Assembly: GCA_009929275.1 (NCBI GenBank)
Contig: SAAW01000010.1
Span: 1-38,624, forward strand
From: Clostridia bacterium
Lineage (GTDB): Bacteria; Bacillota; Clostridia; Christensenellales; UBA1242
Length of the DNA stretch: 38,624 bases
Direction: 5' to 3'
Shown here: piece by piece, positions 1 to 38,624 of the stretch
Position numbering within the stretch: the stretch's first letter is position 1
How the letters are laid out: every line of letters starts with the position of its first letter
Position numbers and translations under genes: made by a program
The notes under the pieces: model-generated
The model's input: the letters and a program-made list of their open reading frames with translations, nothing else
Database searches by the model: none
What the model was told of the DNA's origin: nothing

Positions 1-35
1 GTTATATTATTATATAATATATTATATATATATAA

Positions 36-2012
<1,977 letters not shown>

Positions 2013-2032
2013 AAAAGAAAAGAGGGAAAAAA

Positions 2033-4546
2033 ATGAAAAAACAAGATTATTCAAAAGAATTAGATGAAATGGTGGACAACACAAAATATATTAAAATACA
2101 CCTCAATGAAGAAATGAAAAAATCTTTCATTTCCTATGCAATGGCGGTGAATGTCAGCCGTGCTATTCCAGACGTTAGAGACGGGCTCAAACCTGTGCAC
2201 AGGAGAATTCTTTTCTCAATGGGAGATATGGGCTTAACAAACGACAAAGCATTCAGAAAAAGTGCTCGTATCGTTGGAGACGTTATGGGAAAATATCACC
2301 CACATGGTGACAGTGCAATATATGATGCGCTTGTTCGTCTTGCACAAGACTTTTCCATAAATGAACCACTTGTGTCAGGACAAGGCAACTTTGGAAGCAT
2401 TGACGGTGACCCACCAGCAGCAGCAAGGTATACAGAAGCAAAACTTTCAAAGATTTCAAGCGAATTATTAAGAGAAATCGACAAAGAAACTGTTGATTTT
2501 TATCCAAATTTTGACGGTACGCTTCAACAACCTGTAGTCTTACCTTCTCGTTTTCCAAATCTTTTGGTGAATGGCTCCGACGGGATTGCCGTTGGAATGG
2601 CGACAAACATTCCTCCTCACAACTTGGGCGAAGTTATCGACGGAGTTGTGGCTCTCATTGAAAATCCAAACATTGAAATTGATGATTTAATCAAATATAT
2701 TCCAGCCCCAGATTTTCCAACAAGAGGTCTTCTTTTAGGCAGAAATGGTGCAAGAACTGCCTTTAAAACTGGTCGTGGAAGCATCGTCCTCAGAGCAAGA
2801 ACAGAGATTGAAGAAGAAGATAAAAGAAGTAAAATTGTCATCACCGAACTGCCCTATCAAGTGAACAAAGCACGACTTATCGAGCAGATTGCAAACCTTG
2901 TGAAAGACAAGAAAATTGAGGGTATTAGTGACATTAAAGAAGAGTCTGATAGAACTGGAATGAGGATTGTTGTGGACGTCAAAAGAGATTCAAATGCACA
3001 ACTTGTGCTCAATCTTTTGTTTAAACACACCCCTCTACAAATCAATTTTGGCATAATTTTCCTTGCTCTTGCCGACGGCGAACCTAAGATTATGAACCTA
3101 AAACAAATGCTTTCCTACTATTTGGAGCATCAAAAAGACGTCATCACTAGAAGAACTAAATATAACCTTGAAAAAGCACTTGAGAAAGCACATATCTTAG
3201 AGGGTTTAGTTTTGGCTCTCTCAAACGTGGACGAAGTTGTCAGAATAATCAAAAAGAGCGAAGACAAAAATGATGCCTGTGCAAAACTTTGCGAGGTTTT
3301 TAGTCTCACCGAAAAACAAGCCACAGCCATTTTGGAAATGCGTTTGCAACGACTCACAAGTCTTGAAGTTCATAAAATTAGAGAAGAGTTAACGACACTT
3401 CAAGGACTAATCGCAGAATATAGAGAAATTCTTAAAAGCGACCAAAAGATTTTGGACATTATTAAATCTGAAATCCTTGAGATAAAAGAAAAATATTCAT
3501 CTCCAAGAAGAACTGAAATTGTTGTGGATTATAACGACATCGATATTGAAGATTTGATTGAGAAAGAAGAAGTTGTCATTTCTCTCACCCACACTGGCTA
3601 TATCAAACGCCAACCTGTTGCAGAGTATAAAACTCAAAGACGAGGAGGAATGGGAGTTTCGGGGCATAAAACAAAAGATGACGATTTTGTGGAAAAAATG
3701 GTTATTTCGAGTTCGCATGACAATCTGCTTTTCTTCACAAATTTAGGCAGAGTTTATTGTCAAAAAGCCTACACATTGCCAGACGCTTCAAAGAATACGA
3801 AAGGACGTGCAATTGTGAATGTAATTCAAATGTCTCCAAATGAAAGCGTAACTGAGATTATCAAACTTGATCCAAACAAACGAGGATTTTTGGTTATGGC
3901 AACTCAAAATGGACTTATCAAGAAAACATCAATTGATGAATTTAATCACATAAATAAAAATGGTAAGATTGCCATAAGGATTTTGGAAAATGACAAACTT
4001 ATCAGTGTTGAAGAGACTTGCGGACGCGACGAGATTGTCGTGGCGACTCACGAAGGGAAATGTATAAGATTTAGCGAAGAAAATGTGAGAAGAATGGGAA
4101 GAAGTTCGCAAGGTGTGAAGAGCATATCTCTTAAAAAAGGCGACAAAGTTGTTGATATGATTGTTGTCAGAAATGGATCAATGTTCCTCACAATCTCAGA
4201 AAATGGCTATGGAAAAAGAAGTGATCCTGTGGAATACCGCTTACAAAATCGTGGCGGAAAAGGAATTAAGGCAGGAATTTTCAATCAAAAAACTGGCAAA
4301 CTTGTTAATTTGAAACAGATTAAAGAGGAGCAAGATGTAATTTTAATGAGCGAGAGTGGCACGATAATTAGGCTAAACGGCGAAGAGATAAACGCAATCA
4401 GCAGAAACACTCAAGGTGTGAGAATTATGAAACTAAAAGACAATAATTATAAAGTTGTTTGTGCGTCTGTGACAGAGCATCAAGAAGAACTTGAAGACGA
4501 AAATTCAGCCGATGCGGAAAATATTGTGGAAAACAACGAACAATAA
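2033..4546 (+). CDS. gyrA: DNA gyrase subunit A
   Basis: Breakage-reunion subunit of gyrase. Seen: the [18 protein letters not shown] start of the winged-helix region, the quinolone-pocket segment [10 protein letters not shown] with the usual serine, and the catalytic tyrosine in [11 protein letters not shown]-terminal beta-pinwheel carries a GyrA-box-like QRRGGMG and a second QNRGGKG blade, which separates it from ParC. At 837 residues it is full length with an acidic tail. GAGGG lies seven bases before the ATG. It is followed at once by an intrinsic terminator, so it closes the gyrB-gyrA operon. The serine in the quinolone pocket suggests no classical resistance substitution there (inference). 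Confidence 0.97.
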
Positions 4547-4551
4547 ATTTT

Positions 4552-4585
4552 TAAAAAAAAAGGACTGCTCAGGCGGTCTTTTTTA
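4552..4585 (+). terminator. intrinsic terminator after gyrA
   Basis: GACTGC-TCAG-GCGGTC forms a six-pair stem (one G-T pair) with a tetraloop, flanked by an A-run and followed by six T. It lies six bases after the gyrA stop and separates gyrase from the yabP cluster. Confidence 0.9.
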
Positions 4586-4641
4586 TTGAATAAAAATTAA
4601 ATTATAGACATATATTTTAATAAAAATAAAAGGATATGTTT

Positions 4642-4950
4642 ATGGAAATTTCAAATAGCGAAGTCGTTACAAAACAGATAGATGAAGAGAAAATCTTTAA
4701 AGAAAGTGAGATTGTCTTAAAAAACAGGAAACTACTCACAATTTCTGGTGTAGAAAAGGTTTATGAGGCAAATGAGGCAAAAGTCCAGTTGCGTGTTGCT
4801 GGTTCAAATCTGCTCATTTTGGGAGAAAAATTGAGCGTGGATAAATTAAGTGTTCAAGATGGAATTATTGAAATATCTGGCATTGTTTGTGACATTAGGT
4901 TTAATTCATACAGTGGAAAAAGCGGATTTTTTAAAAAGATATTCAAATGA
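4642..4950 (+). CDS. yabP: YabP/YqfC-family sporulation protein
   Basis: Small beta-rich protein of the YabP family. In Bacillus, yabP is a sporulation gene needed for proper spore coat/cortex formation. The family pattern is visible: KLLTISGVEKVYEANE, then LLILGEKLSVDKLSVQDG, then IIEISGIV, close to the usual LxIxGVxxVxSFxE and LxIxGxxLxIxxLxLExGxLxIxG layout. The track begins at 4636, but AGGA ends one base before that ATG; the ATG at 4642 has seven-base spacing and is preferred (102 residues). It overlaps yabQ by four bases, a conserved gene order (yabP-yabQ-divIC) that supports the call. Confidence 0.85.
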   Translation: MEISNSEVVTKQIDEEKIFKESEIVLKNRKLLTISGVEKVYEANEAKVQLRVAGSNLLILGEKLSVDKLSVQDGIIEISGIVCDIRFNSYSGKSGFFKKIFK

Positions 4951-5390
4951 TTCTCTTTTCCACCATTAATCAACCAATAATTTTATGGCTATTTTGCTAT
5001 CTTGGGTTTGCCTCAGGGCTTATATTTTTCATCGTGTTTAATTTCAGCAATTTCGTTAGAAATAAAAAGATTTTAAAGAATAATATTACAAAAATGACAA
5101 TCAATAAAAAGCAAAAAAATAAAAAAATAAAAAGTATTTTTTTGAAAAATTGTAAAAAATTATTTTGTTTATTTATAAAAAATTTTTCAGTTGTTTTAAG
5201 TGTTCTAACTTTTCTTGTTGTTCTTTTTGTAAGTTATATTTTAAATTTGTTTTACAACTACGGAGAGTTGTCTTTTGTGAATATAATAACATTTTGCCTT
5301 GCTTTTTCACTTGCAAACATATTTCTTAAAACGCTTGCTAAGTCCGTGCTTAATTTCTATAATGATAAAAGAATAAAAGGAACAAAATAG
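4947..5390 (+). CDS. yabQ: YabQ-like spore cortex membrane protein
   Basis: In Bacillus, YabQ is a mother-cell membrane protein required for spore cortex. Here: 147 residues, a hydrophobic N-terminal helix pair (LWLFCYLGFASGLIFFIVFN), a lysine-rich middle, then two further hydrophobic segments. The sequence is poorly conserved, so the call rests mainly on topology and position between yabP and a divIC-like gene. Its start codon overlaps the yabP stop (ATGA), indicating translational coupling. Very high A/T with many Lys/Asn/Phe codons. Confidence 0.75.
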   Translation: MILFSTINQPIILWLFCYLGFASGLIFFIVFNFSNFVRNKKILKNNITKMTINKKQKNKKIKSIFLKNCKKLFCLFIKNFSVVLSVLTFLVVLFVSYILNLFYNYGELSFVNIITFCLAFSLANIFLKTLAKSVLNFYNDKRIKGTK

Positions 5391-5591
5391 ATGAAAATTG
5401 AAGGGGATAAGAAGTCAAAACTAATTTTTTATATGTTGGTTGCAATCATCGCGCTGTTTTTGGCTGGCATTATATATCAGTTTGTTTGTATAAAGCAACT
5501 TGAAAGCCGTGTTTCTGAGCTTGAAACAACTGCGACAATAAATTATGAAATTGAGAGCATAAGTTTGGCAAATTTATGCATAAATATATAA
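5391..5591 (+). CDS. divIC: DivIC/FtsB-like septum formation protein
   Basis: Sixty-six residues with a short charged cytoplasmic N terminus, one transmembrane helix (about residues 12-32, FYMLVAIIALFLAGIIYQF) and a coiled-coil start (IKQLESRVSELETT). This is the layout of DivIC/FtsB, bitopic division proteins that bind FtsL and FtsQ at the septum. The ATG follows directly on the yabQ stop codon, and AAAAGGAAC precedes it inside yabQ. The coiled coil is shorter than in Bacillus DivIC, and the FtsL-type alternative cannot be excluded from sequence alone. Synteny with yabP-yabQ is the main support. Confidence 0.72.
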   Translation: MKIEGDKKSKLIFYMLVAIIALFLAGIIYQFVCIKQLESRVSELETTATINYEIESISLANLCINI

Positions 5592-5592
5592 T
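5565..5592 (+). promoter_or_regulatory. possible sigma-A promoter
   Basis: TTGGCA and TATAAT separated by 16 bases, inside the end of the divIC-like gene and upstream of the small membrane protein gene at 5628, which would then have its own transcript. Confidence 0.45.
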
Positions 5593-5627
5593 CATATTAA
5601 TATAATTAAAAAAAGGGAGATTAAAAA

Positions 5628-5849
5628 ATGGCAACAAAATCGGATTATTTTGGATTAAGCTACGTGGTGAGCCTAATTTTGGCGATAATTCCTGTGACGG
5701 CTTGGTTCTGCGGGATTGTGACGAGATTTCAAGAGGGGAAATATGTCGCTGGAATTGTAAGGTTTTTTCTTGGATTTTCAGTTATCTGGGTTCTTGATCT
5801 TGTGTTTATGATTAGAGATAAGAAAATATTTAGACTTTTAAATGTCTAA
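5628..5849 (+). CDS. small two-helix membrane protein, unknown function
   Basis: Seventy-three residues with two clear hydrophobic helices: about 9-30 (YVVSLILAIIPVTAWFCGIV) and about 41-60 (IVRFFLGFSVIWVLDLVFMI), a short loop FQEGKYVAG and a basic tail. I do not recognise a named family; the two-helix hairpin with GKYVAGIVRFFLG between recalls TM2-like or Pmp3-like small membrane proteins, but the match is only topological. A good ribosome site (AAAGGGAG) sits nine bases before the ATG, and a terminator follows, so it is a genuine gene, either alone or the last of the yabP operon. Confidence 0.75.
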   Translation: MATKSDYFGLSYVVSLILAIIPVTAWFCGIVTRFQEGKYVAGIVRFFLGFSVIWVLDLVFMIRDKKIFRLLNV

Positions 5850-5858
5850 AATTTCATA

Positions 5859-5882
5859 GAAAAGACTTAATGGTCTTTTTTA
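5859..5882 (+). terminator. intrinsic terminator
   Basis: AAAAGAC-TTAATG-GTCTTTT gives a seven-pair stem followed by a T-run, ten bases after the stop of the small membrane protein gene. Confidence 0.85.
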
Positions 5883-5949
5883 TGAATAAAAAAAATGAAT
5901 TTTTAAATAAATTAAAAAAATTTTAAAAATAATCATTATCTAATAAAAA

Positions 5950-7170
5950 TTAATACATTTTATTATTTTGAAGAAAGTCGACAATATATTGCCTCGACTG
6001 TTCTTCTTTTTTTGGAATGAAATAAGCGCAAAATATTGACGCTCCCCCCATAATAAAGAATGATGGAACAAGCATAAAAGGGCCAAACATACAAAGAGAG
6101 TCAATCAAAATCCTTGAATATCTCGAGGAATTTGTCCTATTATATAGTGCTTTATTGTTCACCCCAAGGATTTTACAACGAGTGGTCATTCGGGAATAGC
6201 AAAAAATGCTTATGAAAGAATATAAAAATCCCAATGCTCCAAACAGTGCAATTTCAATGTAAATTATATTAACGACAAAAGGAACAATCATCACAAGTAA
6301 GGCGGAAAAAAGGCAACTATAGACGACAATTTTTGTCAAATCAATCCTGTCTTCAAGCCGTCCGACAAACAAACACCCTAGTCCAAAAAGTCCATTATAA
6401 GCCATTTGAATGTAAGCCGAAAAACTGTAACTTTCAGCGGAAACTTTGAATAGATAAAGGCTGAAAACATTCATTAATGAGTCAAAAATACAGATAAAAA
6501 AATAAACGAAAAAATAGTTTCTGAGAACTTTGTCTCTGAGAATTTCGAGTTGATGTTTTTTGATTTTAATTTCTTTATAGGAAATGACCGCGTCGCTAAC
6601 AGAGTCTTTGTTAAAGCCTGTATTGTGACGCCTTTTAAAATAATAAATAAAAAGAGGGATAACGGAGATTAGATATGAAAAACAAGAAACGCACACCACA
6701 ACCCATTTGCTTAGATTATCTAAAAATAATCCGCCAATTAAGATAGCAATGATAACTCCGAAATAGTCAAAAAAACGAGTGACCCCTGTGAGTGAACCGA
6801 CATTGCCTGAAACGCTATAATTAAAAACATATTCGTGTGGCAATTCTCTGAATGCTTCGGACAAAGATTGAAAAACTAAAATTAATATTATTGCAAAAAT
6901 TTGATACTCTGTGTCTAAGAGAAGTATTGAGACCGAGTAGATTAAAAAAGGAATAATTCTTATGAGAAGAATAAGTTGAGGCTTGTTTTGAATGATATGA
7001 TAAAAAATCCTTGTAAAAATAATTTTCAAAATGTTTAAAGCAGTGAGATAGGCAAAAGCCCAAGTGAAATTCCCCGTGCTTTGATATATGATGAGTGCAA
7101 CAAAAGCCCCAAGTATATTTGTGGCGAATTGAGAAATTATTTTATGAAAATTCAATAGTTTTAGTTGCAT
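5950..7170 (-). CDS. major facilitator superfamily transporter
   Basis: Integral membrane protein of 406 residues with about ten to twelve hydrophobic helices in two halves, joined by a basic cytoplasmic loop around residue 180-215 (FKRRHNTGF ... YKEIKIKKHQ). This is the MFS fold. A motif-A-like turn is visible in the second half (FVGRLEDRIDLTKI). The substrate cannot be told from sequence. AAGGAAGGG precedes the ATG. The gene is divergent from queH and convergent to the yabP cluster, so it is transcribed alone. Confidence 0.8.
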   Translation of the reverse strand: MQLKLLNFHKIISQFATNILGAFVALIIYQSTGNFTWAFAYLTALNILKIIFTRIFYHIIQNKPQLILLIRIIPFLIYSVSILLLDTEYQIFAIILILVFQSLSEAFRELPHEYVFNYSVSGNVGSLTGVTRFFDYFGVIIAILIGGLFLDNLSKWVVVCVSCFSYLISVIPLFIYYFKRRHNTGFNKDSVSDAVISYKEIKIKKHQLEILRDKVLRNYFFVYFFICIFDSLMNVFSLYLFKVSAESYSFSAYIQMAYNGLFGLGCLFVGRLEDRIDLTKIVVYSCLFSALLVMIVPFVVNIIYIEIALFGALGFLYSFISIFCYSRMTTRCKILGVNNKALYNRTNSSRYSRILIDSLCMFGPFMLVPSFFIMGGASIFCAYFIPKKEEQSRQYIVDFLQNNKMY

Positions 7171-7255
7171 ATCCCTTCCTTATAATATTAGTAAAATTTT
7201 AGTTTAAATTCAGTTTATTTGCAAGCGGAATTGATTGAAATGAATTTTAAAAAGT

Positions 7256-7261
7256 GTATAA
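7256..7261 (+). promoter_or_regulatory. -10 element directly before queH
   Basis: A consensus TATAAT ends seven bases before the likely queH start codon. Candidate -35 hexamers upstream (TTGATT, TTGAAA) have non-ideal spacing of 19 and 15. Transcription would begin at or next to the ATG. Confidence 0.5.
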
Positions 7262-7268
7262 TAAAAGT

Positions 7269-7820
7269 ATGAAGAAAAAAATGCTTCTCCACAGTTGCTG
7301 TGGACCGTGCTCAACCGCAGTTATTGAAAGATTAAAAAATGAGTTTGACTTGACCATTTTTTATTACAATCCAAACATTTTTCCTCTAAAGGAATATTCT
7401 CTCAGGCTTCACGAACAACAAAGATACGTTAAAGACGCAAATTTAAAAGTTTTTGTGATTGACGGGACTTATGAAGATAATAGTAATTTTTACGAAAGTT
7501 TTAAAGGGCTTGAAAATGAGATTGAGGGTGGCAAAAGGTGCACAGTTTGTTTTTATAAGAGAATGGAAAAAACGGCAAAGGAGGCCAAGAATAGCGGTTT
7601 TGACATTTTCGCCACAACGCTTTCCGTCAGTCCGCACAAAAATGCAGAAATAATAAATTCAATCGGGCAAGAACTTTCAAAAAAGTTTGACATTCCATAT
7701 TTGGTCGCAGATTTTAAGAAACAAGACGGCTACCTAAATAGCATAAAAAAATCAAAAGAATACAATCTTTATCGTCAAGATTATTGCGGTTGTAAATTTT
7801 CAATGAAAAAGAAAAGTTGA
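7269..7820 (+). CDS. queH: epoxyqueuosine reductase QueH
   Basis: QueH (formerly DUF208) reduces epoxyqueuosine to queuosine in tRNA, the last step of queuosine synthesis, as a non-cobalamin alternative to QueG. Seen: the N-terminal HSCCGPCS motif with its cysteine pair, the YYNPNIFP and EYSLRLHEQ segments, GGKRCTVCFYKRME with a second cysteine pair, TTLSVSPHKN, and the C-terminal RQDYCGCKFS. These are the family's metal-site and iron-sulfur cysteines. The track begins at a GTG at 7254, but that GTG overlaps a TATAAT box; the ATG at 7269 (MKKKMLLHSCC) is the family-like start and gives 183 residues. There is no ribosome site before it. Confidence 0.93.
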   Translation: MKKKMLLHSCCGPCSTAVIERLKNEFDLTIFYYNPNIFPLKEYSLRLHEQQRYVKDANLKVFVIDGTYEDNSNFYESFKGLENEIEGGKRCTVCFYKRMEKTAKEAKNSGFDIFATTLSVSPHKNAEIINSIGQELSKKFDIPYLVADFKKQDGYLNSIKKSKEYNLYRQDYCGCKFSMKKKS

Positions 7821-7863
7821 AAATAATATACTGTATTTTGTTATTGAAATTATTTTTTGAACT

Positions 7864-7900
7864 AAAAAAGGCAATGAATTAACTTTCTGCCTTCTTTTTT
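7864..7900. terminator. bidirectional terminator between queH and ATPase gene
   Basis: AAGGCA and TGCCTT form a six-pair stem with a 14-base loop, flanked by A-rich and T-rich runs on both sides. It lies between convergent genes and includes the stop codon of the minus-strand ATPase gene. Confidence 0.75.
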
Positions 7901-10239
7901 GTAAACGAAAAAATCTTTTCAAATAGTTTTCTAAGGAAGAAATAGGAAAAGTTTATGCCGAAAATTGTGATGATTAAAAAGATTAAATTATAGTTCGAAA
8001 GAGGGTGATATCCAAAGAAAGATATTGGAATAATTAGGAAAAACATAAGGCAAATGGCAAGCGAAGATGACACCAAAATAAATCGAAATCTGTCAAATGG
8101 AAAGCAAAGATTAAACAGAATGAAAAATGCGCCAAATGTCACTGTGTAGGAGATTAGGGTTGGGATAAGCTGAGGCGAATTAGTAATGTTGGAATAAATA
8201 TAACAAGCAAGAGTTCCTAAAAACAGCACAATTGCTCCGGGCAGTGTCTTTGAAGAAAGATTTGCCAAAAATGAGCCTTTAATTCGCTCGTTATTTGGTT
8301 GCAATGCCAAGAAAAATGCAGGAAATCCGACGAAGAAAGTCTCCCACAATAGAATTTGATTTGGCTGTAAAGGATAGTTATAATTTTTTGAAAACAAAAC
8401 AAAAATAGTGAGGAATATTGTAAAGAATGTCTTTGTCAAAAATAGTGATGATGCTTTTGAAATGTTGTTAATCACCCTTCGCCCTTCCGTGACAATTGTG
8501 GGCATTGCAGAGAAATTGTCTTCAAGCATAATAAGATTGCTAGCACTTCTCGTTGCCTCGCTTCCGCTTGCCATCGCAATAGAACAGTCGCTTTCTTTCA
8601 AAGCAAGGATATCATTAACCCCGTCTCCCGTCATCGCCACTCTTTCCCCGCTTAATTTTAACGCGTGGATAATCAGATATTTTTGTTCGGGAGTAACCCT
8701 GCCAAAAACAGTATATTTTGTTGCGACTTTCGAAACTTCGTCATCAGAGAGATTTTCCAAACTTATGCACATATCATAGTTTAAAACGCCCACTTTTTTG
8801 CTAATATTGCTAACTGTGTCTACATTGTCACCCGAGATTATTTTCACTTTAACATCATTTTTGTTAAACCAATCGATTGTCTTTTTTGCGTCTGGTCGAA
8901 TGTTGTCTTGAATGGTGATGATTGCAATCGGTTCGTTATTCTTTGAGATTTTGCCCTTAATAATTTTGTCCTTACTCTCGCATAACAAAACCACGCGATA
9001 TCCGTCTTGCGTGATGTTTTTGATTGTTTGGGCGATGTCCTTCTCCAGTTTGTTTGTCACAAATTCGGGAGCCCCCAGAATAAAAGTCCCCAGTTTTTCA
9101 AACTCAACTGCGGAAAACTTTTTCTCACTGCTAAATTCAATCAAGGCATTCACATTATCAGCTTTTTTGCTTACTGTGAAATATTTTGAAAGAGCAATCG
9201 AAGTGGAGTTTATTGTTTTAAAAGAATGAACAAAATTTTTCATAATTTCAAATATTTTTTTATTTGTGCTGTTAATTGGAAGAACGCTTTTCACAGTCAT
9301 TGTTCCATCTGTCAAAGTCCCCGTTTTATCAAGGCACAAAACGCTTGCCCGAGCAAGCATCTCAATGCTATATATGTCTTGCACAAGAGTTCTTTGTTTT
9401 GCAAGGTTAAACACCCCCACGACAAGTGAAACGCTTGTGAGAAGAAACATTCCCACAGGCATCATTCCAATGATTGAGCCAGAGGCTCTTTCAATAGCAA
9501 AAGGCAACCCGTGTTGCCCATAATATAGGTCAAGAAAAGTGAGTGTACCAAGCGGAATGATTATTATTCCAATTATTTTAATGATGAAATTAAGCGTTTT
9601 TAAAATGTCGCTTTGGTTATCTTTAAACTCACGGGCTTTTCTAATTAGTTTTGAACTGTAAGTCTCCATTCCAACTTTGCTCGCAATGGCTTTTCCCGCT
9701 CCGCTGACGATAAAACTTCCTCCAAGAAGTAAATCGCCCTTTTTTTTCTTAATGGGTTTGCTCTCACCTGTTAACAAACTCTCGTTTGTCTCCATATCTC
9801 CGTCCAAAAGATAACAATCCGCACAAATTTGGTCGCCATTTTTAAGAAAAATAATATCGTCCTTAACAACTTCAAAGATTTCAACTTGCCTTTCTTCGCC
9901 GTCCCGCAACACTGTGACTTTGCTTGTGTTCAAAACAGTTATGCTGTCAACCTTTTTTTTAGCACGGATTTCCTGAATGAGCCCAATGCAAAGATTTGCA
10001 ATAAAAACTACAATAAAAAAGACATTCTCAAAACTCCCAATGGCGATGAGAACTCCCGCAACCAAAAAACAAATAAAATTGAACCAAGTGAAAATGTTTC
10101 CAAAAAAAATTTGGGCATAAGTTTTTGTTGTTTTAGTGAAAATTTTATTTGTTAAGTTTTGTTTGATGCGTTCGTCAACTTGTGATGACGACAACCCCAC
10201 ATTTTCGTTCACAACGGAATTTTGTTCAAGAATACTCAT
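7879..10239 (-). CDS. P-type cation-translocating ATPase (CtpE-like)
   Basis: Ion pump of 786 residues. Seen in order: actuator domain with LTGES (about residue 157), the phosphorylation site DKTGTLT (about 305), the nucleotide domain, and MTGDGVND with the following P-domain helix. Two hydrophobic helices precede the actuator and about six follow the catalytic core. There is no heavy-metal N-terminal domain and no CPC motif, so it is not a P1B metal pump. The helix-4 segment reads MMPVGMFLLTS, where Ca/Mg pumps usually have PEG or PEM. The overall layout resembles the CtpE/CaxP calcium group; the substrate is uncertain. A TetR gene lies 19 bases upstream in the same operon. Confidence 0.88.
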   Translation of the reverse strand: MSILEQNSVVNENVGLSSSQVDERIKQNLTNKIFTKTTKTYAQIFFGNIFTWFNFICFLVAGVLIAIGSFENVFFIVVFIANLCIGLIQEIRAKKKVDSITVLNTSKVTVLRDGEERQVEIFEVVKDDIIFLKNGDQICADCYLLDGDMETNESLLTGESKPIKKKKGDLLLGGSFIVSGAGKAIASKVGMETYSSKLIRKAREFKDNQSDILKTLNFIIKIIGIIIIPLGTLTFLDLYYGQHGLPFAIERASGSIIGMMPVGMFLLTSVSLVVGVFNLAKQRTLVQDIYSIEMLARASVLCLDKTGTLTDGTMTVKSVLPINSTNKKIFEIMKNFVHSFKTINSTSIALSKYFTVSKKADNVNALIEFSSEKKFSAVEFEKLGTFILGAPEFVTNKLEKDIAQTIKNITQDGYRVVLLCESKDKIIKGKISKNNEPIAIITIQDNIRPDAKKTIDWFNKNDVKVKIISGDNVDTVSNISKKVGVLNYDMCISLENLSDDEVSKVATKYTVFGRVTPEQKYLIIHALKLSGERVAMTGDGVNDILALKESDCSIAMASGSEATRSASNLIMLEDNFSAMPTIVTEGRRVINNISKASSLFLTKTFFTIFLTIFVLFSKNYNYPLQPNQILLWETFFVGFPAFFLALQPNNERIKGSFLANLSSKTLPGAIVLFLGTLACYIYSNITNSPQLIPTLISYTVTFGAFFILFNLCFPFDRFRFILVSSSLAICLMFFLIIPISFFGYHPLSNYNLIFLIITIFGINFSYFFLRKLFEKIFSFTKKKAES

Positions 10240-10258
10240 AAAACTCCTCTAAATAAAA

Positions 10259-10846
10259 CTAATTTAGTTGTTTGACAACGCTGGCACAAAGGTCATTAAT
10301 ATAGTCAATGGAGTCCTGACTTTCAAAGTCAAAGTTGCTGTCAATTTCTTCACTGAAACTTCCAATTAAACCACTGAAAGCAAAGTTTAGTGCAGATTCG
10401 CTATATTCAAAAAGAGTTCCCTCGTCCTCACCTTTTTCGCAAATTTCAGTGAAGAGGGAAAAGATTACTTCTCGACATTTATAAAGTGTGTTTGTAATGA
10501 TGTCGGCATCTTCTTCCGAAAGAAATGGAGCATAGAAGTCGGTGAAAGTCCAAGGCATCACCATCCAATAGTTCGCTTTCATTGTGATGATGACTGCTTT
10601 CATAAAAGTTTTAAGGCTCGTCCGAAAGGTCGAAATTTCAAAACTAGACGAAAAGAATTTAATCATCTTGTTAAGATAGAAAACAATACTGTTGAAAACC
10701 ATCTCATCTTTGCTTTTAAAATATTCATATATAGTGCTCTTACCCATATCGCAACGCCTTGCAACTTCCGACAATGTTATGGACTTATAGTCCACGCGGT
10801 CGTTAAGCATTGAAAGGACTTCATCATAAATTATTTCTTTTTTCAT
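10259..10846 (-). CDS. TetR-family transcriptional regulator
   Basis: One-component repressor type. Residues 14-46 of this reading carry a typical TetR helix-turn-helix (ITLSEVARRCDMGKSTIYEYF followed by SKDEM), and the rest is an all-helical ligand domain. The track starts at 10858, but GGAGTG lies five bases before the ATG at 10846 (MKKEIIYDEV), which is preferred (195 residues). It directly precedes the P-type ATPase gene, so it most likely controls that pump and itself. I could not see a clear palindromic operator in the A/T-rich upstream DNA. Confidence 0.88.
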   Translation of the reverse strand: MKKEIIYDEVLSMLNDRVDYKSITLSEVARRCDMGKSTIYEYFKSKDEMVFNSIVFYLNKMIKFFSSSFEISTFRTSLKTFMKAVIITMKANYWMVMPWTFTDFYAPFLSEEDADIITNTLYKCREVIFSLFTEICEKGEDEGTLFEYSESALNFAFSGLIGSFSEEIDSNFDFESQDSIDYINDLCASVVKQLN

Positions 10847-11020
10847 AATACACTCCAAAATAAATTGTTATGTTAAAGATTATATATATTTTTTTCTTAT
10901 TTGTAAAGAAAAATGCTTATAAATACGATAAATTAAAATATTTTTATAAAATACTAGATAAAAAAATATAAAAAATATATAATAACCTATAATGATAAAA
11001 AAGGAAAAAAAAAGGAAAGT

Positions 11021-12433
11021 ATGAAAAGAACAAAAATAGTTTGCACTCTGGGACCTTCGACTGACGAGTATGAGAAAATCATTCGACTTTTAAAAGCAGG
11101 AATGAATGTTGCCAGGCTTAATATGAGCCATGGCACTTTGGATAGTCATCAAGCAACCTTAAATCTTGTGAAGAAAGCGCGGAAAGAACTTGGCGTCCCT
11201 TGTGCGATTATGGTGGACACTTGTGGACCCGAACTACGAATCGGCTCTTTTGAAAATGGCAAAGCGACTCTCAAAAGAGATCAGACTTTCATTTTTTCCA
11301 CCACGAATTTGAAAGGAAACGACGAGAGAGTCTATTGCGGATATCCAAAACTTTTAGAAGTCATTTCCCCAAGGCAGAAGTTGTTTGCAAACAATGGACT
11401 GCTTGAATTTGCTGTCGTTAAGATTGAAAATGGCGAGATTATCTGCAAGGTGAAGACGGGCGGAGAATTCAGTGATCATAAAAGCATTTCAATTCCTCAT
11501 GTTCGATTGCCACTTCCTTTCATAAGCGAAAAGGACGAAAAAAACATAGAATTTGCAGCAAAAAATGCGGTTGAGTATATTTCAGCATCATTTGTAAGCA
11601 CTGTTAATGATGTCAAGGAACTGAAAGATTGCATAAAAAAATATCATGGGAAGCAAGAAATTATTTCAAAAATTGAAAGTGCACAGGGGATTCAAAACCT
11701 AGACAAAATTTTTGATGAATGTGACGGAGTTATGGTTGCTCGTGGCGATATGGGCACTGAAATTCACTTGGAGGATATTCCTAGTGTGCAAAAAAATATG
11801 ATATTAAAATCACTTCAAAAAGGAAAAAAAGTCATCGTTGCCACAGAAATGCTTGAATCAATGATCTATAAAATCCGTCCAACAAGAGCCGAGACAACAG
11901 ATGTTTCGCAAGCGATATTTGACAAAACAGATGCAACAATGCTTTCTGGAGAGACGGCATCGGGGCTATATCCCGTCGAAGTTGTGCAAACAATGGCAAG
12001 GATAATAAACGCCACTGAAAAAAAGATTGACTATAATGAAGCGATTGAAGGCAATGTTGAAAACTCAAAAAACAAACTTGAAGCGATATCATTTTCAGCG
12101 TGTGCCACAGCCAAAGCAGTCGGGGCAAAAGCAATTGTTTGTTTCACAGAAAATGGAAAAACTGCAAAAGCAATCTCCCGTTTCCGTCCGCAAGCAGTCA
12201 TTTTAGCACTCACGCACGATGAGTTTGTCTATAACAGCCTAAGTCTTTCATGGGGAGTCCTTCCATTGCTTGTTAAAAAACAAGAAGAATTGCAAGATAT
12301 GATTTCATATGCAAAACGCACTGTGAAAAGGCTCAAATTGGCAAAAGTGAAAGAGAAGATTGTTGTAACTTTTGGCTTCCCAACTGATGAAAATTGCACC
12401 ACAAATGCAGTAAATATAAGTGAAATTTTGTAA
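11021..12433 (+). CDS. pyk: pyruvate kinase
   Basis: Converts phosphoenolpyruvate and ADP to pyruvate and ATP in glycolysis. Seen: N-terminal TKIVCTLGPSTDEYE and MNVARLNMSHG, the B domain starting near CGPELRIG, ISKIESAQGIQNLDKI with the catalytic lysine and metal-binding glutamate, GVMVARGDMG, and the C-terminal allosteric domain. The helix after this reads TEMLESM, where most homologues have TQMLESM. At 470 residues it is the standard short form without the extra C-terminal PEP-utiliser domain found in Bacillus. AAAGGAAAG precedes the ATG. No convincing terminator follows; the next gene has its own promoter. Confidence 0.96.
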   Translation: MKRTKIVCTLGPSTDEYEKIIRLLKAGMNVARLNMSHGTLDSHQATLNLVKKARKELGVPCAIMVDTCGPELRIGSFENGKATLKRDQTFIFSTTNLKGNDERVYCGYPKLLEVISPRQKLFANNGLLEFAVVKIENGEIICKVKTGGEFSDHKSISIPHVRLPLPFISEKDEKNIEFAAKNAVEYISASFVSTVNDVKELKDCIKKYHGKQEIISKIESAQGIQNLDKIFDECDGVMVARGDMGTEIHLEDIPSVQKNMILKSLQKGKKVIVATEMLESMIYKIRPTRAETTDVSQAIFDKTDATMLSGETASGLYPVEVVQTMARIINATEKKIDYNEAIEGNVENSKNKLEAISFSACATAKAVGAKAIVCFTENGKTAKAISRFRPQAVILALTHDEFVYNSLSLSWGVLPLLVKKQEELQDMISYAKRTVKRLKLAKVKEKIVVTFGFPTDENCTTNAVNISEIL

Positions 12434-12457
12434 TTTTTTAAAATAATCGATATTTTA

Positions 12458-12486
12458 TTGACAAAAAATAGTCTTAATTGTATATT
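12458..12486 (+). promoter_or_regulatory. sigma-A promoter for the VUT-like gene
   Basis: TTGACA and TATATT with a 17-base spacer, ending 26 bases before the start codon of the transporter gene. An AAAGGAG ribosome site lies between. Confidence 0.8.
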
Positions 12487-12512
12487 ATAGGTAATATAAA
12501 AGGAGATTTAAA

Positions 12513-13256
12513 ATGTTAATTAACGGTTATGGAACTATCAATTGGTCATCACTTCTAGTGGTGAGTGCTCTCGGCATTTTAGGTTTGTGGGTCGCTTTCA
12601 GTTTTTTGAATAAAAACGGACTATTTCTATTTTCTGTCTTAGCGATTGCGCTCTCAACAATGTTGAGCCCAGCATTAATTTATGGGCCACTCTCAATGTC
12701 AATTGTGCTGCTCCCCCTTGTCTTTTTTGCACTTTTCATTTGCTATGAAAAGTATGGGAAAGATGACGCTCAGAGGTTGTTCTACATATCACTCATCACA
12801 ATTGGAGTGTTATTCGTTTTCAGTTTTTTCCAAGCAGCATACTTAGACGCAGAATTCAATATGCAATTCTTTTTAAGTTGGGATTTCATTGGGGGCTACA
12901 TTGCTTTGGCAGTGGCTTATGCAAGTGCAGGTTTTGGGACATATTTCTTAAACAGCAAAATTTCTTGGAAGAAGATGAACAAATATCTTCGAAGAAGTTT
13001 GATAATTTCCATCGCATCTGTCATCAATTGTATCTTGTTTGTGTTTCTTAGCAACATCGGAAGTTTGGCTTTCGGAAGCATAATTCTCTTAATGTTTATT
13101 GCAATTCTTATAACAACTTCGGTGAGTTTTGCAGTTGCATATCTTGCAAAATATTTAAACAGAAAGCCTATCATTGAGATTACTCCAGATGTCACTGCAG
13201 AAGAAAAAGCAGAAAAAGCAGAACAAGAAGCAAAAGAAGTAAAAGATAAAGAATAA
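12513..13256 (+). CDS. probable VUT/YhhQ-family queuosine precursor transporter
   Basis: Integral membrane protein of 247 residues with six to seven hydrophobic helices and a charged Glu/Lys/Ala tail. The pattern fits the VUT family (YhhQ): an early short hydrophobic pair, a loop ending CYEKYGKDDAQRLFYIS that resembles the family's E-YGK-xxAR motif, and the late AYASAGFGTYFLNSKISW and RRSLIISIASVINCILFV segments, like the conserved loop plus S-x-x-D-x-x-F helix, here with N for the usual D. Members import preQ0/preQ1 or queuine. The presence of queH in the same window fits a salvage route to queuosine. Assignment is by pattern, so moderate. It has its own strong promoter. Confidence 0.6.
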   Translation: MLINGYGTINWSSLLVVSALGILGLWVAFSFLNKNGLFLFSVLAIALSTMLSPALIYGPLSMSIVLLPLVFFALFICYEKYGKDDAQRLFYISLITIGVLFVFSFFQAAYLDAEFNMQFFLSWDFIGGYIALAVAYASAGFGTYFLNSKISWKKMNKYLRRSLIISIASVINCILFVFLSNIGSLAFGSIILLMFIAILITTSVSFAVAYLAKYLNRKPIIEITPDVTAEEKAEKAEQEAKEVKDKE

Positions 13257-13272
13257 ATAACAAAAAATTTTC

Positions 13273-13300
13273 TTGAAATTTTTGCAAATGTGTGTATAAT
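13273..13300 (+). promoter_or_regulatory. tRNA-Val promoter
   Basis: TTGAAA and TATAAT spaced by 16 bases, with the -10 box ending 21 bases before the tRNA. Confidence 0.8.
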
Positions 13301-13321
13301 GTTTTATACACTTTTGCATTT

Positions 13322-13397
13322 GGGCAATTAACTCAGTTGGTAGAGTGTCACTTTGACGTAGTGGAAGTCAGGAGTTCGAGTCTCTTATTGCCCACCA
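13322..13397 (+). tRNA. tRNA-Val (GAC)
   Basis: GGGCAAT pairs with ATTGCCC; the D arm is ACTC/GAGT; the anticodon stem TCACT/AGTGG encloses loop TTGACGT, giving anticodon GAC. The T arm AGGAG/CTCTT holds TTCGAGT, and CCA is encoded. All arms close with a few G-T pairs. Confidence 0.93.
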
Positions 13398-13406
13398 AAT
13401 AAAAAT

Positions 13407-13430
13407 TAACTCCCGTTTGGGAGTTTTTTT
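13407..13430 (+). terminator. terminator after tRNA-Val
   Basis: ACTCCC-GTTT-GGGAGT stem (extended by one A-T pair) followed by six T, twelve bases after the CCA end. Confidence 0.93.
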
Positions 13431-13490
13431 ATGACATATAATTGACTATGTTTTTTATGTTGTATACTATTTATATTATTAGAGGTTGTT

Positions 13491-13991
13491 ATGTTTAATG
13501 AATTAAGCGAAAAAGATATTTTTGAGATGGAAAAAGAGATTGATTATAGAATAGCGTTTATTCGCCCAAAAATATCTAAGGATATTGTGGAAGCAAAGGC
13601 GCATGGTGACCTCAGCGAAAATGCCGAGTATCACGCTGCCAGAAGGGAAAAGGGGATTAATGAGGGAAGGATTGAATATCTTCGCTTAATGATAAAAACT
13701 GCCAAAGTTGTCCATCAAAACAATAAAAGTGATGAAGTGGGAATTTTTGACAAAGTGGAAGTGTTTTTTGAGGAAGACAACGAGTCTCAAACGGTTCAAA
13801 TCTCCACCACGATGAGGAATGACCCCTCTAAAGGTGTAATCAGCAAAGAATCCCCCTTTGGACAAGCTATTTTGGGAAAAAGAAAAGGTGATAAGGTTGA
13901 AGTAAAAGTGAATAAGGAATATAGTTATCACGTCGTAATAAAATCAATTATAAAACTCACAAGTGAAGATATAAATATTCCTATTTCATAA
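13491..13991 (+). CDS. greA: transcription elongation factor GreA
   Basis: GreA binds the RNA polymerase secondary channel and stimulates cleavage of backtracked RNA. Seen: an N-terminal coiled coil with the acidic catalytic tip (AKAHGDLSENAEYHAARREKG, whose DLSENAEYHAA core is the family signature), then a C-terminal FKBP-like domain with SPFGQAILGKRKGDKVEV. At 166 residues it is full length. AGAGG lies eight bases before the ATG. It is a single-gene unit closed by the terminator that follows. Confidence 0.95.
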   Translation: MFNELSEKDIFEMEKEIDYRIAFIRPKISKDIVEAKAHGDLSENAEYHAARREKGINEGRIEYLRLMIKTAKVVHQNNKSDEVGIFDKVEVFFEEDNESQTVQISTTMRNDPSKGVISKESPFGQAILGKRKGDKVEVKVNKEYSYHVVIKSIIKLTSEDINIPIS

Positions 13992-14021
13992 AATAGATTT
14001 ATTCAAACTTTTTTAAATTTT

Positions 14022-14052
14022 AAAAAAACAGGTAAAATAACCTGTCTTTTTT
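14022..14052. terminator. bidirectional terminator between greA and rubrerythrin
   Basis: ACAGGT-AAAATA-ACCTGT stem with an A-run on the left and a T-run on the right, so it can stop transcription from both convergent genes. Confidence 0.88.
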
Positions 14053-14081
14053 AATTAAATTATAAATTTATAGAAAAAATA

Positions 14082-14630
14082 TTAAACATAATTCTCACAA
14101 AGAACTTCGAAATAACTTTGTGGGTGAGCGCATGTTGGGCAAATTTCTGGTGCTTTTTTGCCGACGACAATATGTCCGCAATTTCTGCATTCCCAAACTT
14201 TAATTTCGCTTTTTTCAAACACTTTTTTTGCTTCTACATTTTTGAGAAGTGCTCGATATCTCTCTTCGTGGCGCTTTTCAATCTTTGCCACCAGTCTAAA
14301 CTTTCCTGCCAAATCTTTAAACCCTTCTTTCTCGGCAGTTTTTGCAAAATTATCATACATATCAGTCCATTCATAATTCTCACCAGCAGCCGCAGATACA
14401 AGATTTTGCGCAGTGTCTCCTATGCCGTTTAGTTCTTTAAACCAAAGTTTAGCATGCTCTTTTTCGTTGTCAGAAGTTTTGCCAAAAATTTCTGCAATTT
14501 GCTCAAAGCCCTCTTTTTTGGCAACACTTTGGAAATAATTATATTTTGTCCTTGCTTGAGTTTCCCCAGCAAAAGCCTCTAAAAGATTTTTTTCTGTCTG
14601 CGTTCCCGCATATTTATTTTTATTTTCCAT
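14082..14630 (-). CDS. rubrerythrin
   Basis: Non-haem iron peroxidase that reduces hydrogen peroxide in anaerobes. Seen: a ferritin-like four-helix domain with E-rich helices ([18 protein letters not shown] and [14 protein letters not shown], then a third EKEGF and a fourth EKRHEERY), followed by a C-terminal rubredoxin domain with WECRNCGHI and CPTCAHP cysteine pairs that bind one iron. The length of 182 is typical. AGGAG precedes the ATG. Its presence argues for an anaerobic, oxygen-sensitive organism. A TATAAT box lies upstream on the minus strand, but I see no convincing -35 or PerR palindrome. Confidence 0.95.
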
Positions 14631-14746
14631 ATTTCTTTCTCCTTTTTTTTATCAATTACACATAATTATAACATAAATATATTAATTAAAAAACAAATCA
14701 ACTTGTTTTTATAACAATAGGGAATATAAATCTTTTAAATAGTAGA

Positions 14747-15232
14747 TTAAAGATATTCTTTCATTGCATTTTCTAGAAACTCACCCGCGTTCAAAATTAT
14801 TTTCTTTTCAGCATAAGAGTCGTTATCTCGATTGTCAATAAATTCCTCAAATCCACTTTCAACAATTTTGACCAATTCTTCAGGATTGCCCCTGTTTCTT
14901 AATCTCTGAATATATTCTTCTTTACAATTTTTACTTGGATATACAAGCCAATATTTCAAATTATTTCTACGGCACAATTCAAGGACTCTATAAGGAACCA
15001 AAATAAAGTCAAAATTTTTCTGTGCTAAAAGTAACTTTTCAAGATAAATATTTTCAAAATTTGGATTTTTTTTCTTTTTAAGACCTTTAATTGCCTCATT
15101 CCCTAGTTTTTTTTGATTTTCAGTCAAAATATAGGCGTCGTTAATTGATTCCAAATCAATCACATTACTATATTTTTTTCCCAAGGTTGTTTTACCGCTT
15201 CCGATGAAAGAATGGACGATTATACCTTTCAT
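14747..15232 (-). CDS. P-loop nucleotide-binding protein, kinase-like
   Basis: One hundred sixty-one residues that begin MKGIIVHSFIGSGKTTLGKKY, a clear Walker-A-like loop, followed by a DLES segment. The protein is shaped like small P-loop kinases found in phages and mobile elements (GKTTLAKKY, then VIDLESS). A Walker-B-like hydrophobic strand FDFILVPYRV follows, and an arginine-rich segment (IQRLRNRGNPEE) could be the lid. The substrate is unknown. The ATG overlaps the stop of the upstream nucleotidyltransferase-like gene by four bases, so the two are translated together and probably act together. AT-rich, and last gene of the accessory cluster. Confidence 0.6.
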   Translation of the reverse strand: MKGIIVHSFIGSGKTTLGKKYSNVIDLESINDAYILTENQKKLGNEAIKGLKKKKNPNFENIYLEKLLLAQKNFDFILVPYRVLELCRRNNLKYWLVYPSKNCKEEYIQRLRNRGNPEELVKIVESGFEEFIDNRDNDSYAEKKIILNAGEFLENAMKEYL

Positions 15233-15918
15233 TTATTTTCACCAAAAAGACCTAATAAAAAATCACTATATTTTTTTTGCAATTTTAAAAGTTTAATTCT
15301 TTCAGTAAATATTGCTTTTTGACTTTCTTCTTTTAAACAAAAATTTGACATAATGTGATATCTTGTTCTTTCAATTCCAAAATACTTGAAAAAGATTTTA
15401 AGTAAAACAGAAAAATCATTCTTATATTTTTTTATATAAATTTCTTTCTTTATTTCAAATCTTTCTGGTGTTAAGTTTGCATATGTCATCAATTTGAAAC
15501 CTAGATTTTTTTTAAAATCTTCAATATAAACTTTTTGACCATTCAAATAGATAAAATAAATAGTTTTTTCAATTTTTGAAATGTCACAATTAAAACAGTC
15601 CAAAAAAATTTCTTTTCCTTCAACTTCCTGTCTTTTTTTTGTTTTGCCCAAATTATAAACTTCGTGGCGATAGACTTCAATGTCATAATCCGTAGGATTT
15701 CTGTAAAATTTTGAAAATAGAAGGCTAATTTTATAGTGATAAAGAATTTTAATCTTGCCTTCAACGACATGACATTTACTCACCAATTTTTTGTCGCACA
15801 GCCCTAAAAGCATCAGTCCAATTGAACCCGCAAAAGAATAAATAATTCCCTTCTCGTCTTCTTGTGGATATTTTTTTATTATAGCCAAAATATTTTCAAC
15901 AAACTCAGACTTCTTCAC
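15229..15918 (-). CDS. nucleotidyltransferase-like protein, unknown role
   Basis: Two hundred twenty-nine residues, GTG start behind a perfect GGAGG. The N-terminal part has IIYSFAGSIGLMLLGL, then RNPTDYDIEVYRHEV, then FLDCFN. This order (Gly-Ser helix, then Asp-x-Asp in a strand after an R-x-P-T-D) is the hallmark of the nucleotidyltransferase fold used by AbiEii-type and DUF6036-like proteins, and the later helix with KLMTYANL fits the C-terminal helical half. It is coupled by ATGA to the P-loop gene downstream. I cannot place it in a named family; the fold call is inference from spaced motifs. An NTase plus kinase pair resembles toxin-antitoxin or defence modules but could also be tRNA or sugar metabolism. 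Confidence 0.5.
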   Translation of the reverse strand: MKKSEFVENILAIIKKYPQEDEKGIIYSFAGSIGLMLLGLCDKKLVSKCHVVEGKIKILYHYKISLLFSKFYRNPTDYDIEVYRHEVYNLGKTKKRQEVEGKEIFLDCFNCDISKIEKTIYFIYLNGQKVYIEDFKKNLGFKLMTYANLTPERFEIKKEIYIKKYKNDFSVLLKIFFKYFGIERTRYHIMSNFCLKEESQKAIFTERIKLLKLQKKYSDFLLGLFGENK

Positions 15919-15950
15919 ATTTCCTCCAAAAAATTTATTTTAAATTTTCT

Positions 15951-16436
15951 TTAATTATTACTCATAATTTTAGAATAATCAAAACCAATTGGACAACAAC
16001 TAGGAACGCCCAAAAATGGAGTTTCCTCACTATTTGGAATGTTATAAGCAAGAGATATGAACGGAGCGATGTTAACCCCACTTGTCACGCATATCACACA
16101 TTCATCATCTTCAAATTTTGCAATTATTTCTTTTAACAAAGAAGTTATTCTATTTTGAGTGTTAACCCATGTCTCACCTTTATTGCTACGATATTCATTA
16201 AGTCTTTCGTCAATTATGATAGGGACATTCAAATATTTATTAATTAAATTCGCAGTCTTTGTGCATCTAAAAAATTCTGATGAATAAATAGCTTTGATGA
16301 TAATACTTGAATTCATTTCTTTAAATAGTTTTGCAACAATTTTAGCATCTTTCTTTCCAATATTTGTTATGTCATCATCTTGACTAGGCGGATTTCCTTT
16401 AAGTCTATTAGCATGGTGGCAATAAATTATTCTCAT
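15951..16436 (-). CDS. histidine phosphatase-like protein, atypical active site
   Basis: One hundred sixty-one residues in the histidine phosphatase (phosphoglycerate mutase-like) fold: N-terminal strand MRIIYCHHANR in place of the usual xxRHGxx, GKKDAKIVAKLF helix, AIYSSEFFRCTKTANLI matching S-S-x-x-x-R-x-x-x-T-A, and VICVTSGVNIAPFIS where the second catalytic motif GHG/GHS normally lies. The phosphoaccepting His is retained but the preceding Arg is His, and the second His is replaced (TSG). It may be a weak or altered phosphatase, or a binding protein. It sits 33 bases upstream of the nucleotidyltransferase-like gene and 95 bases downstream of the ADP-ribosylglycohydrolase gene on the same strand. 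Confidence 0.6.
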   Translation of the reverse strand: MRIIYCHHANRLKGNPPSQDDDITNIGKKDAKIVAKLFKEMNSSIIIKAIYSSEFFRCTKTANLINKYLNVPIIIDERLNEYRSNKGETWVNTQNRITSLLKEIIAKFEDDECVICVTSGVNIAPFISLAYNIPNSEETPFLGVPSCCPIGFDYSKIMSNN

Positions 16437-16531
16437 CTATTCCCCTTTACTCGTTCACATAAGTATATTATTAAAAAATTAAAATTAAGTCAAACTTAAT
16501 GAAGAATGATAAATATTTATTAAAATGAAAA

Positions 16532-17314
16532 TTAATGTTTACCATCTATTTTTTCATAATATTGATTAATAATTTTTTGGAATTTGCTTGGCATCTTTTT
16601 TATTGCCTGCAATTTTAATGAATTTTCAATTCCATAAAGCGCCTCTGCCATTCCGCCAACAATACAAGCATTTGTGTCTGTATCTCCTCCAAAAGAAATT
16701 GCTAATAAAATTGCATTTTCAAATGAATTTGAATTAAATATGGAGTATAAACATATTGGCAAAGTTGTTTCACAAGTATAATTAAATTTTTCAACAATTG
16801 GCTTAACAATGTTTAAATTTAGTTTTGAAATAACATCATTTTTACTTAAACCTAACCTAAAATAAAAAATAATAAGCGCAATGGTTGTTGCTGAAGATAT
16901 TGCTTCAAAAGAATTGTGAGATGGTGCTGTTGCAAGTTTAACATTTTCCACAACTTCTTTCTCAGAATTAAACAAAAAACCTACTGGTGCAATCCTCATC
17001 ATTGCTCCATTTCCATGACTATTCCCAATTTCATTTGAGTTTGCCCATTTCATAAAATTTGGAGAGAATGTTGTTTTAAAATATGGAAAATAATCTGGCA
17101 AATAACCTGAAAAATCTTTTACATATTGTTTTAAAACAGATACATAATCCTTTTTATTAATAATTGCATCGGCGATTGCTACAGTTAAAATTGTGTCGTC
17201 ACTATAAAAAGAATTTTCTTCAATGATTTTATTAATTATAATTGGCTTATATTCGCTAATTTGCCCATATTCATAAATTGACCCAGCCAAATCTCCAATA
17301 ATAGATCCTAACAT
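16532..17314 (-). CDS. ADP-ribosylglycohydrolase family protein
   Basis: Member of the DraG/ARH family, which removes ADP-ribose from modified arginine or other acceptors, or acts on related nucleosides, with two magnesium ions. Seen: GSIIGDLAGSIYEY, the first metal motif YSDDTILT, GNGAMMRIAPVGF, the A-x-x-S-H-N segment, and the second metal motif SFGGDTDTNACIVGGM followed by EALYGIE. All catalytic acidic residues of the family are present, so it should be active. The track's GTG at 17317 sits too close to AGGAG; the ATG at 17314 is preferred (260 residues). First gene of the accessory cluster that lies downstream of tRNA-Ser. Confidence 0.9.
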   Translation of the reverse strand: MLGSIIGDLAGSIYEYGQISEYKPIIINKIIEENSFYSDDTILTVAIADAIINKKDYVSVLKQYVKDFSGYLPDYFPYFKTTFSPNFMKWANSNEIGNSHGNGAMMRIAPVGFLFNSEKEVVENVKLATAPSHNSFEAISSATTIALIIFYFRLGLSKNDVISKLNLNIVKPIVEKFNYTCETTLPICLYSIFNSNSFENAILLAISFGGDTDTNACIVGGMAEALYGIENSLKLQAIKKMPSKFQKIINQYYEKIDGKH

Positions 17315-17436
17315 CACAAACTCCTAAATTTTGTTATCAACTTTTTAATTATATAACATTTTGCAAGCATTGTAATTCTAATTAAAACAAATTAAAAAAT
17401 GCAACAAAGAAACTAGGCAAAATACTTAGTTTTTTA

Positions 17437-17459
17437 TGGGTAAAATTATGGGTAAAATT
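17437..17459. repeat. tandem ATGGGTAAAATT repeat beside tRNA-Ser
   Basis: Two tandem copies of TATGGGTAAAATTA lie 50 bases beyond the 3' end of tRNA-Ser. The reverse strand (TTTACCCATAA twice) looks like the integrase-end repeats of the tRNA-Leu element (ATACCCTAA), so it may be a remnant of a lost element (inference). Confidence 0.35.
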
Positions 17460-17508
17460 AAACTTTTTAATAAATAAAAATTTCGTTGACTCGTAAAACC
17501 CTTTAATT

Positions 17509-17597
17509 TGGCGGAGAGGACAGGATTCGAACCTGCGGTTGCTATTAACAACACACGCTTTCCAAGCGTGCACTTTAGACCACTCGGACACCTCTCC
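17509..17597 (-). tRNA. tRNA-Ser (GGA)
   Basis: Class II tRNA on the minus strand. GGAGAGG pairs with CCTCTCC, discriminator G, and CCA is encoded. Anticodon stem CACGC/GCGTG encloses TTGGAAA, giving GGA. A long variable arm (TGTTGTTAATAGCAAC) and T loop TTCGAAT are present. Confidence 0.95.
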
Positions 17598-17647
17598 AAA
17601 AATTTGTTGGCGAAAATATTTTGTGGATTTGTCTAAAAAATAATTTT

Positions 17648-17676
17648 ATGACTAAAAACTGAATAAAATTTAGTCA
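17648..17676. repeat. inverted repeat between tRNA-Ser promoter and tRNA
   Basis: TGACTAAA and TTTAGTCA form an eight-base inverted repeat within the leader transcribed from the promoter at 17684-17712. It could be an operator or a leader hairpin; no T-run follows on the minus strand. Confidence 0.4.
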
Positions 17677-17683
17677 CCTTTGC

Positions 17684-17712
17684 ATTATACAAAAAAGTTT
17701 ATTGTTTTGCAA
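17684..17712 (-). promoter_or_regulatory. tRNA-Ser promoter
   Basis: Reverse strand TTGCAA and TATAAT with exactly 17 bases between. The tRNA begins 87 bases after the -10 box, a long leader for a tRNA. Confidence 0.75.
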
Positions 17713-17760
17713 TAGAATTTTTGTTTTTTATGTTTGGAGGATTGACCACAAAAACTACAT

Positions 17761-18264
17761 TTATATGTAGAATTTAACAACCGTGCCGTCCTTGCATTTG
17801 ATAAGATTTATATGTCCATTTTTTGGTATTTTGTTAATAAAAGTGTTGATTGCATAAAGCGCAGAACTATGCCCCACAATTAAAACGCAGTCCAATTGCT
17901 TGTCCACAATTCTATTAAGCCCAGAAAAAACCCTATCTAGATATGTTTTGCAAGTCTCATATTCCTCACTTTCAAAATTATAGTTGAAATAATTTTTTGT
18001 AAATTCGTCTTGCAAAGTTGCGATTTGATTAAGTTTCAGCACCCCACGCTCATCAAATTCTTTGAAAATATTGAGTGAAATTTTCCTGTTTTTGTTAACT
18101 ATGTTTGCAGTTTGTAAGGCACAAGTTTGAGGTGAAATAAATATTTCGTCTATTTTTTCACCTTTGAGATATTGCCTAGCAAAAAATGCTTGCAGTTTTC
18201 CTTTGAGTGTCAGAGTGCCTTTTAAAATATTTTCTTCTCCGTGATTAAGAAAGATTATCTTCAT
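17761..18264 (-). CDS. histidine phosphatase-like protein lacking both active-site arginines
   Basis: One hundred sixty-seven residues with the histidine phosphatase fold: MKIIFLNHGEEN (N where the catalytic Arg of RHG is expected), LTLKGKLQAFFARQYL, IFISPQTCALQTANIV (C where the usual S-P-L-x-R-x-x-x-T-A arginine lies), an acid-rich middle, and VLIVGHSSALYAI with the second catalytic His. Both His are kept, but both phosphate-binding Arg are gone, so phosphatase activity is doubtful. It ends an operon with the YhhN gene, 11 bases away. Unlike the homologue at 15951-16436 the GHS motif is intact, so the two are not recent duplicates. Confidence 0.7.
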   Translation of the reverse strand: MKIIFLNHGEENILKGTLTLKGKLQAFFARQYLKGEKIDEIFISPQTCALQTANIVNKNRKISLNIFKEFDERGVLKLNQIATLQDEFTKNYFNYNFESEEYETCKTYLDRVFSGLNRIVDKQLDCVLIVGHSSALYAINTFINKIPKNGHINLIKCKDGTVVKFYI

Positions 18265-18275
18265 TTTGTTTCCTT

Positions 18276-19004
18276 TTAGATAAAAAATATAAACATTGCA
18301 ATGGCAATCTGAGCAAGATAATATAAAAAGTGATTGATGAATATTAAGGATTTATCATCTTGTTTTCCACCAAAATATTGCATTGAGAGAACTAGGTCGG
18401 AAAGTAAAAACAGAACAAAGCCAATTGCAAGAATAAACATTGGAAGTCCCGCGATGAGAAAACTTAAAAATATTGAAAGTGCCGTTGCAAAAAGCAATAT
18501 GAAAGTGTATGCGTTCACAATCTTTGCAAAGCCTTCAAAGTTAAATTTTAAAATCTTTATTGAAGCAAAATATATAATAGCAGTAAGCAAAATTGAAACT
18601 GCAACTATGATGAGTAAAGATAACCATTGCTCAGCGAAAAGATTGATTGCGTTTTGTGAAAATAGAATGAGCGCAGAAATATAAAAAAGATGCCCTAAGC
18701 CAAAAGAAGTCATTCCAAAAGTAAGATATTTGTTTTGATGAAAAGGATATATGACCTTTAAATCTAGCAAAATATCGCCAATAAGTCCGCAAACAAGCCC
18801 CGCAATTATGCACGACACAGCGTAACTGTTATATATGTTCAGTCCAGTTTTTGTCGAGGAAAGAAAGACAGCCAACAAAATAAAACTCAGCGAAGCCAGA
18901 GCTTTTGTGACAACACCTTCCACACCGCCCTTTTTAATTCGAGTATATAAAAATAAAGAAACTGTTAGAAAGCAAATGATGAGAGAAACTAATAAAACAA
19001 TCAT
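18276..19004 (-). CDS. YhhN/TMEM86-family membrane protein (lysoplasmalogenase-like)
   Basis: Eight hydrophobic helices in 242 residues. The family's signature runs are visible: CGLIGDILLDLKV in the third helix, FGLGHLFYIS in the fourth, LFLLSDLVLSMQYF in the seventh and HFLYYLAQIAIAM at the end. YhhN/TMEM86 proteins hydrolyse the vinyl ether bond of lysoplasmalogens; several Clostridia make plasmalogens, so this activity is plausible here. The acidic residues of GD and SD and the final YY-x-x-Q are the presumed active-site residues. GAGGTG precedes the ATG. Operon with the histidine phosphatase-like gene downstream. Confidence 0.82.
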   Translation of the reverse strand: MIVLLVSLIICFLTVSLFLYTRIKKGGVEGVVTKALASLSFILLAVFLSSTKTGLNIYNSYAVSCIIAGLVCGLIGDILLDLKVIYPFHQNKYLTFGMTSFGLGHLFYISALILFSQNAINLFAEQWLSLLIIVAVSILLTAIIYFASIKILKFNFEGFAKIVNAYTFILLFATALSIFLSFLIAGLPMFILAIGFVLFLLSDLVLSMQYFGGKQDDKSLIFINHFLYYLAQIAIAMFIFFI

Positions 19005-19184
19005 TTTTTCACCTCATAAAAATATATTTTAAATATTATAAAGTCAATGCAAAAAAATTCCAAATGAATTTGAGCATAAAGGGTTTAAAAATCAAAACTG
19101 AGATAAATAAAACTTGATAGTATTTTATAAAAATTCTTTAAAATAGTCCATCTTTGTGGTAATATATCTTTTCAAGGAGCAAAA

Positions 19185-20402
19185 ATGAAATCGTTGACAC
19201 TAAAATATGAGAACTGCATCTACAAGAAAAGCTTTCCAAACGGGCTAAAAGAAAAAGTATTTTTTTCAACAAAAATGGAAAAATTGTGCAAAAAACGCAT
19301 CATAAATAAAATAGATAAATCCGCAAATTTCATAGATTTGCCTTTTCAAAATAAAGAAGAAGTGAAGAACATTCAACTTTTTGGGCTTAAAATTTCACGG
19401 CTTTTTTCTCGCTTTGTTTTGGTGGGACAAGAAAATGTGACTAATGGAACAAAGGCAATTTTCTCAATTATAGATAACATAAAAGACGAAAAGGATAAGA
19501 CAAAAAATCAAATTAATTTTGAAATTATATCAAGCGACGACGTCCAAAAATTAAACTTTATTTTAGAAAAAGAAGAAATAAACAAAACATTCTTTAATTT
19601 TGTTATAAAAGATGACTTTGACATAGAAACACTTTCTCTTTTTTCTTTAACTATTGCTAGATTAAAAGAAGAAATGAGAGAAAACTTTTTTGTGAATATC
19701 GTTGTCACCACACAAGAAGGGAATAATTTATGGAATTTTTGCGTGCAAAATAAGATAAAAACGCTCAAATTTCCGAAAGATATAGATGAAAAATATTGCA
19801 CACTTTCTCACGTGGGACTTTTCCCAATGGCAGTGTTAGGACTAGATCTTGAAAAGGTTCTAACAGGCGCGAAGCAAATGCTTGAAAACTTCAAACAAGA
19901 AAGAGCAGAACAATCACCTTCATTTTCCACCGCTCTTATTATCTACAATTTTTATAAGTTAAAGAAAAGACAAATTTTTTTTAAAACAGTAGCCAAAAAT
20001 TTGCAAGATTTAATAAAACACTTTGAAGTTTTAGTAAATTTTTTTGAGATTAAATATAGCGAAAAAATTTATATGATTTTTAACACAAAAGAGAAAAAAA
20101 CAAACTTAAAAATTCCAAAATTGAATGAAAACATAATTCTCCCAAAAACTTTTCAAGAAATAAACACTTTGAATTGCATTTCGATAGAACAAGCCTTAAA
20201 AGAAAAGAAAATCCCGAGTTTTTCACTTGAAATGTTGGAAAAAACTGATGATGCAATCGGGCAAATAGTGTTTCATTTTGAGTTAGCATCAGTTATTCTG
20301 AGAGAACTTTTCAAAACAAAGACAGAGAATGACTTTGAAAATTTTAAAAACGAAAAAATAAAAATATTATTATCATCAAATCAAAAATCAAAACAAAAAT
20401 AA
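19185..20402 (+). CDS. degenerate glucose-6-phosphate isomerase-like protein
   Basis: Four hundred five residues. The clearest link is SHVGLFPMAVLGLDLEKVLTGAKQML, which matches the glucose-6-phosphate isomerase segment S-x-V-G-L-x-P-x-A-x-x-G-[IL]-D-x-x-x-L-x-G-A. Before it, NKTFFNFVIKDDFDIETL sits where isomerases have F-x-V-x-S-K-[ST]-x-T-T-x-E-T, and VLVGQENVTNGTKAIF where GIGGSxLG is expected. The catalytic GGR-S segment is replaced by EKYCT and the C-terminal Q-x-x-E-S-N-G-K box is not present. I read it as a SIS-fold isomerase relative that has lost its sugar-phosphate site: a divergent enzyme with another role, or a regulatory pseudoenzyme. AAGGAG precedes the ATG; single-gene unit. 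Confidence 0.6.
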   Translation: MKSLTLKYENCIYKKSFPNGLKEKVFFSTKMEKLCKKRIINKIDKSANFIDLPFQNKEEVKNIQLFGLKISRLFSRFVLVGQENVTNGTKAIFSIIDNIKDEKDKTKNQINFEIISSDDVQKLNFILEKEEINKTFFNFVIKDDFDIETLSLFSLTIARLKEEMRENFFVNIVVTTQEGNNLWNFCVQNKIKTLKFPKDIDEKYCTLSHVGLFPMAVLGLDLEKVLTGAKQMLENFKQERAEQSPSFSTALIIYNFYKLKKRQIFFKTVAKNLQDLIKHFEVLVNFFEIKYSEKIYMIFNTKEKKTNLKIPKLNENIILPKTFQEINTLNCISIEQALKEKKIPSFSLEMLEKTDDAIGQIVFHFELASVILRELFKTKTENDFENFKNEKIKILLSSNQKSKQK

Positions 20403-20430
20403 AATGAAAAATTTGAGATATAGATTTAAA

Positions 20431-20457
20431 AAAAACGGCTTAAAACAAACCGTTTTT
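20431..20457. terminator. bidirectional terminator
   Basis: AAAACGG and CCGTTTT stem, 11-base loop, between the isomerase-like gene (plus) and the calcium-type ATPase gene (minus). Confidence 0.8.
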
Positions 20458-20481
20458 CATACTAATTAATTAATAATTTTA

Positions 20482-23166
20482 CTAATCTTTTTTGCTTAAC
20501 TCAAATTTTCTGTCTTTTTTTCTCTGGAAAATTTTCACGATCTCGCACACTGGAACGATAAGCATTGACCCCGCAAAAACAGTCAACCATTGCAAGAATG
20601 ATAAATGGAAAATTCCAAAAATATTTGCAACTGCTGGGATTAAAGAAACGGAAAGCAAGAAAATAAATTCAAAAATAAAAGCCAAATTCAAAAGGGTGTT
20701 TCTAAAAGGGTTTTCAGCAAAAATACTTTTCGTCGTCCGCACATTATACATATGAAACAGTTGAATAAAGTTGATTGTTAAAAAAGCCATAGAAGTTGCA
20801 ATTGCGTTTGAGTTAAAAACATAATTTCCCATCAAATAGACGCCGATAATGATTAAAGTTTGAGCAATTCCCTGATAAACAATATTAACCCCAATTCGCC
20901 CACCGATAATGTTTTCCTTAGGATTTCGCGGTGATTTTTTCATAGAATCTTTTTCTGAAACTTCAAGTCCCAAAGCGATAGACGGCAGAGTGTCTGTGAC
21001 AAGGTTGATAAATAACAGTTGCACAGCAGTTAAAAATTGGTGAGCGGGAAACATTAAGGTTAGGGCAAAAACGGTGAGAACTTCGGCAATGTTGCAACCC
21101 AAAAGGAATTGAATTGTCTTTTGAATGTTTGCAAAAATTCGCCGACCCTCTTTCACAGCAACGACAATTGTCGCAAAGTTATCATCTGCTAAAATCATAT
21201 CCGCCACTTCTTTTGTCACGTCTGTGCCGACATTCCCCATTCCAATTCCAATGTTTGCGGCCTTTACGCTCGGAGCATCGTTCACCCCGTCGCCAGTCAT
21301 AGCGACAATTTTGCCATTTGCTTGCAAGGCCCTAACAATTCTCACCTTATGTTCGGGGCTAACTCTGGTGAATACGTTATATTTTTCAATCTCTTTTGCC
21401 AGTTGTTTGTCTGTAAATTTGTCTAGAAAATTTCCGTTTACAACTTCTTTCTCGCTCTTAATCATTCCAAGTTCTTTTGCAATTGCGTAGGCTGTATCTT
21501 TGTGGTCGCCTGTAATCATAACAGCCCTCATACCGGCAGAACGACATTCTTCAAGTGCGGCATAAACTTCTTCTCTTGGTGGGTCCATCATGCCACTTAA
21601 TCCCAAGAAAACAAGGTCTTTTTCCTCAATAGTTTTGTCATATTTTTTATTGTGGGCTTCTTCATTGTCGCCAATTTCACCAAGAGTTTTTGTTCCGTAT
21701 GCAAGAACTCTAAGAGCCAAATTACACATCTGGTTATTTTTTTTCTTAATGACTTCAATGTCGCCTATTGTCAGTTTTCTAATCTCTCCATTGTCATAAA
21801 TATGACTGCATCTATCAAGCAGTTCGTCTACCGCACCTTTTGTCCATTGCATATAGTTGTTTCCACAAATATTGACAGTTGTCATAAGTTTTCTAATAGA
21901 ATCAAAAGGAATCTCCCCCACCCGCTTAAATTTCATTTCAAGCCCTTTTTTGTGCATATCAAAAGTTTCTGTAAATTGAATGAGAGCCGTTTCTGTTGGG
22001 TCTCCAAAATATCCGTTTTTTTGTTTTTTAGCATCATTGCAAAGTGTCATACAAGTGAGGAGTTGAATGTGATTTGCGTTTTGAAGGTCAATAACATTTT
22101 TAAAATTTTCACCCACAAAAATTTCTCTCACCGTCATCTTATTTTGAGTGATTGTTCCTGTTTTGTCAGAACAAATGACTTGACAACAGCCCAAAGTTTC
22201 CACTGCGTGAATTTTTTTAATAATTGCGTTTTTCTTTGCAAGTTTTGTTACACCAATGGATAAAATGATTGTGACAATAGCGGGTAAACTTTCAGGAATG
22301 GCAGCCACTGCAATCGCAACTGCCGTCATAAATGAATCCATATAGCCTTGATGAGCAAAAATGATGTCAACAAGGAAAATGATTATTGCAACCGCAAGCA
22401 CAATAAATGTGATTATCTCTCCAAGTTTGGCAAGGCTTTTTTGCAGAGGAGTAATTTCTTTTTTTTCAACAGAAAGGAGAGAAGCAATCTTTCCAATCTC
22501 CGCATTCGATCCAGTTGCCACAACAACTCCTAAGGCCCTGCCATAAACAATAGTAGTTGAAGAAAAACACATATTTTTTCTGTCGCCAAGAGAAGTGTTT
22601 TCAGGCAAAACAACACCCGCAGTTTTTTCGACAGCAGTGCTTTCGCCAGTCAGCGAAGATTCGTCACATTTCAAGCTTGCACAGTCAACGAGAAGAACGT
22701 CCGCAGGCACAACATCGCCCGCTTCCAAAAGAATGATGTCCCCAATAACAACCTCGTCAGATTTAATCTTTTTTTCTTCTCCATCTCGCATAACTCTGGC
22801 AAAAGGCTTTGCCATTTTTTTTAAACTTTCAAGTGCATTTTCCGCTTTAAGTTCTTGCGTAAAGCCAAGAGTAGCGTTTAAAATGACGATTCCAAAGATG
22901 ATGCCCGCATCAATAAGTTCAGTGCTTTTTTCTTCAATTATGGCAAAAACAAGAGAGATAACTGCCGCGAAGATTAAAATTATGACCATAACATCTTTAA
23001 ACTGTGCCAAATATTTCAAAAAAAGATTTTGCTTTTTTGCACTTTTAATCGTGTTTCCACCATATTTTGCAAGTCGGATTCCAGCCTCTTCACTCGAAAG
23101 ACCATCTGCACTTGTTTTTAATGTGTCTAGTGTTTCGCTAATGGAATTATGATGGTAAAATTTCAT
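20482..23166 (-). CDS. calcium-transporting P-type ATPase (P2A-like)
   Basis: Ion pump of 894 residues that exports Ca2+ in characterised relatives. Seen: an N-terminal cation ATPase domain (SSEEAGIRLAKYGGNT), actuator loop LTGEST, the calcium-type helix-4 motif AAIPESLPAIVT, phosphorylation site CSDKTGTITQNKMTV, a PFDS-type nucleotide domain, MITGDHKDTA, MTGDGVNDAPSVKAA, and four to six C-terminal helices with LLFINLVTDTLP. The helix-4 reading is PESLP where most have PEGLP. AGAGG precedes the ATG. It is distinct from the pump at 7879 both in length and in the helix-4 motif. Last resort alternative: another divalent-cation or lysine-like P2 pump. Confidence 0.92.
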   Translation of the reverse strand: MKFYHHNSISETLDTLKTSADGLSSEEAGIRLAKYGGNTIKSAKKQNLFLKYLAQFKDVMVIILIFAAVISLVFAIIEEKSTELIDAGIIFGIVILNATLGFTQELKAENALESLKKMAKPFARVMRDGEEKKIKSDEVVIGDIILLEAGDVVPADVLLVDCASLKCDESSLTGESTAVEKTAGVVLPENTSLGDRKNMCFSSTTIVYGRALGVVVATGSNAEIGKIASLLSVEKKEITPLQKSLAKLGEIITFIVLAVAIIIFLVDIIFAHQGYMDSFMTAVAIAVAAIPESLPAIVTIILSIGVTKLAKKNAIIKKIHAVETLGCCQVICSDKTGTITQNKMTVREIFVGENFKNVIDLQNANHIQLLTCMTLCNDAKKQKNGYFGDPTETALIQFTETFDMHKKGLEMKFKRVGEIPFDSIRKLMTTVNICGNNYMQWTKGAVDELLDRCSHIYDNGEIRKLTIGDIEVIKKKNNQMCNLALRVLAYGTKTLGEIGDNEEAHNKKYDKTIEEKDLVFLGLSGMMDPPREEVYAALEECRSAGMRAVMITGDHKDTAYAIAKELGMIKSEKEVVNGNFLDKFTDKQLAKEIEKYNVFTRVSPEHKVRIVRALQANGKIVAMTGDGVNDAPSVKAANIGIGMGNVGTDVTKEVADMILADDNFATIVVAVKEGRRIFANIQKTIQFLLGCNIAEVLTVFALTLMFPAHQFLTAVQLLFINLVTDTLPSIALGLEVSEKDSMKKSPRNPKENIIGGRIGVNIVYQGIAQTLIIIGVYLMGNYVFNSNAIATSMAFLTINFIQLFHMYNVRTTKSIFAENPFRNTLLNLAFIFEFIFLLSVSLIPAVANIFGIFHLSFLQWLTVFAGSMLIVPVCEIVKIFQRKKDRKFELSKKD

Positions 23167-23406
23167 GTTAACCTCTTAATTTTCTTATGATTTTCAAAAC
23201 TAAAAACTAGCCTATGTTTAATTTTTGCTTTAACCCTTAATAGTATTTTACTTTTATGAACTTGAAGTTATGTCAATAAAAGTCTTTATAGCAAAAATTT
23301 TAGCACAAAATAGTTTTAATGAAAAGAAATCTATATGAGAAAATAAAAATTAACAATATTTTTGCGTTAAGAATATAAATTATAAATAGTAACGAGGAGG
23401 AAAATT

Positions 23407-23745
23407 ATGTTTGCACCTTTTAACAATCAAATGAACAATCAAAATAACTATCAAGAGGAAAGAGCAGGCAGGCTTGCATCAAGCGACTTTCAAACTTTGC
23501 AAAAAGCCCGTCGAGATTTGATAGGCGAAATCCAAGCGATTATAGATTACGACGAACATATCTACACTAGCACAAACGAAGTGGCAAGGCAGACGTGGAG
23601 TGACATAAAAAATGAAGAAATTGTCCATGTGGGTGAACTTCTTGCGCTTTTAAACTATCTTGACCCCGCCCAAAAACCATTTGTTGAAGAAGGCATAAAC
23701 GAGTTTGGCGAAATCACAGGGCAGTCTAATCCTAATAAAAAATAA
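23407..23745 (+). CDS. small ferritin-like (rubrerythrin-fold) protein
   Basis: One hundred twelve residues: an Asn/Gln-rich N-terminal tail (about 20 residues), then two long helices. ARRDLIGEIQAIIDYDEHI and WSDIKNEEIVHVGELLALL carry the E-x(n)-E-x-x-H spacing of a half four-helix ferritin, so it should dimerise to build a di-iron site, like the encapsulated ferritin-like proteins. The tail NPNKK is not an evident encapsulin-targeting peptide and no encapsulin gene is in the window. Probable role in iron or oxygen stress handling. Perfect AGGAGG ribosome site seven bases before the ATG. Confidence 0.7.
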   Translation: MFAPFNNQMNNQNNYQEERAGRLASSDFQTLQKARRDLIGEIQAIIDYDEHIYTSTNEVARQTWSDIKNEEIVHVGELLALLNYLDPAQKPFVEEGINEFGEITGQSNPNKK

Positions 23746-23957
23746 AATACATATAAGAAATTAGTTGATTATTATGGGAAAAATATTTTTTATTATATAA
23801 ATAATATATAAATCTATAATGTTTTTTCCACAACTTTTGCGTTTGCAAAAATTTCATTCCAAAGTGAATTGTATTGCATCAGCAATTTATTTATCCCTAA
23901 GTATAAATTTCATTGTAGACAAAGATAACTCTTGTGGGCTTAATTTATGTTTGCTTA

Positions 23958-24069
23958 GTGCGAATGGTGGGACTCGCTCCGCTAGTAATAATTTTATTTT
24001 TTCAAATATACAATATGAACAAACTGTTTTCAAAATAAATTTATGTAATGCTATCACGCCACTCGCTAA
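23958..24069 (-). pseudogene. decayed tRNA-Leu remnant
   Basis: On the minus strand the stretch begins GCGAGTGGCGTGATAG, close to the 5' end of the intact tRNA-Leu (GCGAGTGTGGCGAAATGGTAG), and ends CGAGTCCCACCATTCGCAC, identical to its 3' 19 bases. The body between is unrelated and 112 bases in total, so it cannot fold as a tRNA. Probably the scar of an older integration next to tRNA-Leu. Confidence 0.55.
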
Positions 24070-24102
24070 TTCTGGGGTGGCAACAAAATTGATACATTGT
24101 TC

Positions 24103-24205
24103 GCAAAGATAAACTTTGCTCTGCATAGGGTTCCCACACAAGGCAACTTGTGTGGGATAGAGGAGAAATGATGAAGCGAGTGACTTTTTGCGTTTAAGCA
24201 AAAAG
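24103..24205. repeat. run of three strong hairpins
   Basis: GCAAAG-ATAAA-CTTTGC (24103-24119), TCCCACACAAG-GCAA-CTTGTGTGGGA with a GNRA-type loop (24132-24157), and CTTTTTGC-GTTTAA-GCAAAAAG (24184-24205). The stems share no sequence and no T-run follows, so they are not ordinary terminators. Confidence 0.65.
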
Positions 24206-24317
24206 AAACAGGCATAATCCATTTCGACGAGTTTCCCTTCCACTTCCCCTTCAATTTTAAGGAAAGCATTGTATTTATTTTTAATTTTTATAAAAAAGGT
24301 TAGTTTTTTTTTGTTTT

Positions 24318-24346
24318 TTCGCAATAAAAAAACAGCCTTACGACTG
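24318..24346 (-). terminator. original tRNA-Leu terminator
   Basis: On the minus strand AACAG-TCGTAAGG-CTGTT is followed by a T-run. It directly follows the displaced 3' end of tRNA-Leu and was presumably its terminator before the element inserted. Confidence 0.6.
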
Positions 24347-24350
24347 TTCT

Positions 24351-24405
24351 TTTTGGTGCGAATGGTGGGACTCGAACCCACATGGTCTCCCACACGCCCC
24401 TTAAA
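24351..24405. repeat. left attachment site (displaced tRNA-Leu 3' end)
   Basis: Identical over 55 bases to 27506-27560. The match stops exactly inside the anticodon loop (TTAAA then divergence), so the crossover lies in the 3' half of the tRNA. Confidence 0.92.
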
Positions 24406-24459
24406 AATAAGCAATATTTTGAGTTGACGATAATTGCTAGGAATATAGACAAAAATATT

Positions 24460-24512
24460 AAAAATTTGCAAAAATGTTTGCATTTTTTAGGGTGTATTTT
24501 TAGGGTATGAAA
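24460..24512. repeat. left candidate integrase arm sites
   Basis: TTTGCAA/TTTGCAT pair followed by two TTAGGGT units (TTTAGGGTGTATTTTTAGGGTATGAAA), overlapping the last codons of the integrase gene. A closely similar array lies inside the right edge at 27387-27445. Such paired direct repeats fit arm-type integrase binding sites (inference). Confidence 0.55.
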
Positions 24513-25498
24513 TCATATTCAAGTTTATTTGCTGATTGTTGTTTAAAGTCCTTTTCAATGTGAGTGTATGTGTCGATTGTCATTGTAATGCTTGCGTGAC
24601 CTAACCATTTTTGAACAACTACCATATCAATGCCTTGTTCGATGCATCTAGTGGCAAATGTGTGTCTTAAACTATGTATTGTTATTCCATTAAAATGTAA
24701 TTTTTTTGTAATTGTTTTAAAGGTATGATTGACTTTGCTTGGCGTCCACTCTTTGAAAGGTTTTTCTTTATCTGGGAATAATCTCAAAACTTGTGACTTA
24801 ACTTGAATTGTCCTATATGAATTTTTTGTCTTTTCGCCCCTAACAACAATCTCATTGTTTTTAAAATCTAAATCTCTTTGCTCAATGTTTAAGAGTTCAG
24901 ACCTACGCATACCGGTTGCAAGATATAAAAAGATTAAAATTTTTATAGGTGGGTTATGCTTTTTTAAATAAGTGAGTAAAATTTCTTCTTGTTCTTTTGT
25001 TAATGCTTTGCCTTTGCCCCCTTTGTCTTTGTTTATGATAACAGCATAACAAGGGTTGTGACTTATTAAGTTTAGTTTGTATGCTTGTTCTAGGCACGCA
25101 TTAAGTTGAGTGTATGTGATAGTTGCTTGTCGTGGTATTTTTGACATTCTATTGATAATCTCTTGTATGTCTTGACTTGTTATTCGTTTCAGTGGTCTTT
25201 GTGCGATATAGGGCAAAATATGAAGTCTAAACAACCCATTCAAATTTTTTAAAGTGTTTTTCTTTAAACAACTTTTTTTATAGATTGATATATATTTTTC
25301 ATACCAGGTTATAAATAGCATAGTTTTGCTTTTGGGTTGCTCTTTTGTATGTTCAATTACTTTTGCATACTTTTGCCGACAACTAAAAATTGTTGAACCA
25401 TAGATAGAGTGTTGCCTATTATTTTTCATATATCTTATTTCAAATTGACCACTTTTTCGTTTTCTAACTTTAATGTTTCTTATTGATTTCATATTCAC
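24500..25498 (-). CDS. int: tyrosine-type integrase of the tRNA-Leu element
   Basis: Three hundred thirty-two residues. N-terminal arm-binding part (VRKRKSGQFEIRYMKNNRQHSIYGS), a SAM-like core-binding domain (WYEKYISIYKKSC ... ITSQDIQEIINRM), then the catalytic domain: LATGMRRSELLNI with Arg I, the Lys-bearing hairpin EIVVRGEKTKNSYR, HSLRHTFATRC, LGHASITMTIDTYTH with the nucleophilic Tyr. All catalytic residues are intact, so the element may still move. It ends 95 bases from the left attachment site. Three bases separate it from the upstream 68-residue ORF. The ATG follows GGTGAATATG-type sequence rather than a strong ribosome site, so translational coupling is likely. Confidence 0.95.
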   Translation of the reverse strand: MNMKSIRNIKVRKRKSGQFEIRYMKNNRQHSIYGSTIFSCRQKYAKVIEHTKEQPKSKTMLFITWYEKYISIYKKSCLKKNTLKNLNGLFRLHILPYIAQRPLKRITSQDIQEIINRMSKIPRQATITYTQLNACLEQAYKLNLISHNPCYAVIINKDKGGKGKALTKEQEEILLTYLKKHNPPIKILIFLYLATGMRRSELLNIEQRDLDFKNNEIVVRGEKTKNSYRTIQVKSQVLRLFPDKEKPFKEWTPSKVNHTFKTITKKLHFNGITIHSLRHTFATRCIEQGIDMVVVQKWLGHASITMTIDTYTHIEKDFKQQSANKLEYDFIP

Positions 25499-25500
25499 CT

Positions 25501-25707
25501 TTAATCAGGGAACTTGATAACTGTTATATCTTTTTTAGAAATTTGTCTTATCTCGTCAGCAGAAAACCAACCACGAACAAAATCTTTCATATATTCAAGA
25601 GTATCTGATATTTGTTTTTTTATAAAAGGGTTGCATTTTTCTAAACAAATATTTTTATAACTGTTAATTATCTTTAAAATTTCTTTTTCAACGTCGTATT
25701 TATCCAT
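25501..25707 (-). CDS. small element protein, unknown function
   Basis: Sixty-eight residues, acidic/lysine-rich and mostly helical (VEKEILKIINSYKNICLEKCNPFIKKQISDT), ending in DITVIKFPD. No recognised family. It starts directly after the stop of the 130-residue ORF and ends two bases before the integrase gene, an excisionase-like position, but there is no visible helix-turn-helix. Possible roles: recombination directionality factor or a regulator; neither can be shown from sequence. Confidence 0.65.
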   Translation of the reverse strand: MDKYDVEKEILKIINSYKNICLEKCNPFIKKQISDTLEYMKDFVRGWFSADEIRQISKKDITVIKFPD

Positions 25708-26088
25708 TTATATATTTTCCCCTTTTAAACTTGTATCAAAAAATAAGGTTGTTTTTTCAATGTTAGATATAAGAATTTTCATTTCTTTGTAAAAGAAAAA
25801 CGACAAGTCCAACATACCTTTTAAATACAAATCATATGCTTTGTTTCTACATTTTTCTTCCGTCCTAGCAGAAATAGAAACACTATGAATGCCTAAACCT
25901 TTTTTTGATGTAAAGCGAAGAACATACCCGGGTTCTCTTTTCATAACTTTTCTAGACATAATATAGTTTTTAACTCTTAAAGATATAGTCTTGTTATCTC
26001 TATAAACAAGACCATTCAAAACTAAATCTAAACTTGTTGAAATCTCGTTTAATCTTTTTGTTAAATTTTCTTTTAATGTGTTTGTCAT
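25708..26088 (-). CDS. element protein, unknown function
   Basis: The ORF track begins with a GTG at 26100, but the ATG at 26088 has GGGG eight bases upstream and overlaps the stop of a 31-codon ORF (ATGA), so I start there (126 residues). It has a helical N terminus (LKENLTKRLNEISTSLDLVLNGLV), a basic middle (KNYIMSRKVMKREPGYVLRF) and a helical C terminus. The strand-rich RFTSKKGLGIHSVSIS could bind nucleic acid, as its basic charge suggests. No known family recognised. Confidence 0.65.
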   Translation of the reverse strand: MTNTLKENLTKRLNEISTSLDLVLNGLVYRDNKTISLRVKNYIMSRKVMKREPGYVLRFTSKKGLGIHSVSISARTEEKCRNKAYDLYLKGMLDLSFFFYKEMKILISNIEKTTLFFDTSLKGENI

Positions 26089-26180
26089 TTTGCACCCCAC
26101 AAGATAAAGAGTGAAAACTCTTTTTGACTTTCTGGGAGTCTATTAAACTTTTTATAAAACTTTTCTAAATATTCATTCAT
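26085..26180 (-). CDS. 31-residue ORF, possible leader or small protein
   Basis: Too short for the ORF track. Starts MNEYLEKFYKKF and ends LFILWGAK; AAAAGGA precedes the ATG by nine bases. Its TGA overlaps the ATG of the next gene, so the pair would be coupled. The message holds an AAAGAG/CTCTTT hairpin inside the ORF. It lies directly after a minus-strand terminator, as a regulatory leader ORF might. Whether the peptide itself works is open. Confidence 0.5.
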   Translation of the reverse strand: MNEYLEKFYKKFNRLPESQKEFSLFILWGAK

Positions 26181-26198
26181 AAATTTTCTATCCTTTTA

Positions 26199-26232
26199 AT
26201 AAAAAAATTGTTGTTCCACTTGCAACAACAAT
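26199..26232 (-). terminator. terminator/attenuator between regulator and integrase operon
   Basis: On the minus strand ATTGTTGTT-GCAAGTGG-AACAACAAT makes a nine-pair stem followed by a T-run. It lies after the ribbon-helix-helix gene and before the 31-codon ORF, so read-through here would decide integrase expression. Confidence 0.8.
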
Positions 26233-26335
26233 TCACTTTATGATAGAATAGATTTATCACGAGTGAGTTATTTTGCTTGTGGTGTGTAATGGGTTAGTTG
26301 TTTTGTTTCGAAGCGAGCAACTAACTCATTTTTTT
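26220..26335 (+). ncRNA. candidate small antisense RNA of the element
   Basis: TTGCAA, 18 bases, TAGAAT (26220-26249) form a plausible plus-strand promoter. About 80 bases later a GTTAGTTG ... CAACTAAC hairpin is followed by TCATTTTTTT, a good terminator. The product (about 26256-26335) would be antisense to the leader between the regulator gene and the 31-codon ORF. No open reading frame of note inside. Confidence 0.4.
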
Positions 26336-26502
26336 ATGTCGTTATGCAACTTGTTTATTCCTTTTCTAACAATGTCAGAGCGGTTTGATTTTTCAATTTG
26401 AACGCAATCATCAAGTTTGTTTAATGTCTCATTATCTATTCTAACTCTTAGCATTGTATTTTTTGGACTTGAAGTTGGACGGCCTTTCTTTGTAGTAGAC
26501 AA
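26326..26502 (-). CDS. ribbon-helix-helix regulator
   Basis: Small DNA-binding protein. The core NTMLRVRIDNETLNKLDDC then EKSNRSDIVRKGINKLHND is a classic Arc/MetJ ribbon-helix-helix: a beta strand that reads the major groove, then two helices. The track uses a GTG at 26511, but AGGGGGT overlaps it; a TTG at 26502 lies at seven-base spacing and yields MSTTKKGRPTSSPKN, a typical N terminus of this group, so I prefer it (58 residues). Upstream, two GTTGCTACA repeats overlap the promoter, which fits autoregulation and control of the integrase operon. Confidence 0.8.
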   Translation of the reverse strand: MSTTKKGRPTSSPKNTMLRVRIDNETLNKLDDCVQIEKSNRSDIVRKGINKLHNDIKK

Positions 26503-26520
26503 ATATTTCACCCCCTTTTT

Positions 26521-26564
26521 GTTGCTACATTACTATAATAAATTATGTTGCTACAAAATGTCAA
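26521..26564 (-). promoter_or_regulatory. promoter and operator repeats of the regulator gene
   Basis: Minus-strand TTGACA, 18 bases, TATTAT (26564-26535). A direct GTTGCTACA repeat lies at 26521-26529, covering the transcription start, and at 26547-26555, inside the spacer, 26 bases apart. This is where a ribbon-helix-helix repressor would bind. Confidence 0.7.
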
Positions 26565-26637
26565 CAAGTTTTTTAAAATATTTTTATTTAGTTTAAAAAT
26601 AAAAGAAAAGTGCCCATTTAGGACACTTGCACTCATA

Positions 26638-26775
26638 AAAAAAAGACCTAACTCAATTTTGTTCCGACGTCGAGATTTTTTTCAATAGTTTGTTTATTTG
26701 TTTTATTACAATAAATATAACATTGAGTGTGGTATATAGTCAATAATTTTTATAAAAAAATAATAAAAATAAAAA
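26638..26775. repeat. long direct repeat, copy A
   Basis: Close to identical with 27252-27391: the unit begins at AAAAGACCTAA, runs through the GACGTC palindrome, TTTCAATAGTTTGTTTATTTG and ACAATAAATATAACATTGA, and ends in an AATAATAAAAATAAAAA tract. Confidence 0.8.
26665..26672. repeat. GACGTC palindrome, copy 1
   Basis: CGACGTCG flanked by TTC and AGATTTTTTT. Preceded by AAAAAAGACCTAACTC, a decayed terminator half. Confidence 0.75.
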
Positions 26776-27127
26776 ATTCATTCCGTTAAGTGTTACTATT
26801 GTCAAGTAAGGACACTTTGCGACCGAGGCGGGCAAGCCTCGCCTCCGGCCTGCAAATTATGTTATATTTGCCCGTCTCTGTAAGAATGTTGCAAGTTCAT
26901 TGCAAGTTGGCAGTGTATAAACTTTCAGTTAATGCACCGCCAATGATTAAGTAGATAAACCTTTGGTTAATCTACTAAATCACAATGAATGATTATGTGG
27001 AAAAAGCGTCAAGTAAGCAATTTTGCTTTTACCACAAAATCACAACATCGACTTATACTTTTTTAAAAAAGATTTTTTTTGTTTTGGAGAAAAAGACAAA
27101 ATTAAATTATATATGAAAATTTTAACT

Positions 27128-27180
27128 TATAAAAAAAAGACCTAAGTCTTTTTTTATGCGACGTCGCATTTTTTTTTCAA
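27128..27180. repeat. GACGTC palindrome unit, copy 2
   Basis: AAAAAAGAC-CTAA-GTCTTTTTTT hairpin followed by the 14-base perfect palindrome ATGCGACGTCGCAT (27156-27169) and a T-run. The best-kept copy, with both palindromes intact. Confidence 0.8.
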
Positions 27181-27218
27181 TAATCTATATAAGAAAAAAA
27201 AACTAATTAAATTTTATA

Positions 27219-27228
27219 TCGACGTCGA
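27219..27228. repeat. GACGTC palindrome, copy 3
   Basis: TCGACGTCGA, ten bases, followed by GATTTTTTTTCAATCTATATAAG, as at the end of copy 2. Confidence 0.75.
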
Positions 27229-27251
27229 GATTTTTTTTCAATCTATATAAG

Positions 27252-27391
27252 AAAAAAGACCTAAGTCACTTTTGTTCCGACGTCGGAATTTTTTTCAATA
27301 GTTTGTTTATTTGTTTTACTACAATAAATATAACATTGAATGTTGTATATAGTCAATAAATTTTACAAAAAAATAATAAAAATAAAAATTT
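27252..27391. repeat. long direct repeat, copy B, with GACGTC palindrome 4
   Basis: Second copy of the 135-bp repeat. Its palindrome is TTCCGACGTCGGAA (27275-27288), 14 perfect bases. Confidence 0.8.
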
Positions 27392-27445
27392 GCAAGAAAA
27401 TTTGCAAGAAAATTTGCAAAAATTAGGGTATAAATTAGGGTATGA
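27387..27445. repeat. right candidate integrase arm sites
   Basis: Three AAATTTGCAAG units in tandem followed by two TTAGGGTATAAA/TTAGGGTATGAAA units, mirroring the composition and order of the left array at 24460-24512. Confidence 0.6.
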
Positions 27446-27456
27446 AAACATAAAAA

Positions 27457-27498
27457 AAGAGACTTTGCAGTTTTGACAAAATGCTAAATCTCTTTAAT
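27457..27498 (-). terminator. element-borne terminator for tRNA-Leu
   Basis: On the minus strand AAAGAGA ... TCTCTTT with an inner GCATTTTG/CAAAACTGC-like stem and a T-run, 12 bases after the tRNA 3' end. It replaces the terminator displaced to 24318-24346. Confidence 0.8.
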
Positions 27499-27505
27499 CA
27501 TAATG

Positions 27506-27560
27506 TTTTGGTGCGAATGGTGGGACTCGAACCCACATGGTCTCCCACACGCCCCTTAAA
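27506..27560. repeat. right attachment site inside tRNA-Leu
   Basis: The 55-base partner of 24351-24405; it covers the 3' half of the intact tRNA. Confidence 0.92.
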
Positions 27561-27594
27561 CGTGCGCGTCTACCATTTCGCCACACTCGCTTGA
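27509..27594 (-). tRNA. tRNA-Leu (AAG)
   Basis: Class II tRNA. GCGAGTG pairs with CATTCGC; anticodon stem CACGT/GCGTG (last pair T-G) encloses TTAAGGG, giving anticodon AAG. The long variable arm is GTGGGAGACCACAT and the T loop TTCGAGT; CCA is encoded. An alternative register would give TAA, but with a poorer stem. It is the integration site of the element to its left. Confidence 0.85.
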
Positions 27595-27605
27595 TAAACT
27601 ATGAT

Positions 27606-27634
27606 AGTGTAGCAAATGTGTTTTATTTTTGCAA
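27606..27634 (-). promoter_or_regulatory. tRNA-Leu promoter
   Basis: Minus-strand TTGCAA and TACACT with a 17-base spacer, the -10 box ending 11 bases before the tRNA. Confidence 0.8.
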
Positions 27635-27710
27635 CAAATTTTTTGACTAAGCCACAAAAAAATAGGACAAAGCAGTTTTTTTGTGATAAATTGAATAAAA
27701 GGAAAGAAGA

Positions 27711-28208
27711 ATGAAAGTAATCTCAAAACAACCAAACAGCAAAATGTGCCTCACTTGTGGTCTTGAAAATCAATTGGGGCTAAAAGCAAAGTTTTATAAT
27801 ATGGAAAATGATACAGTTTGTTCCATTTTAACTTTTAAAAAAGAGCACCAAAGTTATCCCGGAAGAGTGCACGGCGGAATGGCATGTGCTTTGCTTGACG
27901 AACTTGGAGGCAGAACAATTTGGGTGAAAAATCCTGACATTTTGGCAGTCACGGCAACTCTTAACATAAAATATCGAAAGCCAGTGCCCTATGATGAAGA
28001 ACTTTTGGCAGTGGGAGAACTTTTGAAACGAAACGGCAGAATTTTTGTTGCAAAAACAGTTCTTATGACAAAGAAAAAAGATATCCTTGTTGAAACAGAG
28101 GGCAGTTATGTAATTTTGCCAACCGAAAAAATCATCAACAACAATTCTTTGAGTGAAGATGAATTTAATGTTTATTTGGAAGATGATGTCAAAGAAATTG
28201 ACATCTAA
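27711..28208 (+). CDS. PaaI-type hotdog thioesterase
   Basis: One hundred sixty-five residues with a hotdog fold. After an N-terminal CLTCGLENQLGLKAKF (a cysteine pair common in this branch), the family core is GRVHGGMACALLDELGGR, with the HGG loop and the acidic residue on the central helix that activates water. It then runs TLNIKYRKPVPYDEEL and a C-terminal strand. It cleaves acyl-CoA thioesters in relatives; the acyl group is unknown. AAAGGAAAG precedes the ATG. Single gene next to tRNA-Leu, on the chromosomal side of the element. Confidence 0.85.
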   Translation: MKVISKQPNSKMCLTCGLENQLGLKAKFYNMENDTVCSILTFKKEHQSYPGRVHGGMACALLDELGGRTIWVKNPDILAVTATLNIKYRKPVPYDEELLAVGELLKRNGRIFVAKTVLMTKKKDILVETEGSYVILPTEKIINNNSLSEDEFNVYLEDDVKEIDI

Positions 28209-28243
28209 TTCCTCTTTATAAAATGTAATAAAACTTTGGAAAT

Positions 28244-29365
28244 CTATATATTTTTATAAATTTCCCTCATTTGCTCTAACACCACATCAATAGAATAATT
28301 TTTGACGAATTCTTTGTTGCGTTCGCCAAATTTTTTGCATAAAGTTTTATCTTCATAAAGTTTTTGAATGGCGTTTTTTATGGTCGCAACATCATATGGG
28401 TCAATTAAAACTCCACCTTCATTGTTTCCAATCAGATCTTTTATACCTCTGATATCGCTTCCAATAAGAGGTTTGCCCACACTCATTGCTTCCAAAAAGG
28501 ATTTTGGCAACCCTTCACGGAAAGAAACAAGGATAACGGCATTTGACACTTGAATGCAGTTTGAAATGTCGTTTCTGTAACCTAAAAACAGAACTCTATC
28601 TTGTAAGTTGTGAGAATTGACATATTCTTTTAGTCTTTCTTGCAATTCTCCTCTTCCACACAAGATAAGTTTTATTTTTTTATTTGGATTGTCTTCTATT
28701 GCTTTTATGATTGATATTATATTTTTATTTATTGTGAATTCTGCAACTGAAAGAATAAGAAAATCATCTTTTTCCACGCCCAAACTTTTTCTAAAAGCAA
28801 CCTCATCAAGTTCCTCGTTCAATTTATATTTGTCCAGATCCACGCCAATTCCGTTGATTTTATATATTTTTTTCGCCTTCATTTTTTTGGCAGAAGAAAA
28901 GTCTTCCTCGTTCATTGTCACAAGAGCATCAGTTTTTTTTGCCATTTCAGTTTCAATTGTCTTATAGATAAGTTTATTTTGAAGTGGAGCACCTTTAAAA
29001 AAGTGAAATCCGTGGGCTATGTATAGCACAGGGACTTTGCATTGATGCCCCGCCATTCTTGCCAGAACTCCTCCAACAGGTTGTTGGCAGTGAATTAAAT
29101 CATACTTATTTTTTTTGATAAGTTTCACAAGCTCATCTTTTGCCCTGAAAAGTTTAAAACTCAAAGGCTTTCTTGGAATGTCCAGTTTGTGCATTGTGAA
29201 GCCATACTCGTTTTTAAGCGTTTCAAAGAAAAAATCCGTTTCGTTGCAAGCGCACTCCACAGTTGCCCCCATTTTTTGCATATCTTGAATGTGAGGAATG
29301 AGAAATTGAGAAATCATATTGTCAGTTGAAGTGACAACCAAAACCTTTTTTCCGCTTAAATCCAT
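28244..29365 (-). CDS. family 4 glycosyltransferase (GT-B)
   Basis: Retaining GT-B enzyme, likely building a surface polysaccharide or glycolipid. Seen: an N-terminal Rossmann half with YDLIHCQQPVGGVLARMA and VLYIAHGFHFF, the linker TDALVTMNEED, KIYKINGIGVD, and the C-terminal nucleotide-sugar half with LILCGRGE, VLFLGYRNDI and SFREGLPKSFLEAMSVGKPLIGSDIRG, containing the E-x7-E-like donor site. The track begins at 29413, but GGAGGG lies four bases before an ATG at 29365 (MDLSGKKVLVV), which is the usual start of the fold. This gives 373 residues. The nearest relatives are EpsF/PglA-type transferases. Lone gene, divergent from the reductase operon. Confidence 0.88.
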   Translation of the reverse strand: MDLSGKKVLVVTSTDNMISQFLIPHIQDMQKMGATVECACNETDFFFETLKNEYGFTMHKLDIPRKPLSFKLFRAKDELVKLIKKNKYDLIHCQQPVGGVLARMAGHQCKVPVLYIAHGFHFFKGAPLQNKLIYKTIETEMAKKTDALVTMNEEDFSSAKKMKAKKIYKINGIGVDLDKYKLNEELDEVAFRKSLGVEKDDFLILSVAEFTINKNIISIIKAIEDNPNKKIKLILCGRGELQERLKEYVNSHNLQDRVLFLGYRNDISNCIQVSNAVILVSFREGLPKSFLEAMSVGKPLIGSDIRGIKDLIGNNEGGVLIDPYDVATIKNAIQKLYEDKTLCKKFGERNKEFVKNYSIDVVLEQMREIYKNI

Positions 29366-29499
29366 AAAACCCTCCATAAACAAAAATATATTAGCATCTT
29401 TAAAAAAAATCACAAAATAAATGCTAGCGTTTTAATTTTTTATATTTGTTTTGATATTTTTTGCTAATAATATAAAATAAAGGAAAGAATGGAGGAAAT

Positions 29500-31551
29500 A
29501 TGAATAATAAATACAAATCTATTTTCACACCTTGGAAAATAGGCAATTTGAAAATTAAGAACAGAGTTGTGCTGTGCCCAATGGGAGGGACATCAATTTT
29601 TGGCTGGATGGAGAAAAATCATTTTGACAAACAAGCAGCAGACTTGCTCCTTGAAATTGCAAAAAATGAAGTTGGGCTTGTCATTCCAGGCATTGCACCA
29701 GTAAAAGATGTGATGTTTGGACACTGGCTTCATAAGAGCAAAAAGAAATTTAGTCAGTTAAAAGAATATATGACTGAATTTCATAAAACGGGAGCAAAGA
29801 TGTTTATTCAACTCACTGCGGGCTTTGGCAGGTCTTTTGCAATCCCAGAAAATATGAAAATGCTTGCAAAGAATAAATTTTTGGGCACTCTTGCAAAACC
29901 AATTATGAATATGTCCTATCATAGTGCCTCTCCAAGCGAACTTCCATCAAGGTGGGACGAAACAATTAAATGTCGTGCTATCACAAAAAAAGAGATTGAT
30001 AAAATTATCTATTCTTTTGGGCAATCTGCAAAACTTTGCAAGGAAGCAGGCATTGACGGCATTGAGGTTCACGCAGTTCACGAGGGTTATCTTCTTGACC
30101 AATTCACCACAGAATACACCAACAAACGAACAGACGAATATGGCGGAAGTTTTGAAAACCGCTATCGTTTTCCAGTGGAGATTGTGAAAGAGATCAAAAA
30201 ACAGTGTGGAAAAGATTTTCCTGTTTCTGTTAGATATAGTGTTGTCAGCAAAACAAAAGGCTTCGATGAGGGTGCACTGCCGGGCGAAGATTTTGTGGAA
30301 GCAGGCAGAGATATGAAAGAAAGTGAAAAGGCAGCGAAATATCTGCAAGACGCAGGCTATGATATGCTAAATTGTGATAATGGAACATATGACGCTTGGT
30401 ATTGGGCTCACCCACCAGCATATATGCCAACAAATTGCAACCTTGAAGATGTGGAGCATATCAAAAAATTCGTGGACATTCCTGTCGTGTGTGCAGGCAG
30501 AATGACTCCTGATGTTGCGGACAAATCAATTGAAAACAAGGGAATTGACGCAATGGGTGTGGGACGACAATTTTTGGTGGACCCTGCTTGGGTGACAAAA
30601 CTGAAAAATGGGAAAGAAGAAGACATTCAACCTTGCATTTGTTGTCACAATGGTTGTTTTAATATGGCGCACTACAAAGGAGTTGCCAATTTGCAAGATT
30701 TTGACGACACAATGCATATGTGCAGATGTGCCATAAATCCGGAAATGATGAACGACGGGAAATTCAAGATTATTCCAGCCAAAAAGATTAAGAAAGTTGC
30801 AGTGATTGGCGGTGGAGTTGGAGGAATGGAAACGGCAAGGATTGCTACAATGCGTGGACATAAAGTCACAATTTATGAAAAAACAGACAAATTGGGTGGA
30901 GTGTTTCTGCCAGCATCTGTTCTTGATTTTAAAGAATATGACAGAATGCTCCTCAAATGGTATGTTAATCAAGTTAAAAAGTTAAAAATTGAAGTAAAGT
31001 TTAACACTGAAATAAAAGACCTCTCTTCTCTTGACGCCGATGAAATTGTTGTTGCCACAGGCTCAACTCCTCGCATTTTGCGTTTTGAGGGCAGTGACAA
31101 AGCCATTGACGCACTAGACTATTTGAAAGGTGTTGAAGTGGGCGAAAGAGTTGTCATCATTGGCGGTGGGCTCACAGGTTGCGAGATTGCTTATGACTTG
31201 CACAAAAATGGAAAAACTCCAATTATTGTGGAGATTAAAAATGACTTAATTGCTGTCAAAGGAGTTTGTCTTGCAAATTCTTCCTATCTAAGAGATTATT
31301 TTAAAACTAATAAAGTGGACGTTCACTTGGAGTCCAGTGTCGTTAAATTTTCAAACGGAGTTGTCCACATTTTGGGCAGAAATGGGGAAGAATCAAAGGT
31401 GAAAGCCGACAGTATCATAATGTCAGTTGGCTACACACCTGCACCAGTGTTTCAAAAGTCAAAGAACATTCATCTTGTGGGAGATGCAAGCCATGTGGGC
31501 AATCTTCGCACAGTTGTTTGGCGCGCTTGGGAAGTGGCAGAAAAGATTTAA
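29500..31551 (+). CDS. old-yellow-enzyme-type NAD(P)H:flavin oxidoreductase, 2-enoate/dienoyl-CoA reductase family
   Basis: Three-part flavoprotein of 683 residues. Residues 1-370 form an FMN-binding barrel (NRVVLCPMGG, GIDGIEVHAVHEGYLLDQF, the N-K-R-T-D-E-YGGS motif, then VCAGRMTPDVAD and GVGRQFLVDP). Next come the Cys residues of a [4Fe-4S] cluster (CICCHNGCF then CRCAINPEM), then FAD and NAD Rossmann domains (KVAVIGGGVGGMETAR and VVIIGGGLTGCEIAY). This layout is that of 2,4-dienoyl-CoA reductase, 2-enoate reductase and trimethylamine dehydrogenase. It reduces an activated C=C bond in relatives. It starts an operon with both aconitase X subunits 14 bases downstream, so the substrate may come from that dehydratase. 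Confidence 0.92.
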   Translation: MNNKYKSIFTPWKIGNLKIKNRVVLCPMGGTSIFGWMEKNHFDKQAADLLLEIAKNEVGLVIPGIAPVKDVMFGHWLHKSKKKFSQLKEYMTEFHKTGAKMFIQLTAGFGRSFAIPENMKMLAKNKFLGTLAKPIMNMSYHSASPSELPSRWDETIKCRAITKKEIDKIIYSFGQSAKLCKEAGIDGIEVHAVHEGYLLDQFTTEYTNKRTDEYGGSFENRYRFPVEIVKEIKKQCGKDFPVSVRYSVVSKTKGFDEGALPGEDFVEAGRDMKESEKAAKYLQDAGYDMLNCDNGTYDAWYWAHPPAYMPTNCNLEDVEHIKKFVDIPVVCAGRMTPDVADKSIENKGIDAMGVGRQFLVDPAWVTKLKNGKEEDIQPCICCHNGCFNMAHYKGVANLQDFDDTMHMCRCAINPEMMNDGKFKIIPAKKIKKVAVIGGGVGGMETARIATMRGHKVTIYEKTDKLGGVFLPASVLDFKEYDRMLLKWYVNQVKKLKIEVKFNTEIKDLSSLDADEIVVATGSTPRILRFEGSDKAIDALDYLKGVEVGERVVIIGGGLTGCEIAYDLHKNGKTPIIVEIKNDLIAVKGVCLANSSYLRDYFKTNKVDVHLESSVVKFSNGVVHILGRNGEESKVKADSIIMSVGYTPAPVFQKSKNIHLVGDASHVGNLRTVVWRAWEVAEKI

Positions 31552-31565
31552 TGGGAGAATAAAAA

Positions 31566-32852
31566 ATGAAATTAACCAAGGAAGAACAAGAAATTTATGA
31601 TGGGCAAAAGGGCGAAACTCTTGCGAAAATTATGAGAACAGTTGTTGAGTTTGGTGACATTTTTGATGCGAAAAGACTTGTCCCCACCACTCATGGCAGT
31701 CACTTTGTCACATCTTTTGGGTTGGGACTTTTAAAGCCAATTTATAGGATTAATGAAGAAATCATTTCCGCTGGCATTAAAACAAAAGAGCCTTTTACAA
31801 TGGACCCAAGACCCATTGATTATAAAAATGTGAAATGCGGGCTTTTGAATAAGTTAATTTTTAGCAAAATAATGTATAGTAAGCAAAAATTTTATGAAGA
31901 ACAACTTCAAAAGTTGGGGCTAAGAGATAAAGACAGTTTCACTTGCACATCATACCTTAAAGAAGTGGGAAACACTCCAAAAGAGGGCGACATTTTAGGT
32001 TGGGCGGAAAGTTCGGCAGTTGTCTATGCAAATTCAGTTTTGGGTGCAAGGTGCAATAGAAACAGCGGTGTGCTAGACCTTTTTTACGCCATTTTAGGCA
32101 AAGTCCCAGAGTTTGGATTTTTGACAGATGAAGGCAGAAAAGCAGATTACATTGTTGAAATAAACACAACAAAACTTCCCGAAGCACAAATTCTTGGCAG
32201 TGCCATTGGAATGAAAGTTATGGAAGATGTCCCATATGTTGTGGGGCTAGACAAATTTTTAGGAACAAACCTTAATGATGAAGTGAAAGCATATCTCAAA
32301 GATTTTGGTGCAGCCACAGCGTCAAATGGTTCTGTGGGACTTTTTCACATTGAAAACTTAACCCCAGAGGCAGTCAAATTGGGCAGAATGCTCATAAAAG
32401 ATAGTGCAAAAAAATATGTTATAACAGACGAAACGCTTGAAGAAGTCTATAAAAGTTATCCAATTTTGTGGAAAAATAAACAAGCAAAGCCAAAACTTTG
32501 CTTTATTGGTTGTCCGCACCTAACACTTTCTCAACTAAATGATTGGACAGAGAAAATTGTTTCTAACCTTGAAAAAAACAACTTGAAAAAGATTAAAGTC
32601 CGCACCATTTTGACGACAAGTCCGCAAGTTGCAAAGATTTTTGCAGAAACAGAAAATTATAAAAAATTGATTGCAACGGGAGTGAAAATAAGCAGTATTT
32701 GTCCACTTATGTATACAAACAATCCGCTTGCAGGAAAGAAAGAAATCATCACCTCTTCAAATAAACTTCGAACCTATTCTTCTTCAAGGTATTTTAAAGA
32801 TGACGACATTATAAAAATTATTACAGGAGGAAAACAGAATGAAAACATTTAA
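31566..32852 (+). CDS. aconitase X large (catalytic) subunit
   Basis: AcnX (formerly DUF521) large subunit, 428 residues; relatives are cis-3-hydroxy-L-proline dehydratases in bacteria or mevalonate 5-phosphate dehydratases in archaea. Seen: the N-terminal LTKEEQEIYDGQKGETLAKIMRTVV, THGSHF, the conserved YANSVLGARCNRNSGVLDL, LTDEGRKADY, CFIGCPHLTLSQL, and SICPLMYTNN. The three cysteines (ARC, GCPH, ICP) match the iron-sulfur ligands of the family. It lies 14 bases after the reductase and its 3' end overlaps the small subunit gene by 14 bases, a sign of a fixed heterodimer. Which dehydration it performs cannot be read from sequence. Confidence 0.9.
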   Translation: MKLTKEEQEIYDGQKGETLAKIMRTVVEFGDIFDAKRLVPTTHGSHFVTSFGLGLLKPIYRINEEIISAGIKTKEPFTMDPRPIDYKNVKCGLLNKLIFSKIMYSKQKFYEEQLQKLGLRDKDSFTCTSYLKEVGNTPKEGDILGWAESSAVVYANSVLGARCNRNSGVLDLFYAILGKVPEFGFLTDEGRKADYIVEINTTKLPEAQILGSAIGMKVMEDVPYVVGLDKFLGTNLNDEVKAYLKDFGAATASNGSVGLFHIENLTPEAVKLGRMLIKDSAKKYVITDETLEEVYKSYPILWKNKQAKPKLCFIGCPHLTLSQLNDWTEKIVSNLEKNNLKKIKVRTILTTSPQVAKIFAETENYKKLIATGVKISSICPLMYTNNPLAGKKEIITSSNKLRTYSSSRYFKDDDIIKIITGGKQNENI

Positions 32853-33288
32853 AGGAAGAGTCCTTTGTGCAGGCGAGTTAACGGGGGAAGCAGTTGTGTC
32901 AAAGCAAGGAGTAAACACTCTTGCCACTTTTCAAAAAAGTGCTCTTAAAAATGCGAAAATTGTCGTTTGTTCCGATCAAAATAATAAAGACATATATAAT
33001 AAAGTTCTCACAGGAAAGATTTTGTGCCTGCCAAAAACAATTGGTTCAACAACAGGTGGAATGGTGCTTCAAGCCATTTGTTCAATGGGAATTAATCCAA
33101 GTGCAATGTTGTTTTCAGAGAGTATTGATAGCCTTGCTGCTGCAGGGGTTGTGCTTGCAAAAAATTGGGAGAAAAACAAAATGGTTGCAGTTGACAGACT
33201 AGGCGAAGATTTTCTTATGTCAGTTCAAACAGGCGACATGGTTGAGATTAAAACCGACGGAACGGTTATAGTTAAAGATAAAAAGTAG
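32839..33288 (+). CDS. aconitase X small (swivelling) subunit
   Basis: One hundred forty-nine residues (formerly DUF126), the swivel domain that closes over the AcnX active site. Seen: FKGRVLCAGELTGEAVVS at the start, LCLPKTIGSTTGGMVLQAICSMG (the family's P-x-x-x-G-S-[ST]-x-G substrate loop), then the CxxLF-like ILFSESIDSLAAAGVVLA. AGGAGG precedes the ATG inside the large subunit gene. The two parts are separate here, whereas many homologues are fused. Last gene of the three-gene operon. Confidence 0.9.
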   Translation: MKTFKGRVLCAGELTGEAVVSKQGVNTLATFQKSALKNAKIVVCSDQNNKDIYNKVLTGKILCLPKTIGSTTGGMVLQAICSMGINPSAMLFSESIDSLAAAGVVLAKNWEKNKMVAVDRLGEDFLMSVQTGDMVEIKTDGTVIVKDKK

Positions 33289-33313
33289 AAATCTTCATAC
33301 AATAAAAAATAAG

Positions 33314-33345
33314 AAAAAAAACACCTAATTTTATGGTGTTTTTTA
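33314..33345 (+). terminator. terminator after the AcnX operon
   Basis: AACACC and GGTGTT stem with a nine-base loop and T-run, about 30 bases after the stop codon. Confidence 0.88.
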
Positions 33346-33395
33346 ATATATTTTTCGATTAAATTTATATTTTTTTAAGAAAATAAAATGAAATT

Positions 33396-34100
33396 CTAAT
33401 CAAAAATTGAGGTGAATTGTTCCCACAAAAAGCCCCCTAAAGTTTGATTATATCCATAGTAAAAAGCAACTTTTCCAACAATTTGCGAAATATTAAAAGC
33501 CCCATAAACTGTGCTATCTGAACTGTTGCCACGATTGTCCCCAAGGGCGAACACGCAATTTTGTGGGATCACGAGTGTTGCTTGTTCAAAGCCGTCCTTC
33601 ATTTCAGTTGTAACAGTGTAATAGATATTATCTCTAAATTTAGTATAATAAACAAAATTCATATCTTTGTAGTTTTCGCCAAGATAACTCTCGTCAATCT
33701 TCACCCCGTTCAAATAGAAGTGATAATAAGTGTCGCTGGAGTCTCTTTTCAAAGTAAGAGTTTGCCCCGCTTTGGCAATAATTCTTTTGATAATAACTTC
33801 ATCTTCTTTTTGGATTAAAATTATGTCGCCGTTTGAGCCCGTTTCATAGCGATTGACGATAACAATGTCCTTGTAGATTGAATTTTCGCCATTAATCCCC
33901 TCTTCGAGAGCAGAATTAAAAGTGGGTTTCATAGATTGTCCAATGACTTGAACTTGATAGAAAATGCTGTAAAAAAGCAGACAAGAATAAATATATAAAG
34001 TTAAAATTGCAAAAATAACAAAAAATACTTTTTGATAGGAACTAGTTTTTTTCGCATATTTTTTGTTATAAATTGTTAAAGAATCATCTAAAAAAGTCAT
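33396..34100 (-). CDS. lepB: signal peptidase I
   Basis: Removes signal peptides from secreted proteins on the outer face of the membrane. Seen: a cytoplasmic N terminus, one transmembrane helix (VFFVIFAILTLYIYSCLLFYSIF), the catalytic Ser in GQSMKPTF, the catalytic Lys in EVIIKRIIAKAGQTL, and the ALGDNRGNSSDSTVYGAF box. The track begins at 34130, but GAGGAA lies before the ATG at 34100 (MTFLDDSL), which is preferred (234 residues). It is a Gram-positive-type enzyme with one N-terminal helix. Lone gene. Confidence 0.92.
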   Translation of the reverse strand: MTFLDDSLTIYNKKYAKKTSSYQKVFFVIFAILTLYIYSCLLFYSIFYQVQVIGQSMKPTFNSALEEGINGENSIYKDIVIVNRYETGSNGDIILIQKEDEVIIKRIIAKAGQTLTLKRDSSDTYYHFYLNGVKIDESYLGENYKDMNFVYYTKFRDNIYYTVTTEMKDGFEQATLVIPQNCVFALGDNRGNSSDSTVYGAFNISQIVGKVAFYYGYNQTLGGFLWEQFTSIFD

Positions 34101-34327
34101 AAAAATTTCCTCAAAATAGAATTTGAACATTTCTAGTATATTTCAAAGAGATAAGAAAATCAAATGCTTTTATTTTATTAGCATAAAAACAAAGATAAAA
34201 TTATCTTTAAACATTTTTTCTTGCAGTAAGATAAAAAAAGTAGTAGAATGATTTTTGTTAAACATAGCGGTTGTGAAGCGTAATTCTATTTCAAAAAACG
34301 CTTGCTAAGGTTTAAAGTTATTCATAT

Positions 34328-34400
34328 GCGTCACTAGCTCAATTGTATAGAGCATCGGTCTTCGGAACCACTCTTCGGGGGTTCAAAAAACACGGCTAAA
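34328..34400 (+). pseudogene. decayed tRNA-Arg copy
   Basis: GCGTCACTAGCTCAATTGTATAGAGCATCGGTCTTCGGAAC is nearly the 5' half of the intact tRNA-Arg 86 bases on, but the anticodon stem is broken (TCGGT against ACCAC) and the 3' half reads GGGTTCAAAAAACACGG with no matching acceptor strand. A tandem duplicate that has lost function, or a scar of an earlier integration. Confidence 0.75.
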
Positions 34401-34413
34401 AAAAACTTAATAT

Positions 34414-34490
34414 GCGCCATTAGCTCAATTGGATAGAGCATCAGTCTTCGGAACTGAGGGTTACGTGTTCAAATCATGTATGGCGCACCA
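34414..34490 (+). tRNA. tRNA-Arg (TCG)
   Basis: GCGCCAT pairs with ATGGCGC; anticodon stem TCAGT/ACTGA encloses CTTCGGA, giving anticodon TCG. T arm ACGTG/CATGT with loop TTCAAAT, CCA encoded. Its 3' end is the likely attachment site of the element to the right. Confidence 0.95.
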
Positions 34491-34499
34491 GAAAGCCTT

Positions 34500-34639
34500 T
34501 TGCCGAAAAGGGCTAAAGCCCTTTGAACGCCAAGGTTCTCGCATTGCGAGGTTCTTATATTATGGGTATTGTAGCAGTTGCCGAGCCTAATTATAAATTA
34601 GGCGAACGCCAAGACAACACGTCGTGTTGTCTTATTTTT
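34500..34639. repeat. paired two-hairpin modules with shared linkers
   Basis: Two units of the form TTGCCGA, hairpin A, GAACGCCAAG, hairpin B. Unit 1: linkers at 34500 and 34525-34534, stems AAAGGGCT/AGCCCTTT and CTCGC/GCGAG. Unit 2: linkers at 34578 and 34604-34613, stems GCCTAATT/AATTAGGC and AAGACAACA/TGTTGTCTT. The linkers are identical while the stems are unrelated yet always paired. Unit 2's last stem is followed by TTATTTTT. Confidence 0.7.
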
Positions 34640-34768
34640 ACAGGTCGCTACTTTTTTATTTTATTGCCAAAAATTCGAACCCCTAAAACGGTTTTTTGCT
34701 TGTTTTTGGTTACAATTTTTCATAGATAAAAATACATCAATTTTGACCAAAATGTTCAAAAAAGTGCG

Positions 34769-34801
34769 TTTGTCACGAATTTGTCACGAATTTGTCACGA
34801 A
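34769..34801. repeat. three tandem TTTGTCACGAA repeats
   Basis: Perfect 11-bp unit three times in direct tandem, between the attachment site and the integrase gene. The position fits arm-type binding sites of the integrase at 34917 (inference). Confidence 0.8.
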
Positions 34802-34882
34802 TTTTTGCAAGAGTGCCGTATTTTATCGTATGTTTACGCCTATTATTTTTTGGTGATTTTTGCAAAAAATCTGCAAACATTA

Positions 34883-34914
34883 AAAAAGGCAAGATTTCAA
34901 AATCTTGCCTTTTT
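34883..34914. terminator. strong bidirectional terminator after the integrase gene
   Basis: AAAAAGGCAAGATTT and AAATCTTGCCTTTTT form a 15-base inverted repeat two bases before the minus-strand integrase stop codon. Confidence 0.9.
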
Positions 34915-34916
34915 CC

Positions 34917-36167
34917 TTACATTTCAGACTCATCTTGCATTCTTTTCTTCCGTTTTTCTGCAAGCAATCTTTCCAACTCTTTAATTTCATCGTCTATCAT
35001 TTGCTTTTCATCTTTTTCACTTAGCATAGAACTTATTATGTTTGCAGATTCTATTTTGGCTGAGAAATCAAGATGAGAATATATGTCTGCCGTTGTGCTA
35101 AAATTTGAATGCCCTAACCACTCTTGAATATTTTTCATGGGAACACCACTAGCCACAAGCAAACTTGCGCACGAATGCCTTAGGTCATGAAAGCGAATGT
35201 GCTTAAGACCATTTGCCCTTAAAAGTTCTCTAAATTTATTTGAGACATAATCAGGGTTAATGATGTCGCCAATATCATCTACAAAAACATAGTCTAAGTA
35301 TTTTTTGTTATAACTTCTGCCATACATAAGTTTGTTATCTTCAATCTCTTCTTTTCTTTCAATCAGTAATTTTTCAGTTTCTGGCAACAACGGAAGCTTT
35401 CTATGACTTGATGCCGTTTTCAATGTGTCGGATAAATATACTCTTCCCTCAACCGTTAAAATTTTATGGCTTATTGAAATAATCTTATTTTCAAAATCTA
35501 TTGCACTCCATTTAATCCCCATCAATTCACTTCTTCTTAAGCCATAATAAGCGGCCATTCGCACAATTAAACCGATTGCCGTTTTGTCGGTTATTTTAAA
35601 CAGCTCATCTAGTTCTTTCTTGTTATAATAACTCATTTTAGATTTTTCTTTCTTTATCTTCGGCATAAACTCATAAGGATTTTTTGATATCAAATCATCT
35701 CTATATGCCTGTCTTAGTGCTGGAGATAAAATAATTGCATGATGCTTTACTGTAATGTTTTTATTGCCTCGCTCTTTCTTAAGATAATCATAGTAGCTTA
35801 GTATGTGTTGATATGTAATATCTTTTAGTTTTTGCTTTTTCCCGAAATACAATTTCATTATTTTGTGACAAGATATATAAGAGTGATAAGCAGGTGGTGA
35901 AAGCTCTTCTTTTTTTGCATCAATATAACTTTTGATATAGTCCACAAAAATAATATCATTACTTGTTTTAGGCTTTTCATTCTTTTGAATACTTTCAATT
36001 GGTTTATAGGTTTCTAGTTCTTTTTGCAAAAAAAGTTGCGCCTCTTTTTTATTACCTCTTTCACTTAACCCTGTTGGAATCCACTTTTGTTTATATCTTC
36101 CAAATTCGTCCTTATAATTTACAACTGCATAGAATAAACCGTTTTTAACTTTCAATCTTCCCGTCAT
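34917..36167 (-). CDS. int: tyrosine-type integrase of the tRNA-Arg element
   Basis: Four hundred sixteen residues. N-terminal arm-binding domain (LKVKNGLFYAVVNYKDEFGRYKQK), SAM-like domain (FVDYIKSYIDAKKEELSPPAYHSY), catalytic domain with YGLRRSELMGIKW (Arg I), LPLLPETE hairpin, HDLRHSCASLL (His and Arg II), LGHSNFSTTADIYSHL (His and Tyr). All catalytic residues are intact. This is the Tn916/phage-like integrase layout. Its start codon overlaps the stop of the upstream HTH gene (ATGA); GGAGG lies nine bases before it. Likely recombines at tRNA-Arg. Confidence 0.96.
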   Translation of the reverse strand: MTGRLKVKNGLFYAVVNYKDEFGRYKQKWIPTGLSERGNKKEAQLFLQKELETYKPIESIQKNEKPKTSNDIIFVDYIKSYIDAKKEELSPPAYHSYISCHKIMKLYFGKKQKLKDITYQHILSYYDYLKKERGNKNITVKHHAIILSPALRQAYRDDLISKNPYEFMPKIKKEKSKMSYYNKKELDELFKITDKTAIGLIVRMAAYYGLRRSELMGIKWSAIDFENKIISISHKILTVEGRVYLSDTLKTASSHRKLPLLPETEKLLIERKEEIEDNKLMYGRSYNKKYLDYVFVDDIGDIINPDYVSNKFRELLRANGLKHIRFHDLRHSCASLLVASGVPMKNIQEWLGHSNFSTTADIYSHLDFSAKIESANIISSMLSEKDEKQMIDDEIKELERLLAEKRKKRMQDESEM

Positions 36168-36376
36168 AACTGGTCGCCTCCGTAAATATAAGCAATCACA
36201 TTCAGTTTTGAAATTTTGTAATCCTTTCCTATTTTGATAGATTTAATCATCCCACTCTTTAATAACTCATAAGTCTTTGTTCTTTTTATTCCAAGCATCT
36301 TTGCAAGTTCCTGCACACTCACACAGTCAGGATATTCTTTAAACATGAAGTTTGTCATTTCATTTATATTCGTCAT
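36164..36376 (-). CDS. xis: excisionase-like helix-turn-helix protein
   Basis: A small protein with a MerR/AlpA-type winged helix: VSVQELAKMLGIKRTKTYELLKSG then IKSIKIGKDYKISKLNVIAYI. This is the excisionase-family DNA-binding domain that bends attachment-site DNA and sets the direction of recombination. The track begins with a GTG at 36388; AGGTGGGG makes the ATG at 36376 (MTNINEM) the better start, about 70 residues. It overlaps the integrase by four bases and follows directly on the degenerate recombinase gene, so all three are translated as a chain. Confidence 0.78.
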   Translation of the reverse strand: MTNINEMTNFMFKEYPDCVSVQELAKMLGIKRTKTYELLKSGMIKSIKIGKDYKISKLNVIAYIYGGDQL

Positions 36377-36384
36377 GCCCCACC

Positions 36385-37077
36385 TCACATTTCCATCTCA
36401 GACTTAGATTTTCGATCCATCTGACTACAATCAAGCAAATTATTAAGTGCAGTTAAAAACCTCTTGTTTTTAAACAAATTATAGTTATTGTAAGTATTTT
36501 TTGGTTTGTTGAATTTGTGGTCAAATCTCGTCCAAGCTCGGTAGTAGTCATAATCTCTCGACTGGTTGCAAATGAAGCCTTCTAGGCTTAATCTAAGCCC
36601 TGAAACCAGCACCTCAGGTAAATCATTATCTCTGCAGAGATATCTTATGTTTCTGCTTAGTGTGTTTACATTCATTCTTGAACCATCTTTCTTTAAACAA
36701 ACATAGTTTATGTTACTATCGTCGCCATGCTTTTCAAAGTCTAGTTCTTGTTGTTCTTTCAGTTCTAAAAGCAGTTTTTTAATGTGTGGCAAAAGAGGAA
36801 AGGTTCTTTTAAACTCAGTCAATTTTTCAATGTACCAGCTGTAATAAAACTTATTTGTCACTGTGTATGAAATTGGATGTATTTCAATTCTATCATTCTC
36901 AAAATCAACATCTTGCCATTCTAAACTCATTAGTTCCAATTTAGAAAACTGATATGCCAAAATGAGTTTAATGTATATTTCATACTTTGTGTCTTTTGTA
37001 AACTTTAAAAACTTCTTCACTTGTTCAAGAGTGAGAAGATTTTCTTTGCGAGCATTAATATTTTTTTTACTTATCAT
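36385..37077 (-). CDS. degenerate tyrosine-recombinase-like protein
   Basis: A catalytic-domain-only relative of tyrosine recombinases. LLTLEQVKKFLKFTKDTKYEIYIKLIL and KLELMSLEWQDVDFEND match the start of the catalytic domain, but Arg I of G-L-R-x-S-E-L is Ser (QFSKLEL) and the H-x-L-R-H box reads SGLRLSLEG, losing both His while keeping Arg II. FDH and NTYNNY might stand for the last His and the Tyr. No arm-binding domain. The track starts at 37113; AAAAGGA precedes the ATG at 37077 (MISKKNINARKEN), so about 230 residues. Its stop codon (ATGTGA) overlaps the start of the HTH gene. Probably an accessory or regulatory partner of the integrase rather than an active enzyme. Confidence 0.65.
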   Translation of the reverse strand: MISKKNINARKENLLTLEQVKKFLKFTKDTKYEIYIKLILAYQFSKLELMSLEWQDVDFENDRIEIHPISYTVTNKFYYSWYIEKLTEFKRTFPLLPHIKKLLLELKEQQELDFEKHGDDSNINYVCLKKDGSRMNVNTLSRNIRYLCRDNDLPEVLVSGLRLSLEGFICNQSRDYDYYRAWTRFDHKFNKPKNTYNNYNLFKNKRFLTALNNLLDCSQMDRKSKSEMEM

Positions 37078-37220
37078 TATTTTTTTCCTTTTCAATTCTA
37101 GTTTTATCTCCATCAGTTATCTCGTTCAAATAATGATCTCTCTTTCAATTGTTGTGTTTTGTTTTACTAATACCTCCTCATTTTTTAAATTTTTATATCT
37201 CTAACTCTTTTATGTCCCTC

Positions 37221-37541
37221 TATAATAGTGGTTTTTGTAAACTCTTTTTAAGGCAATTAACTGCGAAATCATTAAACATAAAACAACCTTTCATAGCACA
37301 AAAACACATTTTCCCCTTCTATAATAGTGCTTTTAGTAAACCCCCTTTTGACATAATTTCAAGTAAAAATGATTGTTTTTGGCCTTTTACTTTTTTACTT
37401 AACCTCTCAAAACCCTTTATTTATAAAGGTTTTAAACTTTTTAAAACTTTTTTGCAAATTTCCCAAAAACACTCGTTTTTGTAAACCCCCTTACATAAAA
37501 TTTAACATGTTTTTCAGTATAGTGGTTTTTGTAAACCACTA
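37221..37541. repeat. four iteron-like TATAATAGTGGTTTTTGTAAAC sites
   Basis: Copies at 37221-37242, 37320-37341 (GCTTTTAG variant), 37470-37486 (3' part only) and 37518-37536. The last extends into a perfect inverted repeat, TAGTGGTTT-TTGT-AAACCACTA (37520-37541). Two copies are followed by CCCCCTT. All face the same way. They lie upstream of the recombinase operon, so they are either operators or origin iterons. Confidence 0.75.
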
Positions 37542-37637
37542 GGGTTAGTTTTTCTTTTATCTCAAAAAGAGAGGCAATGATATTTTTGATTAAAACCTTA
37601 TAAATTGGAAGCGGGTTTCCCGTCTTGCCGTAAAAAG

Positions 37638-37748
37638 TGGGGTGCAATAAAAAGTTTTATTTTGTTTCAGTGGGTAAAGTGGCTGTTTCAGTAAAAGTGC
37701 CTTAATTTAGCCACTTACAGCCCGCCAAAATTCATTTTGTTGCACTCC
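37638..37748. repeat. nested inverted repeats
   Basis: An outer GGGGTGCAA ... TTGCACTCC pair encloses AGTGGCT ... AGCCACT (37678-37684 and 37709-37715). A further GTGCAAT follows at 37761. The structure could be a nick site (oriT-like), an origin or a structured RNA. Confidence 0.55.
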
Positions 37749-37822
37749 TTTTCCTGCTTGGTGCAATAATTAATAAAATATGGAAATTTTAACTATTCAT
37801 CTCACTAGTTGGCATAAAAATA

Positions 37823-37852
37823 TTGATTTAGCATGCATTTTCAAGCTATAAT
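37823..37852 (+). promoter_or_regulatory. promoter of the cargo gene
   Basis: TTGATT and TATAAT with an 18-base spacer, about 85 bases before the ATG at 37938. Confidence 0.65.
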
Positions 37853-37937
37853 AAATAAAGCGTTATAAAAGATAAAAATTTAAAGAAGAATACATTTAAT
37901 CACAGATAATTTTCATCATATTGAAGGAGTTGTAAAA

Positions 37938-38624
37938 ATGAATAATTCATCAGAAACTAGTAGCTTATTATTTCCTAATTATGAGTATAGAAAGCTTTTT
38001 AGCAAGTTTTCTACAAACGAACTTAATAAGTTTAAAACCTCAATTCAAGAACAATTTCAAAAGATTATTTGGAATGATGAAACATATTCTGAGTGGAAGG
38101 CAAGAACATATTTTTCTATAAAAATGTGTCTATCAGCAACAATAATGTTGAGTTCATTATATTACTCAATGGACAAAAATCTAAAAGTTGTGGAACCATA
38201 TTTACTTTATTATTCTCTATTAAATTCTTCAAGGGCATTCCTTTCTTTAAACCCTAATGAAAACTGGAATAATGGCGAAATGTTAAAAAATAGCCATTCA
38301 AAAATAATTAATTCTAGTGCGAGTTATGCACAATTATTAAATAAAGAATTCTCTACAAATTTCAAAAGAGATTTTTTATCACTAAGAGATTATAGAGAAT
38401 CATTTTCTTATAAATTCCCTTCGGATGGATTGGGCATTTTTAAAGGTGTATCAAATATAGGAATGGTTGAAGAATATTGTATTATTTTACTAGAAATCAC
38501 ACAATATAGTAGTGAAATATTAAGTAAAGTGTTTCTTAAAAAAAATCAGAATTATAATGATTATAAATTTTTAAATAAATATTATGATAAATTTTGCCTT
38601 GTTGATTTTTATGATGAAACACAT
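37938..38624 (+). CDS. partial cargo gene, YaaC/HEPN-like helical protein (tentative)
   Basis: An open frame of 229 codons that leaves the window, so it is absent from the ORF track. GAAGGAG lies eight bases before the ATG. The protein is predicted helical, with YLLYYSLLNSSRAFLSLNPNE then KNSHSKIINSSASY. That Y-Y-S-L-L-N-x-x-[RK]-A-[FY]-L plus later His resembles YaaC-like proteins and related HEPN-type helical domains, some of which belong to defence systems. The match is weak and the C terminus unseen. It lies in the cargo position of an integrated element, with its own promoter, and is very AT-rich. It could equally be an unrelated helical protein. Confidence 0.6.
   Translation, partial: MNNSSETSSLLFPNYEYRKLFSKFSTNELNKFKTSIQEQFQKIIWNDETYSEWKARTYFSIKMCLSATIMLSSLYYSMDKNLKVVEPYLLYYSLLNSSRAFLSLNPNENWNNGEMLKNSHSKIINSSASYAQLLNKEFSTNFKRDFLSLRDYRESFSYKFPSDGLGIFKGVSNIGMVEEYCIILLEITQYSSEILSKVFLKKNQNYNDYKFLNKYYDKFCLVDFYDETH

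Follow-up and report, generated by a model that had tools for sequence, protein, structure and literature searches.

In integron attC sites, short boxes of fixed sequence flank a self-complementary stem that is free in sequence and in which perfect pairing matters most, and REP stems, which are of conserved sequence, require a RAYT (Y1) enzyme. Integrases that target tRNA genes cross over in the anticodon and T loops, and tyrosine integrases normally exchange over 6-8 bp. In Gut-1 RNA (RF01706), short hairpins of free sequence are strung on fixed GUGAAAU linkers in gut bacteria. REP/BIME elements and the small bacterial palindromic repeats are short palindromes, tens of bases long, that are scattered through genomes and carry no gene (reviewed in PMC2229807). 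ICEMh1, an ICE, uses the anticodon loop as a direct repeat and leaves one intact and one broken tRNA (PMC6861422), while the B. cereus pseudo-tRNA known as tRNA-Other is a defective tRNA that borders a genomic island and forms part of a larger regulatory RNA (PMC3399842). All of these resemble, in one respect or another, the hairpin units considered here.

The two units occupy the 3' flank of an intact tRNA-Arg gene with anticodon TCG (34414..34490, plus strand; ARAGORN and Rfam tRNA), the probable integration site, in a window of 38,624 nucleotides, by which the whole stretch of DNA analysed is meant. Both read TTGCCGA-hairpin-GAACGCCAAG-hairpin, with identical linkers and four unrelated, self-complementary stems, just as the initial annotation had described them. 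Unit 1 (34500-34556, plus strand) consists of the linker TTGCCGA (34500-34506), a first hairpin AAAGGGC-TAAA-GCCCTTT (34507-34524), the linker GAACGCCAAG (34525-34534), and a second arm AAGGTTCTCGC-ATT-GCGAGGTTCTT (34532-34556). Unit 2 (34578-34633, plus strand) is built from TTGCCGA (34578-34584), the first hairpin GCCTAATT-ATA-AATTAGGC (34585-34603), GAACGCCAAG (34604-34613), and a second arm AAGACAACAC-GTC-GTGTTGTCTT (34611-34633). It is enclosed by a closing stem, evident from sequence and fold, with its 5' strand GTAGC at 34571..34575 and its 3' strand GCTAC at 34647..34651 (both plus strand); in the homologue of unit 2 found beside tRNA-Arg(TCG) in another genome (G342) this stem is GCGAT/ATCGC instead.

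A degenerate tRNA-Arg copy (34321..34396, plus strand) lies upstream of the intact gene, with 90% identity over its first ~48 nt (34321-34368), and is the sole tRNA-Arg repeat seen, the contig end at 38624 preceding any second element end. Truncated tRNA-Arg 5' halves upstream of tRNA-Arg also occur, without the module, in G010:C52 and G001:C9. On the other side, a tyrosine integrase gene (34917..36167, minus strand; PF00589, E 7e-28, and PF13102) is convergent with tRNA-Arg and lies 427 bp from its 3' end, the adjacency expected of a tRNA attachment site. Between the units and the integrase, three perfect 14-bp direct repeats TTTGTCACGAATTT with 11-bp spacing (34769..34804, no strand assigned) are candidate arm-type integrase binding sites, a role suggested by resemblance. 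A likely terminator, a perfect 15-bp inverted repeat with a T-rich run behind it (34883-34914), lies just past the stop codon of the integrase, and a short phage-integrase-like ORF upstream of the main integrase (36385-37113, 242 aa, PF00589) is possibly a remnant. An Rfam search of the window returned tRNA alone above chance.

The 142-nt stretch that holds both units folds better than dinucleotide shuffles, with RNA z-scores of -3.3 on the plus strand and -4.7 on the minus strand; unit 2 alone reaches a z of -5.2, and the fold of unit 1 alone is not significant against shuffles (z -1.1). The linkers can pair mutually, TTG.CG with CG.CAA, with a C.C mismatch in between, and other copies largely retain this outer linker-linker helix. 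With the linkers paired, the first arm becomes a single long hairpin whose internal loop, A/GAA, is conserved. The initial view of the linkers as conserved, single-stranded tracts therefore holds for their conservation, but not for obligatory single-strandedness.

A linker-only pattern search recovered perfect-stem copies in a congener (G010) and in a genome from another family of the order (G044), the latter with eight dispersed copies. The covariance-model check proposed in the initial annotation was run with a model built from five copies, in which unit 1 (49.7 bits, E 6e-12) and unit 2 (53.7 bits, E 3e-13) were both included, their scores in their own genome being read in that light. It found a third locus in the window genome (G000:C66), matches in G004, G010, G063, G087, G108, and G144, and covarying stems. 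Across 14 distinct sequences, 9 pairs had changed on both sides, with 91% paired cells, although the alignment had been fitted to the structure and the counts are thus biased in its favour. The covariation score was 0.355 vs 0.085 in shuffles, none of 500 shuffles reached 0.355, and slid structures lost the covariation. When 309 genomes of the family were scanned with a looser pattern, 65 of them gave matches; roughly half of these were judged to be stem-forming copies and the rest chance. Exact linker pairs enclosed a stem of at least 4 bp in 15 of 47 cases in relatives, where many more held a 2-bp GCGAAGC mini-hairpin, against 3 of 169 in unrelated genomes and viruses, a control set from exact-pattern scans of viral and genome contig collections that contains essentially chance matches without stems. 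Across hundreds of genomes, covariance searches were insensitive, since too few candidates were scored in each, and pattern scans replaced them. Most of the genomes are fragmented assemblies, related species do not contribute independent copies, and the collection of copies began from linker searches, to which a flank-only test at tRNA-Ile, described below, is the sole counterweight. The two units belong to a family of dispersed hairpins whose linkers are conserved and whose stems covary, one of the possibilities raised at the outset, and their exclusion from tRNAs and CRISPR arrays is likewise supported.

Proximity to tRNA genes is general in this family, which bears out the interest initially attached to the closeness of the units to an attachment site. 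A tRNA gene lies within 500 bp of 37 of the 55 curated copies, which come from 36 genomes; 38 have a tRNA-like half on one side, and 49 show at least one of these features. More often than anywhere else, the module sits in the anticodon loop of a truncated tRNA-Ile copy, in which a tRNA-Ile 5' half (..GAGCACCACCCTG) is followed by the module and by TATAAGGTGG.., beside an intact tRNA-Ile. The mirror fusion, with sequence X, the module, and a tRNA 3' half, involves tRNA-Ile in G433, G446, and G487 and the anticodon loop of tRNA-fMet in G232. In G010, tandem units follow tRNA-Thr and end in the tRNA-Thr 3' end ATTCCCGCCATTAGCTCCA, with the hairpins at the T-arm position. An extended second-arm frame, AAGGTTCT..AGGTTCTT, is common to unit 1 and to the tRNA-Ile inserts of one genus (g50). 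Moreover, the homologue of unit 2 in G342 is inverted within the same flanks in G352; at this tRNA-Arg locus the two congeners of genus g50 (L372 1030-1110 and L341 1480-1570) carry the module in opposite orientations, with one closing stem and different stems inside.

In the flank-only test, which was blind to the linkers, inserts in the tRNA-Ile anticodon loop were sought by their flanks alone (GCACCACCCTG-N50..80-TAAGGTGG) in 297 genomes, and 17 inserts were found in 15 genomes of 6 genera. When these were classified by eye, 14 of the 17 had linkers that differed by no more than one change or insertion, two (G356 and G413) had a first arm of the form TTA-stem-GCAA, and in one (G001) the linkers had decayed and the stem survived. 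Thus, what stays constant is the two-hairpin insert itself, most often with TTGCCGA/GAACGCCAA as its first arm; the claim that the linkers are fixed stands for the majority of inserts but not for these three, in which the stems persist. Stems broken beside intact linkers, the pattern that had initially been named as counterevidence, were not seen among the 17 inserts, whereas the reverse was; the linker-based searches had required stems.

The 24 distinct first-arm stems comprise 126 Watson-Crick pairs, no G-U pair, and 2 others, an indicative count from stems preselected for two outer Watson-Crick pairs and 60% Watson-Crick pairing overall, a few of which are probably chance. Among the longer second arms, as folded by program, G-U accounts for 31 of 319 pairs, and it is absent from the short, simple second arms. 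A minimal hairpin GC-GNA-GC, of the d(GCGNAGC) type, occurs in more than 20 copies, and GNNA tetraloops make up 16 of 39 in the modules vs 40 of 558 in the background (p 3e-8); half of them are GNYA, as common as GNRA, whereas the RNA rule (GNRA) would exclude GNYA. Hairpins with GNA or GNNA loops, for any N, are a class reported to be extraordinarily stable in DNA (PMC4686876). The absence of G-U pairs from the first-arm stems, the DNA-type loops, and the in-place inversion, in which the linkers stay intact and the strand relative to tRNA-Arg changes, favour a DNA palindrome rather than an RNA. It is doubtful that the module belongs to a tRNA-operon transcript in which a two-hairpin junction replaces the anticodon loop of the truncated tRNA and serves in processing or as a decoy or regulator. 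Such an RNA would agree with the strong covariation, with loops optimised on the module strand, with tRNA-Ile copies in sense orientation upstream of the intact tRNA-Ile and in the same direction, with a TTGACA/TATAAT-like sequence that can be read ahead of the first copy in G087, and with the B. cereus precedent mentioned above. However, the orientation at tRNA-Arg in G352 is antisense, whole tRNA-module copies fold only mildly better than shuffles, with modest z-scores, and no Rfam family matches them. The covarying pairs were found, yet they are not decisive for RNA, since DNA palindromes maintained by template switching would look alike. The selection on structure that was initially read from the stems is thus only partly borne out: the covariation is real, but with no G-U pairs, GNA/GNNA loops, and in-place inversion it is not proof of such selection.

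Template switching during replication creates perfect stems, repairs those already present, and inverts loops (PMC8794818; also PMC8604942), and thus stem perfection alone is not proof of function. The hairpins could on this basis be neutral, having been generated and perfected in redundant tRNA copies and intergenic DNA, with functionless linkers maintained by descent and gene conversion, an explanation that we consider possible, if rather unlikely. Perfect Watson-Crick stems, in-place inversion, the decay of the tRNA copies that host the module, and the alternative or decayed first arms in 3 of the 17 inserts agree with it, but sixteen linker bases are the same in several genera in which the stems and portions of the host tRNA copy vary, and template switching leaves this lack of drift unexplained. 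It is the linkers, not the perfection of the stems, that need explanation. Very improbable, by comparison, is that the window units are merely terminators of tRNA-Arg which share a linker through local duplication. The units stand in tandem, 78 bp apart, and the strong hairpin at the end of unit 2 is followed by TTATTTTT, so that this last hairpin may act as an intrinsic terminator as a side effect; nevertheless, copies in tens of genomes combine these linkers with different stems, in most cases lack a T-run, and frequently lie upstream of an intact tRNA. The initial rejection of a terminator series therefore stands for the family, although not for the last hairpin of unit 2.

The reading that we prefer, tentatively, places the units in a family of DNA modules that form hairpins and reside where mobile elements integrate at tRNA genes. 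The half-tRNA/module fusions would then be attL/attR-like scars of integrase traffic, and the module would fold into hairpins when single-stranded, during replication, transfer, or recombination. The linkers might serve as fixed recognition tracts for a recombinase or an accessory protein, and the stems would need only self-complementarity, being re-perfected by template switching and/or by selection on the folded single strand. The anticodon-loop position in many genera and the presence of both fusion types (5' half-module-Y and X-module-3' half) speak for such a DNA module. A tyrosine integrase lies beside the module in the window and in G010, and a large serine recombinase beside the X-module-tRNA fusions in G433; integrases are recognized by motif only in G330, G355, and G001, and probably in G435. 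In G433:C1 (L397 1970-10200), a stretch of ~8.2 kb with a large serine recombinase and a tyrosine-recombinase-like ORF lies between two X-module-tRNA-Ile-3' half copies. Against the integration-site reading, many loci (e.g., G398, G432, and G487) have no recombinase nearby in flanks that are short and assemblies that are fragmented, and some copies lie outside tRNA contexts, namely those in G429, G010:C2, and G010:C34, among other palindromic repeats, and in G044, among Gut-1-like hairpin arrays. Moreover, ordinary integration does not explain a 60-80-bp module at the crossover, since exchange usually spans 6-8 bp. A Y1 transposase (PF01797) was considered as a mobiliser, being a candidate hairpin-acting enzyme; it is present in G010 and G433 but absent from the window genome (G000, a 95%-complete draft) and from G087, G440, G342, and G044, and it was set aside for its absence from the window genome. 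A more specific proposal, which we regard as distinctly unlikely, is that a recombination system acting on folded single strands inserts or exchanges hairpin cassettes exactly in tRNA anticodon and T loops, with TTGCCGA/GAACGCCAA as recognition tracts and the stems left free.

Compared with the systems outlined at the beginning, Gut-1 is the nearest known in design, with its free-sequence hairpins on fixed linkers; however, in place of GUGAAAU-type linkers the window has TTGCCGA/GAACGCCAAG, GTGATATT occurring solely in the arrays of G044. Gut-1 gave no match in the window even at E 10 and no match at the Rfam gathering score in 14 module loci; the module-bearing arrays of G044 fall short of its threshold (E about 1e-5 to 1e-6, 31-43 bits vs a gathering score of 50). 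These arrays (L262, L263, L264, and L265) are dispersed, intergenic runs of short hairpins with GTTATATT/GTGATATT linkers and sub-threshold Gut-1 similarity, often directly after a gene end. The idea that in G044 the module, as a 66-nt insert, interrupts a Gut-1 hairpin within its loop was dropped, because sister arrays have the module after a complete hairpin. With attC the module shares fixed short boxes around a free self-complementary stem, but its boxes are 5' GTTGCCG and 3' CGCCAAC, not RYYYAAC/GTTRRRY, stand in reversed order, and lie at tRNA genes. It is short, dispersed, and without a gene of its own, like REP/BIME and other small palindromic repeats; unlike REP/RAYT, it has free stems (24 distinct) and fixed linkers and occupies tRNA loops, and Y1 transposase is missing from the window genome. 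The break in the anticodon loop, with one intact and one partial tRNA, recalls the attachment site of ICEMh1 (PMC6861422), as does the integrase that adjoins the tRNA in the window and in several, not all, relatives, whereas ordinary att sites have a short identical core instead of a two-hairpin insert and many module loci are without an element. As in B. cereus tRNA-Other, a defective tRNA is involved, but no hairpin module is reported for it in the abstract (PMC3399842). A T-box found no Rfam match in the 14 module loci, and a group I intron or a split or permuted tRNA was rejected, there being no Rfam intron match and intact tRNA genes adjoining. The module lacks the tested defining features of Gut-1, attC, and REP/RAYT, and no Rfam family covers it. 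A literature search found no prior report of tRNA-loop hairpin inserts or of the module repeat, which is not proof of absence. The module is best classed as an uncatalogued member of the dispersed palindromic elements, in this case one sited at tRNA genes.

A functional RNA is by convention demonstrated through covariation in its stems. This family has textbook covariation yet a DNA-like fine signature, which makes it a natural test case for template-switch palindromes against selected RNA. In a clade with very small genomes, a recurrent hairpin module is tied to tRNA anticodon loops, a classic point of entry for mobile DNA, and the broken tRNA copies could reveal in which order elements integrated and hairpins were gained. 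If the system of folded-strand cassettes were real, the attC-like principle of a folded site would have evolved independently on tRNA genes.

Follow-up and report, generated by a model that had tools for sequence, protein, structure and literature searches.

The locus described here raises the question of why a recombinase gene that seems to have lost its active site is kept in one coupled unit with an excisionase-type gene and the gene of an intact integrase. The stretch analysed, called the window below, is one whole contig of 38,624 nucleotides (end at 38624) from a draft assembly of 1.18 Mb, and the contig stops inside the element that carries these genes.

The gene trio and its first product

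The trio consisted of three co-directional ORFs on the minus strand, and neighbours shared 4 bases (GTGA, then ATGA). The first gene (36385..37077, minus strand) encodes a recombinase reduced to its catalytic domain, referred to here as the pseudo-recombinase. The second (36164..36388, minus strand) encodes an excisionase-type HTH protein of 74 aa that matched HTH_17 and TIGR01764 'excise' and is kept in all trios, while the third (34917..36167, minus strand) encodes a full-length tyrosine integrase (Int) of 416 aa with all catalytic residues, matching Phage_integrase and Phage_int_SAM_5 (SAM-like core-binding). A preliminary description of this DNA had reported four-base overlaps between three such genes, including the excisionase-like HTH and the full integrase. 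This was borne out, and the same trio was found in 18 further genomes, so the arrangement is not due to chance. The ORF of the pseudo-recombinase is open up to an ATG at 37113 (36385-37113, minus strand), which gives a protein of 230-242 aa depending on the start chosen; the ATG at 37077 is the likely translation start because an AAGGA Shine-Dalgarno sequence and the starts of the homologues agree with it. An internal ATG (36376) after GAGGTG may be the start of the HTH gene, and the coupling would still be tight. A perfect, terminator-like inverted repeat in the sequence follows int (34883..34914), and four copies of an 18-bp repeat of the ATAGTGGTTTTTGTAAAC type lie upstream of the trio at 37225-37536. 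The latter repeat was not evident in the upstream regions of relatives.

Pfam Phage_integrase (PF00589) matched the pseudo-recombinase above its cut-off, with E=1.8e-7. The AF2 model had a pLDDT of 85.7, and Foldseek against the PDB returned 23 significant matches, all of them tyrosine recombinases. Tn1549 Int was among the nearest solved structures for the pseudo-recombinase and for the integrase alike, and SroF of phi3T, solved with DNA, was one of the weak fold matches of the pseudo-recombinase. When the alignment was limited to the family, confidence was still fair to high over most of residues 27-165 (approximate limits) and the recombinase matches persisted; the C-terminal third was confident only with integrase rows in the alignment. 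Structure prediction of the protein alone had been proposed earlier as a check, and the model places the protein within the tyrosine recombinase superfamily.

In the window protein, Arg I is replaced by Ser57, the box-II His by Ser171 and His III by Phe, with Glu, Lys-beta, Arg II and Tyr retained. The first two replacements and the catalytic-domain-only make-up had been described before and were confirmed; the loss of His III is added to them. An active-site table was made from 18 complete pseudo-recombinases aligned with their 18 partner integrases. Arg I was Ser in 18/18 pseudo-recombinases. The box-II His was replaced by Ser, Asp or Thr and was never His in these complete copies, and His III, changed to Phe or Ala, was absent from all 18. 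Only a minority had Arg at the Arg II position, and the catalytic Tyr was Tyr in 13 and Phe in 5. All 18 retained the conserved Glu together with another Arg, and had Lys or Arg at Lys-beta. Every catalytic residue was intact in 18/18 partner integrases; the R-K-H-R-(H/W)-Y active site of an active tyrosine recombinase was thus not found in the pseudo-recombinases, from which the arm-binding and core-binding domains are both missing as well. Judged from these residues, catalysis has been lost in the product of the first gene.

A further feature of the elements concerned protein ends. Glu-Met C-termini were present in 30 of 84 element ORFs (relaxase, pseudo-recombinase, integrase and several ICE ORFs; L037-L052), compared with 0 of 30 for the host ORFs of the window and 0 of 22 for ORFs beyond the tRNA. 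Those in the window lie at 34920-34925 and 36388-36393. As the Glu and stop codons vary, the ending looks like a protein-level feature. It was found in 14 of 19 HTH-Int integrases from the same taxonomic order, in 0 of 28 from other orders and in 0 of 54 IMG/VR integrases.

Conservation, linkage and origin

The homologue search covered 309 genomes of the bacterial family, and a pseudo-recombinase homologue was present in 18 other genomes, each time directly upstream of HTH-Int. The integrase overlapped the HTH gene by 4 bases in 18/18 complete trios (window included), and when the longest ORFs were used, pseudo-recombinase and HTH overlapped by as much as 44 bases or lay as much as 7 bases apart. 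All 19 integrases of at least 57% identity were accompanied by a pseudo-recombinase, and 1 further candidate was cut by a contig end. Pairwise dN/dS of the pseudo-recombinase was about 0.07-0.22 in informative pairs, with one pair counted as zero having saturated dS, and its distances correlated with those of Int (r=0.87). These sequence comparisons showed the pseudo-recombinase to be under purifying selection and strictly linked to HTH-Int. Simple decay of a duplicated integrase might be read from the missing catalytic residues and the two missing domains, but it is left with next to no probability: 18 intact homologues have the same losses under purifying selection and with conserved overlaps, and a genome survey for the same gene order and losses found 0/18 homologues with a complete active site, which refutes decay as a general explanation. 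Strong support was thus found for the earlier suggestion that the live integrase has a partner that is retained although it does not catalyse.

The genes upstream of the trio differed between relatives. Several relatives have a MobL relaxase upstream (IMEs) and others are ICE-like, with other ICE genes running into the trio with hardly any gap; this abutment fits a role during excision better than a role in quiescence. A relaxase like the MobL of relatives was not found in the window's draft assembly, in which the contig ends inside the element. Upstream of the pseudo-recombinase gene, L040-L046 share a conserved CAGGATAAGCGARAAAC, and in several of them a GGGATACCC palindrome separates the relaxase gene from that of the pseudo-recombinase; this is a likely oriT. 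A role of the protein outside integration, such as in relaxasome/oriT function or in replication of the excised circle, would suit the several IME-type relatives that place the gene after the MobL relaxase and the likely oriT. It is nevertheless very improbable, since the gene stays with HTH-Int despite quite different upstream genes and tracks the integrase clade.

A natural domain swap was seen between L044/L046 and L045/L047/L048. The pseudo-recombinase gene, the HTH gene and the Int catalytic domain were about 90-99% identical in DNA between them, whereas the arm- and core-binding part of Int differed strongly (about 67-79% DNA identity) and the C-terminal tail of Int and the DNA behind int differed still more. 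The swapped elements occupy different tRNA-Arg genes where these were readable. The pseudo-recombinase gene kept 97-99% DNA identity across this change of arm- and core-binding parts and of target, so no fit between its product and the arm sites, core-binding domain or target is needed. The idea that the protein joins core sites, put forward at first, was not supported, given this constancy and the absence of a core-binding domain.

The integrases next in similarity (42-47% identity) also come with the HTH gene, and where sequence ahead of that gene was available, no pseudo-recombinase was found separating it from the genes upstream. They adjoin tRNA-Lys or tRNA-Met where a tRNA was found, with 1 case at tRNA-Arg that a contig end truncates. 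Among HTH-Int modules of this class that are more distant, located mostly at tRNA-Ser and tRNA-Leu, there was no recognisable pseudo-recombinase either. The integrase type therefore has no general need for one. In a tRNA-Asn element from another family, the integrase is sister to the tRNA-Arg clade (support 99/94), and a more degenerate recombinase fragment of 181 aa (Phage_integrase E=4e-6) lies upstream. On this one genome, the simplest reading would be a single gain of the pseudo-recombinase before the tRNA-Arg/tRNA-Asn split.

Other readings were considered and set aside. Recent duplication of the partner integrase is made less likely by the tree, in which the pseudo-recombinase family branches outside the clade of the partners on a long stem, although its placement there is unsupported. 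Candidate orphan copies in four genomes were truncated or decayed ordinary integrases. For a phage or plasmid origin, searches of viral contigs, phages and plasmids gave ordinary integrases or nothing, and tblastn of the pseudo-recombinase against plasmids gave no match.

Helix J, the element ends and the proposed function

Mean column identity over the whole protein was 0.49 for the pseudo-recombinase and 0.69 for the integrase. Residues 148-164 were the only clear reversal along the protein (0.73 versus 0.50), with N148, T151, L152, S153, R154, N155 and Y158 invariant in the pseudo-recombinases. The best 17-column window was matched by 2 of 10000 column shuffles, in which columns were treated as independent. 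The codons of residues 148-164 vary synonymously, which indicates that the constraint acts on the protein. From their position before box II, we take these residues to be helix J. The helix J of Cre and of XerD sits in the DNA major groove, and by analogy that of the pseudo-recombinase presumably contacts DNA, although the same face could instead bind protein. Identity in box II was 0.54 in the pseudo-recombinase and 0.95 in the integrase, and the C-terminal region of the pseudo-recombinase was poorly conserved (0.43).

This distribution bears on a stoichiometric brake, that is, a dead domain that enters Int assemblies by catalytic-domain contacts and poisons or slows them. Strict translational coupling, co-inheritance with one integrase clade and the persistence of the gene beside the Int catalytic domain while other Int parts are swapped would all be expected of a brake. 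However, the protein has no core-binding domain with which to occupy core sites, conservation is highest in the helix presumed to read DNA, and the weakly conserved C-terminal region is the usual place of subunit contacts; a brake is therefore improbable.

The window has a tRNA-Arg (TCG) gene (34414..34490, plus strand), the target of this integrase class, and the integrase ORF is oriented toward its 3' end. Wherever relatives with the trio had a tRNA next to the integrase, it was a tRNA-Arg with the anticodon TCG or ACG. In L046, which is complete (about 15.9 kb), tRNA-Arg positions 32-77 form a perfect 46-bp repeat at both ends, as in an element integrated at a tRNA gene; the window shows one end only. 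Three TTTGTCACGAATTT repeats with 11-bp spacing (34769..34804), which have equivalents in the tRNA-Arg relatives, are by analogy putative arm-type integrase sites. A ACGATAAAATA motif (34819..34829, minus strand), the only perfect match in the window, is a candidate site of the pseudo-recombinase or the HTH protein.

The interval between int and the tRNA in tRNA-Arg elements held the 11-bp arm-type repeats and then, somewhat nearer int, the WACGATAWAATA motif (ACGATA). This motif was present in 11 of 12 tRNA-Arg elements with a pseudo-recombinase, a count obtained with a matrix built from the same sites that it scored, and its association with the pseudo-recombinase gene is confounded with phylogeny. 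Further copies lie toward the far ends of L041 and L042, no more than ~100 bp from the part of the tRNA that is repeated, with weaker copies at the far ends of L040 and L046. It was not found at the equivalent place in five tRNA-Lys relatives, and the tRNA-Asn element had a weakly scoring version, AACGATAAATAA. The ACGATA motif may be read by the HTH protein or by the pseudo-recombinase. Another candidate binding site, an AGCGA...TCGCT inverted repeat beside the tRNA, was rejected because it reads as the terminator of the tRNA gene.

The tRNA-proximal region of the window had further features of its own. At 34491-34640, palindromic repeats of ~150 bp replace part of the tRNA terminator hairpin of relatives, and the element end may be damaged and this copy immobile. 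A decayed second tRNA-Arg, whose 5' half is well preserved as far as the anticodon loop, lies at 34321-34400 just before the intact one and is possibly a relic of an earlier integration. In L041, the far-end 3' half of the tRNA (15602-15647) comes from a different tRNA-Arg than the near end and has the same sequence as in L046, which points to tandem elements having undergone exchange or loss.

Our tentative reading, given close to an even chance, is that IMEs and ICEs targeting tRNA-Arg use the pseudo-recombinase in their integration/excision module as an accessory subunit without catalytic activity. It would be made together with the excisionase-type HTH protein and Int, would bind a fixed element-end site (candidate WACGATAWAATA) via the invariant helix J and/or dock on the integrase catalytic domain, and would set the efficiency or direction of recombination. 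GinC, described below, provides a precedent for this reading. The sister HTH-Int modules that lack the protein count against it. A controller that reads ACGATA-type sites at both element ends and sets direction together with the HTH protein is unlikely. Such a protein would have kept and frozen its DNA-reading helix and given up the core-binding domain and catalysis, and the integrase would be free to exchange its arm- and core-binding parts and its target with the controller constant.

Comparison with known systems

MrpR (YopR), the master repressor of SPbeta, has a recombinase fold in which Arg I is Val or Ser, His is Asn and Glu, Lys and Tyr are kept (PMC10516654). Like the window protein, it is thus non-catalytic, has lost Arg I and the box-II His and retains Glu, Lys and Tyr. 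A DNA-binding transcription factor of the MrpR type, acting on the int module or the transfer genes from outside the recombination complex, would fit this similar pattern of losses, the frozen helix J, which implies a fixed binding partner, and the DNA-bound SroF among the weak fold matches. This possibility is doubtful, as MrpR is a repressor with a core-binding domain, which the pseudo-recombinase does not have, and the family profile gave no match to MrpR 8A0A at E<=1, so membership of the MrpR family was not indicated. In addition, the pseudo-recombinase gene shares a coupled unit with HTH and Int and is not separately expressed, and the ICE-like relatives leave hardly any operator space before it. 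Two points favour an accessory subunit over a repressor of the MrpR type: the position of the gene in the excision coding unit and the location of the candidate sites at the element ends.

The preliminary description had compared the trio with RIT elements and found it different. The difference was upheld, and GinC of GInts (PMC5385486) and Tfp of SEs (PMC10214605) were found to be better yardsticks. RIT elements have three full-length recombinases, which in the archetype all possess the catalytic tyrosine, and their terminal inverted repeats are 34 bp long (PMC10214605). The trio resembles them in having several recombinase genes in a row, but it holds two recombinase-fold proteins, one of them dead. 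GinC is without Arg I, yet ginA, ginB, ginC and ginD are all essential for excision and integration (PMC5385486), and RHRY is absent from Tfp, a recombinase-fold protein of the strand-biased circularizing elements, SEs (PMC10214605). Both are, like the pseudo-recombinase, non-catalytic recombinase folds encoded in the same operon as catalytic tyrosine recombinases. In the operons of GInts and SEs, two of the recombinases are active and GinD/Srap is present as a fourth protein, whereas the trio has one active Int and an HTH_17 protein and falls outside these classes. The tRNA targeting, the Clostridia hosts and the catalytic-domain-only protein are further differences, and these set the pseudo-recombinase apart from GinC and Tfp by description.

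IME8 of Lysinibacillus has a three-gene int operon, Int1-Int2-Hp3, with two recombinases and all three genes required (PMC13239906). Both of its recombinases keep R-H-R-Y, and the third protein, Hp3, is not of the HTH excisionase type. Xis-Int modules of Tn916/Tn1549-type ICEs combine a small HTH protein with a tyrosine integrase, as here, and to our knowledge they have no second, dead recombinase. The trio was not found by text search of the literature, a search whose reach took in few of the subscription papers.

A pseudo-recombinase tied to one live integrase throughout a clade represents a natural separation of DNA reading or docking from catalysis, and the helix reversal and the swap pairs allow site readers and direction control by a non-catalytic recombinase domain to be tested. 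It also suggests that short 'truncated integrases' beside intact ones should not be annotated as pseudogenes automatically. As GinC, Tfp and MrpR are known, a working dead recombinase in an element is not a new idea. What is new is the lineage, the catalytic-domain-only make-up, the combination with a single Int and an HTH protein at tRNA genes, and the evidence of the frozen helix.
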